A DNA stretch of 64,000 nucleotides, from contig CAMYKQ010000017.1 in assembly GCA_947259075.1 (NCBI GenBank), positions 46,728 through 110,727 on the forward strand, given 5' to 3'. Shown here piece after piece: positions 1 through 64,000 of this stretch. This stretch comes from an uncultured Gammaproteobacteria bacterium. Lineage in GTDB: Bacteria; Pseudomonadota; Gammaproteobacteria; DRLM01. The notes beneath the pieces were generated by a model that was not told the DNA's origin, did no database searches, and saw only the letters and a program-made list of their open reading frames with translations. Made by a program: the position numbers and the translations under genes. Position 1 is the stretch's first letter. Each line of letters starts with the position of its first letter.

Positions 1-161
1 TTCAGCATCGGATCGAAGGCACGCCGCTGGTGGCCATCAACGGCCGCCAAGCGCCCGCCTTCCCGCCCTTTATCTACAGCATGATTATCGCCGCTGGCGA
101 CAGTAACGCCGCGGGCTTCAGCATACTGCCTCCGCCACGGCCGGAAGTCTTGGCTCAATAA
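1..161 (+). CDS. C-terminal end of a thioredoxin-fold-like protein (partial)
   Basis: An open frame enters from the left edge and stops at TAA 159-161; 52 codons are visible. It contains EGTPLVAINGR, which resembles the cis-proline strand of thioredoxin/DsbA-type folds (xGTPxxxxNG), followed by a Pro-rich tail. No CXXC motif can be judged because the N-terminal part is outside the window. It ends 6 nt before moeA and may share its transcript. The family assignment rests on one short motif and is weak. Confidence 0.4.
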   Translation, partial: QHRIEGTPLVAINGRQAPAFPPFIYSMIIAAGDSNAAGFSILPPPRPEVLAQ

Positions 162-167
162 ATCAGC

Positions 168-1424
168 ATGGTCCATCCGCCACAAAACAGTTGCGCCGCG
201 CCGCGGGAAGATCACGCCCTCAGCGTGACGGAGGCGCAACAGCGCATACTGGATATCATCACCCCCGTAAGCGAACGCGAAACCGTCACGCTGCACGATA
301 GCCTCGGCCGCATCAGCGCCCACGCCATCCGTGCGCCGCTCAAGGTGCCGCCCTATGACAACTCGGCAATGGACGGCTACGCCCTGCGTGGCGGCGACCT
401 GCCCGCCGAAGATCAACGCGAACTGCGGGTGACCGGCACCGCCATGGCGGGCGCGCCCTTCACGGGCAGGGTCAAGAGCGGCGAATGCGTCCGCATCATG
501 ACGGGCGGTCTCATCCCCGAGGGCTGCGACACGGTCGTGATGCAAGAAAAAGTCGTACGCCGTGATGACAGCATCGTCATCGGCCCCGGCCACACGCCCG
601 GCGAACATGTGCGCCATGCCGGCGAAGACATCGCGCAGCACGACAGCGTCATCGCCGCGGGTAAGCGTTTGGGTCCAGCCGACCTCGGCGTACTCGCCTC
701 GCTGGGCTTCGTACAGTGTGAGGTGCTGCGCCGTCCGCGTGTGGCGTTTTTTTCCACCGGTGATGAACTGCGTCCCGTGGGCGAACCCCTCGCCAGCGGC
801 TGCCACTACGACAGCAACCGCTACACCCTCTACGGTCTGCTCCAGCAATTGGGCGTCAGCGTCATCGACCTCGGCATCGTCCCCGATCAGCGCGACGCCC
901 TGCGCGAAACCTTGCTGCGCGCGGCGGCGCAGGCCGACATCGTCATCACCAGCGGCGGCGTCTCGGTGGGCGAGGCCGACTTCGTGCGCGATAGCCTGGG
1001 TGCCGTGGGCGAAATCCACTTCTGGCGCGTCGGCATGAAACCAGGCCGCCCGTTCGCCTTCGGCCGCATCAACCAAGCCTGGTTCTTCGGCCTGCCTGGC
1101 AACCCCGTATCCGCCATGGTCGCCTTCCTGCAATTCGTGCAACCCGCCCTGCGCCGCTTAATGGGCGAACACCGCACTCAGGCTTATCACCTCAACGTGC
1201 CCTGCGCCACTGCGCTCAAAAAATCACCGGGAAGAACGGAATTTCAACGCGGCATTTTGCAAACGGATGCTAGCGGCCGCAGCGTGGTACGTAGCACCGG
1301 CGCGCAAGGTTCCGCCATCTTAAGTTCCATGAGCAAGGCAAATTGCTTCATCGTCCTGCCCGCCGACTGCGGCGACCTGCCCGCCGGCAGTCTCGTGGAC
1401 GTGCAACTGTTCACCTTATTGTAA
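168..1424 (+). CDS. moeA: Molybdopterin molybdenumtransferase MoeA
   Basis: MoeA inserts molybdate into adenylylated molybdopterin, the last common step of molybdenum cofactor synthesis, in the cytoplasm. The 418-residue product has normal family length. Visible motifs are PPYDNSAMDGYAL near residue 61, the RIMTGGLIPEGCD segment near residue 110, the FFSTGDEL segment near residue 193, and the GGVSVGEADF and GLPGNPVSA segments of the MoCF-binding domain. The start ATG has no strong Shine-Dalgarno sequence and lies 6 nt after the preceding gene. Mo cofactor is needed by the nasA nitrate reductase in this window, and mobA and moaB are also present near 18-19 kb. Confidence 0.95.
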   Translation: MVHPPQNSCAAPREDHALSVTEAQQRILDIITPVSERETVTLHDSLGRISAHAIRAPLKVPPYDNSAMDGYALRGGDLPAEDQRELRVTGTAMAGAPFTGRVKSGECVRIMTGGLIPEGCDTVVMQEKVVRRDDSIVIGPGHTPGEHVRHAGEDIAQHDSVIAAGKRLGPADLGVLASLGFVQCEVLRRPRVAFFSTGDELRPVGEPLASGCHYDSNRYTLYGLLQQLGVSVIDLGIVPDQRDALRETLLRAAAQADIVITSGGVSVGEADFVRDSLGAVGEIHFWRVGMKPGRPFAFGRINQAWFFGLPGNPVSAMVAFLQFVQPALRRLMGEHRTQAYHLNVPCATALKKSPGRTEFQRGILQTDASGRSVVRSTGAQGSAILSSMSKANCFIVLPADCGDLPAGSLVDVQLFTLL

Positions 1425-1717
1425 GCCGCGTTTATTCCGCGGCGTGCGCGCCGACAACGTAATCTTTCACCGCCGGGCGTCACGATCACTCGCAGCCGCA
1501 GGGATGCCCGCGCAAAGAAAACACAGGGCATCGCGTCATGGCCGGCAGCGGCAGCCGCGGCGGCGGAGTGAAGTTATCGCCGCGATGTTTCGCCCGCATC
1601 CAGCAGCAGCATGCCGCAAACCTCGCCGCGTTCACCGCAGCGCTCGCGCGCATTCCGTACGTCCTCCGCCTAGGATGCGCGCACGGCATGCGTCATAACT
1701 TGCCCCGTTGACGATGA
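1425..1717. other. Region without a recognised gene
   Basis: Between moeA and the cytochrome peroxidase remnant. GC-rich on both strands with short overlapping open frames, none with a ribosome binding site or recognisable motif. Given the truncated gene that follows, this may be decayed coding sequence or one side of a deletion junction. Confidence 0.5.
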
Positions 1718-2200
1718 CCGCAGCGGCGGCTATCAATTGATGCCTATCTCAACGGCGACGCCGGAACCCTGTCCGCGCAAGCGCAAGCGGGCCTGCGGAA
1801 ATTCATGGACACCGGCTGCAGCGCCTGCCACAACGGCGCGGGTGTGGGCGGCGGCCTATTTCAGAAATTCGGCGTGATAGAAGATTACTGGAAGGCGACC
1901 GGCAGCAACGACATCGACAAGGGCCGCTTCGATGTCACCAAGAATCCCGGCGACATGTATGTCTTCAAAATCCCGGCCCTGCGCAACGTCGCCATGACCC
2001 CGCCCTATTTTCACGACGGCTCGGCGCCAATTCTGCCGCAAGCCGTGCGCGTCATGGCCCAGGTGCAACTCGGCAAACGCTTGAACGATGAAGATGTGGA
2101 CGATATCGTCGCCTTCTTGCACAGCCTCACCGGCCCCTTGTCCAAAGAGATCCTCAGCGCGCCGCCATTACCCGCGGCCGCGTTCACGCAAAGCGAGTAA
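1718..2200 (+). pseudogene. 3' fragment of a di-heme cytochrome c peroxidase (MauG/CcpA family)
   Basis: The frame stays open from about 1718 and reads DAYLNGDAGTLSAQAQAG before the first ATG at 1805, then DTGCSACHNG with one CXXCH heme site, a VFKIPALRNVAMTPPYFHDG segment typical of the C-terminal heme domain (the Met may be the distal ligand), and an Asp-Val-Asp-Asp-Ile-Val-Ala-Phe-Leu tail. Intact family members have about 320-350 residues, a signal peptide and a second N-terminal CXXCH; all are missing. Homology starts upstream of any start codon, so this is a 5'-truncated remnant and not a short gene. A frame-shifted start further upstream was looked for and not found. Confidence 0.75.
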
Positions 2201-2253
2201 TTGGCGGGCATAATCCTAAGCCTCACTGTGGTTGCGCGTCGTTGCAAACCGCG

Positions 2254-2333
2254 CTAGGAGCCTGTCGGACTTGGGCGATCGTCGCGAGCAAGGTGGGAGG
2301 GCGATGTCAGTCCCAAGTCCGACAGACTCCTAG
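2254..2333. mobile_element. 80-bp MITE-like palindromic element, copy 1
   Basis: It begins CTAGGAGCCTGTCGGACTTG and ends with the inverted complement; the 22-bp terminal inverted repeats (positions 1-22 and 59-80 of the element) differ at one base. A related, longer copy lies at 7282-7465; the first 57 nt differ at about six positions. Both copies are flanked by G on the left and C on the right, so each appears inserted in GCTAGC with CTAG duplicated. No transposase is encoded. The TAG in the right-hand CTAG is the stop codon of the neighbouring reverse-strand gene. The IS family that mobilised it is not identified. Confidence 0.75.
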
Positions 2334-2773
2334 CCCTCGTTCTTCCGCGGGCTTTTTTCTTGGCGCTTAGCGACCGCTGATTGGTATTTTTTCCGCACCT
2401 TCCGTTCCAAGGTCCGCACCAGCACTTTGCGCTCAGCGGCCTCTTGTTGTTTGATGGCCTTGGCCTGTTCGCGGGCGGATTTGCGTTCGCTACGCAATGC
2501 TTGAGTAGCCGCGCGCAGGGCGGCGGCGAGTTCCTTCAATTTATTGCGCAGGCTCCGTTCCTTTCGCTTCGCTTGCTGCTCTATTTCCTTGGCCTTGGCC
2601 CGCGCCGCGTGTTCACGTTTACGTGCGTTCTCCATCGCCTGGCGCAGCTTGGCCTTGGCCGCGCGGTCACCCATGACGATGGCCTGCACCCCGCTCTTTT
2701 TGGCGGACGGCCGAGTGGATTTTCCGGTGCTGGCACGGGCTTTGGCGCCCTCCTTCTTTTTGGATTCGTTCAT
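2330..2773 (-). CDS. Lys/Arg/Ala-rich coiled-coil protein, unknown function
   Basis: A 147-residue, strongly basic protein starting MNESKKKEGAKARAS. Residues about 35-140 are an almost unbroken K/R/E/A-rich helix with heptad-like spacing, suggesting a coiled coil or nucleic-acid binding; there is no signal peptide, membrane segment or known catalytic motif. The start at 2773 is chosen because GAAAGGCGGGT lies just upstream; a longer frame to 2836 has no such site. The stop codon lies in the CTAG duplicated by the adjacent palindromic element, so the insertion did not change the C-terminus. Confidence 0.6.
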   Translation of the reverse strand: MNESKKKEGAKARASTGKSTRPSAKKSGVQAIVMGDRAAKAKLRQAMENARKREHAARAKAKEIEQQAKRKERSLRNKLKELAAALRAATQALRSERKSAREQAKAIKQQEAAERKVLVRTLERKVRKKYQSAVAKRQEKSPRKNEG

Positions 2774-2912
2774 ACCCGCCTTTCTCGTCACGCGAAAATA
2801 ACGGCCATTAAACCACAGGCGCCGGGCGTGGAACACGGCGCGGAATCAGCGGCTGCACCGCGCCGCCGGCGCGCGTATGCTATCAGCGCAGGGGCACACT
2901 CCGGTAAACGGC

Positions 2913-3350
2913 ATGAGCGGCAGGGACGGCGAACAAGGCGGTTATTGGGAGCACTTCCCGCATGAGGCGGACATGGGCGTGCGCGGTGTCGGCCCGAGTT
3001 TGGCGCAGGCCTACGCGCAGGCGGCGCTGGCGCTCACCGCGGTGATCTGCGACCCGGCGACGGTGCAGCCGCGCGAGACGGTGCGGATCGAACTCGACGA
3101 GGCCGATCCCGAATTGCTGCTGGTGGATTTTCTCAACGCGCTAATCTTCGAGATGGCGACCCGCAATATGCTCTTCAAGCGTTTCGATCTGAGCGTGCAT
3201 GAGGGCCATCTCCGCGCCAGCATGAGTGGCGAGACGATCGACGCCGCGCGCCATCAACCCCGCGTCGAGGTGAAAGGCGCCACCTACACCGAGCTCGCCG
3301 TGCACCGCAGCGGCGGCGGCTGGCTGGCGCAGTGCGTCGTGGATGTGTGA
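2913..3350 (+). CDS. Archease (RtcB activator)
   Basis: Archease promotes guanylylation and turnover of the RNA ligase RtcB. The product (145 residues from 2913) opens with YWEHFPHEADMGVRG, matching the archease signature around the metal-binding Asp, and contains LLLVDFLNALIFEM and a VEVKGATYTELAV segment near the C-terminus. It ends 90 nt before rtcB on the same strand, the usual pairing. The start is uncertain: an in-frame ATG at 2877 exists, but 2913 gives the usual length and neither has a clear ribosome binding site. Confidence 0.88.
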   Translation: MSGRDGEQGGYWEHFPHEADMGVRGVGPSLAQAYAQAALALTAVICDPATVQPRETVRIELDEADPELLLVDFLNALIFEMATRNMLFKRFDLSVHEGHLRASMSGETIDAARHQPRVEVKGATYTELAVHRSGGGWLAQCVVDV

Positions 3351-3440
3351 CTGGCGCGCAGGTAGAACAATACACTGAACCCGGCTTAACTCACCGCGGC
3401 CGTCACGCGCCGCGCCCACCCTGCATAAAGGGAGACGCAC

Positions 3441-4871
3441 ATGGACCGAGCGCAATTCACCCGGCTTGACGAGAACGCCTGGCAGGTGGCGCCCCGCGGC
3501 GCGATGCGGGTGCCCGCCGTCATCTACGCCAGCGCCGCGCTGATCGACGGCATGGATCAAAAAGTCTTCGAGCAGATCACCCATGTCGCCACCCTCCCCG
3601 GCATCGTGCAAGCCGCCTATGCCATGCCGGATGCGCATTGGGGCTACGGTTTTCCCATCGGCGGCGTAGCCGCCTTCGATGCCGAAGCAGGCGGGGTGAT
3701 CTCCGCCGGCGGCGTGGGCTTCGACATCTCCTGCGGCGTGCGCAGTCTGCTCACCGGCCTGAGCCGCGACGACATCCTGCCCGTGCAAAAAGAATTGGCC
3801 GAGCTGCTCTACTACGCCATTCCCGCCGGCCTCGGCAGCACCGGCGCCATCCGCCTCTCGGGCAAGGAGATGGATGCCATGCTGCGCGGCGGCGCGCGTT
3901 GGGCGGTGGAACAGGGTTACGGCGAGGAAGACGATTTACAGCGCGTCGAAGAACGGGGCTGCATGGCCGGCGCCCGCGCCGAGGCGGTGTCGGAACAGGC
4001 CAAAAAACGTCAGCGCGACGAGATGGGCACCCTGGGTTCGGGCAATCATTATCTGGAAGTGCAGCAGCTCACCGAGGTGTACGACGCAACGCTGGCGCAA
4101 GACTTCGGCCTCGAGCCCGGCGCCATCGTGGTGAGCATCCACTGCGGTTCACGCGGGCTGGGGCATCAGATCGGCACCGAGTTTCTCAAGCGCATGCTGG
4201 TCGCCGCCAAGGGCTACGGCATCAGCCTGCCCGACCGCGAGCTGGCCTGCGCGCCGCTGCGCTCGCCGCTGGGCGAAGATTATTTAGGCGCCATGCGCGC
4301 CGGCATCAACTGCGCCCTCGCCAACCGCCAGATCCTCACCCATCTCACCCGCCGCGCCTTCGCGGAAATCTTGCCGCAGGCGCATCTGCGCCTGCTCTAC
4401 GATGTCTCGCACAACACCTGCAAACTGGAAGAGCACGAGGTCGGCGGCGCGCGGCGGCGCCTGTTCGTCCACCGCAAAGGCGCCACCCGCGCCTACGGAC
4501 CCGGCCACCCCGAGCTGCCCGAGGCCTTGCGCGCCAGCGGCCAGCCGGTGCTGATCGGCGGCACCATGGGCACGGCCTCGTATATTTTGGCGGGTACCGC
4601 CGAAGGCGAGGCCAAATCCTTCTCCTCCGCCTGCCACGGCGCGGGCCGCGCCATGAGCCGCCATCAGGCCGGCCGCCAGTGGCGCGGCCGCGCGCTGGTG
4701 GATGAACTGGCCGCGCGCGGCATCCTCATCCGCAGTCCCTCGCTGCACGGCGTGGCCGAGGAGGCGCCGGGCGCTTACAAAGACGTGAGCGCGGTGGTGG
4801 AGGCCTCGCACCAGGCCGGGCTGGCGCGCAAGGTGGCGCGGCTGGAACCGCTGATCGTCATCAAGGGTTGA
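3441..4871 (+). CDS. rtcB: RNA-splicing ligase RtcB
   Basis: RtcB joins 2',3'-cyclic phosphate (or 3'-phosphate) and 5'-OH RNA ends using GTP and Mn2+. The 476-residue protein shows the metal- and GMP-binding landmarks in order: GGVGFDISCGVR (metal Cys), GTLGSGNHYLEVQ, SIHCGSRGLGHQ, YDVSHNTCKLEEHE and CHGAGRAMSRHQA, which carries the His that is guanylylated. The ATG is preceded by AAAGGGAGACG. Archease is immediately upstream and polX 7 nt downstream, suggesting one transcript for nucleic acid repair. No rtcA or rtcR is seen here. Confidence 0.96.
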   Translation: MDRAQFTRLDENAWQVAPRGAMRVPAVIYASAALIDGMDQKVFEQITHVATLPGIVQAAYAMPDAHWGYGFPIGGVAAFDAEAGGVISAGGVGFDISCGVRSLLTGLSRDDILPVQKELAELLYYAIPAGLGSTGAIRLSGKEMDAMLRGGARWAVEQGYGEEDDLQRVEERGCMAGARAEAVSEQAKKRQRDEMGTLGSGNHYLEVQQLTEVYDATLAQDFGLEPGAIVVSIHCGSRGLGHQIGTEFLKRMLVAAKGYGISLPDRELACAPLRSPLGEDYLGAMRAGINCALANRQILTHLTRRAFAEILPQAHLRLLYDVSHNTCKLEEHEVGGARRRLFVHRKGATRAYGPGHPELPEALRASGQPVLIGGTMGTASYILAGTAEGEAKSFSSACHGAGRAMSRHQAGRQWRGRALVDELAARGILIRSPSLHGVAEEAPGAYKDVSAVVEASHQAGLARKVARLEPLIVIKG

Positions 4872-4878
4872 GACCCGC

Positions 4879-6603
4879 ATGCCGGTCCACAATGCCGAGA
4901 TCGCCGCCCTCTTCGAAGAGATCGCCGGGCTCTTGGAGATTCAAGGCGAGAACCCCTTCCGCATCCGCGCCTACCGCAACGCCGCGCGCAGCGTCGGCGA
5001 CTTGGGCACGGAACTCGCCGAACTGCACGCGCGCGGCACCGACCTCACCCGCCTGCCCGGCATCGGCAAAGACCTCGCCGCGCAAATCGAAGCGATACTC
5101 GCCAGCGGCGCCAGCACCAAACTGCGCGCCTTGCGCAAGCGCAGTCCCGCCGGCGTCACCGCCCTGCTGGCCGTGCCTGGCCTCGGACCAAAACGCGTCA
5201 AGGCCCTGGCCGGGCAGCTGGGCATCCACACCCTCAAGCAATTGGAACGCGCCGCCGCCTCCGGCAAGATTCGCGCGCTGCCCGGCTTCGGCGCCAAGAC
5301 CGAAGAGCGCATCCGCCTCGCCGTGCAAGCGCGCCAGGGCGAGGGCCCGCGCCTGCCGCTCGCCAGCGCCGATCAATACGCCCAGGCCCTGCTCGCGTAT
5401 CTGCGCCAGACCCCCGGCGTACAACAAGTGGAGATGGCCGGCAGTTACCGCCGCGCCAAAGAGACCGTCGGCGATCTCGACATCTTGCTCAGCGCCGAGA
5501 GCGGCAGCGAGGTGATGACCCGCTTCACCCGCTATGACGAAGTGCAAAAAGTGCTATCCCAAGGCCCCGCCCGTGCCAGCGTCATCCTGCGCGGCGGCCT
5601 GCAAGTCGATCTGCGGCGCGTGGCCGCAAACAGCTTCGGCGCCGCGCTGCAATACTTCACCGGCAGCAAGGCGCACAACATCGCCGTGCGCCGTCTGGCG
5701 CGGCAGCGCGGCCTCAAGCTCAACGAATACGGTGTATTCAAAGGCGGACGGCGCGTGGCGGGCGAGACCGAGGCGTCGGTGTACCGCGCGCTCGGCCTGC
5801 CGCCGATCGCGCCGGAGCTGCGGGAAAACCGCGGCGAGATCGCCGCGGCGCAGGCCGGCCGCCTGCCGCGCCTGATCGAATTCGAGGACATCAAAGGCGA
5901 CCTGCACAGCCACACCCGCGCCACCGACGGCCGCCTCAGTCTCAAAGAGTTGGCGCTGGCCGCCAAGCAATTCGGCCTGCGCTACCTGGCCATCACCGAC
6001 CATACCCGGCACCTGACCGTGGCCAAGGGACTGGACGCCGCGCGGCTGGCGCGTCAAGGCGAGGAAATCGACCGCCTTAATGCGGAGCTGACGGGCATCA
6101 CCCTGCTCAAGGGCATCGAAGTGGATATCTTGGAAGACGGCCGCCTCGACCTGCCGGACGCGGCGCTGGCGCCGCTGGACATCATCGTGGGCGCGGTGCA
6201 CGGCGGCTTCAATCTCTCAGCGAAAAAACAGACCGAACGCCTCATCCGCGCCATGAACGCCGCGCATTTCACCGTGCTCGCCCACCCCAGCGGCCGTCTG
6301 CTGGGCAGGCGTGAGGCCTATCAAGTGGACATGGAACGCGTCATCCGCGAGGCCGGCCGGCGCGGCTGTTTTCTCGAACTCAACGCCCAGCCGCAGCGGC
6401 TAGATCTCAACGACGTCTACTGCAAACTGGCCAAAAGCGAAGGCGTATTGATCAGCCTCGCCTCCGATGCCCACCGCGCCCAAGACTTCGAGCATCTGCG
6501 GCGGGGCATAGGACAGGCGCGGCGCGGCTGGCTGGAGGCGGACGATGTGGTGAACACCCGTCCTCTGCGCCAGCTCCGCGCCCTGCTGCGGCGCATGCGT
6601 TAA
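4879..6603 (+). CDS. polX: DNA polymerase/3'-5' exonuclease PolX
   Basis: Bacterial family X polymerase for gap filling in base-excision and end repair. The 574-residue chain has an N-terminal 8-kDa-like helix-hairpin-helix region (LPGIGKDLAAQI near residue 60, VPGLGPKRVKAL near 100), a nucleotidyltransferase palm with GSYRRAKETVGDLDIL near residue 190 (two catalytic Asp) and LQVDLR (third Asp), a YFTGSKAHN segment, and a C-terminal PHP domain beginning DLHSHTRATDG near residue 340 with YLAITDHTRHL. It follows rtcB by 7 nt and is probably translated from the same message. Confidence 0.95.
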   Translation: MPVHNAEIAALFEEIAGLLEIQGENPFRIRAYRNAARSVGDLGTELAELHARGTDLTRLPGIGKDLAAQIEAILASGASTKLRALRKRSPAGVTALLAVPGLGPKRVKALAGQLGIHTLKQLERAAASGKIRALPGFGAKTEERIRLAVQARQGEGPRLPLASADQYAQALLAYLRQTPGVQQVEMAGSYRRAKETVGDLDILLSAESGSEVMTRFTRYDEVQKVLSQGPARASVILRGGLQVDLRRVAANSFGAALQYFTGSKAHNIAVRRLARQRGLKLNEYGVFKGGRRVAGETEASVYRALGLPPIAPELRENRGEIAAAQAGRLPRLIEFEDIKGDLHSHTRATDGRLSLKELALAAKQFGLRYLAITDHTRHLTVAKGLDAARLARQGEEIDRLNAELTGITLLKGIEVDILEDGRLDLPDAALAPLDIIVGAVHGGFNLSAKKQTERLIRAMNAAHFTVLAHPSGRLLGRREAYQVDMERVIREAGRRGCFLELNAQPQRLDLNDVYCKLAKSEGVLISLASDAHRAQDFEHLRRGIGQARRGWLEADDVVNTRPLRQLRALLRRMR

Positions 6604-6797
6604 CGCCGCGGTCATCGCGTGGGGACCCTATTTTTAATATTGAGCGGTGTGCTCACGCACGCAGATGACTCTGTAACCGTCACCTGCGCATCGCGGCTTG
6701 GGCGGTGAAACCGCCGCGACGCGAGAAGGCCAAGCGCGGCATCCAGCCAAGCACCGCCCCTCTCACCCAGGCGAAAGCATGACCGCATCCCTAGCCT

Positions 6798-7475
6798 TCA
6801 AGGATTGAGCGTAGTCACCGCGCCGGTGAGCGCGTTGTAAAAAATTCGCCGCACGGTGTCGGAGTCGCGCTGGTAGGTGTAAATGCAGGTCTGGCCGGAA
6901 CGGGTGGCGCGGTAGTCCGGATTCCCCGCCCCGGTGTTGGACGCGGTCGGCCCGCTCATGAGCACGCCGTTCCACACCCGGGCGCAGCGCGCCGGGTTGA
7001 CGGTGTTGGCGTTATTGGTGTCGGTGGGATAACCGTTGGCGTTGACGTCGATGGTGCCGTTGCCGTAACCGGCGACATTGTCCTGCGCGCCCGACAAGCC
7101 GTTGAGCCGGTATTGGATGTAGACCATGCGCACCGCGGTTTGCAGCCCGCCCGCGCTGGAGGCCACTTGCGAGTGATGCGCGCCATCACTCAAATCAATG
7201 AATTTTTCCACCATCACCGCGGCGACGATAGACAGGATCAAAATGACTAACACCAATTCTAAAAAGGTGAAGCCACGCTGGCTAGGAGCCTGCCGGACTT
7301 GGGCGCTCGTAGCGAGCAAGGCGGGAGGGCGAGGCCAGTTTTTCGATCGTTCGAGGAGAATAGCCGTCGCCCCCTTTTTATATACAAGGGGACGAGAAGG
7401 ATCGGGAAAATGGACCGTTCTCGCACCGGCGCGGCAGATCAGCCCCAAGTCCGACAGACTCCTAGCATGAAACAT
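6798..7475 (-). CDS. MSHA-like type IV prepilin with a transposable element in its leader
   Basis: A type IV pilin-like protein: QRGFTFLELVLVILILSIVA contains the prepilin peptidase site (G before F, Glu at +5) and the hydrophobic N-terminal helix; two C-terminal Cys (in RCARVWNG and TCIYTYQRD) could form the pilin disulfide loop, and the layout resembles MshA. Translation from ATG 7475 gives MFHA, then 60 residues encoded by the palindromic element at 7282-7465, then SQRGFTFLE. Removing one CTAG-flanked copy (180 nt) restores an eight-residue leader, MFHASQRG, in frame. The insertion leaves the frame open, so a 225-residue preprotein could still be made. Whether it is processed or assembled is unknown; no other pilus genes are in the window. 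Confidence 0.8.
   Translation of the reverse strand: MFHARSLSDLGLICRAGARTVHFPDPSRPLVYKKGATAILLERSKNWPRPPALLATSAQVRQAPSQRGFTFLELVLVILILSIVAAVMVEKFIDLSDGAHHSQVASSAGGLQTAVRMVYIQYRLNGLSGAQDNVAGYGNGTIDVNANGYPTDTNNANTVNPARCARVWNGVLMSGPTASNTGAGNPDYRATRSGQTCIYTYQRDSDTVRRIFYNALTGAVTTLNP
7282..7465. mobile_element. 184-bp MITE-like palindromic element, copy 2 (inside the prepilin gene)
   Basis: Same ends as the copy at 2254-2333: CTAGGAGCCTGCCGGACTTG at the left and the inverted complement at the right, flanked by G and C so that the target again reads GCTAGC with CTAG duplicated. It differs from copy 1 mainly by about 104 extra internal nucleotides. Excision of one repeat unit plus body removes exactly 180 nt, a multiple of three, and no stop codon occurs in the pilin frame through it. 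No transposase reading frame is present. Confidence 0.8.
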
Positions 7476-7695
7476 TGATCCCATCCATCACCTGATTTAT
7501 TTTTAATTCAACCCGGGCCACCGGCGTTAAACGCCACGCCCGGGCGATCATTGGTAAATATCGGCTAACACCCGCCCAACTTGAAATTTCCCGCATCGCC
7601 CTGCCAGCCGCTACCCAAAGCGGCGCGGAATCGCTACCATACGCCGCCCCTCGCCCGGCCTAGCGGCAACACGTCAACAACTCCGAAACTCCCTC

Positions 7696-8397
7696 ATGCG
7701 GCAACGGCTCTTCCGAATAGTAAAACTCCCGCTGCTGATCCTGGCCTTGGCCTTTATCGCTTATGAGCTGTGGCTGGCCGCGCAAGTGGCGTGGTGGGTC
7801 ACGCATAATCCGCGCTCCAGCGCCTTCATGGACGATAGGCTAGATACCCTGCGGGAAAAAAATCCCCAGGCCCGGCTTACGCAAATCTGGGTACCCTATT
7901 CACGCATTTCACCCTATTTAAAACGGGCGGTGATCGCCGCCGAGGATGGCGGTTTCATAGGTCACGGCGGGTTTGAGTGGGCCGCGCTGGAAGCCGCCAT
8001 GAAAAAGAATTTAAAAAAAGGCCGCATCGTCGCCGGCGGCTCCACCCTCAGCCAGCAGCTGGCGAAGAATTTATTTTTATCCGGTAAACGCACCCCGTGG
8101 CGCAAGCTGCAAGAGGCCTACATCACCGTGCTGCTAGAACAGATGATGGACAAGCGCCGCATCCTGGAAATCTATCTGAACCTTATCGAATGGGGTGATG
8201 GCATTTATGGCGCCGAGGCCGCCGCGCGGCATTACTTCGGCGTCTCCAGCGCCGCGCTCAGCCCGCAACAGGCCGCGCGTCTGGCGGCGATGATTCCCAA
8301 TCCCCGCTATTATGACCGTCACCGCCACACCGCTTATTTGCAATACCGCGGCACGGTGATTCTGGCGCGGCTACCCGGCGCGGCCGTGCCGCGCTGA
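7696..8397 (+). CDS. mtgA: Monofunctional biosynthetic peptidoglycan transglycosylase MtgA
   Basis: Family GT51 enzyme that polymerises lipid II into glycan strands at the inner membrane. The 233-residue product has an N-terminal membrane anchor (about residues 9-31), the catalytic AAEDGGFIGHGGFEW motif with its Glu near residue 81, GGSTLSQQLAKNLFLS, the RKLQEAYITVLLEQ helix, and EIYLNLIEWGDGIYGAEAAA. There is no transpeptidase domain, and the length is normal for MtgA. The Shine-Dalgarno sequence is weak; the start is placed before the membrane anchor. Confidence 0.95.
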   Translation: MRQRLFRIVKLPLLILALAFIAYELWLAAQVAWWVTHNPRSSAFMDDRLDTLREKNPQARLTQIWVPYSRISPYLKRAVIAAEDGGFIGHGGFEWAALEAAMKKNLKKGRIVAGGSTLSQQLAKNLFLSGKRTPWRKLQEAYITVLLEQMMDKRRILEIYLNLIEWGDGIYGAEAAARHYFGVSSAALSPQQAARLAAMIPNPRYYDRHRHTAYLQYRGTVILARLPGAAVPR

Positions 8398-8409
8398 ACC
8401 GCAATGCGG

Positions 8410-8643
8410 CTAATGGCTTTGCCGTTCCAGCGCTTGACCGCGCTCGCGGGCGCCATCCAACAACAGGCCTTCCACGCTCTTAGCCTTGTCCAAGGCCTGC
8501 GTCTTTTCGCTCCACACATGCTCGGGCGCCGGCTTCGCGGCGCTTTGTTTTTCTTGTTGCGCGCCGTGATTGTCTTCACCGCGCGAACACGCCGCGCTCA
8601 ACAACAGCAGCAACACCGGCACGGCCCAATGAGTTCGCTTCAT
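8410..8643 (-). CDS. Small lipoprotein, unknown function
   Basis: A 77-residue predicted lipoprotein. The start at 8643 is chosen because GGAGGAGAGGAAG precedes it; a longer frame to 8745 lacks a site. It has a short signal peptide, MKRTHWAVPVLLLLLSAAC, with an LSAAC lipobox, followed by a charged, Gln/Lys-rich mature region that looks helical. No family recognised. It is convergent with mtgA. Confidence 0.65.
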   Translation of the reverse strand: MKRTHWAVPVLLLLLSAACSRGEDNHGAQQEKQSAAKPAPEHVWSEKTQALDKAKSVEGLLLDGARERGQALERQSH

Positions 8644-8769
8644 CTTCCTCTCCTCCCATCTCTCCACGCGCACGTGCACCCTCCCGTATCGGCGCCGCGG
8701 CGCATCCCCTAAACACGGCGGAGCGGGTACACTAGACCGCTGCAATCTAGCACTGAGCCGCCGCAGCGC

Positions 8770-9858
8770 ATGAATAACTCGAAGACCAGTCTCGCCCTGC
8801 CCTTATTGGGCCTGGTGCTACTCGCCGCGATCACCGCCACGCTCATGCTCGGCAAGAATAACGCGCAACGCGAACCCCTGCTTGCGCAAGAAGGCTGGCG
8901 CGCCACCACCCCTTTTCAAATCCCGCGCCGCGCCCTCACCGCGGTGGCCACGGCCACACATGTCTACGTAATCGGCGGCATGGACAATGAGGACAACTAC
9001 GTCGCGGAGGTGGAATACGCGCCCATCCTCGCCGGCGGCCGGCTCGGCCCTTGGCGCTTCACCGCACCGCTGGGGGAACCGCGATTTTATCTCTCGGCGG
9101 TGGTCAACAACGGCTACATCTACGCCATCGGCGGGGCCAATGGCGAGCGCGGCAAGGATAATATTCCCAGCGCCGCCGTCGAAAAGGCGCGCATTCTGCC
9201 CGATGGCGCGCTGGGCCCCTGGCAACGCGAGGTCTATCTCACCAGCCCGCGCCGCGGACTGCAAACCGTGGCCTACGGCGATCATCTCTACGCCATCGGC
9301 GGTTACAACGGCGCCTTTCTCAAATCCACCGAACATGCGCGGGTGAACGCCGACGGCACGCTGGACGCGTGGCAATTGGATGCGCAACAGGCGGTCGTGG
9401 ACCGTTACATCCACTCCGCGACGCATCTTGGCGACAAGCTCTATTTACTCGGCGGCCACGTGCAGGGCGCCGATGCCATGAGTTACGGCGACGTGGAAAT
9501 GAGCACGCTGGCGGCGGACGGCGCGCTGACGCCGTGGCGGATTCAAAAATCCGTCTTGCGGACGCCGCGCTTCATCGCCTCGGCCTTTGCCTTGAATGAT
9601 TACCTTTACATGCTGGGCGGCCACGACGGCCGCGAGCGGCTGCGCGGCGTGGAATTCGCGCGATTGAACCCGCGGGGTGAAGTCGGCGCCTGGTCGGCGG
9701 CCGCGCCGCTCAATGAAGGGCGCAGCGCGACCAGCTTGGCGGCACACGGTAATACAGTCTATGTGATGGGCGGGATGGGCCGCGAGGGCGCGCTCAACAG
9801 CGTGGAAATGGCCGAGCAATTGGCCAATGGCCGTCTGGGTTACCGCCGCGATGAGTAA
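8770..9858 (+). CDS. Kelch-repeat beta-propeller protein, membrane-anchored or exported
   Basis: A 362-residue protein with an N-terminal hydrophobic segment (about residues 9-27, signal anchor or uncleaved signal) and at least six kelch-like units of the form VYVIGGMDN, IYAIGGANG, LYAIGGYNG, LYLLGGHVQ, LYMLGGHDG and VYVMGGMGR, each followed by a LGPW or LDAW-type strand. Kelch propellers usually bind proteins or carbohydrates; no catalytic residues can be assigned. It stands alone between genes on the other strand, so its role is not indicated by context. Confidence 0.75.
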   Translation: MNNSKTSLALPLLGLVLLAAITATLMLGKNNAQREPLLAQEGWRATTPFQIPRRALTAVATATHVYVIGGMDNEDNYVAEVEYAPILAGGRLGPWRFTAPLGEPRFYLSAVVNNGYIYAIGGANGERGKDNIPSAAVEKARILPDGALGPWQREVYLTSPRRGLQTVAYGDHLYAIGGYNGAFLKSTEHARVNADGTLDAWQLDAQQAVVDRYIHSATHLGDKLYLLGGHVQGADAMSYGDVEMSTLAADGALTPWRIQKSVLRTPRFIASAFALNDYLYMLGGHDGRERLRGVEFARLNPRGEVGAWSAAAPLNEGRSATSLAAHGNTVYVMGGMGREGALNSVEMAEQLANGRLGYRRDE

Positions 9859-9865
9859 TGGCGCC

Positions 9866-11515
9866 TCAGAAATGCGCCCAATCAACCCGCGGCCCGGTCT
9901 CTTCCAGCCAACGGGTCAGCTGCTCCGCGGTTAGCGGACGGCTGATGTAATAACCTTGCGCGGAGTCGCAGCCCAAGGCGGACAATAAACACCAGGTCTT
10001 GTAGGACACCACGCCTTCGGCCACGGTCTTCAACCCGAGGTTATGCGCCAAATCAATGGTCGCGCGCACGATCACGCTGTCCTCATTTTCCTCGCTCATA
10101 TTGAGAATGAACGATTTGTCTATCTTGATTTCATCGACGGGCAATTGTTTAAGATAGGTGAGAGAGGAGTAGCCCGTGCCGAAATCGTCGATGGACAATT
10201 TCATGCCGAAACCGCTCAATTGATGCAGCACTTTCAGCGCATGCTGCGGATCGGTCATCACCGCGCTTTCGGTAATCTCCAACTCCAGCCATTCCGCTTT
10301 GGCGCTGCAGCCGTTGATCAAATCCAACAGTTGATCCGGCAAATCTTCGTCCTGCAGATTACACACCGACAGATTGACCGCCACGTTCAAGGCATAGCCG
10401 GCGGCACGCCACTTGGCGCATTGGGCCATGGCGGTACGCGTCACCCACAAGCCCAACGGACGGATGAAACCCGACTGTTCGGCGAGATGAATAAAACTGT
10501 CCGGGCTCATGAGGTCATAATTGGGGTGCTGCCAACGCACCAGGGCCTCGACACTCACCATCCGCCCCGACTTCATGTCCACTTTCGGCTGGTAGTGCAA
10601 GACCAATTCATTATTTTCCAAGGCTTGATGCAGCTCGCTCTTGAGCTTGAGATTATTGGGACTGCGAGCCTGATCCGGTTGATAGATCGCTTGGGAATCG
10701 TGACTGCCCTTGGCCGTACTCATGGCCAGGTCGGCGTGTTGAATCAAGGCTTGCGCATCCTGGCCGTGGGCGGGATACAGCGCGATGCCCAGGCTGGCGC
10801 TGAGTTGAATCATCTGCCCTTCCAATTCCAGCGGCTCGCGCAGGACTTGTAAGAGTTTGTCCGCCACTTGCCGCGCCTGCTCCACTGACTCGGTGGTGGG
10901 CAGTAAAACGGCGAATTCATCACCGCCCAGCCGCGCCACCGTATCGGATTCACGCAATTCACCGGACAGGCGGGAGGCTAATTGTTGCAACACCCAATCA
11001 CCGGCGTAGTGGCCGTAATTGTCATTGACGGCATGAAAGTCGTCGAGGTCGATGATAAAAATACTGAAAGGGCTGCCCAAGCGTTTACCGGTGAGAATGC
11101 TTTGATGCAAGCGATCATAAAACAGAATGCGGTTAGGCAGACCCGTGAGGGAATCGTAGACCACCTGATACTCTAGCGCCGCGCGTTTGGTCACGCGTTC
11201 ACCCACGTCGCGAATCAGCAAAACGAAGAAGTTGCCCTTATCGCAAATCGTCTCGCTCATCAATACCTCCACCGGTATGGTGGTGCCGTCGCGGCGATGG
11301 ATCTTGGCCTCATAACTATTTTCCAAGGGACGAGTGGACTGACTCAGTTCATTGGTTAAATACAGACCGGGAATGAGCAATTCGATATTGCGGCCTTTAA
11401 CATCAGCCAAGGCATAGGAAAAAAGGGTTTGCGCAACGGCATTCAACGATTCGATGGCGCCCTGTTCATTGATAATGACAATGCCATCGTAACGCGATTT
11501 TAGGGCTTTCTTCAC
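9866..11515 (-). CDS. PAS-GGDEF-EAL c-di-GMP turnover protein
   Basis: A 549-residue cytoplasmic signalling protein with an N-terminal PAS domain (about 1-120), a GGDEF diguanylate cyclase domain with an intact RLGGDEFAVLLP site near residue 205, and an EAL phosphodiesterase domain with SVEALVRWQHP, LEITESAVM, IDDFGTGYSSLTYLKQ, IKIDKSFI and TVAEGV. All main catalytic motifs are intact, so both activities are possible. The start is GTG with AAAGGAT upstream. It is downstream of nasA on the same strand (173 nt gap); co-transcription is possible but not shown. No membrane segment, so any signal is sensed by the PAS domain or partners. Confidence 0.93.
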   Translation of the reverse strand: MKKALKSRYDGIVIINEQGAIESLNAVAQTLFSYALADVKGRNIELLIPGLYLTNELSQSTRPLENSYEAKIHRRDGTTIPVEVLMSETICDKGNFFVLLIRDVGERVTKRAALEYQVVYDSLTGLPNRILFYDRLHQSILTGKRLGSPFSIFIIDLDDFHAVNDNYGHYAGDWVLQQLASRLSGELRESDTVARLGGDEFAVLLPTTESVEQARQVADKLLQVLREPLELEGQMIQLSASLGIALYPAHGQDAQALIQHADLAMSTAKGSHDSQAIYQPDQARSPNNLKLKSELHQALENNELVLHYQPKVDMKSGRMVSVEALVRWQHPNYDLMSPDSFIHLAEQSGFIRPLGLWVTRTAMAQCAKWRAAGYALNVAVNLSVCNLQDEDLPDQLLDLINGCSAKAEWLELEITESAVMTDPQHALKVLHQLSGFGMKLSIDDFGTGYSSLTYLKQLPVDEIKIDKSFILNMSEENEDSVIVRATIDLAHNLGLKTVAEGVVSYKTWCLLSALGCDSAQGYYISRPLTAEQLTRWLEETGPRVDWAHF

Positions 11516-11688
11516 AGGCGAGATCCTTTAATCCGAGATACGCGAAGGCGCTAACGCGCCACGTCCCAGCAGGGGTTTGTGACCCATGTCATAAAACGGC
11601 GGGGGAATGGAAACCTTTAGCCGGAGTGGCCCAAGAAAGGAGGCTCAACTCGCCGTGGCCACGCCGGTGCGGAGCGAGTGCGCGGGGT

Positions 11689-14361
11689 TCAGGCCGGTAA
11701 ATTCGACCGCTGGGCGATCAGCGCCTTGAGTTCGGGGATGCAAGAACCGCAATTGGTGCCGGCCTTGAGTGCGCGGCCGATGGCCTCGGGGGTGGTCAAG
11801 CCCTGTTCGCGGATGGCGCGGCTGAGGGTGTTCACCCCCACCGCGAAACAACTGCAGACGATGCGTCCGGCGTCGGGCCGGTCCTTGGACGGCGTGCCGG
11901 TGAGCAGGCTCGCCCGGTCCTGCGGACCCAAGCTCTCTTGCGCGAATAACTGCCCCAGCCAGGTACGTGGTGGCAGTTCAATGCCAGGGGCGATGAACAC
12001 GCAGCTCTCCACCCGCTGACCGACCAGGCGCACACCGCGGTAGCGGCCGGCGGCGGTGTCCTGATACTCCACCCATTCCTTGCGTGCCTGCTCATCGCTG
12101 CAAAGCATGGCGCGCGCCCAGCGGCTCCACTCGTCGGGCAGAGACTCACCCGCCAATTCATAACGCCAGAACTGCTGGCCCGCGGCCATGACCCAATAGT
12201 CGAGCGCCGGCAGCCGCAGACGCCGCCGCGACAGAATAAAGCCGTGCCATTTCGGCGTGTAGGCCTCCAGCTGCACGGGCGTGTGTTTCGATTCCGGCTG
12301 ACCGGAGACGGGATCGGTCTCGGGATTGACCAGGGCATCCACCCGCCCTTGCGCCGCGAATTGCGCGGTCCAGTGCATGGGCACGAATACTTGGCCGGGC
12401 AACTGTCCTTCATTGAGCGAAACGCGGGCGATCATCGCGCCCCAGCGGCTGCGCAAGCGCAACAAGGCCCCTTCCTTCACGCTCAAGCGCGCGGCATCGC
12501 GCGGATGCAGTTCCGCATACGGTTCCGCGATGTGCGCCGACAGGCGCGGCGATTTACCGGTGCGCGTCAAGGTGTGCCAGTGATCCCGCACCCGGCCGGT
12601 GTTGAGCACGAAGGGGTATTCGACATCGGTGGCATGCACCGGCGCGCGCGGCGTCACCGCCACGAAACGCGCCTTGCCGCTCGCGGTGAAGAAGCGGCCG
12701 TCGCCGAAGAGCCGCGGCGTGCCCGTGGCCTGCGCGGCGTTCACCGGCCACTGCACGGGTTGTAATTGCGCATAGGCCGCATCGCTCAGTTGCGCGAGCG
12801 CGGAGAGATCGAAGTCGCGCGTGCCCTGATTTTCAAAACCGCTCAAGGCGGCGTGTTCGCGAAACACCGCCGCCGCGCTCTCGAAGGCGAAGCCTTCGCC
12901 GTAAGCCATGCGCCGCGCCACTTCATTGATGATCCACCAATCGGGCTTGGCTTCGCCCGGCGGCGGCAGAAAGGCGCGTTGACGCGAGATGCGCCGCTCG
13001 GAGTTGGTGACCGTGCCCTCCTTCTCGCCCCAGGCCAATGCCGGCAGCAATACATGCGCCAGCGCAGTCGTATCAGTTTTAGCGATGCAATCGGAGACCA
13101 CGACTAATTCGCACTTCTCCAGCGCGGCGCGCACGCGATCGGCGTCGGGCATGCTCACCACCGGATTGGTGGCCATGATCCACACCGCTTTGATGCGTCC
13201 CTCGCCGATGGCGCGGAACATATCCACCGCCTTCAGCCCGGGTTGCGTAGCGATGCGCGGCGCCTGCCAGAAACGTTGCACGCGATCGACGTCGGCCGCG
13301 GCGAAATCCATGTGCGCGGCCAATTGATTGGCCAAGCCGCCCACCTCGCGCCCGCCCATGGCATTGGGCTGACCCGTCACGGAGAACGGCCCCATGCCGG
13401 GCCGGCCGATGCGGCCGCTGGCGAGATGGCAATTGATGATGGCGTTGACCTTGTCGCTGCCGCTGGAAGATTGATTGATGCCTTGTGAATAGACCGTCAC
13501 CGTTTTTTCGGTACGGGCGAACAGGCCGTAAAATTGCGCGACATCTTCTTCACTTAAACCGCAGGCGGCGGCCACCGCGGGTATCGTCGCCGCGCTGTCG
13601 CGCGCCGCCTGCAGCGCCTGGCCATAACCTTCGGTGTGCGCCTCAAGAAAATTGAAATCGGCGCGGCCGTTTTGAAATAGATAACTCAACAGGCCGTTGA
13701 ACAACACCGCGTCGCTGCCGGATTTCAACGGCAGATGCAGATCGGCGATGTCACAGGTGGCGGTACGGCGCGGATCGATGACGATGACTTTACATTGCGC
13801 GTTTTTTTCCTTGGCGGCGCGGATACGTTGAAACAGCACCGGGTGACACCACGCGGTATTGGAACCGGTCAGCACCAGCAAATCGGCCTGCTCCAAATCC
13901 TCGTAATTACCCGGGACCGTGTCGCTGCCGAAGGCGCGCTTGTGCCCGGCGACGCTGGAGGACATGCACAGCCGCGAATTGGTGTCGATGTTCGCCGAAC
14001 CGATGAAGCCCTTCATCAGCTTGTTGGCGACGTAGTAATCCTCGGTGAGCAATTGCCCGGAAACATAAAAAGCCACGGCCTCGGGGCCGTGCTGTTCGAT
14101 GATGCGGCGGAAACCGCCGCCGACGTGATCGAGCGCCGCGTCCCAACTGGTTTGCTCGCCGTGAATTTGCGGATACAGCAAACGGCCGTCAAGGTCCACG
14201 GTCTCACCCAAGGCCGCGCCCTTGGAACACAAGCGGCCGAGATTGGCGGGATGTTGCGCGTCGCCTTTGACGCTGACCGTGTAGCCTTCACCCGGCGTGG
14301 CCAACACGCCGCAACCGACACCGCAATAGGGACAAGTGGTACGTACCGCATCCACGCGCAA
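11689..14361 (-). CDS. nasA: Assimilatory nitrate reductase, catalytic subunit
   Basis: Cytoplasmic molybdopterin enzyme that reduces nitrate to nitrite. The 890-residue protein has an N-terminal [4Fe-4S] site (TTCPYCGVGCGVLATP, then RLCSKGAALGE), the Mo-bis-MGD domains with LCMSSSVAGHKRAFGSD and GSNTAWCHPVLFQRI, the molybdopterin-binding C-terminal domain (VLNTGRVRDHWHTLTRTGKS), and a C-terminal BFD-like [2Fe-2S] domain (CSCFAVGV...CGSC near residues 835-880). No Tat signal, as expected for the assimilatory enzyme. It starts 4 nt after the nirD stop, so nirB-nirD-nasA is one operon. Confidence 0.96.
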   Translation of the reverse strand: MRVDAVRTTCPYCGVGCGVLATPGEGYTVSVKGDAQHPANLGRLCSKGAALGETVDLDGRLLYPQIHGEQTSWDAALDHVGGGFRRIIEQHGPEAVAFYVSGQLLTEDYYVANKLMKGFIGSANIDTNSRLCMSSSVAGHKRAFGSDTVPGNYEDLEQADLLVLTGSNTAWCHPVLFQRIRAAKEKNAQCKVIVIDPRRTATCDIADLHLPLKSGSDAVLFNGLLSYLFQNGRADFNFLEAHTEGYGQALQAARDSAATIPAVAAACGLSEEDVAQFYGLFARTEKTVTVYSQGINQSSSGSDKVNAIINCHLASGRIGRPGMGPFSVTGQPNAMGGREVGGLANQLAAHMDFAAADVDRVQRFWQAPRIATQPGLKAVDMFRAIGEGRIKAVWIMATNPVVSMPDADRVRAALEKCELVVVSDCIAKTDTTALAHVLLPALAWGEKEGTVTNSERRISRQRAFLPPPGEAKPDWWIINEVARRMAYGEGFAFESAAAVFREHAALSGFENQGTRDFDLSALAQLSDAAYAQLQPVQWPVNAAQATGTPRLFGDGRFFTASGKARFVAVTPRAPVHATDVEYPFVLNTGRVRDHWHTLTRTGKSPRLSAHIAEPYAELHPRDAARLSVKEGALLRLRSRWGAMIARVSLNEGQLPGQVFVPMHWTAQFAAQGRVDALVNPETDPVSGQPESKHTPVQLEAYTPKWHGFILSRRRLRLPALDYWVMAAGQQFWRYELAGESLPDEWSRWARAMLCSDEQARKEWVEYQDTAAGRYRGVRLVGQRVESCVFIAPGIELPPRTWLGQLFAQESLGPQDRASLLTGTPSKDRPDAGRIVCSCFAVGVNTLSRAIREQGLTTPEAIGRALKAGTNCGSCIPELKALIAQRSNLPA

Positions 14362-14365
14362 GCCT

Positions 14366-14728
14366 TCAGCGCGCGGCGGGCGCGGCGGGTAATTGCAAAT
14401 ACACCACGCCCTGTTCCACTTTCACCGGATAGGAACCCGTGTGGCCCTCGTCCGGCGCCACCGCGCAGCCGGTCTGTAATTCTATGCACCAATTGTGCAG
14501 CGGGCAGGCCACTTTGTGATCGAAGACGATGCCCTGCGACAAGGGCCCGCCCTTGTGCGGACAGCGGTCGTCCAAGGCGAAAATGTGATCGTCATTGGCG
14601 CGAAACACCGCCACATCACCGCGGGGCGTGCGCACCACGCGCGCGCCGAGAGCGGGGATATCTTCGAGCTTACCTACTTCCAGCCATTGCTTCATCGCGA
14701 TTACCGTTGCTGTACTACTCACCGTCAC
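14366..14728 (-). CDS. nirD: Nitrite reductase [NAD(P)H] small subunit
   Basis: Rieske-like small subunit of the assimilatory siroheme nitrite reductase. The 120-residue product has CPHKGGPLSQG and CPLHNWCIELQTG, the Cys/His pattern of a Rieske [2Fe-2S] centre. The start is taken as GTG 14728 because AAAGGAAGGGT precedes it; ATG 14695 (MKQWLEVGK) is an alternative. It lies 9 nt after nirB and 4 nt before nasA. Confidence 0.95.
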   Translation of the reverse strand: MTVSSTATVIAMKQWLEVGKLEDIPALGARVVRTPRGDVAVFRANDDHIFALDDRCPHKGGPLSQGIVFDHKVACPLHNWCIELQTGCAVAPDEGHTGSYPVKVEQGVVYLQLPAAPAAR

Positions 14729-14737
14729 ACCCTTCCT

Positions 14738-17176
14738 TTAAACCACATGCTTCAGCGGCACGAATTCATGCTGGTCCACGCCCTGCTCGGCACGCTCGGC
14801 CCAAGGATCCACCTGCGCATGTTGTTGCGATTCGAGGAAGCGTTGATACAAGGCCGCGCGGCCCGCGGCGTCCTCCACCACGCGTTGTTTCACATAGGAC
14901 AGGCCCACCCGTTCGATCCACGGCGCGGTGCGCTCCAGATACTGCGCCTCTTCGCGGTAGACCTGCATGAAGGCGCCGCAGTATTCCATAACTTGCTCCT
15001 CGGTTTCCACCTTGCAGAGCAAATCGGTGGCGCGCACCTTCACCCCGCCGTTACCGCCGACGTGCAATTCGTAACCGGAATCGACGCAGACCACGCCGTA
15101 ATCCTTGATCGTCGCCTCGGCGCAATTGCGCGGACAGCCGGACACCGCGATCTTGAATTTGTGCGGCGTCCACGAACCCCAAGTCATTTTTTCGATCTTG
15201 ATGCCGAGGCCGGTGGAATCCTGGGTGCCGAAGCGGCACCATTCGGAACCGACGCAAGTCTTCACCGTGCGCAGCGATTTACCGTAGGCATGACCCGAGA
15301 CGAATCCGGCTTTGTTGAGATCACCCCACATGCGCGGCAGGTCTTCCTTCTTCACACCCAATAAATCAATGCGCTGACCGCCGGTAATCTTCACGGTCGG
15401 CACTTTATACTTGTCCGCCACATCGGCGATGGCGCGCAGCTCGGCCGCGTTGGTCACCCCGCCCCAGATGCGCGGCACCACCGAATAGGTGCCGTCCTTT
15501 TGAATATTGGCGTGGGCGCGTTCGTTGATGAAACGCGACTGGTAATCATCTTTCACGTCACCGGGCCAGGCGGCGATCAGATAGAAATTGAGCGCCGGAC
15601 GGCATTTGGCACAACCATCGGCCGAATGCCACTCACAAAAATCCATCACCGCGCGAATACTGGTCAAACGCTGCGATTGAATCGCCTTGCGCACTTGCTC
15701 GTGGGTGTGATCGGTACAACCGCACATCGGTTTTTCTTTGGACGAAGTCGAGTAATCACCGACGGTGTTGGCGAGGATCTGTTCGACCAGGCCAGTGCAC
15801 GAGCCGCACGAGGCCGAGGCCTTGGTGTGGGCGCGCACGTCATCGAGGGTGAACAAACCTTTGCTGGTGATCGCCTTGACGATGGTGCCCTTGCACACGC
15901 CGTTACAACCGCAAATTTCCGCATTGTCGGCCATCGCCGCCACCGCGTTTTGACCACCGTGACCCGAATCGCCCAAGTGAGCCTGACCGAAGAGCAGGCC
16001 GTCGCGGATATCACTGACATCGGTGCCGTCACGCATCAATTGAAAATACCAAGCGCCATCCACGGTGTCGCCATACAACACCGCGCCGTGAATCTTATTG
16101 TCCTTCAGCACTAGTTTTTTATAGACGCCGTGGCCGGGGTCTTTATAAACAACGTCCTCACAACCCTCGCCGCCGCCGAACTCACCCGCCGAGAATAAAT
16201 CAATGCCAGTCACCTTCAATTTGGTTGAGGTCACCGAGCCTTGATAACGGGCGTAACCGAAACCCGCGAGGTGATTGGCGCAGACCTTGGCCTGCTCGAA
16301 CAGCGGTGCGACCAAACCGTAAGAGGTGCCGCGATGCTGCACGCATTCGCCCACCGCGTAGACACGCGGATCGAAGGTCTGCATGGTGTCGTTGACGATC
16401 ACGCCGCGTTCACAATGCAGGCCGATCTTTTTGGCGAGCTCGATGTTGGGGCGAATACCCACGGCCATCACCACCAAATCGGCCTCCACTTCGCTGCCAT
16501 CCTTGAAACGCACGCCGCGCACGCGATCATCCCCAAGGATGGCGGCCGTCTGCGCTTCCATTAAGAATTTCAGACCACGTTGTTCCAGTGAGGACTTGAG
16601 CAGGGTCGCCGCCGGCTTATCCAACTGACGTTCCATCAAAGTGTCCAGCAAATGCACCACGGTGACATCCATTCCTTGTTTGAGCAGGCCGTTGGCCGCT
16701 TCCAAACCCAGCAGGCCACCGCCGATCACCACCGCGTGGCGATGCTGTTTGCTCGCGGCGAGCATGGCGTCGACATCGTAAATATCACGGAAGCTCACTA
16801 CCCCGGGCAACTCATGGCCGGGCACGGGGATGATGAAGGGATTGGAGCCGGTGGCGAACAGCAAACGGTCGTACTTCGTCACCGTGCCATCTGCCGCGAT
16901 CACCTCGCGCCGCGCGCGATTGACCTCCACCACCTTCTTGCCTTTATACAGCGTGATGTGATTGTCGGCGTACCATTGATCATCATTGAGCATAATCTCC
17001 TCAATGGTCTTCTCGCCGGCCAGCACCGGCGACAATAGAATGCGATTGTAATTGCCGTACGGCTCGGCGCCGAACACGGTGACTTCGTAATGCTCCGGCG
17101 CCAGCTTGAGCAGCTCTTCCAAGGTGCGCACACCGGCCATACCGTTACCGATCAATACCAATTTTTCTTTAGACAT
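14738..17176 (-). CDS. nirB: Nitrite reductase [NAD(P)H] large subunit
   Basis: Reduces nitrite to ammonium with NAD(P)H in the cytoplasm. The 812-residue chain shows an FAD/NAD(P)-binding module (IGNGMAGVRTLEEL, ATGSNPFIIPVPG, VIGGGLLGLEAAN, YAVGECVQHRGTSYG), a BFD-like [2Fe-2S] domain (CGCNGVCKG...CGSC) plus a second Cys-rich unit (MCGCTDHTHEQ...GCAKC), and the C-terminal siroheme/[4Fe-4S] domain (TCVGSEWCRFGTQDS, SGCPRNCAEATIKDYGVV). First gene of nirB-nirD-nasA, behind a sigma-54 promoter at 17219-17235. Confidence 0.97.
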   Translation of the reverse strand: MSKEKLVLIGNGMAGVRTLEELLKLAPEHYEVTVFGAEPYGNYNRILLSPVLAGEKTIEEIMLNDDQWYADNHITLYKGKKVVEVNRARREVIAADGTVTKYDRLLFATGSNPFIIPVPGHELPGVVSFRDIYDVDAMLAASKQHRHAVVIGGGLLGLEAANGLLKQGMDVTVVHLLDTLMERQLDKPAATLLKSSLEQRGLKFLMEAQTAAILGDDRVRGVRFKDGSEVEADLVVMAVGIRPNIELAKKIGLHCERGVIVNDTMQTFDPRVYAVGECVQHRGTSYGLVAPLFEQAKVCANHLAGFGYARYQGSVTSTKLKVTGIDLFSAGEFGGGEGCEDVVYKDPGHGVYKKLVLKDNKIHGAVLYGDTVDGAWYFQLMRDGTDVSDIRDGLLFGQAHLGDSGHGGQNAVAAMADNAEICGCNGVCKGTIVKAITSKGLFTLDDVRAHTKASASCGSCTGLVEQILANTVGDYSTSSKEKPMCGCTDHTHEQVRKAIQSQRLTSIRAVMDFCEWHSADGCAKCRPALNFYLIAAWPGDVKDDYQSRFINERAHANIQKDGTYSVVPRIWGGVTNAAELRAIADVADKYKVPTVKITGGQRIDLLGVKKEDLPRMWGDLNKAGFVSGHAYGKSLRTVKTCVGSEWCRFGTQDSTGLGIKIEKMTWGSWTPHKFKIAVSGCPRNCAEATIKDYGVVCVDSGYELHVGGNGGVKVRATDLLCKVETEEQVMEYCGAFMQVYREEAQYLERTAPWIERVGLSYVKQRVVEDAAGRAALYQRFLESQQHAQVDPWAERAEQGVDQHEFVPLKHVV

Positions 17177-17218
17177 CTTGCTCCAACTCTCTCAAAATGC
17201 ACGGGCATACCTGTGGAG

Positions 17219-17235
17219 AGCAACATGCATGCCAG
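17219..17235 (-). promoter_or_regulatory. Sigma-54 promoter of nirBD-nasA
   Basis: Reverse strand reads CTGGCATGCATGTTGCT: GG and GC separated by ten bases, close to the consensus TGGCAC-N5-TTGCW. Transcription would start roughly 12 nt beyond the GC, about 30 nt before the nirB ATG. No two-hairpin antiterminator fits in this short leader, unlike the nrtA, redox and porin operons. Confidence 0.75.
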
Positions 17236-17320
17236 CAGATAGGGCATCGCACAAAAACAGGCTAAGCGATTGATGTGTATTAGACAGTAGCGCGCGCGGC
17301 GACTGCAGCCAGATGCACGC

Positions 17321-17389
17321 GCACCATTATCGCGATGACAAACGCACCAAAAGCGGGCCGGCATCGCCGCACGCGTGGTCAATTGGTGC
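17321..17389. promoter_or_regulatory. Possible NtrC half-sites upstream of nirB
   Basis: Three GCACCA half-sites occur at 17321-17326, 17344-17349 and (inverted, TGGTGC) 17384-17389, about 110-180 nt upstream of the predicted nirB start point, the usual distance for an enhancer. None forms a full GCAC-N7-GTGC dyad, so NtrC binding here is only suggested. Confidence 0.3.
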
Positions 17390-17472
17390 GTCACTTTTTA
17401 GAGGGCTAGACGCCACGGCACAGGCTGTGGCATGTTGCCGCGCATCTCAAGTCAAGGCGTGAATCAAAGCAC

Positions 17473-18189
17473 ATGAAACCGATTTATATCTTCCGTCACA
17501 TCACCTGCGAAGGGCCGGGATACCTCAGTGATTTTCTCGAGCGGCATCGCGTACCTTACCGCCTCATCGCCATCGATCAAGGCAAGTGCGTGCCCCCCGA
17601 TCTCAGTGACACCAGCGCACTGGTGTTCATGGGCGGGCCGATGAGCGTGAACGATCCGTTGCCGTGGATTAACGATGAACTGCGGTTGATACAACAAGCA
17701 CGCGAGCAAAACATGCCCGTGCTCGGTCATTGCCTCGGCGGGCAATTAATCGCCAAGGCCATGGGCGCGCGGGTATACGCGAATGGGGCGCAAGAAATCG
17801 GCTGGCACCCTGTAGAAAAAACGGATGCAGCGTCGCCCTGGCTGGCGGATTTGCCGGCGCGTTTCGAGGTGTTTCACTGGCACGGGGAAACCTTTGACCT
17901 GCCCGCGGGCGCCACGCCCTTGCTGCGTAGCGCTTACTGTGAAAATCAAGCCTTCGCCCTCGGCTCGATGCTGGCGCTGCAATGCCATGTGGAAATGACG
18001 GCGCCCATGATAGTCGAGTGGGCGGAGATGAACCGCGAGGCCTTGGCCGTTCCCAGCGCCAGCGTGCAGTCACGTCACGCCATCACCTGCGACGCGGACG
18101 CACGCGTGAAAAATCTGCACGCCATCGCCGATGTATTATACGAGCGCTGGCTGGCCTCCGTGCTCGAACACGCAGCGGCACGTGCCTAA
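17473..18189 (+). CDS. Type 1 glutamine amidotransferase (class I GATase domain)
   Basis: A 238-residue stand-alone class I amidotransferase. The nucleophile Cys is in VLGHCLGGQLIAKA near residue 88, with VFMGGPMSVND (oxyanion region) upstream and the His-x-Glu pair in LQCHVEMT near residue 174; VFHWHGETFDLP is typical of the GMP synthase-like subfamily. Such proteins hydrolyse glutamine or related gamma-glutamyl compounds. It is divergent from nirB, sharing the 296-nt intergenic region, which fits a link to nitrogen metabolism, but the acceptor substrate cannot be told. Confidence 0.88.
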   Translation: MKPIYIFRHITCEGPGYLSDFLERHRVPYRLIAIDQGKCVPPDLSDTSALVFMGGPMSVNDPLPWINDELRLIQQAREQNMPVLGHCLGGQLIAKAMGARVYANGAQEIGWHPVEKTDAASPWLADLPARFEVFHWHGETFDLPAGATPLLRSAYCENQAFALGSMLALQCHVEMTAPMIVEWAEMNREALAVPSASVQSRHAITCDADARVKNLHAIADVLYERWLASVLEHAAARA

Positions 18190-18218
18190 CGATGCGCACT
18201 GGCGCGCAACGCGCGGCG

Positions 18219-18800
18219 TCACGAGGCCGCCGTCAGCTCCCGCGCCGTATTGAGATTGAGAAAGGCGTGAGGCTCATCGTCAAACTCCACCTCCACTACC
18301 CGGCACTGCCGCAACCAGTCCTGCGCCGAAGCGCCGCCGCGCGCGCGATACTCGGTCAAACTCGTCTCCAATTCACGCCGCAGCAACACACAGAGGGGTT
18401 GCAGCATGCCCGCGCTCACCACCACTGCCGCGTCCGCTTGTTCACCGCGGAGCGCGGCGGCGAGACGCGGTGCTAATTGCGCCGGTAAAAAAGGCGTATC
18501 ACAGGGCGACACCAATATATAAGGCGTCTCCACCCGCGCGATGACGCTGGCGAGCCCCGCGAGCGGACCGCGAAAATCGTCCCAGCGGTCCGGCACTACC
18601 GGCCAGCCCCAAGCACGGTATTCATCGAGATGACGATTGGCACTGATGAGCAGCGTGGCCACCTGCGGCCGCACGCGCTCGATGACGTGAGCGATTAAGG
18701 GTTTGCCTCTGAACGGTTGCAAGCCTTTGTCGTCTCCGCCCATGCGCCGGCCGCGGCCGCCAGCGAGAATGAGGCCGGTGATTTGTTCGCGCGGGATCAT
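18219..18800 (-). CDS. mobA: Molybdenum cofactor guanylyltransferase MobA
   Basis: MobA attaches GMP to Mo-molybdopterin, giving the MGD cofactor used by NasA. The 193-residue protein has the nucleotidyltransferase signature LILAGGRGRRMGGDDKGLQP at residue 10, an NRHLDEY segment, VVPDRWDDFRGPLAGLASV and the metal-binding VSPCDTPFLP. It lies 27 nt downstream of moaB on the same strand, probably one transcript. Confidence 0.95.
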   Translation of the reverse strand: MIPREQITGLILAGGRGRRMGGDDKGLQPFRGKPLIAHVIERVRPQVATLLISANRHLDEYRAWGWPVVPDRWDDFRGPLAGLASVIARVETPYILVSPCDTPFLPAQLAPRLAAALRGEQADAAVVVSAGMLQPLCVLLRRELETSLTEYRARGGASAQDWLRQCRVVEVEFDDEPHAFLNLNTARELTAAS

Positions 18801-18827
18801 TACAAGCGAATGGCCGGCACGGCGCGT

Positions 18828-19358
18828 CTATTCGCGCCGCAGCCGCGACAGCAACTGCACGAAGTTGCAAGGCTTATGGCGGCTGTCCAATTGATCTTTG
18901 AGAATAGCGTCCCAGGCCACGCCGCAGGCGTGGGTGGAACCGGGCACGCAGAAAATGAAGGTCGCGTTGGCGATGCCCGCCATTACCCGCGACTGCACGG
19001 TGGATGAGCCAATTTGCTGATGTGAAACGGCGCGGAACAACTCGCCGAAGCCGTCGATGGTTTTGTCCAGCAAAGGTGTGATGGCCTCGGGGGTGCGATC
19101 GCGATCCGTCAAACCGGTGCCGCCAGTGATGATGACCGCCTGGACCGCGGCATCGGCGATCCAGCGTGATACCAGCGCGCGGATTTGATAGAGGTTGTCC
19201 GTCAGTATCACCTTCTCCGCCAAGCGGTGGCCCGCTTCGACGAGTCTTTCCGCCAAGAGCCGCCCGGAGGTATCACTCTCTTCCGTTCGCGTATCCGAAA
19301 CGGTGAGCACCGCGATATTGATGGGGATGAAATCCGCTGCTTCACTCGCACCCGCCAT
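18828..19358 (-). CDS. moaB: Molybdenum cofactor biosynthesis protein MoaB
   Basis: MoaB/MogA-type protein involved in adenylylation of molybdopterin. The 176-residue product has IAVLTVSDTRTEESDTSG near the N-terminus, the substrate-binding VIITGGTGLTDRDRTPEA, and FCVPGSTHACGVAWD near the C-terminus. ATG 19358 is preferred over an upstream in-frame GTG (19373) because GGAG lies 6-7 nt before it. It heads a moaB-mobA pair, divergent from narK. Confidence 0.93.
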   Translation of the reverse strand: MAGASEAADFIPINIAVLTVSDTRTEESDTSGRLLAERLVEAGHRLAEKVILTDNLYQIRALVSRWIADAAVQAVIITGGTGLTDRDRTPEAITPLLDKTIDGFGELFRAVSHQQIGSSTVQSRVMAGIANATFIFCVPGSTHACGVAWDAILKDQLDSRHKPCNFVQLLSRLRRE

Positions 19359-19688
19359 GATTGACTCCGTCACTGCAAAACCGTCTCAAAGGCCGCGCGG
19401 CGCGCGGCGGGCTTATTGTAGGTGGTCCGGCGCTGCACCGCCATGCTCCGCGATGGCGGACGCGCACCGCCGCCAACAGCTGGCAAAAAACCAGAGCATG
19501 CTGAAGTTAGAAAAGTACCGCACCACGAGGCCGCACACACTGCACCTTGGGCACAAACCAATCGTGATGACTCACTGATATAAGCCGCCGCGGCCAAACG
19601 CCAGCCCCCGCTCCGTGCGCGGCGGACCAGGCCTTGCACTTTTATATCTCGCCATGAGCGCGAAGAAAGGGCAAAACGCCCGTGGCGC

Positions 19689-19703
19689 GCACCATCACTG
19701 TGC
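19689..19703 (+). promoter_or_regulatory. NtrC-like site upstream of narK
   Basis: GCACCATCACTGTGC has the GCAC-N7-GTGC core of NtrC enhancer sites and lies about 105 nt upstream of the predicted narK start point, a typical activator distance for a sigma-54 promoter. Confidence 0.5.
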
Positions 19704-19767
19704 TTACTCTTGAGTCCCGACTACGCCCACATGATTAATAAATATATAGATCATGGAGATATAACAA

Positions 19768-19783
19768 TGGCACATGGCTTGCT
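19768..19783 (+). promoter_or_regulatory. Sigma-54 promoter of narK
   Basis: TGGCACATGGCTTGCT matches the sigma-54 consensus TGGCAC-N5-TTGCW exactly at all conserved bases, with GG-N10-GC spacing. It lies 45 nt before the narK start codon at 19829, leaving a leader of about 35 nt. Confidence 0.85.
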
Positions 19784-19828
19784 ATTCCCCGCATATCAAT
19801 GATTTTAGAATTCAGGAGTTTGAGAGAG

Positions 19829-21298
19829 ATGTCCGATACAAAGCTCAATTTATTTTCCTTCAGCGGCAAAACGCGCACCCTCCACCTCACGTGGATGGCG
19901 TTTTTCCTGAGCTTCGTGGTGTGGTTCAACCACGCGCCATTGATGGTCTTCATCCGCGAGGCACTGGGCTTGAGCGACCAGCAAGTGAAGGCGCTGCTCA
20001 TCATCAACGTCGCGCTCACCATTCCGGCGCGCATCGTCGTGGGTATGCTGGTGGACAAGTACGGGCCAAAGATCATGTACTCCACGCTGCTCGCCATCTC
20101 CGGTGTGCTGTGTCTCGCCTTCGCGGTTTCCAACACCTTCGAACAAATGGCGCTCACCCGCTTCCTGCTTGGTTTCGTCGGCGCGGGTTTCGTCATCGGC
20201 ATCCGCCTCATCAGTGAATGGTTTCCCGCCAAACAGGTGGGGCTGGCGGAAGGCATCTACGGCGGCTGGGGCAATTTCGGCTCCGCGGCGGCGGCCATCA
20301 CCTTGCCGACACTGGCCGCGCTGATCGGCGGCGAAAACGGCTGGCGTTACGCCATCGGCATCACCGGCGTCATCGCCATGATCTACGCGGTGGTCTTTTA
20401 CAAATCCATCCACAACACGCCCAAGGGTTCCACTTACTTCAAACCTAAAAAAAGCGGGGCGATGGAAGTCACCAGCAAAGGCGATTTCATTCTTTACCTC
20501 ATCATGAACATCCCGCTGTACGCGGCGCTGGCGGTGCTGGCATGGAAGCTCTCGCCCAGCGGCATCGACCTCTTGAGCACCGAGCTGGTGTATACGATTT
20601 ATGGCGTGCTGCTGATCGCCTTCGCGTATCAAGCCTTGCGCATGTATCAAATCAATCGCGAGATCTTTGACAAACCAGTCCCGGACATTCACCGTTACGA
20701 CTTCAAACAAGTGGCCGTGCTCAATTTGATCTACATGGTTACTTTCGGCTCCGAGCTAGCGGTGGTCTCCATGTTGCCCCTGTTCTTTCAAGACACCTTC
20801 GGTCTCTCATCGGTGATGGCGGGCATGCTCGGCGGCTCTTTCGCCTTCATCGTTTTATTCGCCCGCCCCGGCGGCGGTTTGATTAGCGATCATTTCGGCC
20901 GTAAAAAAACCCTGCTGGTCGTACTCACCGGCGTCACCCTCGGTTATGGTCTGATGTCGCTGATGGACGCCAGCTGGCCTCTCTTACTCGCGGTCGCGGT
21001 CACCGTGGGTTGCGCCCTGTTCGTGCATGCGGGCAATGGCGCGGTATTCGCCATCGTCCCGCTGATCAAGCGGCGCATGACCGGGCAAATCGCCGGCATG
21101 ACCGGCGCCTACGGCAACGTCGGCGGCGTGAGCTTCCTCACCGTGCTGTCCTTCGTCTCACCGCAAATCTTCTTCATCGTGATCGCCGCCAGCGCCTTGT
21201 TGGTCTTGCTCGCGGTGCAATTATTCATGGATGAACCGCAAGGGCAGATCGCCGAGGTGCTGCCGGATGGCACGGTGCAAATGATCGACGTCACCTAA
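19829..21298 (+). CDS. Nitrate/nitrite MFS transporter (NNP family)
   Basis: A 489-residue major facilitator with about twelve membrane segments. It carries the NNP-family nitrate signature [11 protein letters not shown] near residue 145, the loop motif [16 protein letters not shown] near residue 75, and a second GRKK-containing loop ([12 protein letters not shown]). It likely imports nitrate for NasA. The start at 19829 ([11 protein letters not shown]) follows AGGAGTTTGAGAGAG; a longer frame from 19799 would begin close to the promoter and lacks a site. A PP2C/kinase fusion follows downstream, an arrangement common in nitrate assimilation loci. Confidence 0.94.
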
Positions 21299-21322
21299 AA
21301 TTCATGCATAATCATCCCAGCG

Positions 21323-21358
21323 CCGCGGCCGCTTTATTCACTGCAAAAGCGGCCGCGG
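21323..21358 (+). other. Strong intercistronic hairpin between narK and the PP2C-kinase gene
   Basis: CCGCGGCCGCTTT (21323-21335) and AAAGCGGCCGCGG (21346-21358) are perfect 13-bp arms with a ten-base loop. No T-run follows, so it is not a standard intrinsic terminator; it could stabilise or attenuate the narK message ahead of the kinase gene. Confidence 0.6.
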
Positions 21359-21371
21359 ACTCGGAGCCATC

Positions 21372-23078
<1,707 letters not shown>

Positions 23079-23476
23079 ATCCCCGGCTGAAGGAGCGGCC
23101 TACCCTCCGGATTGAAGAAATCCATCGTGCTACCGATATTGATTACGTGCCACCTATGTGTTACTTTTTTTAACAATTTGCTACCAGGCGCGCAAAAAGA
23201 GCCCTCATGGCATGCGACACCACTTATCGCCGCACTGACCCGCGCATTCAACGCGCCTTTGAGCGCATGCTGGATGAACAGAAGAGAGTGGACACACAGA
23301 CATGCCGAGCCCCCACACCAAGGACAGACTCTCAGTTAGACTGGAGCGAGCGTAGACCAAGGAAGGTCATCTCTTTTATATCGGCGCACAGCGCGGATAA
23401 ACGGCGAAACCTCATACCAGTCTGACGGGTAGTCGTCCGGCCCATACTTCAACAATCAAATGATAGGGAGGAACAA
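23079..23476. other. Intergenic region before the OprB-like porin
   Basis: About 400 nt. Two short forward frames (23112-23339, 23207-23425) lack ribosome binding sites and recognisable motifs. No sigma-54 match or riboswitch consensus was recognised. The stretch just before the porin (GATAGGGAGGAACAA) provides its Shine-Dalgarno sequence. Confidence 0.5.
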
Positions 23477-24583
23477 ATGCGGCGCGAAAAAAGATTTTTG
23501 ACGGCGACACCCTTGCTCAGCGGCGTGTCCGCGCTGGCGCTGATCGCTCAGCCGATATTGGTGGCGGCGCATGAAAACAACCCGGATCAACCCGTGGGAA
23601 ACACCGCGCGCGTGCTGGAGCTGGCGGGTGAAAACAAAATCACCTTCGGCGCCGGATTAACCCTGGTCGGTCAAGGCATGAACGGCAGCAGCGATGATGC
23701 CGGACTCACCTACTCCGCCGACCTCGCCTTCACGGGCAACTTCGGCGAGCGCGGCACGGCATTTATTTACCTCAATACCGCACAAGGCAGCGGCCTCCTC
23801 ACCGGCGCCGCCACCGGCCCCAATGCCGATAATGAAAGCGGCACCCTCAGCGTGGACGGTGAAGGCTTCAGCGATACCCGTATCGCCGAAGCCTGGTATG
23901 AATTCCCCATGGGAGAAAAGGTCGCGATGCGGATAGGAAAAATCGATCCGACCGGCATCTATGACGGCAATGAAGCCGCCAACGACGAGACCACGCAGTT
24001 TCTCGCCGATACCTTCGTCAACAACCCCGCCATCGCCTTCCCGGGTTATGTGGCGGGCATCAATCTCACCGCCGCGCTCACTGACAACGTATCCTTCAAC
24101 CTCGGCGTATTCGAATCCAGTTCGGATTTCAGCGGTTCGCTCGACAGCACATTCACCATCGGCGAACTAGCCATAAGCCATGAGTACGCCGGCCGGTCCG
24201 GCCATGCGCGGCTTATCGCCTGGTCGGAAGACACCACCGACAATAAAGGCGTCGCGCTCAGTCTCGACCAAAACGTCAGCGATAAAATCACCCTCTTCGC
24301 CCGCTACGGCAATCAAGACGCGCAGCAGGATTTCGACCATGCCTACAGCATCGGCGGCCAACTAAGCTTAGGGGACAACAGCGCCGGTCTCGGCTATTCC
24401 ATACTCAGCAGCACCGGACTCGCCGGACCCGATGATGAATCGCAGATTGAGTTATATTACAACCACGCCGTAAACGATAACGTGCATCTTACCCTCGACC
24501 TGCAATCAGTGAACAACCCCGGCTTCAACGGCACCAACGATGATGTTTTTATTTACGGCACCCGCGTTCAAATCGACTTCTAA
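23477..24583 (+). CDS. OprB-like carbohydrate-selective porin family outer membrane protein
   Basis: A 368-residue predicted beta-barrel. It has an N-terminal signal region, alternating amphipathic strands with many short turns, and ends in VQIDF, with the terminal aromatic residue typical of outer membrane barrels. The segments AWYEFPMGEKVAMRIGKIDP and ATDTFVNNPAIAFP-like loops resemble OprB-family porins. A good Shine-Dalgarno sequence (GGGAGGAACAA) precedes the ATG. It is followed by DUF4198, CopC and CopD genes, so the solute may be a metal complex and not a sugar. Confidence 0.75.
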   Translation: MRREKRFLTATPLLSGVSALALIAQPILVAAHENNPDQPVGNTARVLELAGENKITFGAGLTLVGQGMNGSSDDAGLTYSADLAFTGNFGERGTAFIYLNTAQGSGLLTGAATGPNADNESGTLSVDGEGFSDTRIAEAWYEFPMGEKVAMRIGKIDPTGIYDGNEAANDETTQFLADTFVNNPAIAFPGYVAGINLTAALTDNVSFNLGVFESSSDFSGSLDSTFTIGELAISHEYAGRSGHARLIAWSEDTTDNKGVALSLDQNVSDKITLFARYGNQDAQQDFDHAYSIGGQLSLGDNSAGLGYSILSSTGLAGPDDESQIELYYNHAVNDNVHLTLDLQSVNNPGFNGTNDDVFIYGTRVQIDF

Positions 24584-24625
24584 TATCCAGAGCCACAGTC
24601 ATCCCAACATTGAACGAGACTTAGC

Positions 24626-25417
24626 ATGAAAAAACTTAGCTTACTAAATACTCTGAGCGGCCTGATCGCTTTAATGATGGCCGGCAACGCCGCCGCCCAC
24701 TTTCAAATGGTGATCCCCGCCACCGACATCGTCAGCGGCCCCGCGCAGCAAAAATTCAAACTGGATGTGAAATTCTGGCACCCCTTCGAAGGGCATGGCA
24801 TGGACATGGTGGAGCCACCCGCCAAATTCGGCGTGCGCGCGGGCGGGGAGACCATCGACCTGCTCAAGAGCCTGAAGCCACGCAACTACACCGACGTCGA
24901 AGGCAAACCGCATAAAGGCTTTGAAGCAAACTACGCTATAAAAAGGCCGGGCGACCATATTTTCTATGTCGAACCCAAACCCTACTGGGAACCCTCCGAA
25001 GAAACCTTCATCGTTCATTACACCAAGGTCATCGTCAACGCCTTGGGCTTGGAGGACAGCTGGGGCACGGAGCTGGGGCTGAAAACCGAAATCGTACCGC
25101 TCACCCGCCCCTATGGCCTGTACACGGGCAATGTGTTTCAAGGCATCGTCAAAGTGAACGGCAAGGCCGTCCCTTTCAGCGAAGTCGAAGTGGAATACTA
25201 TAACGAAGACGGTAAACTCAAGGCGCCCGCCGCGCCCATGATCACCCAAGTCATCAAGGCCGACGTCAACGGCGTGTTCACCTACGCCATGCCCAAGGCG
25301 GGCTGGTGGGGTTTCGCCGCCTTGAACGAGGACGAAAAGAAAATGAAACACGAGGGGCAGGAGTATCCGGTGGAGATCGGCGCCCTGCTGTGGATCAAGA
25401 CTCACGACATGAAATAG
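24626..25417 (+). CDS. DUF4198 periplasmic protein (metal uptake-associated)
   Basis: A 263-residue exported protein: cleavable signal peptide ending GNAAAHFQM, so the mature protein starts at or near His. It contains the conserved [10 protein letters not shown] start, [24 protein letters not shown] and a C-terminal GWWGFAAL...WIKTH block typical of DUF4198 proteins, many of which accompany nickel/cobalt transporters. His-rich N-terminus suggests metal binding. It follows the porin by 42 nt and precedes copC. Confidence 0.82.
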
Positions 25418-25605
25418 TCATCCGGCGGTCCACGGCCGCCGCGGCAAAACCGCGGCGGCGGGAATCGAAACGGACCTCGCAGCGCTGGCCACTGGAAATC
25501 ACGGCACGGCGCTCTATACTAGTCGCCAGACTGGCGGATCCCCAACCATTCGGCTACAGCTCACAGAGACATCGCCTCACACCAGCAAATAAAGGAGAGT
25601 TCATC

Positions 25606-25974
25606 ATGCTCAAGCGCCATTTACTCGCCACCTTGTGCAGCGTCCTGCTCTTCACCGGCTGGGCGGGGCAAGCCACCGCCCATTCCGCCCTGCACCATTC
25701 CACGCCGGAAGCCAACGCCGTGATCGAAACCGCGCCGGCCTCGGTGCAATTGTGGTTCAGCCGCAGTCTGGAACCCGCGTTCAGCACGGTGAGCGTCGTC
25801 GATCAACAGGGCCAACAAATCGACAAAGGCGATACGGCGGTCAAGGAAAAAGACGCCAAGTTGCTGGAAGTGAGCCTGCCCGCGTTGACTAGCGGCACCT
25901 ATAAAGTCATCTGGCGCATCGTGGCCTTGGACGGCCACAAATCCAAAGGCGAATACAACTTCACCGTCAAATAA
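25606..25974 (+). CDS. CopC-family periplasmic copper-binding protein
   Basis: A 122-residue protein with a signal peptide ending QATAHSALHHSTP; the mature His-1 plus HHSTPEANA and the ENxxxLDGHKSKGEY-like end (RIVALDGHKSKGEYNFTV) match CopC/YobA, a cupredoxin-like copper carrier. The start at 25606 is fixed by AAAGGAGAGTTCATC upstream; the same frame stays open far upstream without a start site. copD follows after 14 nt. The 188 nt between DUF4198 and copC hold no gene. Confidence 0.9.
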   Translation: MLKRHLLATLCSVLLFTGWAGQATAHSALHHSTPEANAVIETAPASVQLWFSRSLEPAFSTVSVVDQQGQQIDKGDTAVKEKDAKLLEVSLPALTSGTYKVIWRIVALDGHKSKGEYNFTVK

Positions 25975-25988
25975 AGCCGCCCCGCGCG

Positions 25989-27005
25989 ATGGACGGCACC
26001 GCCACCGTTATCACCTTCGGCATTGAACTCATCGCACTCGCCGCCGCCGTGGGCGTGGTGGCGAGCACCTTGTGGGTCTTCCCTCGCGACAACGCCGCTG
26101 AACACGCGCACACACTCCTTCCAGTCCGGCGCGCGCTTTGGAAATTACTCGGGCTTAGCTTGATCATCCTCACGCTAACCAGCGCCGCCGGTTTACTGCT
26201 GCGCACCGCCAGCATGAGCGAACTGCCGGTGATGCAAGCCTTCCCCGCGCTGCCCACCGTCTTATTCAAAACGCAGTATGGCTCACTGTGGCTATGGCGC
26301 AGCGGCGCCTTATTGCTCTTGTGGCTGGCGTGGGCATTACACTGGCGCAAACTCGACGGCCGCCTCATACCCGCCCTCGTCTTCCTCGCACTCACGCTGA
26401 TCGCCTTCGCCCTCAGCGCCTCCGGCCACGCGGGCGACGACGGCCTCTTCACCTTCGTCAGTTTCGCCAACACCCTGCACATCCTCGGCGCGATGTTGTG
26501 GGGCGGCGGCATCATCGCCATGACTCTGCACATCCTGACCCGTCTGCTGCGCGGCGACAACAACACGCGCACGCTCATCGCCCACAGTAGCCTGCGCCTC
26601 TCCACCCTCGCCACCGTCGCGCTAATCATTACCCTGCTGCCCGGCATCTATCACGCCTGGCTGCAGATCGGCAGCTGGCCCGCCCTGTGGGAAACCCGCT
26701 ACGGCCAAATCTTGCTGGCGAAAATATTTTTCGTCGGCGCTATGATGCTGCTCGGCGCCCTGCACCGTTATATCTCCGTCCCCGCCGTGCAACGCCACGC
26801 GCAACAACCCGAACCCGCCACCCTCATCCCCGTTCCCCAATGGCTGCGCCGCGGCGATGACACCCACGCCCCCCGTCACTTCCTCCGCAGCCTGCGCGCG
26901 GAAATGACACTGCTCTTGATCGTGCTGGCGCTGGCGGCCGTGTTGTCACAACAAACCCCGGCGATACATATGGAGCATGAAGCTGCGATGGAGCATGGGG
27001 AGTGA
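25989..27005 (+). CDS. CopD-family integral membrane protein (copper import/resistance)
   Basis: A 338-residue inner membrane protein with about eight hydrophobic segments. The block FVSFANTLHILGAMLWGGG (about residues 157-175) and the HVxxxxxW-type histidines are typical of CopD, which works with CopC in moving copper across the inner membrane. CopC, CopD, DUF4198 and a porin in a row suggest a metal import route from the outer membrane inward. It ends in a Met/His/Glu-rich tail (HMEHEAAMEHGE), a likely metal-binding stretch. Confidence 0.88.
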   Translation: MDGTATVITFGIELIALAAAVGVVASTLWVFPRDNAAEHAHTLLPVRRALWKLLGLSLIILTLTSAAGLLLRTASMSELPVMQAFPALPTVLFKTQYGSLWLWRSGALLLLWLAWALHWRKLDGRLIPALVFLALTLIAFALSASGHAGDDGLFTFVSFANTLHILGAMLWGGGIIAMTLHILTRLLRGDNNTRTLIAHSSLRLSTLATVALIITLLPGIYHAWLQIGSWPALWETRYGQILLAKIFFVGAMMLLGALHRYISVPAVQRHAQQPEPATLIPVPQWLRRGDDTHAPRHFLRSLRAEMTLLLIVLALAAVLSQQTPAIHMEHEAAMEHGE

Positions 27006-27120
27006 TGCGAAGCGGCTTGCACCGTCGCCGCAAAAGAGTATCTTAATTTTAGCCGCGCAAAATATTTATGCATCTGAAGTCGCAATCATCCTCCAACCCA
27101 GCCAGATTTCCCTAATTCAA

Positions 27121-27366
27121 ATGCATACTACTAAAAACATATCTTCTGGAAGCGTGAACACTGCAATTTTAGCAACAACAGCATTGCAACCACCTTGCAC
27201 CAAAGGTGTATATATTGATGCTGAAACAGATAAAGCAACATTCTCTACAGCACTCGCCACAATAACTTCCGGCAAACAATTTAGACTCTTGTACAACACA
27301 TCGATAGGATCGCCTTGGGGTGATGCAGCATGGTGTGCTGTATCCGCCTTCGGAATAACGAATTAA
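27121..27366 (+). CDS. AT-rich small ORF, probable transferred or truncated gene
   Basis: An 81-residue frame reading PPCTKGVYIDAETDKATFST, then ALATITSGKQFRLLYNTS, then WGDAAWCAVSAFGITN. The last part, with a WGD and a Cys, looks like the end of a small secreted protein family, and the frame stays open upstream of the ATG into copD without a signal peptide. The stretch 27040-27365 is visibly more AT-rich than its neighbours, a sign of transfer. No ribosome binding site is clear, so it may be a 5'-truncated remnant. Function unknown. Confidence 0.4.
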   Translation: MHTTKNISSGSVNTAILATTALQPPCTKGVYIDAETDKATFSTALATITSGKQFRLLYNTSIGSPWGDAAWCAVSAFGITN

Positions 27367-27729
27367 GATCAACGTGACAAGGCGAATTCAAGCAACGCAG
27401 GGTGACTTAGGCACGCCGTTTGTGCCGTAACCCACCCAGCCTTGCGCAGCCACACAGGGCATCTTTTTTTAATGTGTGCCTAGCGGCACGCGTGGCGGGT
27501 TACGCAAGAAACACTTACCCGCCCTAAACTTGATTATTAACCTGGCGGCCAAATAGATCTGGTGCAATCCCCTCTCCCTCAGGGAGAGGGCTAGGGTGAG
27601 GGGGGGGCTAATAGATTAATTTTCACTCCCTCCTCCTGTCTTTCTCCCTGAGGGAGAAGGGACGGCTTTTGAATAGGCAGCCGAGATATTCAAGCGCCGG
27701 GTTAATCACAACACAGCCGTCCTCAGTCC
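27367..27729. other. Intergenic region with hairpin repeats
   Basis: About 360 nt without a gene. It contains two perfect hairpins (listed separately) near the 3' end of glcF. Confidence 0.55.
27570..27658. repeat. Pair of intergenic hairpin repeats
   Basis: CCCTCTCCCT/AGGGAGAGGG (27570-27590) and TTCTCCCT/AGGGAGAA (27642-27658) are two perfect short-loop palindromes in opposite contexts, separated by 51 nt. They resemble the ccctctccc...gggagaggg intergenic repeats seen in many proteobacteria, and a related one is at 33357-33394. Lying past the glcF stop codon they may end or stabilise that transcript. Confidence 0.55.
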
Positions 27730-28947
27730 TCACCGCCCCGCGTCCAACAACTCCACCCAATGCCGCACCGCCACCTCCGCGGCGGTTTGCAGCTGCAGTT
27801 GGCAACCGATATTGGCGGTGGCGATCAGCTCCGGTTCGCCGGCTTGCAGCGCGGCGATTTTGTTGCCGAGCAACTGGCGCGAGAGTTCGGGTTGAAGGAT
27901 GGAATAGGTGCCGGCCGAGCCGCAGCACAGATGACCATCGGCCACCGGCGTCAACTGAAAGCCGCAACGGGTCAATATCGATTCGACCAGGCCATTGAGT
28001 TGCAGACCGTGTTGCAGGGTACAGGGTGAATGAAAGGCGAGCTTGCGCGCTTGCCCGATGCCGGCCAGCGCGGCGAGGTCTGTGTCCGCGACGATCTCGC
28101 CGAGGTCGCGGCTCAGCGCGGTGATGCGCGCGGCCTTCTCGGCGTAGGCCGGATCGTCGCGCAGCAGCAAGGCATAGTCCTTCACCATCACGCCGCAGCC
28201 GCTGGCGGTGATGACGATGGCCTCGGCGCCCGCCTCGATATAAGGCCACCAGGCGTCGATGTTACGGCGCGCGAAATTCAAAGATTCATCGTGCGCGGAA
28301 AGATGATGGCTAAGCGCGCCGCAACAGCCCGCGCCTCGGGCGCGGATCAAACTGATGCCCAATCTATCCAGCACCCGCGCCGCCGCCGCATTGGTAGCGG
28401 GCGCGGCGCTGGGCTGCACGCAACCGTCGAGCACCAGCATCTTGCGCGCATGCCGCGGCAAGGGCCAAGTTTGCTCGCCTGTTTGCGGCGCGGGCACCTT
28501 GGCGCGCAGCGCGGCGGGTAGCAGCGGCCGCGCCCATTGCCCCAGCCGCAGCAAAGCACCGAAGCGCGCTGAATAGGGAATCACCGCGCGCAATAAGCGG
28601 CGTTGCAGACGCGCGGCGAATGAGCGCGGCACTTGTGTCTCCACCATCGCACGGCCGATGTCCACCAAGCGGCCGTAACGCACGCCGGAGGGACAGGTGG
28701 TTTCGCAGGCACGGCAAGTTAAACAGCGGTCGAGATGCAATTGGGTCTTTTCCGTGACCGGGCCGCCCTCCATGAGCTGTTTCATGAGATAGATGCGGCC
28801 GCGTGGCCCGTCGAGTTCATCGCCGAGCAGTTGATAAGTGGGACAGGTGGCGGTGCAAAAACCGCAATGCACGCAGGAGCGCAATATCGCATCGGCCTCG
28901 CGGCCTTCCGCTGTGTCCTTCAAACTCTCGATGAGTGAAGTCTGCAT
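27730..28947 (-). CDS. glcF: Glycolate oxidase iron-sulfur subunit GlcF
   Basis: Third subunit of the membrane-associated glycolate oxidase, carrying electrons from GlcD/E to the quinone pool. The 405-residue protein has two [4Fe-4S] motifs, CVHCGFCTATCPTY (near residue 24) and CLTCRACETTCPSG (near residue 75), and two CCG-type domains (GCCGALSHHL and CCGSAGTYSI). ATG 28947 (MQTSLIESLKD) is preferred; the frame extends to 29016 without support. It is separated from glcE by 282 nt holding two hairpins. Confidence 0.95.
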   Translation of the reverse strand: MQTSLIESLKDTAEGREADAILRSCVHCGFCTATCPTYQLLGDELDGPRGRIYLMKQLMEGGPVTEKTQLHLDRCLTCRACETTCPSGVRYGRLVDIGRAMVETQVPRSFAARLQRRLLRAVIPYSARFGALLRLGQWARPLLPAALRAKVPAPQTGEQTWPLPRHARKMLVLDGCVQPSAAPATNAAAARVLDRLGISLIRARGAGCCGALSHHLSAHDESLNFARRNIDAWWPYIEAGAEAIVITASGCGVMVKDYALLLRDDPAYAEKAARITALSRDLGEIVADTDLAALAGIGQARKLAFHSPCTLQHGLQLNGLVESILTRCGFQLTPVADGHLCCGSAGTYSILQPELSRQLLGNKIAALQAGEPELIATANIGCQLQLQTAAEVAVRHWVELLDAGR

Positions 28948-29036
28948 AAATTCGTCTTTATAATTCCTAATTACGAGCAAGTGCGTTAACAAAGCCGCGT
29001 GCCACGGCGCAACCACCCCGTCGGCTCACGCCGCCA

Positions 29037-29057
29037 CCCCTCCTTGGAAAGGAGGGG
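29037..29057. repeat. Intergenic hairpin (glcE-glcF), first copy
   Basis: CCCCTCCTT and AAGGAGGGG are perfect 9-bp arms around a three-base loop. A close relative is 100 nt away at 29156-29176. Together they fill the otherwise tight glcE-glcF gap and could tune expression of glcF. Confidence 0.55.
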
Positions 29058-29155
29058 AGTTACATAGCTCTGCCTCATGGCGTTGCTCTGCCTCATGGCG
29101 TTGCTACGCGCCTATATTACTTTTCATCTCAACTACGAACGCCGCCCGTCTTTTT

Positions 29156-29176
29156 CCCCTCCTCTCCGAGGAGGGG
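29156..29176. repeat. Intergenic hairpin (glcE-glcF), second copy
   Basis: CCCCTCCTC and GAGGAGGGG, 9-bp perfect arms with loop TCC, followed by another GC-rich inverted stretch (GCCCCGCAGGGGC). Same type as 29037-29057. Confidence 0.55.
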
Positions 29177-29229
29177 TGCCCCGCAGGGGCGGGGTGGTGC
29201 GGAACGCGGCACACGCGTCTCATCCGTCA

Positions 29230-30288
29230 TTAAAACTCCGCGTACATCCGCCCCGGATTAAAAATACCCTTGGGATCGAAAGCCTGCTTCACGCGCCGGT
29301 GTAGCGCCAGCAAGGCGCCAGGCAAGGGATGAAAGCGTTCATCACTATCACCTCCGCGAAAGAGGACCGCGTGACCGCCGGCCGCCGCCGCAACGCGCCG
29401 CACCTCGGGTGGCGCCGCGTCTGTCCGCAGCCAGCGCTGGGCGCCTCCCCACTCAAGCGCGCACGCCCCGCTCAGCGGCACACGCGCGGCGGCGGGCGGC
29501 AAAGACAGCCGCCACAGCGGTGCGGCGCCCGCGAAAAAGTCATGGTGCTGTTCGCGCATAGCCTCCCAAAAATCCGGGGAGTCTGTCACCAGCTCACCGC
29601 CGATGTGCCGCCGCGCGCTCGCCACCGCCGTCTCCGCGCCGGACAGCCGCACGTACAGCCTATTGCCGACAAAACAGGTGGCGGAGATCGGCAAGGGACG
29701 CGATGCCCATAAATTCATCCGCGTGATGGCGTCATCGATGCTGCATGCCTGCACTAGGCTCAGCTCGCTGGCGGGGTGCGGCAGCACTTTTAAACTGACT
29801 TCGGTGATGACGCCCAAGGTGCCCATCGCCCCCGTCATCAGGCGCGACACATCGTAACCGGCGACGTTCTTCATCACCTCGCCGCCGAAGTGCAGCAACT
29901 CACCGCGGCCGTTGATGAGCTTCATGCCCAGCACGAAATCGCGCGCCGCGCCCGCATACGCACGCCGCGGCCCCGACAGTCCGCAGGCAATGGTACCGCC
30001 CAGCGTCGCGTTATCGCCAAAATGTGGCGGCTCGAAGCCCAGCATCTGATTGCGCTCGTGCAGCGCGGCATTGATCTCGAGCAAAGGCGTTCCGGCGCGC
30101 GCGGTGATCACTAATTCCGTGGGCTGATAGTTGACGATGCCGCGATGACCGGCGACATCCAGCGGCTCGCCTTCCACCGCACGGCCGAGAAAGGACTTCG
30201 TGCCGCCGCCGCTGATGCGCAGCGGCGCGCTACGCGTCAATGCACCGCGGACATGCGCCTCAAGCTTTGCCGTTAAATCTTTATCCAT
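29230..30288 (-). CDS. glcE: Glycolate oxidase FAD-binding subunit GlcE
   Basis: FAD-linked subunit of glycolate oxidase (glycolate to glyoxylate). The 352-residue protein has the PCMH-type FAD domain: RISGGGTKSFLGR, VITARAGTPLLEINAAL, FGDNATLGGTIACGLSGPRR and KNVAGYDVSRLMTGAMGTLG. ATG 30288 is chosen; a GTG six bases upstream is possible. It follows glcD by 18 nt. Confidence 0.94.
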   Translation of the reverse strand: MDKDLTAKLEAHVRGALTRSAPLRISGGGTKSFLGRAVEGEPLDVAGHRGIVNYQPTELVITARAGTPLLEINAALHERNQMLGFEPPHFGDNATLGGTIACGLSGPRRAYAGAARDFVLGMKLINGRGELLHFGGEVMKNVAGYDVSRLMTGAMGTLGVITEVSLKVLPHPASELSLVQACSIDDAITRMNLWASRPLPISATCFVGNRLYVRLSGAETAVASARRHIGGELVTDSPDFWEAMREQHHDFFAGAAPLWRLSLPPAAARVPLSGACALEWGGAQRWLRTDAAPPEVRRVAAAAGGHAVLFRGGDSDERFHPLPGALLALHRRVKQAFDPKGIFNPGRMYAEF

Positions 30289-30306
30289 GAGCACACGGAC
30301 CCAGCA

Positions 30307-31803
30307 TCAAAATCTATCCAATTCCGGAAACGGCACTCGCCCCTGGTGGACATGCATCGCGCCAAACTCCGCGCAGCGATGCAGCGTCGGCACCGCCTTG
30401 CCGGGATTGAGAATGCCAGCGGGATCGAAGGCGTCTTTCACCGCGTGAAACTGCCGCAGTTCATCGGGCTGAAACTGCGTGCACATCTGGTCGATCTTCT
30501 CCATGCCCACGCCGTGTTCGCCGGTGATGGTGCCGCCCACCGCCACGCACAGTTCGAGAATCTTGCCGCCGAATTCCTCGGTGCGTTGCAGTTCACCCGG
30601 CTTGTTGGCGTCGTACAAGATCAAAGGATGGAGATTGCCGTCGCCGGCGTGAAAGACATTCGCCACCGGCAAATCATATTCGCGCGACAACTCGCCGATG
30701 CGGCGCAACACCTCGGGCAGATGCTGGCGCGGAATGGTGCCGTCCATGCAGTAATAATCCGGCGCCAAACGCCCCACCGCCGGAAAGGCGGCCTTGCGGC
30801 CCTTCCAAAACAGCGCGCGCTCTTGCTCGTCCTTGGCGGTACGCACTTCGATGGCGCCGCAGTTCTGCATGATGTCGTGTATTTTTAAAATATGCTCCGA
30901 CACCTCTTCATTAGTGCCGTCCACCTCACACAATAAAATCGCCTCGGCTTCGAGCGGATAACCCGCGTGCACGAAATCCTCGGCGGCGCGGATGGCGAGC
31001 TTGTCCATCATTTCCAAACCCGCGGGGATGATACCCGCGGCGATGATCTCGCCCACCGCGCCGCCCGCCTTCACCACGTCGTCGAAGGCGGCCAGCACCA
31101 CTTGCGCGCGCTCGGGCAAGGGCAGCAGCTTCACCGTGACTTCGACGATAATGCCTAGCATGCCTTCCGAGCCGGTGAACAGCGCGAGAAAATCGTAACC
31201 CGGCGAATCCAGCGCCGCGCCGCCGAGGGTGAGTAATTCGCCGTCGGCGCTGATGATCTGCAATTGCAGGATATTGTGTACCGTCAGGCCGTACTTCAAA
31301 CAATGCACGCCGCCGGAATTTTCCGCGACGTTGCCGCCTATGGTGCAGGCGATTTGCGACGAGGGATCGGGCGCGTAGTACAAACCGAGCGGCGCGGCGG
31401 CTTGCGAGATGGCGAGATTGCGCACGCCGGGCTGCACCCGCGCCGTGCGATTTCGCGCATCGATGTCGATGATGGATTTGAATTTCGCCAAGCTAAGCAG
31501 CACACCTTGACTGTGCGGCAAGGCGCCGCCCGACAGACCCGTGCCCGCGCCGCGCGCCACCACCGGCACCTTGCGCTGATGACAGAGACGCATCACCGCT
31601 TGCACTTGGTCGATGGTGTCAGGCAAGACCACGATCAAGGGCAAACGGCGATAGGCGGAGAGGCCGTCGCATTCGTAGGGGCGGAGGTCTTCTTCTTCCC
31701 ACAGCACCGAGTCACTGGGCAGGATGGCGCGCAAGGCCGTGAGCAACACGGCGAGTTCGCCGGTGTAGCCGTGCTCTGCTTTTGATTGCCCCTCACTGCT
31801 CAT
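30307..31803 (-). CDS. glcD: Glycolate oxidase FAD-linked subunit GlcD
   Basis: Catalytic FAD subunit of glycolate oxidase. The 498-residue protein has VPVVARGAGTGLSGGALPHS and CTIGGNVAENSGGVHCLKYG (FAD binding), DFLALFTGSEGMLGI, and the C-terminal NVFHAGDGNLHPLILYD and GTITGEHGVGMEK segments with the active-site His/Glu. Glycolate arises from 2-phosphoglycolate (RuBisCO oxygenation) or is taken up; no phosphatase is present here. Same strand as the upstream sugar-acid kinase, 161 nt apart. Confidence 0.96.
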   Translation of the reverse strand: MSSEGQSKAEHGYTGELAVLLTALRAILPSDSVLWEEEDLRPYECDGLSAYRRLPLIVVLPDTIDQVQAVMRLCHQRKVPVVARGAGTGLSGGALPHSQGVLLSLAKFKSIIDIDARNRTARVQPGVRNLAISQAAAPLGLYYAPDPSSQIACTIGGNVAENSGGVHCLKYGLTVHNILQLQIISADGELLTLGGAALDSPGYDFLALFTGSEGMLGIIVEVTVKLLPLPERAQVVLAAFDDVVKAGGAVGEIIAAGIIPAGLEMMDKLAIRAAEDFVHAGYPLEAEAILLCEVDGTNEEVSEHILKIHDIMQNCGAIEVRTAKDEQERALFWKGRKAAFPAVGRLAPDYYCMDGTIPRQHLPEVLRRIGELSREYDLPVANVFHAGDGNLHPLILYDANKPGELQRTEEFGGKILELCVAVGGTITGEHGVGMEKIDQMCTQFQPDELRQFHAVKDAFDPAGILNPGKAVPTLHRCAEFGAMHVHQGRVPFPELDRF

Positions 31804-31964
31804 CTTGGCGCTGACTCCCTATGATTTGCCTCGCGGCATTATGCATCAGCCGCGGCTGTAGCGCAGCCTGGCCCGCATCCGCCGCGCGCACGCTGCCGCT
31901 ATTCCCAGCTCGCCATCACCTTCACGCGGCTGAGCGCAACACACTCCAATTCAATGCCGCGCAT

Positions 31965-33290
31965 TCAAATCACAGGCCGCAAGCGCCGCAACACCGTCAC
32001 CAAGGCGCGGTCATCACCGACGTTGCCGGGAAAAATCACCACGGGCATCTCGGCAAAACGCGGGTGATCGGCGGGACAGCGCAGCACCGAGCAACCCGCC
32101 AAGATCTGCCCCAGCACCCGCGCCGTGCGCAAGGCCAAGCCGGAGCTCAAGACATCATTGGACGTGATGCCGCCCTTGCTGATGAGGAAGCCCAGCGTGG
32201 GCGGCAATTCACGCACCACGTCCATCAAAAACGCCGAGACCTGTTCGCCGAAGTCGAGGCGCGATTGCGTGTCGGCGAAGGTGATTTCCGTGCGGCTGGT
32301 ATAAATTACCGGCGTGCGGCCGTCACGATGGGCGCGTTCCGCTTCTTCGCGGATGCGCTGCAAGAGCGTGTCTCGCGAAGTGGCGATGCGCGTCACCTCC
32401 ACTTCGATGGGCGTCACATCGGACTCCTTGAGCAACTGTGCCAGCTGCAAACTGCTCTTGCGCACATGCGAACCGACGATGACCGCGCCGGGACGGCCGC
32501 CGCGCACATAGGCGGCCATGGCATCGGCGGCAACGAGTTGCGGTGGCAGATCGGCCAGCGCGGTGAGCAGGCTGGCGGCGCTGCGGAATAAAAAGCGCTT
32601 GCCGCGCGCGGCGGCGGCCTTGATTTGCACGGCGAAGTGATCCAAATCGCTCTGCCGTTCCGCGTCCACCACGCAGCAGACGTTGCCGTTCAACTCCAAT
32701 AGACGCGGCAGGACATCACCACGCGGCTCATCGAGCAGAAAACGTTCGACCGCCTTCGCCGCGATACGGCCGCGGGTTTTCTCTTCCACGTAGGCGGGGA
32801 GATAACTGGTGGAATAAGCGAACACCGAGTCGCGGGCGAATTCGGTTTCGTGCGTCGGCACGGGTACGCCGTCAACCATCAAGTAGTGAATGCTGTCGCG
32901 GGTGATGCGGCCGCCTTCGAAAAAGGCCGGCACCAGAAAGTGGGCATCGAAGGGACCAAGTTCCGCGGCGATGACATCGGTCTCCACCGGGTAGTGGCCG
33001 CGCAAGGTGGAATCGGAACGGCTGACGAACACGGGGTGTATCGTCGTGCCCTCCGCTTCCAAAGCGCGCAGCGCGCCTTTGAGATTGCGGCAGACCTCGC
33101 GGGTCACCGCCGCCGCGCGGCTGGCGTCCATGCCGCGGGTATTCGTCAGCACGAAGAACAGGGGCGTCGCATCGCGCAGGGCCTCGCACAGCGTCGTCTC
33201 GTCCCAGCGCGTCAGCAATAAACAACCGTGTACGGTTTGCGAGCCGGTGGGGTCGTCGTCGAGGACGATGATCTTGGTTTGTTCGCTCAC
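31965..33290 (-). CDS. Four-carbon acid sugar kinase family protein (DUF1537)
   Basis: A 441-residue kinase of the family that phosphorylates four-carbon sugar acids (erythronate, threonate or 3-oxo-tetronates). It begins EQTKIIVLDDDPTGSQTVHG, the family's substrate/nucleotide signature, and has FVLTNTRGMD, VSRSDSTLRGHYPVETDV near residue 100, and a C-terminal GFLISKGGITSNDV nucleotide-binding block. GTG 33290 is preferred (AGGTGCGAC just upstream) over a TTG at 33317. It lies between the transketolase-like gene and glcD on the same strand, suggesting a combined C2/C4 acid pathway. Exact substrate not determinable. Confidence 0.88.
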   Translation of the reverse strand: MSEQTKIIVLDDDPTGSQTVHGCLLLTRWDETTLCEALRDATPLFFVLTNTRGMDASRAAAVTREVCRNLKGALRALEAEGTTIHPVFVSRSDSTLRGHYPVETDVIAAELGPFDAHFLVPAFFEGGRITRDSIHYLMVDGVPVPTHETEFARDSVFAYSTSYLPAYVEEKTRGRIAAKAVERFLLDEPRGDVLPRLLELNGNVCCVVDAERQSDLDHFAVQIKAAAARGKRFLFRSAASLLTALADLPPQLVAADAMAAYVRGGRPGAVIVGSHVRKSSLQLAQLLKESDVTPIEVEVTRIATSRDTLLQRIREEAERAHRDGRTPVIYTSRTEITFADTQSRLDFGEQVSAFLMDVVRELPPTLGFLISKGGITSNDVLSSGLALRTARVLGQILAGCSVLRCPADHPRFAEMPVVIFPGNVGDDRALVTVLRRLRPVI

Positions 33291-33356
33291 GTCGCACCTG
33301 TGATGAAAGACATTCAAAAATCAGGGGGCGCGGCCAAGTATATTTAGCTGCATCAA

Positions 33357-33394
33357 CTCCCCTCACCCTACCCTCCCCCTGGGGGAGAGGGTTT
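33357..33394. repeat. Intergenic hairpin between transketolase-like gene and kinase
   Basis: CCCTCCCCC followed by GGGGGAGAGGG with flanking CCCTCACCCTA; imperfect palindrome of the same kind as 27570-27658. It sits just after the transketolase-like stop codon and might reduce read-through into the kinase gene. Confidence 0.45.
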
Positions 33395-33411
33395 ATTAGG
33401 TAGCGCTAGAC

Positions 33412-35637
33412 TTAAGCCAACAACTTCGCCACCCGCGCCGTCATGCCCTCGGCGGTGATGCCGTTGAAGGCCATGATCTCGGCGGGCGAGGCGGTGGTCT
33501 CGCCGCGCTGCCAGCACACCACGTCGCGTTTCGGCGCGCGGCTGCGCAGCAACACCGGCTCAAGACTGGCGCTGGGACCGCCGCTGATCGCCAGCAATGC
33601 GTCGCCGTCGAACAATGCATTGAAATGATCGTCGTCCATGAATTGATTGTCCGGTTCCGAGACGGTGTCCCAAGACACATCCGCCGGGCGGTAGAGCCGC
33701 CGCGGATTGACCACCGCGACGATGCGCACGCGATAACCGGCCTGTTCCAATTGCGTCTTGGCCTCGAACACCGGCAGGAACACCATGTCGCCGGTGGCCG
33801 CCAGCACCACCGTGCCGCGCGTGCCGCCGTTGCTTTCGTACAAGGTGATGGCGCCGCGCTCTATCGCCTCTTGGCCTTGAGCCAGCGTGGTGTACACCGG
33901 CAACGGGCTCTTGGAGGCGATGATGACCACGCCCTTGTTGTAGCTGTTGGTGCCCCACTCATAGGCCGTTTGAATCATGTTGGCGTCGCAAGGAAACAGC
34001 GGATAGACATTGCCGTTGCGCATCATCGCCGCGAAATAGTTTTCGATCTCGGGACGTTGATGGGTCCAGCCGTTACGCCCCTGTTCCAGCGCGCCGGCGG
34101 TGAACATGCACATGATGGACGGCGTCTTGCGGCGCAACTCCGCCATGGCTTGCGTCACGGTTTGCACGATGGGCCAGCCGTTGATGGCGAAGCTCTCGTA
34201 GGACAGCCACAGAGCGCGCGAACCGAACAGCGCGAGACCGGCGGCGAGACCGGCGCAAGCATCTTCATTGAGCGGCTCATACACCTGGCCGGCCGGGCCT
34301 TGATGATAAAGATCGTCGCTGGTGGGATGACGGATCTTCAAGGCCTCGTTGATGTTCTTCATGCCCGAGGCCTCGTTGCCGTCGGCGTTGGTGACGACGA
34401 AACGCGCATCGCGCTTACCGACCTCGGCCACCAGCGCGCCCATGGTCGTAGAAGGCACGGCCTTGTCGCCGATGCTGTATTCCGTCGCGGGCAATTTACC
34501 CAGCGGCGCGAGCGCCAGCACTTTTTCCGTCACCGAGGTCTTGGCGGCGGGGCCGCCGCCGGCGCGGCGGAAATTGTCGCGCACGATAGCCCAGGCCCGC
34601 GGCGGCAGGGCGCGGCGTTGCAGTCCTTCGATGATGTGCGGCTTGTCCAGCGTGTCGGCGGGATACAAGTTGTGCGACTTCGCGCCCAGCGCATGCACGC
34701 CCGCGCCCTTGAGCTGCTTGATGATGAAGCAAGTCAGCGTGCCGTCCAGCGCAAGCGACGCCGCCCTGTCCATGCCCTTGAGTACCGCGGCGGTGAAGGC
34801 CAGGCGCTGTTCCAGCGAGAAGCGCGCGCTGTCGACATAGGCGCCCTGCTGGCCGCTGTCGTCGAAGTCTTTGGCGTCGACCAACACCACTTCCTGGAAC
34901 CCGTGGCCCTTCCAGTAACGGATCATCTCATCGCTGCTCATGGTCGAGACCATGGAGTGATGCTCTTGGCTGTAACCGTTCCAGATCAGCGTCGGCAGAA
35001 AATTGGTGGCGCGCGGGTAGGCGGTGTTGAAGTGCATCATCGCGGAGAGGATGTAGGGTTCGCCCATGCCGCCGTCGCCGAGGGTGAAGGGGAAGAGCGT
35101 GCCGGGGTGCAGCAAGGCGCCGGCCATGGCGAAGTGCTGGCCCTGTCCCAGCGGACCCGCGGGCGCGAGGATGCCGGGAATGGCACCGGAGAGATGCCCG
35201 AGCAGGCCGTGACGCTCGCGGAAACGCTCGCGTAATTGCTGCACGGTCTTGATGCCCATCGCCTCTAATGAAGTGTCGAGGAACATCGCGCTGTAAAAAC
35301 CGGGGGCGTGATGGCCGACCTCGGTAACGATATTGGTGTGACCCAGCATCACCAGCGCGGCATAGGCCTCGGCGCTGCTGGCGAAACCGCCGGGGTGGCC
35401 CGAGGCCTTGGCGCCGCAGACTTGCAGGGTGAGATAACGCAGGGCGTCGGCCATGAGCAGGGTTTGGTACACCGCCTTAGGGTCAGCGGAATCGGCCACC
35501 CCCGTCGTGCCCTCGCCGATCACGGCGCTGTCGGCCTGCTGGGCGAAACCCGCCCAAGGCTGGCCGAAGTATTGAATGCCCGCGCAAAAATCGGGGGCGG
35601 TGGTATCCGTGGGGGTCGGGGCTGTGGCGCTGCTCAT
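33412..35637 (-). CDS. Transketolase/phosphoketolase-like thiamine diphosphate enzyme
   Basis: A 741-residue ThDP enzyme. The N-terminal half has a GHPGGFASSAEAYAAL segment, PAGPLGQGQHFAMAGAL and the ThDP motif LGDGGMGEPY...WNGYSQ; the C-terminal half has a pyrimidine-binding domain (VTNADGNEASGMKN, AGQVYEPLNEDACAGLAAGL) and a transketolase C-terminal-like domain. Length and the two-domain build resemble transketolase and phosphoketolase; close database relatives are sometimes named xylulose 5-phosphate 3-epimerase. The true reaction is uncertain. ATG 35637 has AGGAG upstream. Divergent from the IclR gene, which probably regulates it. Confidence 0.7.
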   Translation of the reverse strand: MSSATAPTPTDTTAPDFCAGIQYFGQPWAGFAQQADSAVIGEGTTGVADSADPKAVYQTLLMADALRYLTLQVCGAKASGHPGGFASSAEAYAALVMLGHTNIVTEVGHHAPGFYSAMFLDTSLEAMGIKTVQQLRERFRERHGLLGHLSGAIPGILAPAGPLGQGQHFAMAGALLHPGTLFPFTLGDGGMGEPYILSAMMHFNTAYPRATNFLPTLIWNGYSQEHHSMVSTMSSDEMIRYWKGHGFQEVVLVDAKDFDDSGQQGAYVDSARFSLEQRLAFTAAVLKGMDRAASLALDGTLTCFIIKQLKGAGVHALGAKSHNLYPADTLDKPHIIEGLQRRALPPRAWAIVRDNFRRAGGGPAAKTSVTEKVLALAPLGKLPATEYSIGDKAVPSTTMGALVAEVGKRDARFVVTNADGNEASGMKNINEALKIRHPTSDDLYHQGPAGQVYEPLNEDACAGLAAGLALFGSRALWLSYESFAINGWPIVQTVTQAMAELRRKTPSIMCMFTAGALEQGRNGWTHQRPEIENYFAAMMRNGNVYPLFPCDANMIQTAYEWGTNSYNKGVVIIASKSPLPVYTTLAQGQEAIERGAITLYESNGGTRGTVVLAATGDMVFLPVFEAKTQLEQAGYRVRIVAVVNPRRLYRPADVSWDTVSEPDNQFMDDDHFNALFDGDALLAISGGPSASLEPVLLRSRAPKRDVVCWQRGETTASPAEIMAFNGITAEGMTARVAKLLA

Positions 35638-35721
35638 GGTCGGTCTCCTGAAATCGGCCCGCCCCAAAGGCGGGTGAAGACACCATAACGGCATCAGCTA
35701 TATTTCGCAATACAGAAATGT

Positions 35722-35736
35722 TTTCACATTGTGAAA
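35722..35736. promoter_or_regulatory. Palindromic operator, probably for the adjacent IclR regulator
   Basis: TTTCACATTGTGAAA has perfect 7-bp arms around one central base, the size and spacing of IclR/KdgR operators. A second weaker dyad, ATTTC/GAAAT, is at 35702-35719. Both lie in the 118-nt region between the divergent transketolase-like and iclR genes, so one regulator could control both. Confidence 0.6.
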
Positions 35737-35755
35737 TATGCGCTATGCTGTGGCC

Positions 35756-36511
35756 ATGATGACCAAGACCTCAGGCATACAAGTCGTCGATCGTGTCGCC
35801 AAGCTATTGGAGGCCATCGCCAACGCCCGTGGACCGGCCTCCTTGAAATATTTGGCCGCCGACTCCGGCCTGCACCCCTCCACCACTTTCCGCATCCTCG
35901 CCGCCTTGCAGACGCATGATCTAGTGGAAAAAAATCCTGCGGGCGACTACGAGCTCGGCCGCCGCCTGCTGCGGCTGGCGCAACGGGTGCCGGCCCGCAA
36001 CGACCTGCGCGAAGTGGCCAAACCCACCATGAATTGGTTGCGGGATCAAACCGGCGAGAGCATCAATCTCACCGTGCGCGAGGGCGATGAAGTGATTTAT
36101 ATAGAACGGGTGCTGCCCAACCGCATGATGCGGGTGGAGCAGGTCATCGGCAGCCGCGCGCCGTTGCACGTCACCGCCGTGGGCAAGCTCCTGCTGGGCG
36201 AGGACAGCGAAGACAGCTGCCGCGACTACGCCCGCCGCACCACCCTGCCCAAATACACGCGCAACACCCACACCACGGCGGAGGCCTTGCTGGCCGATAT
36301 CAAAACCAGCGCCGCCCGCGGCTATGCCCGCGACGATGAGGAAGCCGAGCTGGGCGTGGGCTGCGTCGGCGTATTACTGCGCGGCCCGCAAGGCGAGGCC
36401 GTGGCCGGTTTGTCCATTTCCGCCCCGCGTGAACGGCTGAAGGAAGACTGGATACCTCTGTTGCAGGAGGCGGGGCGGCGATTATCCCAACGCCTGAGCG
36501 ATCAGAGCTAG
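35756..36511 (+). CDS. IclR family transcriptional regulator
   Basis: A 251-residue regulator with an N-terminal winged helix-turn-helix (GIQVVDRVAKLLEAI, then LKYLAADSGLHPSTTFRILA) and an IclR effector domain (GESINLTVREGDEVIYIERV, APLHVTAVGKLLLG, GYARDDEEAELGVGCVGVLL). Effectors are usually small organic acids. It is divergent from the transketolase-like/kinase/glc genes and lies 20 nt from a 15-bp palindrome. The start is ATG 35756 or 35759; 35738 is an upstream in-frame ATG that would overlap the operator region. Confidence 0.92.
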   Translation: MMTKTSGIQVVDRVAKLLEAIANARGPASLKYLAADSGLHPSTTFRILAALQTHDLVEKNPAGDYELGRRLLRLAQRVPARNDLREVAKPTMNWLRDQTGESINLTVREGDEVIYIERVLPNRMMRVEQVIGSRAPLHVTAVGKLLLGEDSEDSCRDYARRTTLPKYTRNTHTTAEALLADIKTSAARGYARDDEEAELGVGCVGVLLRGPQGEAVAGLSISAPRERLKEDWIPLLQEAGRRLSQRLSDQS

Positions 36512-36625
36512 CCAACCCCGCTTCGTGCCCGCAATTTCGTATGCAGTGTGGGGCATATACGATTCCGCTAGGTCTTTATAACAAACTATTCTGCTTATCG
36601 GTGCCTATCTAACGGAAAGTTTTAT

Positions 36626-36631
36626 TATAAT
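36626..36631 (+). promoter_or_regulatory. Possible sigma-70 -10 element upstream of cysH
   Basis: TATAAT in an AT-rich stretch (TTTATTATAATCC) about 87 nt before the cysH ATG. No good -35 hexamer is seen at 17 nt spacing, which would fit an activator-dependent promoter; an AT-rich ATAACAAACTATTCTGCTTA stretch just upstream might bind CysB. Tentative. Confidence 0.35.
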
Positions 36632-36717
36632 CCCCAGTCAGAGTAAAAATATGAGGCCCGCTCTCTCAACTCTGGGGCACTCACACCCTAGAATCGCAAA
36701 CGGGAAATTGACGTACT

Positions 36718-37416
36718 ATGCCCCACACCACAGAACAACTCGCCGCCGCACCGCAGCCGGGCATCGACATCCAAGCCCTCAATGAAAAATACGCCCCGCT
36801 CAGCTTTGAAGAGCGCATCCGCGAACTTTACAACGATTTCGACCCCGGGCAGGTGATGGTCACCTCCTCCTTCGCCGCCACCTCGGCCTATTTTCTGCAC
36901 ATCATCTCCCGCATCCGCCCGGCGCAGAAGATCTTCTTCATCGACACCGGCTTTCATTTCCCGGAAACCCTGGCCTACAAGGACTATTTGAGCAAGCTCT
37001 ACGGCCTCCGCGTCGAGGACGTGAAGGCCGAGGACTGGAAGCATGAGTTCACCGCACGCGAGCAGACCTACAAAACCGATCCCGACTTCTGCTGCTCGAT
37101 AAACAAGGTGGAACCGCTGGAAGAGGTGAAAAAGAATTACCAGGTCTGGGTCTCCAGCCTGATGCGCTGGCAGACCGAACACCGCGCCGGGCTCAACATC
37201 TTCGAGGAGCGCGGCGGCATCATCAAGTTCTACCCCATGATCGACGTCAGCAAGGCCGAGCGCGAAGCCTATATCCGCGAACACCAGCTGCCCTTCCACC
37301 CCCTGGTGGCCAAGGGCTATTCCTCCATCGGCTGCGCCCATTGCACCAAACCGGGTGACGACCGCGGCGGCCGCTGGGTCGACACCCCCAAAACCGAGTG
37401 CGGCCTGCACCTTTAA
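36718..37416 (+). CDS. cysH: Phosphoadenylyl/adenylyl-sulfate reductase CysH, [4Fe-4S] type
   Basis: Reduces activated sulfate to sulfite with thioredoxin in assimilatory sulfate reduction. The 232-residue protein has VTSSFAATSAYFLH, FIDTGFHFPETLAY, an adjacent Cys pair in DFCCSINKVEPL and GCAHCTKPGDDRGGRW, plus the catalytic C-terminal KTECGLH. The CC...CXXC pattern indicates a [4Fe-4S] enzyme that prefers adenylyl sulfate (APS) over PAPS. No other sulfate assimilation gene is adjacent. Confidence 0.95.
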   Translation: MPHTTEQLAAAPQPGIDIQALNEKYAPLSFEERIRELYNDFDPGQVMVTSSFAATSAYFLHIISRIRPAQKIFFIDTGFHFPETLAYKDYLSKLYGLRVEDVKAEDWKHEFTAREQTYKTDPDFCCSINKVEPLEEVKKNYQVWVSSLMRWQTEHRAGLNIFEERGGIIKFYPMIDVSKAEREAYIREHQLPFHPLVAKGYSSIGCAHCTKPGDDRGGRWVDTPKTECGLHL

Positions 37417-37517
37417 GCGTCGCCACACAGGAACAATCCCCGCAGCGCGGCCGCGCCGCCTTGCCCCCGCGCACCATAGCGTTTAACGTATGACAACTTC
37501 GCCAAACTGGTTTACCC

Positions 37518-38369
37518 GTGCTCCGTTACCTCTTCATCTGCGCCGCGGTCTTTAGTTTATTCCTGCAAGGATGCGCGGGCGCCATCACCCATCGCATGGG
37601 CGCCAGCCTCAGCGCGGCCATCGCCGATCAAGATGATCCCGACACCGTGCGCGCCGGTTCGCCCGCCTACCTGCTGTTGATGGACGGTTTGATTAAAGAC
37701 GAGCCCGAAGATCAAACCCTGCTCATCGCCGGCGCCAAACTCTACAGCGCCTATGCCACGGTCTTCGTCGAAGACCCGCAGCGGGCGCGGCGCTTGGCCG
37801 ATAAAGGCCGCGACTACGGCCGCCGCGCCCTGTGCCTGGACGCGCCGGTCTTTTGTGAGTCAGACATCAATGACCACGATGCCTTTCTCGCCGCGCTGAA
37901 CAAACTCGACCAAGATGAACTGCCCAGTCTCTACAGTTACGCCACCAGCTGGGCCGCCTGGGTCAAGGCCCGTAGCGCCGAGCCGTTAGCCTTGGCTGAT
38001 GTGCCGAAAATTGAAGCCATGCTCGCGCGGGTCGTCGCCCTCGACGAGGCGTATGAACGGGGCGAAGCGCAACTCTATTTGGGGATTTTACGCAGCCAGA
38101 TTCCACCCGCCTTGGGCGGGCGTCCCGAACTGGGGCAGGCCCATTTTGAAAAGGCCATCGCCCTCTCGGAGGGAAACAACCTCTTCGCCAAGGTGGAGTA
38201 CGCACACTACTACGCACGGCTGATGTTTGAACGTGAGTTACACGACAGTTTATTAAAAGACGTGTTGGCCGCCGACCCGGTGGCGCCGGGCTACACCCTC
38301 GGCAATGTGCTGGCGCAACAACAAGCGCGGGTTTTATTGGACGGCTCCGCCGACTATTTTGGAGAATAA
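37518..38369 (+). CDS. TRAP transporter TatT component family lipoprotein
   Basis: A 283-residue lipoprotein: signal peptide ending LFLQGCAG with a lipobox Cys, then helical repeats (LLIAGAKLYSAYATVFVED, ARRLADKGRDYGRRA, ELGQAHFEKAIALSEG) typical of TatT, the trimeric T-component that accompanies some TRAP transporters. The start is GTG. The stop lies 3 nt before dctP, so it is translationally linked to the transporter. Confidence 0.85.
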   Translation: MLRYLFICAAVFSLFLQGCAGAITHRMGASLSAAIADQDDPDTVRAGSPAYLLLMDGLIKDEPEDQTLLIAGAKLYSAYATVFVEDPQRARRLADKGRDYGRRALCLDAPVFCESDINDHDAFLAALNKLDQDELPSLYSYATSWAAWVKARSAEPLALADVPKIEAMLARVVALDEAYERGEAQLYLGILRSQIPPALGGRPELGQAHFEKAIALSEGNNLFAKVEYAHYYARLMFERELHDSLLKDVLAADPVAPGYTLGNVLAQQQARVLLDGSADYFGE

Positions 38370-38372
38370 AAA

Positions 38373-39377
38373 ATGTTGAAAGGGATATTCACTACTGCGC
38401 TGTTATTCGTTTTCGCACAGCCTGCCTTTGCGGCCACCACTTTAAAAATCGCCACCATCGCCCCCGACGGCACCAGCTGGATGCAGGCGCTGCGCAAAGG
38501 CGGCGACGACATCGCCCAGCGCACCGACGGCCGCGTCAAACTGCGCTTCTTCCCCGGCGGCGTGATGGGCAATGACAAAAGCGTATTGCGTAAAATCCGC
38601 GTCGGCCAGTTACAAGGCGGCGTCATCGTCAGCGGCGGCCTCACCGAGGTCTATCCCGACGTGGCGCTGTACAACATCCCATTTACCTTCCGCTCTTATC
38701 AAGAAGTCGATTACGTGCGTGAGCGCATGGACACGCAGTTGATAAAGGGTTTGGCGGAAAACGGCTTCATCAGTTTCGGCTTGAGCGAAGGCGGCTTCGC
38801 CTATTTAATGTCCAACCGCGCGGTGCGCAGCCTGGATGATTTGAAGGGCAAAAAAGTCTGGGTGCCGGACGATGACCTCGTCAGCCGCGTCGCCATTGAA
38901 TCCACCGGGGTCTCGCCGATTCCGCTACCGCTCACCGACGTGCTCACCGGCCTGCAAACCGGCCTCATCGACACCATCGCCGGCTCCGCCATCGGCGCCA
39001 TCGCCCTGCAGTGGCACCCGCAAGTGAAGTATTTGGTGGACGAACCCCTGGTGTATCTCTACGCCACGCTCGTCATCGACGCCAAAGCCTACGCGCGCAT
39101 CAGCGCCGCGGACCAAGCCATCATGCACGAGGTGATGGACGCGGTGTTTCTAAAACTCAACAAACAAAACCGCATCGACGACGCCGCCGCGCGTCAAGCG
39201 CTCAAGGCGCAAGGCATACAATTCGTCGCGCCCACCCCGGAATCACAACAGCGCAAGGTTGAAATACAGGCCGAAGTCGAACACCGCCTGCTAAAACAAG
39301 AAATCCTTTCACCCAAACTGGTGCAAGCATTGAAAGAACACCTCAATAGCCAACGTCAGGCGCGCGTCACGCCCTGA
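38373..39377 (+). CDS. TRAP transporter substrate-binding protein (DctP family)
   Basis: Periplasmic solute receptor, 334 residues. Signal peptide ending FAQPAFAATTLKIAT; conserved YNIPFTFRSYQEVDYV and KGKKVWVPDDD segments and the LPLTDVLTGLQTGLIDTIAG block with the usual carboxylate-binding region of DctP proteins. The ligand is probably an organic acid; the exact compound is not readable. GGAG precedes the ATG. It lies between TatT and the Q subunit. Confidence 0.92.
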   Translation: MLKGIFTTALLFVFAQPAFAATTLKIATIAPDGTSWMQALRKGGDDIAQRTDGRVKLRFFPGGVMGNDKSVLRKIRVGQLQGGVIVSGGLTEVYPDVALYNIPFTFRSYQEVDYVRERMDTQLIKGLAENGFISFGLSEGGFAYLMSNRAVRSLDDLKGKKVWVPDDDLVSRVAIESTGVSPIPLPLTDVLTGLQTGLIDTIAGSAIGAIALQWHPQVKYLVDEPLVYLYATLVIDAKAYARISAADQAIMHEVMDAVFLKLNKQNRIDDAAARQALKAQGIQFVAPTPESQQRKVEIQAEVEHRLLKQEILSPKLVQALKEHLNSQRQARVTP

Positions 39378-39391
39378 GTTATCGCGCCCTC

Positions 39392-39901
39392 ATGTCCAGC
39401 CCCCCGCCCACCTGGCTAGCACGCGGCAAGCGCGTCGTCGCCTGGCTAGAAGACAGCGTGCTCGTGAGCCTGCTGCTGGCGATGATCCTGGTCGCCACGG
39501 CGCAAATCCTGCTGCGCAATGTGTGGGACAGCGGCCTGGCTTGGGGCGACCCTTTCACCAAGGTGATGGTGCTGTGGCTCGGCATGCTCGGCGCCATGGT
39601 GGCCAGCCGCAACAACAATCACATCAATATCGACCTGCTTTCACGCTTTCTACCGCCCAAGATTAAAAGCCTCAGTCAAGTCATCAATGCCACTTTCACC
39701 GCTGTTGTCTGTGGCGTCATCACTTATCACGCCGCGCGCCTGGTCTTGATCGACAAGGACGCGGGCACCACCGCCTTCGTCAACGTGCCCACTTGGGTGT
39801 GCGAGCTCATCATCCCCATCGGCTTCGCCGTCATTGGCCTGCGCTACGCGGCCATCGCCGTCTCCGGGCTCATCCCGCGCGGTGAGCGCCACACACCATG
39901 A
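39392..39901 (+). CDS. TRAP transporter small permease (DctQ family)
   Basis: A 169-residue membrane protein with four predicted helices and the DctQ signature WGDPFTKVMVLWLGMLGAMV, followed by ASRNNNHINIDLLSRFLPP. Its stop overlaps the dctM start by 4 nt, indicating translational coupling. Confidence 0.92.
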   Translation: MSSPPPTWLARGKRVVAWLEDSVLVSLLLAMILVATAQILLRNVWDSGLAWGDPFTKVMVLWLGMLGAMVASRNNNHINIDLLSRFLPPKIKSLSQVINATFTAVVCGVITYHAARLVLIDKDAGTTAFVNVPTWVCELIIPIGFAVIGLRYAAIAVSGLIPRGERHTP

Positions 39902-41175
39902 TTATCGCCAGTCTGATTCTCATCGTCCTCGCCTTGCTGGGCGCACCGCTGTTCGCGGTGATCGCGGCGGGCACGCTGCTGGCCTTTTATCAAGCGGACA
40001 CCGATCTGGCGGTGGTGGCCATCGAAATATTCCGCCTCGCGGAGATGCCCATGCTCATGGCCATTCCGCTCTTCACTTTCGCGGGCTATATGCTCAGCGA
40101 AAGCCAGGCGCCGACACGGCTGGTGAATCTCAGTCACGCCTTGCTCGGCTGGCTGCCGGGCGGTTTGGCCATCGTCGCCCTCGCGAGCTGCGCCTTATTC
40201 ACCGCCTTCACCGGTGCGTCCGGTGTCACTATCATCGCGCTCGGGGCGCTGCTGTATCCGGCGCTGGCGCAAGCGGGCTACAACGAGCGTTTCAATCTCG
40301 GCCTCATCACCACCTCCGGCAGTTTGGGTTTATTATTCGCGCCTTCGCTGCCCTTGATTCTCTACACCGTCATCGCGCAGCAACTCAGCATCGGCCGCCC
40401 CTTCTCCGTAGAAGATATGTTTCTCGCCGGGGTGCTGCCCGGCATATTGATGCTAGTCCTGCTCGCCGGCTGGAGCCTGTGGGTCAACCGTCAACAAAGA
40501 CTGACCCCTTTCGTCTGGCGCGACGCCCGCCGCGCGCTCTATGCCGCGCGCTGGGAATTGCCCCTGCCCTTCATCGTGCTGGGCGGGATTTACAGCGGTT
40601 ATTTCGCGATCTCGGAGGCGGCGGCGGTCACCGCGCTGTACGTCATCATCGTCGAAGTCCTGCTCTATCGCGAGATCACACCGCGGCAATTACCGCGCAT
40701 CATGCGCGACTCGATGGTCTTGGTCGGCGCCCTGCTCATCATTCTCGGCGTGTCCCTCGCCTCTACCAATTACCTCATTGACGCCGACGTGCCCACCCGT
40801 TTGTTCGAGACCACTAAAGAGTACGTAAGCAATCCGCTGACCTTTCTGCTTCTGCTCAATCTCTTTTTATTAATATTGGGCGCGATGCTCGACATCTTCT
40901 CGGCGCTGGTGATCGTGGTGCCCTTGTTATTGCCCGTCGCCATCGGCTACGGCGTCGACCCGGTACACCTCGGCATCATCTTCCTCGCCAATATGCAGCT
41001 CGGCTATTTCACCCCGCCGGTGGGACTGAATCTATTCATCGCCAGCTACCGTTTCAAAAAACCGGTGATGGAAATCTACCGCGCCACCCTGCCCTTCTTC
41101 ACGCTGCTGCTCATCGCCGTGCTCATCATCACCTATTGGCCCGCGCTGTCATTGTGGCTGGCGGGAAGACTGTAG
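39898..41175 (+). CDS. TRAP transporter large permease (DctM family)
   Basis: A 425-residue, about twelve-helix permease that carries the Na+-coupled transport. It shows FTGASGVTIIALGALLYP, ITTSGSLGLLFAPSLPLI and the C-terminal FLANMQLGYFTPPVGLNLF motif typical of DctM. Overlaps dctQ by 4 nt; convergent with nrtD. Confidence 0.94.
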   Translation: MIIASLILIVLALLGAPLFAVIAAGTLLAFYQADTDLAVVAIEIFRLAEMPMLMAIPLFTFAGYMLSESQAPTRLVNLSHALLGWLPGGLAIVALASCALFTAFTGASGVTIIALGALLYPALAQAGYNERFNLGLITTSGSLGLLFAPSLPLILYTVIAQQLSIGRPFSVEDMFLAGVLPGILMLVLLAGWSLWVNRQQRLTPFVWRDARRALYAARWELPLPFIVLGGIYSGYFAISEAAAVTALYVIIVEVLLYREITPRQLPRIMRDSMVLVGALLIILGVSLASTNYLIDADVPTRLFETTKEYVSNPLTFLLLLNLFLLILGAMLDIFSALVIVVPLLLPVAIGYGVDPVHLGIIFLANMQLGYFTPPVGLNLFIASYRFKKPVMEIYRATLPFFTLLLIAVLIITYWPALSLWLAGRL

Positions 41176-41224
41176 CCCCGGGCGGCGTTAAACGGCGCGG
41201 CGTTTGCGGCCGCCCCGCCATGCA

Positions 41225-42025
41225 TCAGGCGGCCTCCCCCGCCGGCCGGCGCTGACGCTCATAGAGGAAACGCAAGACCTCGGCGCGGTAATGGTTGTAG
41301 GCGCCGTCATCCGCCAAGGCCAAGCGCTGACGCGGCCGCGCCAAATCAATCCGCAGGATCTCGCCGATGGAGGCGGCGGGGCCATTCGTCATCATCACGA
41401 TGCGATCGGACAACAGCACCGCCTCATCGACATCATGGGTAATCATGATGACGGTATTCTTCAAACGCGCGTGTATCTCCATGAGTGAGTCCTGCAGGTG
41501 CGCACGGGTCAAGGCGTCGAGTGCGCCGAAAGGTTCGTCCATCAACAGTACCTTGGGCTCCATCGCCAAGGCCCGCGCGATGCCCACCCGTTGTTTCATA
41601 CCGCCCGAAATTTCCGACGGGCGTTTGTCCAGGGCGTGCTCCATATGCACCAGCGCAAGATTCTCCACGGTCCAGTCGTGACGTTCCTTTTTACTCTTGC
41701 AGGAGGAGAACACTTTATCCACCGCCAGGCGGACATTGTCGTAGACGCTAAGCCAGGGCAGCAGCGAATGATTTTGAAACACTACGGCGCGGTCCGGGCC
41801 CGGCGTATTCACCTCTCTGTTCTCCAGCAGCACCCCGCCGGCGCTGGCCTGCAACAGCCCGGCGACGATGTTCAATACCGTCGACTTGCCACAGCCGGAA
41901 TGGCCGATGATGGAGATGAACTCGCCCTTATCGATGCGCATGCTGACCTCATCGAGGGCGCAGAAGGCGCCGCTCTTGGTGTTGAAGGTCATATTGATAT
42001 TTTCCAGACTCAAATAACTGTTCAT
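41225..42025 (-). CDS. nrtD: Nitrate ABC transporter ATP-binding protein (NrtD/SsuB type)
   Basis: A 266-residue ATPase with Walker A (GHSGCGKSTVLN), Q-loop (VFQNHSLLPWLSV), signature EISGGMKQRVGIARAL and Walker B (VLLMDEPFGALDALT), then ITHDVDEAVLLSDRIV. It belongs to the nitrate/sulfonate/taurine subfamily. It lacks the NrtA-like regulatory extension of cyanobacterial NrtC. GAGGACGC precedes the ATG. Last gene of nrtA-nrtB-nrtD. Confidence 0.93.
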   Translation of the reverse strand: MNSYLSLENINMTFNTKSGAFCALDEVSMRIDKGEFISIIGHSGCGKSTVLNIVAGLLQASAGGVLLENREVNTPGPDRAVVFQNHSLLPWLSVYDNVRLAVDKVFSSCKSKKERHDWTVENLALVHMEHALDKRPSEISGGMKQRVGIARALAMEPKVLLMDEPFGALDALTRAHLQDSLMEIHARLKNTVIMITHDVDEAVLLSDRIVMMTNGPAASIGEILRIDLARPRQRLALADDGAYNHYRAEVLRFLYERQRRPAGEAA

Positions 42026-42086
42026 CTTAGCGTCCTCACAATGTTAATTCCGGGATGATTGACGTGCCGCCGCTGATTCAGCGGGT

Positions 42087-42998
42087 TTAAGCGCGGCTGT
42101 AGTCATAACGCTTCTGCACCGCGCTCATGATCCCATCCAAGACGATGCCCACCAGGCCGATCAAGACAATACAAACGATGATGGCGGGTACGCTCAAATT
42201 ATTCCATTCATCCCAGATATAGAAACCGATGCCGATTCCGCCGGTGAGCATCTCCGCCGCTACGATCACCATCCAAGCGATACTGAGCGACAGGCGCATG
42301 CCGGTGATGATGTAAGGCAAGGTCGCGGGCAAAAGGATCTTGCGCGCGATCTCCAGCTTGCCCAGACGCAGTACCGCGGCCACGTTCAAATAATCCTTGG
42401 GCACCGCCTGCACGCCGGCCGCGGTATTCACCAGGGTCGGCCAGATGCAGGTAATAAAAATTACGAAGATCGCCGACGGATCCACCGAACGGAATAGCAA
42501 CAAGCCGATGGGCAACCACGCCAGCGGGCTGACCGGCCGCAGGATTTGTATCAGCGGCTGCCACGCGGCGTGAAAGGTCGGGCTCATGCCCATCAAAAAA
42601 CCGATGGGCACACCGATCAACACCGCCAAACCGAAACCCGCCATGACGCGGCCCAAGGAATACAACACCTGCCAGGCCACCCCCATGTCATTGGGCCCAT
42701 TATCGGCGAGAGGATCGGAGAAAATCTCCACCGCCTTGTCCCAGGTCACGGCCGGGGCGGGAATCTCCTGCACCACTTGCACATGAATGAACTGCCAAAT
42801 CGCAATGACGATGGCGAAGGTCAACGCGGGCAGCATCACCGCCTTCAAAGCCGCGGACCAGCGTTCGCGATTATTACCCGTTTTAACGACGGGCGGCATT
42901 GAAGGCGGCGTCACGCTCGCATCGGCTTGCTGCATCACCGCCGCCGCCTTCTCTTTATCAACAACCGTTTTTTCCAAACGCACCACATTGTTTCTCAT
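42087..42998 (-). CDS. nrtB: Nitrate ABC transporter permease
   Basis: A 303-residue inner membrane permease, six predicted helices, with the EAA-like loop LGKLEIARKILLPATLPYIITG and ending AVQKRYDYSR. The first about 45 residues are hydrophilic and cytoplasmic. ATG 42998 is chosen for its GGGGAGAG Shine-Dalgarno sequence; an upstream in-frame TTG has none. It starts 27 nt after nrtA. Confidence 0.93.
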   Translation of the reverse strand: MRNNVVRLEKTVVDKEKAAAVMQQADASVTPPSMPPVVKTGNNRERWSAALKAVMLPALTFAIVIAIWQFIHVQVVQEIPAPAVTWDKAVEIFSDPLADNGPNDMGVAWQVLYSLGRVMAGFGLAVLIGVPIGFLMGMSPTFHAAWQPLIQILRPVSPLAWLPIGLLLFRSVDPSAIFVIFITCIWPTLVNTAAGVQAVPKDYLNVAAVLRLGKLEIARKILLPATLPYIITGMRLSLSIAWMVIVAAEMLTGGIGIGFYIWDEWNNLSVPAIIVCIVLIGLVGIVLDGIMSAVQKRYDYSRA

Positions 42999-43025
42999 AA
43001 GTGCTCTCCCCAATAAAACCCGTCA

Positions 43026-44441
43026 TTAACTATTGAGTTTGGCCAAGTCGGCCAAGGATATTTTCATCGCGTGCATCTTGAATCCGCGGAGATAATCGAC
43101 GAGCTTCGCGGGGTCATAGGACATGCCGTCGAAGAATTTATCCGGCCCCATGGCGATGGGCTGAGTGGCCTCTTTCAGCGTCCATAGCCCGCCGTGCGTG
43201 CCTTCGGTCTTGCTGTCGATAGTGGGATAGGCGATGCCCAGGGTCTTGGCCGCGTCGCGATAGATATCCGGGCGATACACCGAGGCCGCTGCTTTTTTAA
43301 TATCCAGCGCCTGTTCGATCTGACCCCAGCGGATCATCTGGGTGATGAACCATTCCGCATGCGACAGCCAGGGGAAGGTCGCGGCGTAGCGATAAAACAC
43401 ATTGAAGTCCGGCAGCGGCCGCGCGGCCTCTTTCTTCGCATATTGGAAGGTCCCGGTCATCGACATCTTCACTACATCCTCCGGCGCGTTGACGTAGGAT
43501 TTTTGCGAGATGATCTTCACCACCTCCATGCGGTTTTCCGGCTGATCCATCCACTGCGCCGCCTCGATCAAGGCCATCACCGCGGCCTTATGGGTGTTGG
43601 GATATTTCTCCGCCCACTCCAGATTGACGCCGAAGACCTTCTCCGGATTGTTATTCCAGATTTCGTAATTGGTGATCAAGGTGCGGCCCAGACCGGCTTG
43701 CACCGCACGCTCGTTCCAAGGCTCACCCACGCAATAGCCGACGATGTTATTGGATCGGAGATTGGCCACCATCTGCGGCGGCGGGATCACGATCAGGCGC
43801 ACGTCCTGATCGGGATCGATGCCGGCGGAGGCCATCCAGTAACGCAACTCGTAATTATGCGTGGAAACCGGAAACACCATGGCGAAGGTCATGGGCTCAC
43901 GGCCCTTGGCCTTGTCCTCGTCGATCACTTTTTTCAAGGCGCGCGCCGACACCGGTGATTCCTTCATCGCCGCGGGATCGGCCTTCACCATGCGCTCATA
44001 CAATTCATTGGAGACGGTGATGGCGTTGCCGTTGAGGTCCATGCTGTAGGCCGTCACCGTGGGCTTGGGGATGGCACCCACACCCAAGGTCGCGGCGATG
44101 GGCATGCCCGCCAGCATATGCGCGCCATCCAAGGCGCCGATGGAAACCTTGTCGCGGATATTGGCCCACGACGCCTCCTTGGAGATCGTGACGTCGAGGC
44201 CGTGTTTTTTGAAATAGCCTTTTTCCGCGGCCACCACCAAGGGGGCGCAATCGGTAAGCGGAATGATGCCGAAGGTCAACCGCGTCTTTTCCAAACCCTC
44301 GCTGCCCGCGGCCCAGGCGGCGCTGCGCATCCCCGCCGGCAGCATGCTCATAACCGCCGAAGCACCCAGCACCATGCCGGTACTCTGTAAAAAACGGCGG
44401 CGGCTAAGGGTGAGTTTGTCGTCATCACGTTGATCGCTCAT
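43026..44441 (-). CDS. nrtA: Nitrate-binding protein NrtA, Tat-exported
   Basis: Solute receptor of the ABC nitrate importer. The 471-residue protein has a twin-arginine signal (LTLSRRRFLQSTGMVLGASAV), then LTFGIIPLTDCAPLVVAAEK, ASWANIRDKVSIGALDGAHM and YCVGEPWNERAVQAG, landmarks of the NrtA/NasS family. The exported signal argues for NrtA over the cytoplasmic sensor NasS. ATG 44441 has GGAGACC upstream. The gene is preceded by a two-hairpin antiterminator leader and a sigma-54 promoter, so it should need both nitrogen limitation and NasT. Confidence 0.94.
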   Translation of the reverse strand: MSDQRDDDKLTLSRRRFLQSTGMVLGASAVMSMLPAGMRSAAWAAGSEGLEKTRLTFGIIPLTDCAPLVVAAEKGYFKKHGLDVTISKEASWANIRDKVSIGALDGAHMLAGMPIAATLGVGAIPKPTVTAYSMDLNGNAITVSNELYERMVKADPAAMKESPVSARALKKVIDEDKAKGREPMTFAMVFPVSTHNYELRYWMASAGIDPDQDVRLIVIPPPQMVANLRSNNIVGYCVGEPWNERAVQAGLGRTLITNYEIWNNNPEKVFGVNLEWAEKYPNTHKAAVMALIEAAQWMDQPENRMEVVKIISQKSYVNAPEDVVKMSMTGTFQYAKKEAARPLPDFNVFYRYAATFPWLSHAEWFITQMIRWGQIEQALDIKKAAASVYRPDIYRDAAKTLGIAYPTIDSKTEGTHGGLWTLKEATQPIAMGPDKFFDGMSYDPAKLVDYLRGFKMHAMKISLADLAKLNS

Positions 44442-44479
44442 TGAGGTCTCCTTAAATGTTTTTAGAACACGCTTCAAGC

Positions 44480-44527
44480 AAAAAAAAACGTCTATCTCCA
44501 CCGGAATAAACCCGATATCTGATAGAC
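44480..44527 (-). terminator. Attenuator terminator in the nrtA leader
   Basis: Stem GTCTATC/GATAGAC (44527-44521 with 44496-44490), extended by an inner ATCGG/CCGGT pairing, followed by a G and a run of eight or more T residues on the reverse strand. It lies about 40 nt before the nrtA ATG and shares bases with antiterminator hairpin P2. Confidence 0.85.
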
Positions 44528-44563
44528 GCCGTTGTCTAGGTGATGGACCGCCGTTGGCCCATC
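44480..44563 (-). promoter_or_regulatory. ANTAR-type antiterminator leader of nrtABD
   Basis: Reading the reverse strand: hairpin P1 (44563-44542) has an 8-bp stem GATGGGCC/GGTCCATC with one G-U pair and the six-base loop AACGGC; hairpin P2 (44538-44523) has stem TAGAC/GTCTA and the same loop. Both loops have A at position 1 and G at position 4, the pattern bound by ANTAR proteins. The 3' arm of P2 (GTCTA) is also the 5' arm of the terminator that follows (44527-44490), so P2 and the terminator exclude each other. The nasT product would stabilise P1-P2 and allow read-through. Confidence 0.88.
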
Positions 44564-44614
44564 GTGGTATTCGTTGCCGCGGCGCGTACTTTACGCCGCC
44601 TGTAATCTGTATAA

Positions 44615-44631
44615 GGCAAGCCTCGTACCAA
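44615..44631 (-). promoter_or_regulatory. Sigma-54 promoter of nrtABD
   Basis: Reverse strand TTGGTACGAGGCTTGCC, with GG-N10-GC spacing and TTGC at -12. The start point would fall near 44604, about 40 nt before the first leader hairpin. No clear GCAC-N7-GTGC dyad was found upstream, though TGCACTGAATTGGATGC near 44.74 kb is close. Confidence 0.7.
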
Positions 44632-44941
44632 CTCGAGAATTTATCCGCGCCAAACCGTCCCCTGCCTATAAATATAGGGCTGCGGGCGTATTGCACAGAT
44701 AGGGATGCCTGGCCATAAGACCGTCGTGGCGCCAGCGTGATGCACTGAATTGGATGCTTAGCCTGCGGGCGCCGCCTATTTTAGTGCGCGTACCGCGGGA
44801 TCACGGCGCCCACCCCTAAGCGCATGCTTGTTCATGGATCAAACCAGGCCATCATGCGCACGGCGTGAGGCACGCCCGCCACCCTTTAATCCGGATTGCC
44901 GCGGCCGCAGCGCATCCCTGCTCTGCGGTCTCAGCGCAACA

Positions 44942-45367
44942 CTAAGCCGCGGCCGAGGCGTCCTGCATGGCCCCGGCCAGCAGGCCGTAAACCGCCACCC
45001 ACGCCGCTTCAACTTCCGTAGTGAACTCTTCGCCCAAGCCCTGATCCAGGGTCCACAATAGGGCGGCGGCCACGGTGTCGTAGTCCTTGGGCTTGACGCC
45101 ATAAGCCTTATGGCGGATGCCGAGGGCCTGCACCGCGGGCACGATCTCATCAATACGGTCGAGGCTGTTGACCGCGATGCCGATCATGCCCATCAATTTG
45201 CGCCCTTGTTCTTTCATATCGCTGACGAACAAACCCTTGAGCACGGGGTCAAGCTCGAAGAGCCGCGCGTAAAACAAGGCCGCCGCCTCTTCGGCGATGG
45301 GCGTCACCTTGGCCCAAGAAGTTTTTACCGCGATGATGTGTTGCGGTGTCACTGGAGTCGCTGACAT
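44942..45367 (-). CDS. Single-domain globin
   Basis: A 141-residue globin of the flavohemoglobin-like class without the reductase domain. It has AALFYARLFELDPVLKGLF (B-C-D region with Tyr and Phe positions used in ligand binding) and ALGIRHKAYGVKPKDYDTV, which carries the proximal His. Such globins oxidise or bind nitric oxide when given a reductase. ATG 45367 is preferred with AAAGGAATGG upstream over starts at 45373 and 45382. Last gene of the redox operon; its 47-nt distance from the heme lipoprotein gene fits co-transcription. Likely task: protection from NO formed from nitrite (inference). Confidence 0.88.
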   Translation of the reverse strand: MSATPVTPQHIIAVKTSWAKVTPIAEEAAALFYARLFELDPVLKGLFVSDMKEQGRKLMGMIGIAVNSLDRIDEIVPAVQALGIRHKAYGVKPKDYDTVAAALLWTLDQGLGEEFTTEVEAAWVAVYGLLAGAMQDASAAA

Positions 45368-45414
45368 AGCCATTCCTTTCATTTATTAAGTGGTCTTATT
45401 CAAACTGACGGTTC

Positions 45415-45999
45415 TCAAGTCAAGGGGATACGCACCACCACGCCGCCCATGACATCGCCGATCTTGAAATCGCTGCGCGGCGTGTCGGGATGATCGTTGT
45501 GACATTTGACACAAGCGGGGGCTACCGCCACGTCGGGATAGACCGCGGTGAAATAGCGCGTGCCGCCCAGCTGCTCCTCGCCGTAATAGTTTTTCCCCGG
45601 ATTATCGGCGATGAACTGCAGACCGGCTTTCTCAGTTTCGGTCTTGGGATTGTTCTGTTTATTCACCGGCCACAGCGACAACAGGGAATAACTGAAGATC
45701 GCGCCCTTCTCCGCCACCCGCTCCGCCCCGTAACGGAACATCTGCGCCGGCAGCACCAGCGCCTTGTCATCCTGCCAATGTTCGCTGGCCTTGATGAGCT
45801 TCTCGTCATTCTGCAAGCGGTTGATGATCAGCCGGGTGTAGACCGTGCGGTCCGCCTCCATCACCGCGAACAAGGAATCGGCCATGACCTGCGGGCTGAT
45901 GCCCGTCTGCGCCGCTTTTTCTTCTCCGCAACCCGCCAGCGCCATACTCACGGCAACAAGGGGCAACACACTTACCATTTTCATTTTCGCTATCTTCAT
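45415..45999 (-). CDS. DUF3365 (Tll0287-like) single-heme c-type lipoprotein
   Basis: A 194-residue exported protein: signal peptide with lipobox LAGC (Cys24), a PAS-like DUF3365 core with helical N-terminal part (MADSLFAVMEADRTVYTRLI), GKNYYGEEQLGGTRYFTAVYP, and one heme site PACVKCH (163-167) near the C-terminus, ending GVVVRIPL. Related domains sense redox state or gas ligands. AGGAG lies 9 nt before the ATG. Anchored in the periplasm next to the 11-heme cytochrome gene, it may relay electrons or sense the operon's substrate. Confidence 0.85.
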   Translation of the reverse strand: MKIAKMKMVSVLPLVAVSMALAGCGEEKAAQTGISPQVMADSLFAVMEADRTVYTRLIINRLQNDEKLIKASEHWQDDKALVLPAQMFRYGAERVAEKGAIFSYSLLSLWPVNKQNNPKTETEKAGLQFIADNPGKNYYGEEQLGGTRYFTAVYPDVAVAPACVKCHNDHPDTPRSDFKIGDVMGGVVVRIPLT

Positions 46000-46078
46000 C
46001 TTTGCATCTCCTCTGTAGTGACTAAATGGATCAACTCAAGGCGGGTCTCCGCGACCCGCCGGCAACACGCGGACTCTT

Positions 46079-47461
46079 TCATGAAGGCGGTCCGTCTCCG
46101 CCACGCTTGCCCTTCTCCAGGGCACGGCGCTGCGCCATCTCGATACTTTCTACATGGCGCGCGGGACGGCCGCTGAAATTGGCGCGCACTAAATCCGCAT
46201 CGGCGAGGGCGTCCAGCGCGTAGCCCAGGCCGTGGCAGTGCATGCAGACACTGCGCAGCATCTTTTCATTGGGACGGAGATTGTCGTTCTGGTTGTGTTG
46301 CACCCGCACCCGCGTGCGTCCTTCTTCCCGCCGCGTCTCGCGCGGCAAGTGGCAGGTGGCGCAAGACACACCGCTGTCCGCGGGCGCCGCGCCGTTGATT
46401 TCGTTCTCCCACAAATGGAAATGCGCCGACTGACGATAGGCGCGGCTGTGTTCATCGTCGTGACAGCCGAGACAGGACTCCACCGCGGCGCGGCGGGTAT
46501 CGGCCTCATGGGGACGGTGGCAACTGCCGCAATTCAATTCCTTGTCGTGCGCGAGGGGCTTCATGGGCTGACGCGCGACGGCGGGACGCATCGCGGGTAA
46601 ATTCAGCGCGAGACGCATGCCGTGGCGGCCCGCGCCGAAGCCCGTCATCTCCGGCGCGTGGCAATTCGCGCACACCTGATAGGCCGGCCGCTCACGCCAA
46701 ATCTTTTCACCCGCCGCCTGCTTTTCTTGATGGCAAGCGCTGCAATTGACACCGGCGGCGGCGTGGCCGGAGGCCGCCCATTGGTGGCTATTTAAGGCAT
46801 CGCCCCGTTGCACCCGCGGCGCGTCCGCCGCCGCGGCGCCCAAGGGCGTTTGCGGATAAGTCCCGCCCGCGCGCAAGAGACTCACCGCATTGCGCGCCGG
46901 CAGCCATGCGCTTGCCACGATCTCGGGCTCACCGGCGTGCTTGGTGAGAAAGTCTTCATAGAGGCCGCGATTGTCGTGGTAGTTGTGACAACCCGCGGCG
47001 GCGCAGCCGTCGAATTTCATGCCCTGATGACTCTTGCGGTCCTTGGCGATGTCCTGATGACAGTAGACGCAGAAATCGGCCGCAAGGGTGACGCCCATGA
47101 CGCCGGCGCGGCGCGGCACATGTTCCGCATGGCAGGTGATACACAGACGCGCATCCAGCACCGCCAGTCGCGTGGCATTACGCGGGTCGGTGAATTTGCT
47201 CTTGGGGTGGGCGTCGTCGGCGCGTTTGAGTTCCGCGCCGTGGCATTTGACGCAAGAATCTTGCAGCACCGCGTCGCCGCCGAATCCGGTTTCACCATGG
47301 CAAGCGGGGCAGGCCATCTCGATCTGATAATGGCCGTGGCTGGTCTCACCGGGCAGATAAAGTGTTTTGTCCGAACCCAGCAACCCCTCGGCGCAATACA
47401 GCGCCAGGGCCGTGCTCAACAGCCCCCATAACATCCAGCGTTGTCCCGTTTTAATCGCCAT
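46079..47461 (-). CDS. Undecaheme c-type cytochrome
   Basis: A 460-residue periplasmic cytochrome with an N-terminal signal or anchor (about residues 8-27). Ten CXXCH sites start at residues 51, 70, 107, 131, 240, 264, 311, 330, 367 and 406, and one CX4CH (CAAAGCH) at 153-159, so eleven hemes are expected. There is no CXXCK as in NrfA. A His-rich spacer region (HFHLWENEING near 349) precedes the last two sites. It starts 9 nt after the fused flavoprotein gene. It is not a family I can name; it may be the electron acceptor of the membrane heme pair or the catalytic unit itself. Confidence 0.85.
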   Translation of the reverse strand: MAIKTGQRWMLWGLLSTALALYCAEGLLGSDKTLYLPGETSHGHYQIEMACPACHGETGFGGDAVLQDSCVKCHGAELKRADDAHPKSKFTDPRNATRLAVLDARLCITCHAEHVPRRAGVMGVTLAADFCVYCHQDIAKDRKSHQGMKFDGCAAAGCHNYHDNRGLYEDFLTKHAGEPEIVASAWLPARNAVSLLRAGGTYPQTPLGAAAADAPRVQRGDALNSHQWAASGHAAAGVNCSACHQEKQAAGEKIWRERPAYQVCANCHAPEMTGFGAGRHGMRLALNLPAMRPAVARQPMKPLAHDKELNCGSCHRPHEADTRRAAVESCLGCHDDEHSRAYRQSAHFHLWENEINGAAPADSGVSCATCHLPRETRREEGRTRVRVQHNQNDNLRPNEKMLRSVCMHCHGLGYALDALADADLVRANFSGRPARHVESIEMAQRRALEKGKRGGDGPPS

Positions 47462-47470
47462 GCGCGCCGC

Positions 47471-49471
47471 TCAGAAGTAGTACACCGAGGTGATGTGGAA
47501 GCCGAGCAAGACCGGCAAGGGCCAGGCCGCGTAAAGATGCAGGGCGTTGATCCGGCCGCGCCAGCGGCGGGCGGCGGCGCCGCCGATGCGGTTTTCCAGC
47601 GCGGTCACGCCCCCCGCGAAGCTGCCCAGCAACACCGCCACGCAGAAAATACTCATCAGCCAATTGTTGAGATTGATACCGAAGCTCAGGCCGGTGTGGG
47701 CGGCCAAGGCGATGAGGGCGAGCACGCCGAGCACGGCGTGCGCGGCACGCCAGGCGGGATAACTGCCCGCGGAAAAGCGCGGCCAGCGTTTGCGCAGTGG
47801 CAGCAGCAAACCGAGCAGTGTCAAACCCGCCAGGGTGTAACCGCTGATCTGTTTCAACAGCCATTCGCGCCACAGGACATCGAGATGTATGCCGCCTTGC
47901 ACCGTCGCGGAAAACGGCAGGGCGGGCAGGGCCGCGATCAAGACGGCAATGAATAGCGCCAGCACGGAAAGACCCAATAGACTGCGCTGTGACCGCGCCT
48001 TTTCCAGCGCACCGGCGCCGCCCACCAAGTCCGCAAGCAGCGGACGGCAACCGCCGCAGACCGTGGAAGCGCCAGTGGCCTGCGCCAAGGCGGTCACCGA
48101 GTTGCAACCTGCCGCCATGGCCTTGCCCAAGGCACCCCGGGTCACGCCGGTGCAGTTGCACACCGTGGTGGCGGCGCTCCAGTCGCACACCCTGGCGCTG
48201 TCCTCCGCGGGCCAGAGCTCGCCGTGACGGCGGAAACGCAATAACTGCCACGGCCATAGCCGCCGTTGCCGCGTCACGGCCTCTTGCACGCGGCCTAGGG
48301 CCTGCCACTCCCCCATCGCCACGGCACCGATGACACGGCCCTGGTGCAACACCAGTTTGCGATACAGGCCGCGGCCGGGGTGGGAATACACCGCGCTGCG
48401 ATAATTCAAGGGGCGCTCTTCTTCACTCACCACGCCCATGCTGAAGACTTTGCAGTTGGCCACTTTAAGGCGGGTGGCGGTGGTGGAGCCGTGATAGACG
48501 GCCTTGCCGCCGAGCACAGAGTGGGCGGCCACCGCCGCCTGCTCCAAGGCCGGTCCCGCGAGGCCGTAGACTTGGCCGCGGTGTTCCGCGCATTCACCCA
48601 CGGCGTAGATATGCGCATCGGCGCTACGCATGCCGTCATCGACACGGATACCGCGCCCCACGCTCAAACCGGCCTGCAAGGCCAGCTGCACATTGGGACG
48701 TATGCCGGTGGAGACCACGACGGTGTCGCAAAGAATCTCGCGGCCGCTACGCAGACGCACCCCGCGCACCGCACCCTCGCCGAAGATCTCGCGCACGCCG
48801 TCGCCCAGCACCACCTGCATGCCGAGGGCGAGCACCTGTTCACGCAAGATCTCCGCCGCCGCCGCGTCCAATTGCCGCGACATCAGATGGCTGTTGTGAT
48901 GCACCACCAAGACGTCAGTTTGGTTGCGCTGCATGGCACGCGCCACTTCCAGTCCCAGCACGCCGCCACCCAGCACCACGGTGCGGCGGCTGCGCACGCG
49001 CCGCGCCATCAGCGCCTGGGCATCGTTCATGTCACGGAAACAGAACACCCCGGACAAGTCGGTGCCGGAAATATGCGGGATATGCGGTCGTGAACCCGTG
49101 GCCAGCACCAGATCGCGATACAGATGGACACGGCCCGTGGCGTCGAGCAGGGTCCGGGTGGGGCGGTCGATGGCAAGAACCGCGCAATTGTAGTGGGCCG
49201 TCAACGCGCTGCCTTGCTGTAAACGCGGCATATTCGCCAACTCCGCCTGCCCGATCTCACCCGCCAGCAGCGAGGACAGACGCACGCGGTTATATGGCTC
49301 CCAAGGTTCATTGCCGAAGATCAGCAGGGGATCACTGTAGCCGCGGCGCAGTAATTCTTGCGCCGTGTGTATGCCCGCGGGACCGGCGCCCACGATGACG
49401 ACGGGCGCGGCCGCCGTGGGCGCCCTTCGTGGCATCGTCTCGCTGCTCGCGCTGTGCATCACCGCCGCCAT
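47471..49471 (-). CDS. NirB-like flavoprotein / BFD [2Fe-2S] / di-heme-b membrane fusion
   Basis: A 666-residue fusion. Residues 1-400 form an NAD(P)H-FAD oxidoreductase module like the front of NirB (VVIVGAGPAG at 24, VLATGSRPH at 122, VVLGGGVLGLEVA at 165, YAVGECAEHRG at 289). Residues 429-480 are a BFD [2Fe-2S] domain (C438, C440, C472, C475). Residues 498-666 hold four or five membrane helices with two H-X13-H pairs, H578/H592 and H645/H659, the spacing that binds two stacked b hemes in NOX/ferric-reductase-type proteins. No siroheme domain. ATG 49471 has GGAG upstream; the long frame beyond it is the leader. It likely passes electrons from cytoplasmic NAD(P)H across the membrane. Confidence 0.85.
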   Translation of the reverse strand: MAAVMHSASSETMPRRAPTAAAPVVIVGAGPAGIHTAQELLRRGYSDPLLIFGNEPWEPYNRVRLSSLLAGEIGQAELANMPRLQQGSALTAHYNCAVLAIDRPTRTLLDATGRVHLYRDLVLATGSRPHIPHISGTDLSGVFCFRDMNDAQALMARRVRSRRTVVLGGGVLGLEVARAMQRNQTDVLVVHHNSHLMSRQLDAAAAEILREQVLALGMQVVLGDGVREIFGEGAVRGVRLRSGREILCDTVVVSTGIRPNVQLALQAGLSVGRGIRVDDGMRSADAHIYAVGECAEHRGQVYGLAGPALEQAAVAAHSVLGGKAVYHGSTTATRLKVANCKVFSMGVVSEEERPLNYRSAVYSHPGRGLYRKLVLHQGRVIGAVAMGEWQALGRVQEAVTRQRRLWPWQLLRFRRHGELWPAEDSARVCDWSAATTVCNCTGVTRGALGKAMAAGCNSVTALAQATGASTVCGGCRPLLADLVGGAGALEKARSQRSLLGLSVLALFIAVLIAALPALPFSATVQGGIHLDVLWREWLLKQISGYTLAGLTLLGLLLPLRKRWPRFSAGSYPAWRAAHAVLGVLALIALAAHTGLSFGINLNNWLMSIFCVAVLLGSFAGGVTALENRIGGAAARRWRGRINALHLYAAWPLPVLLGFHITSVYYF

Positions 49472-49490
49472 CAACAACTCCACGGGTAAA

Positions 49491-49542
49491 AATAAAAAAA
49501 GGCATTCAATGCATCGCAACCCGCGCGATGCAGTGAACGCCT
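49491..49542 (-). terminator. Attenuator terminator of the redox operon leader
   Basis: An 18-position stem, AGGCGTTCACTGCATCGC against its partner 49517-49500, with one mismatch and one G-U pair, loop of seven bases, then TTTTTTTATTTTT. It sits 20 nt before the start codon of the fused flavoprotein gene. Confidence 0.88.
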
Positions 49543-49570
49543 TTGTCCGTTTGAGACCGCCGTTGGTCTC
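49491..49570 (-). promoter_or_regulatory. ANTAR-type antiterminator leader of the redox operon
   Basis: On the reverse strand, hairpin P1 (49570-49553) has a 6-bp stem GAGACC/GGTCTC with loop AACGGC, and P2 (49548-49535) has stem GGAC/GTTC with one G-U pair and loop AAAGGC. Both loops have A1 and G4. The 3' arm of P2 lies within the 5' arm of the long terminator stem (49542-49500), so the two structures compete. Same architecture as in front of nrtA, with nasT 2 kb away. Confidence 0.87.
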
Positions 49571-49643
49571 GCTTGTTATCGGGAGAGGTGCGGAACGCTT
49601 CCCGATGCGGCCGCATGACACAGCCGTTTGCTCAATCACACAG

Positions 49644-49660
49644 AGCAGAAAATATGCCAA
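49644..49660 (-). promoter_or_regulatory. Sigma-54 promoter of the redox operon
   Basis: Reverse strand TTGGCATATTTTCTGCT, GG-N10-GC spacing, one mismatch in the -12 block (CTGCT for TTGCT). The start point would be near 49633, about 60 nt before the first leader hairpin. Confidence 0.72.
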
Positions 49661-49745
49661 GCAAGCGTGTTAATGCTAAGCGCATGAGAAGATATATTTT
49701 TTATGTACTTTATCTCGTCTCAATATGTACTAGCCGCGGCCATTC

Positions 49746-49760
49746 GCACCGCCGCGGTGC
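49746..49760 (-). promoter_or_regulatory. NtrC-like site of the redox operon
   Basis: GCACCGCCGCGGTGC is a perfect GCACC-N5-GGTGC dyad, matching the NtrC consensus core, centred about 120 nt upstream of the predicted start point of the redox operon. Confidence 0.6.
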
Positions 49761-49935
49761 GGCGCGCTTATTAACATGGGCTCGCGTGAAAACAAATGAA
49801 GCAGAAAATTAATTTCAAGCAAGAACTCCATCCCCAATACCTATCCGTCTTCCGCGGTGAAAAATATTTCACCAAATATCGGCGACAAAACGGCGCCTCC
49901 CCGCGCCGTGGCGTAACGATTTAAACCTCATGCAG

Positions 49936-51147
49936 TTAAAATGAAACCTGCCCCATCAGCCATAACTTGTCGGTATCGACCTTGCCGGCTTGGTCTCCGG
50001 CGCTGTAACTGGCGTATTTCGCGGTGAGGGCATAGTGCTTGTTGAATTTTTTGCTGGCCTGCAGATTAATCTCCTTGCCGAAATCGCCGCCGCCGCTGTT
50101 GGCACTGTAATCGTGATAGACCGCGAGCAGACTGACGCCCAGCAGCTCACCGCCGACGCTGAGATAGATATCCTCCAGCCCCGAGGCCGGCGTCGACAGG
50201 AATTGATCGGCCCAGCCATTGAAGGCGTGCAAGGTAGCCAGCGGTGTTTGCACGCTCTGGGTGCCATCGCCTTCCAATACTTCATATCCCAGCTTGGCGG
50301 TCACGCCGCCAAGGCTCGCGCCCAGCTCGGCGAGCATGTAATTGAGATCGTAGTCGGCGGGGTTATCCGCATAATCGCCCTGGCGGGCGTACTCCGCGCT
50401 GTAGAGTACCTTCGCCTTGTCATTGAGCGGCGTCGCGCCGCTGAAGCGCAGCCCATAGCTTGCACTGGATAGCGCCGCGCTCTGCTCATAGTCCAAGAGA
50501 TAGACATAGCCGCTCAGGGTCCCCGCCGCCCAGCCACTGTAATTGGCGTTGAACAGATCGGAGCTCATATCCGCGTCGGTGGTGGTGATGCGGTTGACAT
50601 TGCTCAAGCGGGCATAGCTGAGGGTGGTGGCGGGCAGGGATTTATTCACCACGGAGAAGGCGTCGAAGGTTTGTTCATTCTGGCGCCAACCCACATTACC
50701 GATGAAGCGGTGATTATCGAGAACGAAGCGCTGACGCCCGAATTTAAGCTGGGTGGCGGGCAACACCTCCGCCAGGAGATAGGCCTGATTCACTTCCGTG
50801 CCTTCCGGATCGATGACCGCCGAATAGCCGGTTTTGCCGTTGATGCCGCTGTTGTACTCCTCCGCGCCCAAGACAGTGACGTTTTCAAACTCCAAGTAGC
50901 CGCTGATGCCGTGATAGGGCAGCGTCGCATAAGCCAGACGGCTGCGCAGCGTAGAGGCGTCAGCGTCTTTAAGCGCATTGTCTTGCTCCACATGTTCATA
51001 GCGGTAACGCAGATCCAGCGAGGGTTTACCGCCAGTCAAGGCCTCGGTGAAGCCTTCCGCCGCCTGAGCCACGGGTAGCGCCACTATGAGCGCACCACCC
51101 ACGGCCACCCCGCCGCACACCCGCCGAAAATCAAACCCGTTTTTCAT
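49936..51147 (-). CDS. Outer membrane porin, NasT-controlled (probable nitrate porin)
   Basis: A 403-residue predicted beta-barrel with signal peptide ending LPVAQAAEGFTEAL. The N-terminal LDLRYRYEHVEQDNALKDADASTLRSRL segment (split here: LDLRYRYEHVEQD, STLRSRLAYATL), LKFGRQRFVLDNHRFIGNVG and the aromatic end LMGQVSF resemble alginate export/AlgE-like porins. It sits behind an antiterminator leader between nasT and the redox operon, so it likely admits nitrate or nitrite; this role is inferred from position and control. Confidence 0.78.
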   Translation of the reverse strand: MKNGFDFRRVCGGVAVGGALIVALPVAQAAEGFTEALTGGKPSLDLRYRYEHVEQDNALKDADASTLRSRLAYATLPYHGISGYLEFENVTVLGAEEYNSGINGKTGYSAVIDPEGTEVNQAYLLAEVLPATQLKFGRQRFVLDNHRFIGNVGWRQNEQTFDAFSVVNKSLPATTLSYARLSNVNRITTTDADMSSDLFNANYSGWAAGTLSGYVYLLDYEQSAALSSASYGLRFSGATPLNDKAKVLYSAEYARQGDYADNPADYDLNYMLAELGASLGGVTAKLGYEVLEGDGTQSVQTPLATLHAFNGWADQFLSTPASGLEDIYLSVGGELLGVSLLAVYHDYSANSGGGDFGKEINLQASKKFNKHYALTAKYASYSAGDQAGKVDTDKLWLMGQVSF

Positions 51148-51178
51148 CTCATGTTCCTCGTTTTGGTTATTTCACCTC

Positions 51179-51222
51179 AAAAAAAAACGCCCAAGCACGG
51201 CGTCGAGAGACACCGTACTTGG
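51179..51222 (-). terminator. Attenuator terminator of the porin leader
   Basis: CCAAGTACGGTGTC pairs with GACGCCGTGCTTGG (14 bp, two G-U pairs) around a TCTC loop, followed by GCG and nine T residues on the reverse strand. Confidence 0.88.
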
Positions 51223-51257
51223 ACGTCTTCGTCCAGCGCGGACCGGCATTGGTCCGC
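51179..51257 (-). promoter_or_regulatory. ANTAR-type antiterminator leader of the porin gene
   Basis: On the reverse strand, P1 (51257-51238) has a perfect 7-bp stem GCGGACC/GGTCCGC with loop AATGCC (A1, G4). P2 (51235-51220) has stem TGGAC/GTCCA with loop GAAGAC, where position 1 is G instead of A. The 3' arm of P2 overlaps the terminator stem at 51222-51191. The overall layout equals the other two leaders in the window. Confidence 0.82.
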
Positions 51258-51264
51258 TGTTTTA

Positions 51265-51285
51265 CAGGCTGAGTATCTCAGCCTG
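51265..51285. promoter_or_regulatory. Perfect inverted repeat upstream of the porin leader
   Basis: CAGGCTGAG-TAT-CTCAGCCTG, 9-bp perfect arms. It is just upstream of leader hairpin P1 and downstream of nasT. It may be an operator or an extra leader hairpin. No sigma-54 match was found upstream, unlike at the other nitrate operons. Confidence 0.45.
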
Positions 51286-51455
51286 GCTGATCACTTCATT
51301 CGCTCAAGCGCATTAGCTGCTTCAGCGTTTCACTAATTCATTATTTAGCAGTCCGCCAAACATACTGGTGTGCAGACTGATAAGTGCGGGGTTGCACGCC
51401 CCACCATTGTTGCGACGCCCGCAGACGCTTAAAAATAATTTGCGGCAGTTTCACG

Positions 51456-52034
51456 CTAACCTAATAGCTCCGCCGCCTCGATCACCCCTTCGGCCACATC
51501 CACCAGGCGCTTATTGCGGTTCATCGCCAGTTTGCGCAGTGCATGATAGGCCTCGTCTTCACTGAACCCCCGTTGTTTCATGAGTATGCCCTTGGCCCGT
51601 TCCAAGGTCTTGCGTTCGGTGAGCGTGGTCTGGGCCTTGCTCAACTCCTCACGTAAAGTCTGAAAGGTTTGAAAGCGCGCCACCGCGGTCTGAAGAATGG
51701 GTTTAATGCGATGCGCTTGCAGGCCGTCCACGACATAGGCACTCACCCCCGCCTTGACCGCCGCGGTGATGGTTGCGTCGGCGTCATCCTGACAAAACAT
51801 AACAATGGGATGCGGGTCATGGTGATTGATCGCGCGCAAGTGCTCCAACATATCGCGATCGGGCGAGTCCATATCAATGAGAATCACATCCGGCCGGATC
51901 TCACGCACCTTGGCATAGAGATTCATGCCCGTCTCTAATACCGCGGTCACTTGATAGCCTGCTTTCATCAAGGCGTCCACCACATCGGGGGCGCGCCGCG
52001 CATCTCCATCCACCACCAGCACACGCAGACTCAT
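51456..52034 (-). CDS. nasT: NasT-type response regulator with ANTAR RNA-binding domain
   Basis: A 192-residue antiterminator. Residues 1-120 are a receiver-like domain (LRVLVVDGD, VILIDMDSPD, GVSAYVVDGLQ) and residues about 135-190 an ANTAR domain (ERKTLERAKGILMKQRG, EDEAYHALRKLAMNRNKRLV). NasT proteins bind paired hairpins in nitrate operon leaders and are held inactive by NasS without nitrate. Three matching leaders are in this window. No nasS is adjacent. ATG 52034 is preferred (MSLRVLVV) over an upstream in-frame start. The porin leader begins 170 nt downstream. Confidence 0.93.
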   Translation of the reverse strand: MSLRVLVVDGDARRAPDVVDALMKAGYQVTAVLETGMNLYAKVREIRPDVILIDMDSPDRDMLEHLRAINHHDPHPIVMFCQDDADATITAAVKAGVSAYVVDGLQAHRIKPILQTAVARFQTFQTLREELSKAQTTLTERKTLERAKGILMKQRGFSEDEAYHALRKLAMNRNKRLVDVAEGVIEAAELLG

Positions 52035-52589
52035 TATTACGACCACCAAGCAGCATCATCATATACATCACAAAGCAATCGCTATGCCATGGACATCGCA
52101 CCACAAGAGAAAATATTATCTTCAACAGCTTAAGCGGCGCGGCGATACGATACGTGCGTGTTTTACCCTCCGGCCCGCACTGATTTAGAGCGAAGCGCAC
52201 CTCACATGACTGGGGCATGCAATATGATGCATGCGCGTCAAGAAGCGGGTCCAACACCCGAAAATAATCCGTGCCTGTTTTCCCGGCGCTCGCGCACGAC
52301 CGCTGGATCACGTCCCGCGACCATCACGCTCGCACGGCTATCACACCTCCAGTACCCCCCACCCCCTCGTCCTTCGGCGGCAACTGCAAAATAAGCCGTA
52401 AATTTTTTCGACACAACCGCGTCGACCACCCGTTATAGAAGCCCTGCTCCCCTGCCGATATAGAGAGTTAACGATAGTGGCATCATATTTGCTTTTACCA
52501 CTTAAGTTAGCCAGTGACGGCGCTAAATGATGTTGGCTGAGCCCCGAGGCCGGATGTGCGGGTAATGCCATAAATTGAGGTTAGCACCG
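52035..52589. other. nasT-PEP-CTERM intergenic region
   Basis: About 555 nt without a recognised gene. It must hold the nasT promoter (no clear motif seen) and it contains a sigma-54 promoter for the downstream PEP-CTERM gene. Short open frames here lack ribosome binding sites. Confidence 0.55.
52478..52493 (+). promoter_or_regulatory. Sigma-54 promoter of the PEP-CTERM gene
   Basis: TGGCATCATATTTGCT has GG-N10-GC spacing and fits TGGCAC-N5-TTGCW with one mismatch. It lies 97 nt before the ATG of the PEP-CTERM gene. Sigma-54 with PrsK/PrsR is known to drive many PEP-CTERM genes. Confidence 0.7.
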
Positions 52590-53303
52590 ATGTTACGTTG
52601 TAAATCACTGGCGTTAAGCGCCGCGGCGATCATGGTTCTTTTTGCGGGCGGCGCGCAGGCCATCCCCTTCCAAATCACCTCCCAGCTCACCGGTGACCCG
52701 CGGCCTGAAAATCCCGATGGAATAGTGGTGAATATCACCATCGACGCGGACACTGAGTCCAGTCTGGCTTCTTGGCATATCGATTTGGATTCCGCCGCGC
52801 TTCACCCCGAGATGAAGCTACACGAATTTTATTTCAACGTACTGGGAACGGCGGGAGATTATGTCTTTAGTAATTTCTCACCCGCCGCATGGACCACGCA
52901 ACTCAACGACGTCGTCAAAGGCGGCGGCGGTGGCGGCGCAACGTTTTTATTCGAAGTGATCGATCCGCCGGGCGGCGCCAAAACCGACGTGACCAACAAC
53001 GTATTGCTCAGCTTTGACATGACAAAGCTGACTGGATTTTTCAATCCGGCTGATTTCACCTCCGCGCCCAACACCAGCACCAGCGCTGGATTCAATTCTC
53101 AAATGGGCGCGCACCTGCAAAGCCTAAACAAAGTCGGAAGCTTGGTTACCAGCGATAGCGGTTTTGCCACCGGCAATTATAACTACGACCCTGACCCCAT
53201 CGTGGTGTTGACCGTGCCTGAACCCGGCCTATTACTACTATTGAGTAGCGGCTTGCTGGGCATGACCATCATTCGCCGCCGCTCACCACCCAGAAAAATG
53301 TAA
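52590..53303 (+). CDS. PEP-CTERM sorted extracellular protein
   Basis: A 237-residue exported protein: signal peptide ending AGGAQAIPF, a beta-rich middle with a Gly-rich loop (KGGGGGGATF), and a C-terminal sorting signal VPEPGLLLLLSSGLLGMTII followed by RRR, the PEP-CTERM pattern recognised by exosortase. Such proteins are usually exopolysaccharide-associated. No exosortase gene is in the window. ATG 52590 follows GAGG; an upstream in-frame TTG is less likely. Confidence 0.88.
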   Translation: MLRCKSLALSAAAIMVLFAGGAQAIPFQITSQLTGDPRPENPDGIVVNITIDADTESSLASWHIDLDSAALHPEMKLHEFYFNVLGTAGDYVFSNFSPAAWTTQLNDVVKGGGGGGATFLFEVIDPPGGAKTDVTNNVLLSFDMTKLTGFFNPADFTSAPNTSTSAGFNSQMGAHLQSLNKVGSLVTSDSGFATGNYNYDPDPIVVLTVPEPGLLLLLSSGLLGMTIIRRRSPPRKM

Positions 53304-53384
53304 TGTCACTAAAGAATGATCCAATCTAATCCAGCAGGTAAAACGGCTCAATCACCGTAGCACTACACGCAAGGATGCGTCTGT

Positions 53385-54575
53385 TCATGCCTCATCACGC
53401 CTATGCTCATTAAGCGGACTTAACACATAAACCACGCCATGAAATGTACCGCTCGCCTCGCGCATACCCGCCGCTGAAAAATCAGCCATTATGGTATGCC
53501 CGCCAGCATCCAGCCAGGCACCCCGCAGATCGCGCAAGACATCACCGTTCTTCAACTTGGGAAACCATTCTTGCACCGCCGTCACCGCGCTATTTTTGCT
53601 AAGTATAGTCACTATATTCTTGCCGACGATCTTCTCTCGCTCATAACCTAACAGGCGCAAACCCGCTGGATTTACCGAGCGGATCGTCCCATCCAACTCG
53701 GTCATGATCAGCGTTTCGGAGATAATGTTACTAACGGCATCAACGCGTATCTTCCCGGCGATGATCTCACTGCTTTTCGTCTTGAGCGCCGAGGCCATAC
53801 GATTAAAACTACGGGCTACGTCACCAATCTCATCTTTGGACATGGGCACGCGTGTATCCCAATGCCCCGCCGCCAAGGCCATACTGGCATTCTTCAATGA
53901 CTGCAAGGCGCGGATGATCAAGCGCGACAAGGACAGCGCGATCAATACCGCGAACAACACGCTTAAAGGACCAAATATTACCGCCACGCCACGGGTACGA
54001 TCTATTGCATGACGCACGTCCGCCTGACGGCGTTCGAAACGTTTTATCTCCGCGGTGAGGGCGGCGTCCACCGCGAAAATAAACGTGGTTTGGTAGACAT
54101 TCACCTCGTCTATTTTCTGCAGCATCGCCGCCGGTGATGCCTTGTTTCTTTCCAACTCAATTAAATCGAACAGCAGCGTCCGCAACCGCACGCTGGTATT
54201 GGTAATCATCTCAAGCAGCTGCATGTCTTCTTCAGCGCCACGCTGAAGCAATAAGCGCCGGTATACTTCGAGCGTATCCTCAAAATTCTGATAACCCTCC
54301 GTCAAACCGCCTTCGGCCTCTTGTTGCAAGGCAGGCGCGGCCTCCGCCGCCGCATGCCCCAAGGTCAAGGCCAGTTCGCTAGCGATCACGACCACCCGCA
54401 ATCCGAAATAGCGCAAATCGTTCAACGCCTCAATCAAAGGCAGGGTTTCATCCGACACCTCATTAAAGGCTTGATCCAAGGTATTCGTGGCGCGCAATGA
54501 CCACAAAGCGACGCCCAAGGTCACCAAGGCGATGAACGCATAACTGAACAACAGCTTTCCGCGAATCCCCATCAT
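53385..54575 (-). CDS. Membrane sensor with HAMP and PAS domains but no output domain
   Basis: A 396-residue protein: TM1 (about 8-26), a periplasmic helical domain of about 160 residues, TM2 (about 198-222), HAMP (ALQSLKNASMALAAGHWDTR, then DEIGDVARSFNRMA) and one C-terminal PAS (TLIMTELDGTIRSVNPAGLR, VGKNIVTIL). It stops after the PAS domain: no kinase, GGDEF, EAL or methyl-accepting domain. It may signal to a separate partner, or be truncated; the end carries normal stop context and no decayed coding sequence is evident after it. Confidence 0.82.
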   Translation of the reverse strand: MMGIRGKLLFSYAFIALVTLGVALWSLRATNTLDQAFNEVSDETLPLIEALNDLRYFGLRVVVIASELALTLGHAAAEAAPALQQEAEGGLTEGYQNFEDTLEVYRRLLLQRGAEEDMQLLEMITNTSVRLRTLLFDLIELERNKASPAAMLQKIDEVNVYQTTFIFAVDAALTAEIKRFERRQADVRHAIDRTRGVAVIFGPLSVLFAVLIALSLSRLIIRALQSLKNASMALAAGHWDTRVPMSKDEIGDVARSFNRMASALKTKSSEIIAGKIRVDAVSNIISETLIMTELDGTIRSVNPAGLRLLGYEREKIVGKNIVTILSKNSAVTAVQEWFPKLKNGDVLRDLRGAWLDAGGHTIMADFSAAGMREASGTFHGVVYVLSPLNEHRRDEA

Positions 54576-54719
54576 CCTCGCCTATTTATCACCATTACAA
54601 TCTCGGCCCGTCCTACGCCGTGCAGCAGAGTAAGCGGGCCGCCGATTATACCGGCATCGAATCGCGCCGTCTCGGCGGGCACTCATCCACGACGCTTATT
54701 ATCAAGCCACGGTGGATGA

Positions 54720-55946
54720 TTACCGTTTAGCGTCACCGTCCACCGGCAATGCATCCGGATAACGGCGGTACATCCATTTGATAATAAAAGGCGGCAAGAA
54801 CGTAGTGAGCACAATAACGATAATCATGGCGGCATGCACCTCACTGTTGAGTATCCCCGACACGCGCCCGAGCTCGGCAAAGATCAAACCCACCTCCCCG
54901 CGCGGGACCATGGCCAGACCAATTACCACCCCGCGCGGCCCGCCTTCGCGGATTATCAAACCACCCAACAACTTCCCCAACACCGCCAAGATAAAGGCCG
55001 ACAAAGAAAATATCCAAATGAACGCCGAGGACCAATCGATCTCACGCAGGTTAAGCGACAAACCCACGGTGACGAAAAAAATCGGGGTGAACAAATGAAT
55101 GATGGGTTTCATTTGCCCCTCGATCTTACGGCCGAAACCCGGATGGGTACTTATCGCCATACCAAAGGGCAAGAAAAAACGGCGTGATAAGGCCAGACCG
55201 GCCGCGAAACCTCCCAACAATTCCGGAGCGCCGATCACATGCGCCAACCAGGCGAAAAATAGCACCAAGGAAACAATGGCGGTGGGAATCATTCCCGGGA
55301 TCTGCGTAACCTCATCAAAATGTTTAATGAGCAGGGAAATTAGTTTGGCCACTAAGGGTGCCAGCAAGAAAAACACGCCGACGAACAATATCACTTTCCC
55401 GGCGTTGACGTAGCTGATGCCGCCACCGACATAAAACTCGTAAAGCATGGCCAATAACACGACACCCATGACATCGTCCAGCACCGCGGCGCCCAATACC
55501 ACTTGCGCCTCGTGGCTATGCTGCCGTTGCAAATCAGTGAGCACGCGCACGGTGATGCCGATGCTGGTAGCGGTAAGGGTCCCTCCCACAAACAAAGACG
55601 TCAGCAACGCAAGGTCAAAGAAAAAATAGCTGGCGGTAAAGCCAAAAACAAAAGGCAGTACAAAACCTACTGTCGCCACTAAAAAGGACTTCGCTCCCGT
55701 GGCGATCAAACGAGTGACGTCGGTTTCTAAACCAACCTCGAATAGCAGAAGGATGATGCCAATCTCCGCCAGGAGGTGAATGGCTTCCGTCGGCGCCAGC
55801 CAGCCCAACAGGCTAGGCCCCAGCACCACACCAGCCAATAACTCACCGATCACCGCCGGCACCTGTAAGCGCGCCGCCACCTCGGCGAACACCCGTGCCG
55901 TGAGCAAAATCACCATTAAATTAAGAAAGAAAGTGTGCGCTTCCAT
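54720..55946 (-). CDS. CPA2-type cation:proton antiporter (KefB/NapA-like)
   Basis: A 408-residue inner membrane antiporter with about twelve helices. Landmarks are VPAVIGELLAGVVLGPSLLG, LLLFEVGLETD, GGTLTATSIGITVRVL and the ion-binding GAAVLDDVMGVVLLA motif with two adjacent Asp, typical of electrogenic or K+/Na+ exchangers. There is no C-terminal TrkA-N regulatory domain. ATG 55946 is chosen for GGAGGCGGGG just upstream; the frame extends to 56066 with weaker starts. Confidence 0.9.
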   Translation of the reverse strand: MEAHTFFLNLMVILLTARVFAEVAARLQVPAVIGELLAGVVLGPSLLGWLAPTEAIHLLAEIGIILLLFEVGLETDVTRLIATGAKSFLVATVGFVLPFVFGFTASYFFFDLALLTSLFVGGTLTATSIGITVRVLTDLQRQHSHEAQVVLGAAVLDDVMGVVLLAMLYEFYVGGGISYVNAGKVILFVGVFFLLAPLVAKLISLLIKHFDEVTQIPGMIPTAIVSLVLFFAWLAHVIGAPELLGGFAAGLALSRRFFLPFGMAISTHPGFGRKIEGQMKPIIHLFTPIFFVTVGLSLNLREIDWSSAFIWIFSLSAFILAVLGKLLGGLIIREGGPRGVVIGLAMVPRGEVGLIFAELGRVSGILNSEVHAAMIIVIVLTTFLPPFIIKWMYRRYPDALPVDGDAKR

Positions 55947-56130
55947 CCCCGCCTCCGCTACCGCGCCCTCACACATATTGATATGTTCGTTCATAACATA
56001 CCATTGACGCACAGAGCAGTCATAAATATCGGGGAGGTGGAACAAAACCTTATCGAGGTAATTCACTCACGGACAGACACCACTCTTATATGACGAAGAC
56101 AATGAAATAGAAGGATTGAAACTGGGCACC

Positions 56131-57255
56131 TCAGCCGGGCACGAGCTGCAGATTAAACGCGCGTTGCACCAGCCATGCCCCAGCGACGGTAATAATGAGC
56201 CATGAACCCGCCGTCATCACCAATCGCTGATAAAGCCAGGTCTGGCGCGCCAACAAGGCCAAGGGCAGAAAGACGCAGACGATGGCGATTTGGCCGGTCT
56301 CGACGCCCACATTAAAGGCGGCGAGCGATAAGGCCAATAATCCCGGCGTCAAACCAAGCTCGATAAGCACCAATGCAAAACCGAAGCCATGCATCAACCC
56401 GAACGCAAACGCGATCAACCAACGGCGGCGATTAAATACTGGGTATATATTGTTGAGAGTTGCAATAATAATAGAGGCGGCAATGACGGACTCCACGAAA
56501 CGCGAGGGTGGCCTAACGACGTCCAATACCGCCAGACTTAACGTAATCGAATGCGCCAAGGTGAAGGCCGTCACAATTTTCAAGGTATCGATGACCGGAA
56601 CGCGGACCTCATTGACGCCTTGCCAACCATCCCTATTGCGTTGTAACACCGACGGCAATAGTAAAGCGATCAAAAATAAAATGTGGTCATAACCGGTCCA
56701 GATATGCCAAATTCCGGCGCGCAGATAATCACAAAATTGCTCAAATACGCCCGCTGGTTCAAAGGTGAACTCTTGATTCGCCCGCTCTGGGCTGAAGATG
56801 GCACTTCGCGTCTTAACACCATCATCAAGCCGCAGCAAGCCACGATGCTGAGGATCAATATCAGAAAACAAACTATAACCTAAGGTCAACATTCGCGGCA
56901 CGCTGGCGCAATTCACGGTAAATTTGATCACGTTGTAGGCGCCATCGCTATGCGTATCTACCATTTGCTCATCCATTGTCTTGGCGCAAAGCGCGCCATC
57001 ACTACTGATACGCAAGCGCGCCAATGCATAGGCGGAGATCGCATTTTCACGGGCACGTAATTCCCCCCAAGTAATGTCACCATCACCATTGCCGTCGATG
57101 CCGATGGCGTAATCCAGGTCACGCAATGCGATCTCCCATTGACCCTGTAATTCCGGCCCATGAATTTTCAGGCTAAGATAGCTATCGCTAGGCTTGTGGG
57201 CATACACCGGCAATGAAGATGCGAGAGCGATAAGAAACAGGATCATCTTCCTCAT
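56131..57255 (-). CDS. HupE/UreJ-like membrane protein with EF-hand loop
   Basis: A 374-residue protein: signal peptide ending SLPVYAHKPSDS, an exported domain of about 170 residues containing an EF-hand-like loop IDGNGDGDITWGEL, then a membrane domain of about seven helices with the HupE/UreJ motifs HIWTGYDHILFLIALLLPS, TAFTLAHSITLSL and FGLMHGFGFA. HupE/UreJ proteins are linked to nickel or other metal handling. The start overlaps the upstream TPR gene by 4 nt. Last gene of the ECF-controlled operon. Confidence 0.87.
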   Translation of the reverse strand: MRKMILFLIALASSLPVYAHKPSDSYLSLKIHGPELQGQWEIALRDLDYAIGIDGNGDGDITWGELRARENAISAYALARLRISSDGALCAKTMDEQMVDTHSDGAYNVIKFTVNCASVPRMLTLGYSLFSDIDPQHRGLLRLDDGVKTRSAIFSPERANQEFTFEPAGVFEQFCDYLRAGIWHIWTGYDHILFLIALLLPSVLQRNRDGWQGVNEVRVPVIDTLKIVTAFTLAHSITLSLAVLDVVRPPSRFVESVIAASIIIATLNNIYPVFNRRRWLIAFAFGLMHGFGFALVLIELGLTPGLLALSLAAFNVGVETGQIAIVCVFLPLALLARQTWLYQRLVMTAGSWLIITVAGAWLVQRAFNLQLVPG

Positions 57256-58454
57256 GGAGAAAACGCCTCAATGTGCCCGGCAATTTTGGTGAGATACACA
57301 TCTTCCATGCGCGCATTCACCAGCCATTTCAACAGCGGCTGCGCCCTGCGAGGTGCATTCGCGGCGAGCGCCGCCTCCAATAAGATGCGCGCATCGGCGG
57401 GCTCGCGTTGCACGGCCCAGTTTTCCTCGGCGAGCCGCAGGGCGCGACTTGCATCATTGCGTAAAAATAATGCAAAGCGCGCCTCTTCGCGCCGATGCGT
57501 AACATCCCCGCGCAAACGGCTGGCTTCAAAACGGCTGTCTAAGCTGGCGGCATGGTCCGTCGCCTCGGGAAGATTAAGCATCTGTTCCGCTATTGCCAAA
57601 CGCAAGAACAGAGGATCGGCACGAGTGCGCTCACGCAATAACTCGACTACGTCGGCGGCACGGCCTTGATCGAGAAGAAAATCGGCATAACTCGCAAGCA
57701 AATAGCTGTCAGCGGGCGCAGCCGCCAAGGCAAGCTGATAATGACGGTTCGCCGTGGCCGCATCACCAAGCCGCGCTGCCGCATCAGCGAGCAGGCTCTC
57801 GATCCATTGACGCATATCCGGGGACATATCCGGGCTCTGTTGTATTACCCTCTGCATCAAGGCGTAGCTGCGTTGCGCTTCGCCGTTGAGACTTGCAACC
57901 GCGGCCAAACACGTCACACCGATAAGCTGGCTGGTGGAACGAACTAGGGCGGCGCAATTTTTACGCGCCGCGTCATACTCGCCGCGCGCCTGTTGAATGG
58001 AGGCGCGCGTCAGCAATGCTTGCGCATGAGTGGGCTCATAACGCAGCACGGCGTCAAGATCGGCGAGCGCGGACATGAATTGATGATTGGCTTGAAGCAC
58101 GATGGCACGCAGTACCCGCACCTCCGCGGGAGGCTGGCTCTGCTCCCACCACGGCGCCAAGGCGGCTTGAGCGTAACCGAGATAACGCGGATCAGAATCG
58201 AGGCGCGCTTGTTTTATGTAGCTTTGAGCTAGTTTTCGCGCCAGCGCTAAATTATTCGGGTCCTGCATCAGCGCACGCCGTAGGCTTCTCAATTCGGCGG
58301 CGAACCTATCCGTCGGCTTCAGCGGCAGCCGCTCTAAAATAACCGCATCATCGGCTGGTGTATAAGGAACGGCACTCGCAATCAACGGCACACTCAGACC
58401 TATCAGCAGCCCACCTAGAACAAAGACGCGCCAGCTTGCATGATCTAATCCCAT
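57252..58454 (-). CDS. Tetratricopeptide-repeat protein, exported
   Basis: A 400-residue protein with a signal peptide (VFVLGGLLIGLSVPLIASAV) and about six to eight TPR-like helical pairs (NNLALARKLAQSYIKQARLD, HAQALLTRASIQQARGEYDA, DAATANRHYQLALAAAPADS). It probably acts as a periplasmic scaffold for DUF4331 or HupE partners; this is inferred from the operon. GAGGAA precedes the ATG. It is coupled to the HupE gene by a 4-nt overlap. Confidence 0.8.
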   Translation of the reverse strand: MGLDHASWRVFVLGGLLIGLSVPLIASAVPYTPADDAVILERLPLKPTDRFAAELRSLRRALMQDPNNLALARKLAQSYIKQARLDSDPRYLGYAQAALAPWWEQSQPPAEVRVLRAIVLQANHQFMSALADLDAVLRYEPTHAQALLTRASIQQARGEYDAARKNCAALVRSTSQLIGVTCLAAVASLNGEAQRSYALMQRVIQQSPDMSPDMRQWIESLLADAAARLGDAATANRHYQLALAAAPADSYLLASYADFLLDQGRAADVVELLRERTRADPLFLRLAIAEQMLNLPEATDHAASLDSRFEASRLRGDVTHRREEARFALFLRNDASRALRLAEENWAVQREPADARILLEAALAANAPRRAQPLLKWLVNARMEDVYLTKIAGHIEAFSP

Positions 58455-58516
58455 TGCTATTCCTCACTTCAATTTAGAAAGTGAGCGGCGGCCATAGCCG
58501 CCGCTCACTTTGAGCC

Positions 58517-58729
58517 TTATTGAATACGGACTGGCTCACTGTTTTCAGGCATGGTTTCCCTTATATGATCGACATTGACGGGCTCAACATCGTCCCTCGT
58601 GGCGCTGATGAAGGCGCTCACACGCAAGACAAAACCGTCCGTGGCATTATCGGCGTTATTCTCCGCATTGCAGGCCGTCAGAATAATAAGCGCCGCGAAA
58701 CAGGCGATCTTTCTTGAATGGGTAAACAT
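58517..58729 (-). CDS. Small lipoprotein in the DUF4331 operon
   Basis: A 70-residue predicted lipoprotein, signal peptide MFTHSRKIACFAALIILTAC with lipobox LTAC, and a short Asn/Asp-rich mature segment. ATG 58729 is chosen (GGAGG 8 nt upstream); ATG 58735 is in the same frame but too close to the ribosome binding site. It is 38 nt downstream of the DUF4331 gene and 62 nt upstream of the TPR gene. No known family. Confidence 0.65.
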   Translation of the reverse strand: MFTHSRKIACFAALIILTACNAENNADNATDGFVLRVSAFISATRDDVEPVNVDHIRETMPENSEPVRIQ

Positions 58730-58767
58730 CGTCATATCCTCCGCCTTACGCAAGCTTGATTTACACA

Positions 58768-60222
58768 TCAGTTCGGCGATCCGGGCAAGGGCATTTTCAA
58801 ATAGGGAAATGCATTATCGAAATATCCATCGTTGACCAGCGCGCCATCAGTAAGCGGCGCATTGCCCGCAGGCGCATCCGTGGGAGTACAGGCGATACTG
58901 AGCGTACACAGCTTGCCCATGACCACACGCAAGGCGATGTCCACTACGTCATCACCGGGGCGGCGGCCGTTGGGAAAACCAGCGTTATCACCAGCTATAA
59001 CACCGAGATTGTTCTGCGAACCCATGGGCGTGGCCGCGATGGCCGTATTGAGGCGCAACATTTCCGCCGGCGTTACCGCTTGCGGTTGGTTTAAGCCAGG
59101 AATGCCGGTAAGAAAGGCCATGACCAAATCATTGCGCGGAAAATTACTCGGTGCTGGTGCGCTGGGATAGAGCAGCTCAATCAAGGCCGGCAAGGTGGGA
59201 TGAGTAACATAGTCCGCAAACCGCGCGTCTTTATTCGGCTTCGATGCGTTGAATTTATCTTTGTCTTTAAGACCGATCACCACTTCGTTTACCAAGGGCA
59301 TGCCAAGACGCGAGACCTGCGCCCACGCACCACCCACCTTGACGGACTTTTGGTTGTTCGGCAGGTCGAGAATCAAGCGCGCTTGCCGCACGCTCGCGGT
59401 GGTCCAGGCGCCGATAACGGGATCGCTGCCATTGGTGAGGCAATTCGCGGGGAGCTCCAACTCGAGCGATGTGACATTTTTATCCGCGAGGTCATCCTTT
59501 TCGCCGTCAACTGGCCCCAAAGGATTGGTATTTATCAGATCAAAGACCTCACCAAGGTTGACCACGAAGGGATCTTTGCGCTGCCCCACGAACATCCGGC
59601 CGGCGGCGCTGCAACCCGGCACATTGATGTTATAAACATGCGCCGCGGCGTAACTTGCATAATCGGGAATGGATTTCGTGCCGATATTGTCCACAGGTTT
59701 ATCGAAACGCGTCGCCCCGGTATCGGCATTGCTGATAGCTTGGCGCCGTCCCTGGCGGCGGTCGCCGCGCACGATATCGACGCTGTAGCTCTGCACGACG
59801 TTCAGCGCCGCCGTATTGCCCGCCGCGATTGACCCCGAATTGATCAGCGGAATGGAAACGCTCTTGCCGCCGACATTGAGCTGGGTGTCATTTATCGCGT
59901 TATTAAATCGAAATTGAAAGGTGATGTTCTCGCGGGCGTCGCCGTCATTATCGATGTGGATTTCGTACAGTGCCTCCGGGTCGAGACTGAAATAGTTGGG
60001 ACCGCCGTAGGGATCTTGCAACGGCAGGTAATCCGCCACCAGAGTTACGAAACCGCTGCGGCTCGGCTCGTAACTCATGAACATATACAGGTCCGTGGCA
60101 TCCACCTTCGGTTGTTCGGTAATGAAAGGGGCTTCACGATGGCTCGATGCCTGCGCGGTCATCAGCGGCAGGCCGAGTGCAAGGGTACTCGCGATAGCGA
60201 GAGTCAATACTGGGGTTTTCAT
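58768..60222 (-). CDS. DUF4331 exported protein
   Basis: A 484-residue exported protein with signal peptide ending MTAQASSHREAPFIT; the SSHREAP start followed by VDATDLYMFMSYEP is the DUF4331 hallmark, with NYFSLDPEALYEIHIDNDGD further on and four Cys in the second half. Function in the family is unknown. ATG 60222 has GGAGG 5 nt upstream. First gene of DUF4331-lipoprotein-TPR-HupE, behind an ECF-type promoter identical in form to that of the divergent ECF sigma gene. Confidence 0.88.
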   Translation of the reverse strand: MKTPVLTLAIASTLALGLPLMTAQASSHREAPFITEQPKVDATDLYMFMSYEPSRSGFVTLVADYLPLQDPYGGPNYFSLDPEALYEIHIDNDGDARENITFQFRFNNAINDTQLNVGGKSVSIPLINSGSIAAGNTAALNVVQSYSVDIVRGDRRQGRRQAISNADTGATRFDKPVDNIGTKSIPDYASYAAAHVYNINVPGCSAAGRMFVGQRKDPFVVNLGEVFDLINTNPLGPVDGEKDDLADKNVTSLELELPANCLTNGSDPVIGAWTTASVRQARLILDLPNNQKSVKVGGAWAQVSRLGMPLVNEVVIGLKDKDKFNASKPNKDARFADYVTHPTLPALIELLYPSAPAPSNFPRNDLVMAFLTGIPGLNQPQAVTPAEMLRLNTAIAATPMGSQNNLGVIAGDNAGFPNGRRPGDDVVDIALRVVMGKLCTLSIACTPTDAPAGNAPLTDGALVNDGYFDNAFPYLKMPLPGSPN

Positions 60223-60265
60223 AGTCGCCTCCATGTCGTTAAGAAAAACTGTTGGTCACAACAGA

Positions 60266-60293
60266 GATACGCGGATGCATTCAATCTGGATGC
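60266..60293 (-). promoter_or_regulatory. ECF sigma promoter of the DUF4331 operon
   Basis: Reverse strand GCATCC (-35, 60293-60288), 16-nt spacer, CGTATC (-10, 60271-60266). The divergent ECF gene has the same two hexamers with the same spacer. The start point would be near 60258, about 36 nt before the DUF4331 ATG. Confidence 0.72.
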
Positions 60294-60336
60294 AGTGCCG
60301 TTGGCGGAAGGCGAGACGGAAAAAGGCATGCCCCAT

Positions 60337-60364
60337 GCATCCAGCACAACACTGAGGACGTATC
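60337..60364 (+). promoter_or_regulatory. ECF sigma promoter of the sigma/ChrR operon (autoregulatory)
   Basis: GCATCC (60337-60342), 16-nt spacer, CGTATC (60359-60364). Same -35, -10 and spacer length as the divergent DUF4331 promoter. It leaves a leader of about 175 nt before the sigma ATG. Confidence 0.7.
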
Positions 60365-60547
60365 TTTTATATGCGGGCCGCGAACGGGGATGGCGCAACT
60401 ATGTTAGAGATAGTTTTGAGCGAAAATTGCATCAACCCTGCGCCCGTGAGCGCCCATGATTTTTCCGCGCGGCAAGCCGCCGCGCCCCGTATGGCCGCCA
60501 AGCCAGCCTTGTGTGATAATCCCCCGGACCATAAGGGAGGGACCCGC

Positions 60548-61144
60548 ATGGGGTCGGCCGAGGATCAACAACGCAATACCCTGCTAGCTCAACTGATCAC
60601 GCGCATCGCGCAGCACGATCAAGATGCCTTGACCGGGCTTTATGACGCGAGCGCGGGCCAGCTCTACGCCTTGGCGCTGCGCATCACCGGCGAACAGAGC
60701 AGTGCGGAAGAAGTCGTGTCCGATACCTATTATCAAATCTGGAATCAGGCTGGTCTCTACGATGCGAACCGTGGCAGGGTACTGGTCTGGATGATGACTA
60801 TTTGCCGCAGCCGCGCCTTGGACAAACTGCGCCGGCGTGACACGGCTGACACCCATCCTGACCCGCAAAGCCTCTACACCGATCCACGGCCGGATGACAA
60901 CAGCCCCCTGAATATACTTCTGGCTACCGAACGCGGCAGCGCCCTGCATAGCGCGCTGCAAGCGTTGACGCCGCGCGACCGCTTGCTGTTGAGCCTCGCG
61001 TTCTTCAAAGGTTTAAGTCATCACGAAATCGCTCAAGAGACAGGCATGCCCTTGGGAAGCATCAAAAGCATCTTGCGCCGCTCCATGCAGTCTCTGCGCT
61101 CGGTTCTGGAGCACGGGGGAGTCAGCGTGGAGGAATTATCATGA
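60548..61144 (+). CDS. ECF RNA polymerase sigma factor (RpoE/ECF11-like)
   Basis: A 198-residue ECF sigma factor: region 2 (LTGLYDASAGQLYALALRIT, AEEVVSDTYYQIWNQ, GRVLVWMMTICRSRALDKLR) and region 4 (LQALTPRDRLLLSLAFFKGL, HHEIAQETGMPLGSIKS, RRSMQSLRSVL). The start at 60548 has AAGGGAGGGACC upstream; the frame is open further upstream, but the predicted promoter ends there. It overlaps the ChrR-type anti-sigma gene by 4 nt, the standard sigma/anti-sigma pairing. Confidence 0.93.
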   Translation: MGSAEDQQRNTLLAQLITRIAQHDQDALTGLYDASAGQLYALALRITGEQSSAEEVVSDTYYQIWNQAGLYDANRGRVLVWMMTICRSRALDKLRRRDTADTHPDPQSLYTDPRPDDNSPLNILLATERGSALHSALQALTPRDRLLLSLAFFKGLSHHEIAQETGMPLGSIKSILRRSMQSLRSVLEHGGVSVEELS

Positions 61145-61608
61145 GCAAACACCGTGGCCGCCCCGGCACACAAGTCATCGAAACTGAATTGCTGGAAGCC
61201 CTGCTATCGGCCAGCACCCCGGTCACGCCGCCCGCCGGCTTGCGCGCCCAGGTGCTGGAGCGCGTGCGCCAAACGGAAAAGCAGACTGACTTCATCACCG
61301 TGAAAGAAACACAGGGTTGGAAAGAATTGATCCCGGGCATCACCGTCAAACGACTCTGCATCGATGAGCACGCCGGCACCAAATCCTTCTTGCTCCGCGC
61401 ACAGGCCGGCATGAGCCTGCCGGGGCACGCGCATCAAGGCTTCGAGGAATGCATGGTGCTGGAAGGCGAATTCACCATGGGCGAACTCACCTTGCGCGCC
61501 GGTGATTATCATGCCGCACCCGCCGGCAGCTCACACCCCATGGCGAGCACGGCCACTGGCGTCACCGTCTATCTGCGCGCGGCCATCGCTGATTATCCAG
61601 GCGTGTAA
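61141..61608 (+). CDS. ChrR-like cupin anti-sigma factor
   Basis: A 155-residue protein with a cupin core: FLLRAQAGMSLPGHAHQGFEECMVLEG split as RAQAGMSLPGHAHQG and FEECMVLEGEF, which supply the metal-binding His/Glu set, and HAAPAGSSHPM with the last His. The N-terminal 50 residues may contact the sigma factor, but the Zn-binding HX3CX2C motif of ChrR is not evident there, so release may differ from Rhodobacter ChrR, which responds to singlet oxygen. 4-nt overlap with the sigma gene. Confidence 0.85.
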   Translation: MSKHRGRPGTQVIETELLEALLSASTPVTPPAGLRAQVLERVRQTEKQTDFITVKETQGWKELIPGITVKRLCIDEHAGTKSFLLRAQAGMSLPGHAHQGFEECMVLEGEFTMGELTLRAGDYHAAPAGSSHPMASTATGVTVYLRAAIADYPGV

Positions 61609-61707
61609 CCACAACAATGCGGCCAACGCATACCGGCACAAGCGCGCTGCGTAGCGATTCACAAAATAAGGCCGCGCAAACCGCTAAGCAGTCTGGCTAA
61701 GACAAAT

Positions 61708-61738
61708 AAAAAAAGGGCCGCATCGCTGCAGCCCTTTG
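61708..61738 (-). terminator. Intrinsic terminator after tRNA-Glu
   Basis: On the reverse strand AAAGGGCTGC and GCGGCCCTTT form a 10-bp stem (one G-U) around AGCGAT, followed by T residues. It ends the gltX-tRNA-Ala-tRNA-Glu transcript. Confidence 0.85.
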
Positions 61739-61745
61739 ATTAAGA

Positions 61746-61822
61746 TGGCGTCCCCATGGGGATTCGAACCCCAGTTACCGCCGTGAAAGGGCGGTGTCCT
61801 AGGCCGGCTAGACGATGGGGAC
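61746..61822 (-). tRNA. tRNA-Glu (anticodon TTC)
   Basis: Full cloverleaf: acceptor stem GTCCCCA/TGGGGAC, anticodon loop CTTTCAC with anticodon TTC, T-loop GGTTCGAATCC, encoded CCA at 61748-61746. It lies downstream of gltX, which makes the synthetase for this tRNA. Confidence 0.97.
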
Positions 61823-61877
61823 GCAAACCGTGTTGTCAAACAATGGGCTGGTACCGCCAGCCCGGTGACTCTTTATT

Positions 61878-61953
<76 letters not shown>

Positions 61954-61991
61954 GAAGGAAGCGCGCATTTTCCGCGAACAAACCGGCCCTG

Positions 61992-63419
61992 TCAAGACTC
62001 CGCCGCCGCCGCGTTCGTCTTATTTTCACGCGCGAAGGCGATGGCGCGATCAATGCGGCGCACCACCCGTTCACGGCCGATCAAACACAAGGTGATATCG
62101 ATGGGCGGCGATACCGTGCCGCCCGTCACCGCCACCCGCAGCGGCTGCGCCAGCTTGCCCAATTTCAGTTCAAACGCCTCCGCGGCATCAATCACGGCTT
62201 GATGCAAGCCGGGAGCGGTCCACTCCGGCAGAGATTCGATGCGCTGCCTCAGCGCCGCCAAGGGCTCGGCTACCGCCGCGTTCAAATGCTTCACCGCGCC
62301 CGGGTCGTATTCGCTGAAATCGCGATAGAAACACGCGCTCTGCCCCGCCATCTCCTTCAGCGTCTTACTGCGCTCGCGCAAGGCCTCCACCACCGCCGTC
62401 AAGGGCGGGCCCTGCGTGGGGTCCAGCCCCAGCTGCCCCATATGCCAGCTCAAATGATGGGCCACATGAGCCGGCTCGCAGGTCTTCATATAATGCTGGT
62501 TGAGCCACAGCAGCTTGCCCGGGTTGATGCTCGAGGCAGAGTTGTTAATGTCGGGAATATCGAACAACGCGAACATCTCGTCCTTGGTGAAAATTTCCTG
62601 ATCGCCGTGCGACCAGCCCAGCCGCGCCAAATAATTGAGCACGGCCTCGGGCAAGAAACCCTCTTCGCGGTATTGCATCACACTCACCGCGCCGTGGCGC
62701 TTCGATAAACGTTTGCCGTCCTCGCCGAGTATCATTGGCAAATGGGCGTACACCGGCGGCGTGCCACCCAGGGATTGCAGAATATTAATTTGCCGCGGCG
62801 TGTTGTTGAGGTGGTCGTCGCCACGGATCACATGGCTGACTTTCATATCCATATCGTCCACCACCACCGTGAAGTTATAGGTCGGCGTGCCGTCGGAACG
62901 AGCGATGATGAGATCGTCCAGTTCCGCGTTTTGAAACACCACGCGGCCGCGCACTTGATCCTCCACCACCACCACGCCGTCGGTGGGATTTTTGAAACGC
63001 ACCACGTAGTCGGCCCCCTCCGAGGGCGGCGCCATCAGGCGGCGGCAACGGCCGTCGTAGCGCGGCTTTTCCTTGTTCGCCATCTGCGTCTCGCGCAATT
63101 GCTCCAGCCGCTCCTTGGAACAATAACAGCGGTAGGCCTTGCCCTCGGCCAGCATTTGGCGTTTGACCTGCTCATAACGCTCGAAGCGCTCGGTCTGACG
63201 AAACGGCCCCTCGTCGTAATCCAAGCCCAGCCAGGTCATGCCCTCTAAAATCGCATTGATCGATTCCAGCGTGGAGCGCTCCAGGTCGGTGTCCTCGATG
63301 CGCAGGATGAAAGTGCCGCCGTGCTTGCGGGCATACAGCCACGAAAACAGCGCGGTGCGGGCGCCACCGATATGGAGATAACCGGTGGGACTGGGGGCGA
63401 ATCGAGTGCGGATAGTCAT
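61992..63419 (-). CDS. gltX: Glutamate--tRNA ligase
   Basis: Charges tRNA-Glu. From ATG 63419 the product has 475 residues, the usual class I GluRS length, starting MTIRTRFAPSPTGYLHIGGA with the HIGH-type motif, and containing IARSDGTPTYNFTVVVDD and KRLSKRHGAVSV (KMSKS-type). In-frame ATGs at 63443 and 63446 are alternatives. The tRNA-Ala and tRNA-Glu genes follow on the same strand after 38 nt. Confidence 0.96.
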   Translation of the reverse strand: MTIRTRFAPSPTGYLHIGGARTALFSWLYARKHGGTFILRIEDTDLERSTLESINAILEGMTWLGLDYDEGPFRQTERFERYEQVKRQMLAEGKAYRCYCSKERLEQLRETQMANKEKPRYDGRCRRLMAPPSEGADYVVRFKNPTDGVVVVEDQVRGRVVFQNAELDDLIIARSDGTPTYNFTVVVDDMDMKVSHVIRGDDHLNNTPRQINILQSLGGTPPVYAHLPMILGEDGKRLSKRHGAVSVMQYREEGFLPEAVLNYLARLGWSHGDQEIFTKDEMFALFDIPDINNSASSINPGKLLWLNQHYMKTCEPAHVAHHLSWHMGQLGLDPTQGPPLTAVVEALRERSKTLKEMAGQSACFYRDFSEYDPGAVKHLNAAVAEPLAALRQRIESLPEWTAPGLHQAVIDAAEAFELKLGKLAQPLRVAVTGGTVSPPIDITLCLIGRERVVRRIDRAIAFARENKTNAAAAES

Positions 63420-63538
63420 GGGCTTGCTGCTGTGCTCCGTCATCATGCTTACGAGGCCGCGTATTTTAGCAGGGGACCCGCCGCGCCGACAGGCCGCATT
63501 TGACGACCGCGGCCTCAGCCCGTACAATTTGCGCCCTC

Positions 63539-63613
63539 GGGCGGTTAGCTCAGCGGTAGAGCACTGCTTTCACACGGCAGGGGTCGCAGGTTCAATCCCT
63601 GCACCGCCCACCA
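63539..63613 (+). tRNA. tRNA-Val (anticodon CAC)
   Basis: Acceptor stem GGGCGGT/ACCGCCC, D-arm AGCTCAGCGGTAGAGC, anticodon stem CTGCT/GGCAG (one G-T) with loop TTCACAC (anticodon CAC), T-arm GCAGGTTCAATCCCTGC, encoded CCA at 63611-63613. Divergent from gltX. Confidence 0.96.
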
Positions 63614-63842
63614 AATCCAACAAGAACTTACCCAGTTCTCGCACCTTCAACCGGCATTCAGCGCGACCCGATTGCGGCCAGCCGCTAACCGCGCCGCCGC
63701 GCGCGGGCTTTCCAAGCCCCGTCCCCGCAGCGGTCTCGCGCCTCACACCCCGGCCCCAAGCGGCTTTTTGCGCGCAAAGGCTCACGCCTCATGCATGCAG
63801 CGGTTACGCCTAGGCGTGATTCCACACCCGAGAAACTGCGGA

Positions 63843-64000
63843 TCAGGCCTTGTCCAGCGCCTCTTTATCGCGCGCGTAGGCGCGCGGTTTGATATTGCGG
63901 CAGCGCGCCTCGATCTGATGGGCGATGCGCTGTTGCATTATCTCGCTCAATGACGCGCGGCCGATGGCGCGCAAGACTGAGCCGGGATTCTTGCCGTTGA
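63843..64000 (-). CDS. C-terminal end of an unrecognised protein (partial)
   Basis: A reverse-strand frame entering from the right edge, 52 codons visible, stop TGA at 63845-63843. It reads NGKNPGSVLRAIGRASLSEI, then MQQRIAHQIEARCRNIKPR, ending KEALDKA; basic and helical-looking with codon use like the neighbours. Family not recognised from this fragment. Confidence 0.55.
   Translation of the reverse strand, partial: NGKNPGSVLRAIGRASLSEIMQQRIAHQIEARCRNIKPRAYARDKEALDKA

Follow-up and report, generated by a model that had tools for sequence, protein, structure and literature searches.

Four genes on the minus strand of a 64,000-nucleotide stretch of DNA (the window) encode the predicted parts of an NAD(P)H-driven transmembrane electron path. 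That the four form one such path, as the initial annotation had proposed, is well supported by their conserved linkage and cofactor ligands; its substrate and final catalyst are ones that we infer. Our preferred reading, to which we give roughly an even chance, is that the gene set moves electrons from NAD(P)H to an 11-heme cytochrome, likely removing nitric oxide (NO) or related reactive nitrogen arising from nitrate assimilation. The evidence, all of it drawn from sequence, consists of gene linkage, invariant ligands, loop charges, a NasT-type leader and fusions to H-NOX domains.

Open reading frame coordinates confirmed the positions and common strand of the four genes. FUS (47471-49471, 666 aa), a flavo-b-cytochrome, was delineated by Pfam, alignment and hydropathy, and CYT (46079-47461, 460 aa), a membrane-anchored 11-heme c-type cytochrome, by its heme motifs; as first noted, 9 nt separate the end of FUS from the start of CYT. 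These are followed by a gene for a DUF3365/Tll0287-like (sCache_heme) mono-heme lipoprotein (45415-45999) and by one for a single-domain globin (44942-45382; Pfam Globin, 61 bits), both of which had been correctly recognised. Pfam searches placed an AlgE-like outer-membrane porin gene (49936-51147, minus strand; Alginate_exp, 37.6 bits) and nasT, encoding a response-regulator receiver with an ANTAR domain (51456-52037, minus strand), upstream of FUS. Downstream of the globin lie nrtABC-type nitrate ABC transporter genes (41225-44444, minus strand; nrtA by Pfam, nrtB and nrtC by eye), and nasA is found about 30 kb from the four genes, at 11689-14361.

The expected co-occurrence of the fusion and the 11-heme gene was examined in a neighbourhood search, and it held. 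Of 404 confirmed stretches, the best 80 make up the named loci; these form 74 clusters at 90% identity, and some come from the same genomes as those given G-handles. In 79 of 79 loci whose contigs reach FUS, its frame ends approximately 0-118 bases 5′ of CYT, the start of CYT being placed 50 residues before the first heme; the contig of L050 begins inside CYT and that locus is hence outside the 79. When the parts of two-piece frames are added up, 70 of the 79 FUS frames have at least 600 aa. Another 6 are truncated by the beginning of their contig, and 3 are short: those of L062 (597 aa), L046 (298 aa, 420 bases from the contig start) and L037 (177 aa, the membrane half alone). Loci with the FUS-CYT linkage span several phyla, and the order of FUS, CYT and DUF3365 is conserved in most of the distantly related bacteria surveyed (75 of these best 80 loci). 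Within the same 80, DUF3365 is present in 79, a globin is present in 62 and was not seen in 18, and a class I cytochrome c gene occurs in 36, in 34 of them no more than 600 bases after DUF3365. Truncated globins occur in 7 of the 80 loci, that of L095 lying about 4.7 kb from FUS. All 23 FUS carriers among 369 gammaproteobacterial genomes also carry CYT. Some recurring "neighbours" looked like shadows of known genes in the reverse or another frame and were discounted (17 of 90 clusters read).

FUS contains Pyr_redox_2, Rubredoxin_C and Fer2_BFD domains, all above their Pfam cut-offs, followed by a membrane part. It shares its FAD, rubredoxin-reductase C-terminal and BFD domains with NirB, the large subunit of assimilatory nitrite reductase, but has a b-cytochrome where NirB has its sulfite/nitrite reductase half. 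Source annotations nevertheless name the family "nitrite reductase (NADH) large subunit" or "FAD-dependent oxidoreductase". Pfam detected no NIR_SIR siroheme/4Fe-4S domain in FUS, and its TIGR02374 score of 367 bits falls below the 578-bit cut-off, whereas the true NirB of the window has NIR_SIR and exceeds that cut-off. With the siroheme half absent, the possibility that FUS is a nitrite reductase was ruled out.

The family mean of the FUS membrane part has five hydropathy peaks, of which only three exceed 1.5 in the window's own protein, and pairs of histidines 14 residues apart lie at the third and fifth. Four cysteines and four histidines are invariant in 70 of 70 aligned sequences, and the histidines are predicted to be the ligands of two b-hemes. 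Lysine and arginine together average 4.7 in the TM2-3 loop and 4.0 in the TM4-5 loop, against 1.1 and 0.8 for the outer loops. This charge pattern fits a cytoplasmic FAD domain and would set one histidine pair near each membrane face. In b-cytochromes of the NOX/ferric-reductase type, electrons pass from NAD(P)H through FAD to two b-hemes held by histidine pairs of helices three and five. FUS is alike in this scheme but differs in its N-terminal NirB-type flavoprotein and [2Fe-2S] center, and Ferric_reduct (PF01794) had no Pfam match in FUS or anywhere in its own genome. The membrane domain alone gave only sub-threshold Pfam matches (DUF4405, DUF4079, PepSY_TM, Ni_hydr_CYTB) and, by sequence, a single chance-level match in the protein data bank (E 0.16).

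Fusions of FUS to H-NOX, a heme-NO-binding domain, occur in 22 protein clusters, and the YxSxR motif is present in all 22; Crenothrix has one of the fused proteins. H-NOX domains can bind O2 as well. The fusions occur only in relatives, the HNOB domain being absent from the window's FUS and from the window's own genome; they lend the NO-handling reading support beyond what the initial annotation had offered.

A nitrate-linked control had also been proposed. ANTAR-type leaders are described, in the parts of the source available to us, as two hairpins with hexaloops carrying A1 and G4 and closed by C:G, the second overlapping a terminator (PMC7496416). The FUS leader has this arrangement: hairpin P1 (49553-49570, loop AACGGC) and hairpin P2 (49535-49548, loop AAAGGC), both closed by C:G, precede an intrinsic terminator stem-loop and T run directly 5′ of the FUS start codon (49501-49541; MFE -27.5 kcal/mol with one flanking base and the T tail included), which P2 overlaps; all lie on the minus strand. 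The same features are found in the nrtA leader (44523-44563, minus strand), while the porin-gene leader (51238-51257, minus strand) has the first hairpin alone. A two-hairpin scan, with stem and spacer limits chosen after the leaders were known, returned 2 instances in the window, the FUS and nrtA leaders, and 0 in 60 shuffles. The narK RNA model (RF03032) scored 28.7, 24.7 and 21.6 bits, below its gathering score of 43.2; the window leaders are three of its four top genome-wide matches, all of them sub-gathering. A match on contig C51 was rejected as a NasT target because of its position within an open reading frame. Across 68 loci, leader loops of the AAYG type were modestly enriched (14 loci against 1.5 expected), as were any A..G.. 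loops on a stem of 6 (15 against 4.4).

The antiterminator leader of the initial annotation is thus borne out, as is its perfect GCACC-N5-GGTGC dyad, an NtrC-like candidate site at 49746-49760 (no strand assigned) that is the sole exact match in 64 kb. The sigma-54 promoter fared differently: the best candidate, a GG-N10-GC element at 49645-49660 on the minus strand, is not beyond chance, since a scan allowing at most 1 mismatch gave 124 matches in the window against 107 +/- 11 expected, and sigma-54 control was rejected as an established feature. As for nitrate itself, the NasT-type leader supports the proposal, but nitrate genes accompany the set often, not always. They lie near 37 of the best 80 of 404 loci; none was seen in the available sequence around the other 43, many of which are on short contigs, nor around 23 of the 45 loci with full flanks. 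By a hand-made list of entries scoring from about 568 bits upwards, nasA occurs in 17 of 26 carrier genomes and in 101 of 343 others (p = 0.0003, a statistic that ignores kinship); 9 of the 26 have no close nasA.

These neighbourhoods bear on a broader alternative, a general conduit from NAD(P)H to the periplasm in which CYT passes electrons to a class I cytochrome c and on to some periplasmic enzyme such as an oxidase or a peroxidase. There would then be no nitrogen-oxide substrate, and nitrate control would amount to redox balancing. The class I cytochrome c genes, most of them close behind DUF3365, favor it, as do the 43 loci with no nitrate gene seen nearby and the resemblance of CYT to a pure wire; in nitrate-gene-free loci L027, L041, L043, L047, L053 and L075 the neighbours are housekeeping or unrelated genes. 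However, the globins in 62 loci and the H-NOX fusions indicate NO or O2 chemistry, and nasA is enriched in carriers. We consider this alternative rather unlikely.

A second alternative is that CYT is itself a periplasmic reductase of nitrite, NO or hydroxylamine, of the NrfA/ONR/HAO kind, forming ammonium outside the cytoplasm with electrons from NAD(P)H. CYT has 11 heme sites (10 CXXCH and 1 CXXXXCH) behind an N-terminal hydrophobic helix, and fold and profile comparisons suggest that its C-terminal six-heme half (residues ~211-432) may resemble the NrfA, octaheme ONR and HAO superfamily. The AlphaFold model was built from 113 sequences (pLDDT 87) and replaced a 23-sequence model (pLDDT 63). 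CYT differs from those enzymes in five extra N-terminal hemes and a membrane anchor, and no free heme site is apparent. None of 80 CYT frames (best 80 of 404 stretches) has CXXCK after the first heme, which rules out a Lys-ligated enzyme of that type. Because 22 histidines, two for each heme, are invariant in 113 of 113 aligned sequences, all 11 c-hemes are suggested to be bis-His; periplasmic nitrite reduction by CYT is consequently less likely, and the protein looks like an electron wire. The initial suggestion of periplasmic nitrite or NO handling is strengthened for NO by the H-NOX fusions and weakened for nitrite reduction by CYT itself. On this evidence a catalytic CYT is improbable. A plasmid search with CYT at E 1e-30 returned no match.

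The DUF3365 protein scores 73 bits against a PF11845 cut-off of 24.1 and is, as had been stated, a single-heme lipoprotein, with one CXXCH (CVKCH at 163) and a lipobox recognised by eye. In 73 aligned sequences its mature domain has no cysteine column besides CXXCH, the remaining columns falling in the signal/lipobox region. A sequence search of the protein data bank gave no match. Like known sCache_heme (DUF3365/Tll0287) proteins it is a stand-alone Cache-type domain with CXXCH; unlike them it is a lipoprotein with CYT as a regular partner, and its family lacks the axial cysteine of the stand-alone Cys/His type (cluster 1). The available text of one study reports that the DUF3365 domain of a HAMP-containing membrane protein from P. 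azotoformans binds NO tightly, and that a stand-alone DUF3365 protein from P. putida binds it weakly even with the cysteine replaced (PMC12889525). The missing axial-cysteine column, a feature of the NO-binding type as there described, would suit a signalling relay in which the lipoprotein, or H-NOX where relatives carry the fusion, detects NO or redox state and controls the passage of electrons, reporting more than removing. Pfam, though, found none of the four proteins to have a signalling output domain, and eleven hemes would be a high price for a sensor; we judge such a relay very unlikely. The globin retains Tyr38 and Gln59 in 55 of 55 aligned relatives and His91 in 54. Extracellular electron transfer or metal reduction, as in undecaheme Uet or porin-cytochrome systems, has eleven hemes in its favor (PMC10734462, PMC5371394; both seen in part) and is extremely unlikely given the N-terminal helix of CYT, the nitrate-type control and the lack of a recognised porin-cytochrome pair among 17 of 90 neighbour clusters.

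In our preferred reading, nitrate or nitrite would free NasT to bind both leader hairpins, blocking the terminator and inducing the operon and nrtABC alike. NAD(P)H in the cytoplasm would supply electrons that pass through FAD, [2Fe-2S] and two membrane b-hemes to periplasmic CYT, the outward direction being the probable one, and CYT may hand them on, either to the DUF3365 lipoprotein with its heme or to a class I cytochrome c. The periplasmic end would meet NO or another nitrogen oxide, and the globin would cover the cytoplasm, perhaps reduced by FUS as well. In its favor are the linkage, the globins with their conserved residues, the H-NOX fusions, the NO-binding P. azotoformans domain, the leader, the nasA enrichment and the Bradyrhizobium precedent described below. 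Counting against this reading are the half-length FUS of L037, the 18 loci in which no globin was seen, the 43 showing no nitrate gene, the weak NO binding of the P. putida protein, the O2 binding open to H-NOX domains and their absence from the window's genome, the sub-gathering RF03032 scores and the conflicting nasT results in Bradyrhizobium. More tentatively, the set could be a new and widespread nitrogen-oxide defence, in which FUS, a NirB-type dehydrogenase remodelled into a transmembrane b-cytochrome, drives an 11-heme wire that destroys NO, nitrite or hydroxylamine outside while the globin acts inside, switched on by NasT during nitrate assimilation and sometimes gated by H-NOX. Nitrate assimilation is regarded as cytoplasmic, with globins handling its NO by-product. 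Coupling of NAD(P)H to an 11-heme periplasmic cytochrome, regulated in the NasT manner, would extend it across the membrane, and a family annotated as nitrite reductase or oxidoreductase would become a defined redox system. Carriers include the cultured bacteria Pseudomonas benzenivorans DSM 8628, Catenovulum agarivorans DS-2 and Aliiglaciecola sp. M165, in which one could ask whether assimilatory cells meet periplasmic NO.

The initial annotation knew of no named system of this composition, and none was found in the literature, surveyed at listing level; unread full texts could hold a description. The accessible parts of papers on an Idiomarina DUF3365 protein, a Methylobacter porin-cytochrome system, and globins of cable bacteria and an iron oxidiser do not describe the operon. 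Uet shares an undecaheme cytochrome with it but is described, in the portions consulted, with a porin, NHL-repeat proteins and tri- and tetraheme cytochromes (PMC10734462). Bradyrhizobium narK-bjgb-flp-nasC, for which NO removal has been demonstrated (PMC4724949, PMC6759348, each available in part), also serves as an example of a globin handling NO in nitrate assimilation (PMC4724949). The effect of nasT there is disputed, narK-bjgb-flp expression in a nasT mutant having risen in one study (PMC6759348) and been lost in another (PMC4724949). From these partial accounts, Flp is of a cytoplasmic type, membrane b-hemes, an 11-heme cytochrome and DUF3365 are absent from the description, and nasC lies inside the operon, whereas here nasA is distant. 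What Bjgb-Flp and the present genes appear to share is a single-domain globin and an NAD(P)H flavoprotein, encoded behind NasT-type leader hairpins in a nitrate-assimilation setting.

The initial annotation had read four contiguous minus-strand genes as a single redox operon, and this run of genes is real. The first, FUS (47471-49471), is a flavo-b-cytochrome fusion gene encoding FAD/NAD(P)H (NirB-type), rubredoxin-reductase C-terminal and BFD [2Fe-2S] domains identified with Pfam, followed by a membrane part for which no Pfam family scored above the cut-off. The family mean of this part has five hydropathy peaks, with two histidines at the third peak and two at the fifth, separated by 14 residues in each pair. 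After a gap of 9 bases comes CYT (46079-47461), encoding an 11-heme c-type cytochrome with an N-terminal hydrophobic helix, ten CXXCH motifs and one CXXXXCH motif; an HNQN...LRP..K stretch in the interval between hemes 10 and 11 is invariant or nearly so. The run ends with a DUF3365/Tll0287-like gene (45415-45999; a single CXXCH motif and a lipobox recognised by eye) and a single-domain globin gene (44942-45382). nrtABC (nrtB and nrtC named by eye) lies downstream, and an AlgE-like porin gene and nasT lie upstream. The window also contains NarK, together with nasA and nirB at a distance of about 28-30 kb.

A CYT profile search of named genomes yielded 404 confirmed stretches. The analysis covered the 80 best of these, which group into 74 clusters at 90% identity. 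Their titles include gamma-, beta- and alphaproteobacteria, Verrucomicrobia, Nitrospirota, Poribacteria, Polyangium and Bryobacterales, mostly as MAGs with some isolates. Within these best 80 of 404, co-occurrence of the fusion and 11-heme genes was borne out: in 79 of the 79 loci whose contig reaches that far, the gap between the end of a FUS frame and CYT is about 0-118 bases (70 FUS frames are full length, 6 are cut by the contig start and 3 are short). DUF3365 was found in 79 of the 80, and the order FUS-CYT-DUF3365 is kept in 75 of 79 loci; DUF3365 lies upstream of FUS in three of the others, and in the fourth the contig stops at CYT. A class I cytochrome c gene is present at 36 of 80 loci, directly after DUF3365 in 34, and in 27 of these it precedes the globin. 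Among 369 sampled gammaproteobacterial genomes, 26 carry CYT; the 23 that carry FUS all belong to these 26. FUS is cut by a contig end in two of the three CYT-only genomes; the third (G287) carries a divergent CYT relative with 11 CXXCH motifs, without FUS.

Variants of both genes were observed. In a Bryobacterales locus (L037, 9466-9996), the 177-aa frame ahead of CYT consists of the FUS membrane half only, with the four histidines kept, and stands behind NarK and a NasA-like frame; this is a split version of the fusion. The Polyangium FUS frame (L063, 6146-9988; 1281 aa) has a long Pro/Ser-rich insert between its [2Fe-2S] and membrane domains. A divergent CYT relative with 11 CXXCH motifs (L120, 1462-2778) had no FUS within its 4.2 kb stretch, nor in the same genome at E 1e-140, and may represent another type of undecaheme protein.

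The initial annotation had placed the operon in a nitrate setting, and this part of the reading holds for a share of the loci. Nitrate-assimilation genes occur within the available DNA at 37 of the best 80 of 404 loci (22 of the 45 with full flanks), and nasA is found in 17 of the 26 genomes with CYT and in 101 of the 343 without it (Fisher p = 0.0003, kinship uncorrected). The tie to nitrate genes is therefore real but partial. At six loci lacking them, the scanned neighbours were housekeeping or unrelated genes; one neighbour in L079 is a urea/amide-type binding protein, the substrate type being our reading. A PP2C phosphatase-Ser/Thr kinase fusion (21372-23078) adjoins NarK in the window, with relatives at 7 of 80 loci, 5 of them with NarK; nitrate assimilation may be under protein-kinase control.

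A domain fused to FUS in relatives and the globins link the set to nitric oxide. The Crenothrix polyspora FUS frame starts with an H-NOX (HNOB) domain (E 6e-34), and a search found HNOB, flavin and BFD domains in a single chain in 22 protein clusters. YxSxR is present in all 22 and a histidine in a T(I/M)H setting in 20, which we take to be heme-binding signatures. A single-domain globin occurs at 55 of the best 80 of 404 loci, always within 2 kb of the run, and a truncated globin at 7 more, one some 4.7 kb off, so that 62 of 80 have a globin of either kind. Tyr38 and Gln59 are conserved in 55/55 single-domain globins and His91 in 54/55, presumably the B10/E7/F8 set of NO dioxygenases. An Aliagarivorans locus (L047, 8001-9401) has a truncated globin followed by a separate 2Fe-2S/FAD/NAD reductase, a type found at 5 of 80 loci. 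A class I cytochrome c gene is present at 36 of 80 loci, directly after DUF3365 in 34, and in 27 of these it precedes the globin.

The axial-Cys column is absent from operon-type DUF3365 proteins (73 aligned sequences). DUF3365 domains are c-heme Cache domains; in a comparison of two of them, NO binding was tight for the HAMP-containing one but not for the stand-alone Cys/His one from P. putida (PMC12889525). Because removing the axial Cys from the P. putida protein still gave no tight binding (PMC12889525), its absence from the operon proteins is only suggestive of NO binding. A second DUF3365 gene elsewhere in the window's genome (L136, 871-1575) lies directly upstream of one for a membrane protein, by eye chemoreceptor-like.

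The gene set most likely forms an NAD(P)H-driven electron wire across the membrane that helps to clear NO or related nitrogen oxides, while the globin acts inside the cell. The electron path is strongly supported; its substrate and final catalyst are inferred. The absence of a named counterpart, as first proposed, agrees with the open-access literature searched, which lacks most subscription papers and in which no description of the set was seen. In Bradyrhizobium, a nitrate-operon globin and flavoprotein are described as an NO-detoxification system, acting against NO from nitrate assimilation (PMC4724949).

The proposed sigma-54 promoter fared poorly, its candidate site being no better than chance. 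The perfect NtrC-like dyad is present, with no second exact match anywhere in the window. The antiterminator leader was recovered as a two-hairpin, NasR/EutV-type pattern found twice in 64 kb, ahead of FUS and ahead of nrtA, versus 0 in 60 dinucleotide shuffles, the limits of the pattern having been chosen with knowledge of the leaders. A genome-wide scan with RF03032, the Rfam narK RNA/ANTAR leader family, ranked the nrtA leader first, the porin leader second and the FUS leader fourth, all under the gathering score; the third match was rejected as a leader, as it sits inside an open reading frame. AAYG hexaloops occur upstream of FUS at 14 of 68 other loci (1.5 expected), and thus this form is not seen at most loci. 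The AlgE-like porin gene (49936-51147), possibly encoding a nitrate or nitrite porin, has a single-hairpin NasT-type leader and relatives at 8 of 80 loci. In the window's genome the operon is probably under NasT control; for a related Bradyrhizobium operon, such control is itself disputed (PMC4724949, PMC6759348). The NasR/EutV target, as described in PMC7496416, comprises two hairpins with A at loop position 1, G at position 4 and a closing C:G pair, the second overlapping a terminator. The FUS leader matches this form, with loops AACGGC and AAAGGC, both C:G-closed, and a second hairpin that overlaps a strong terminator directly ahead of the start codon.
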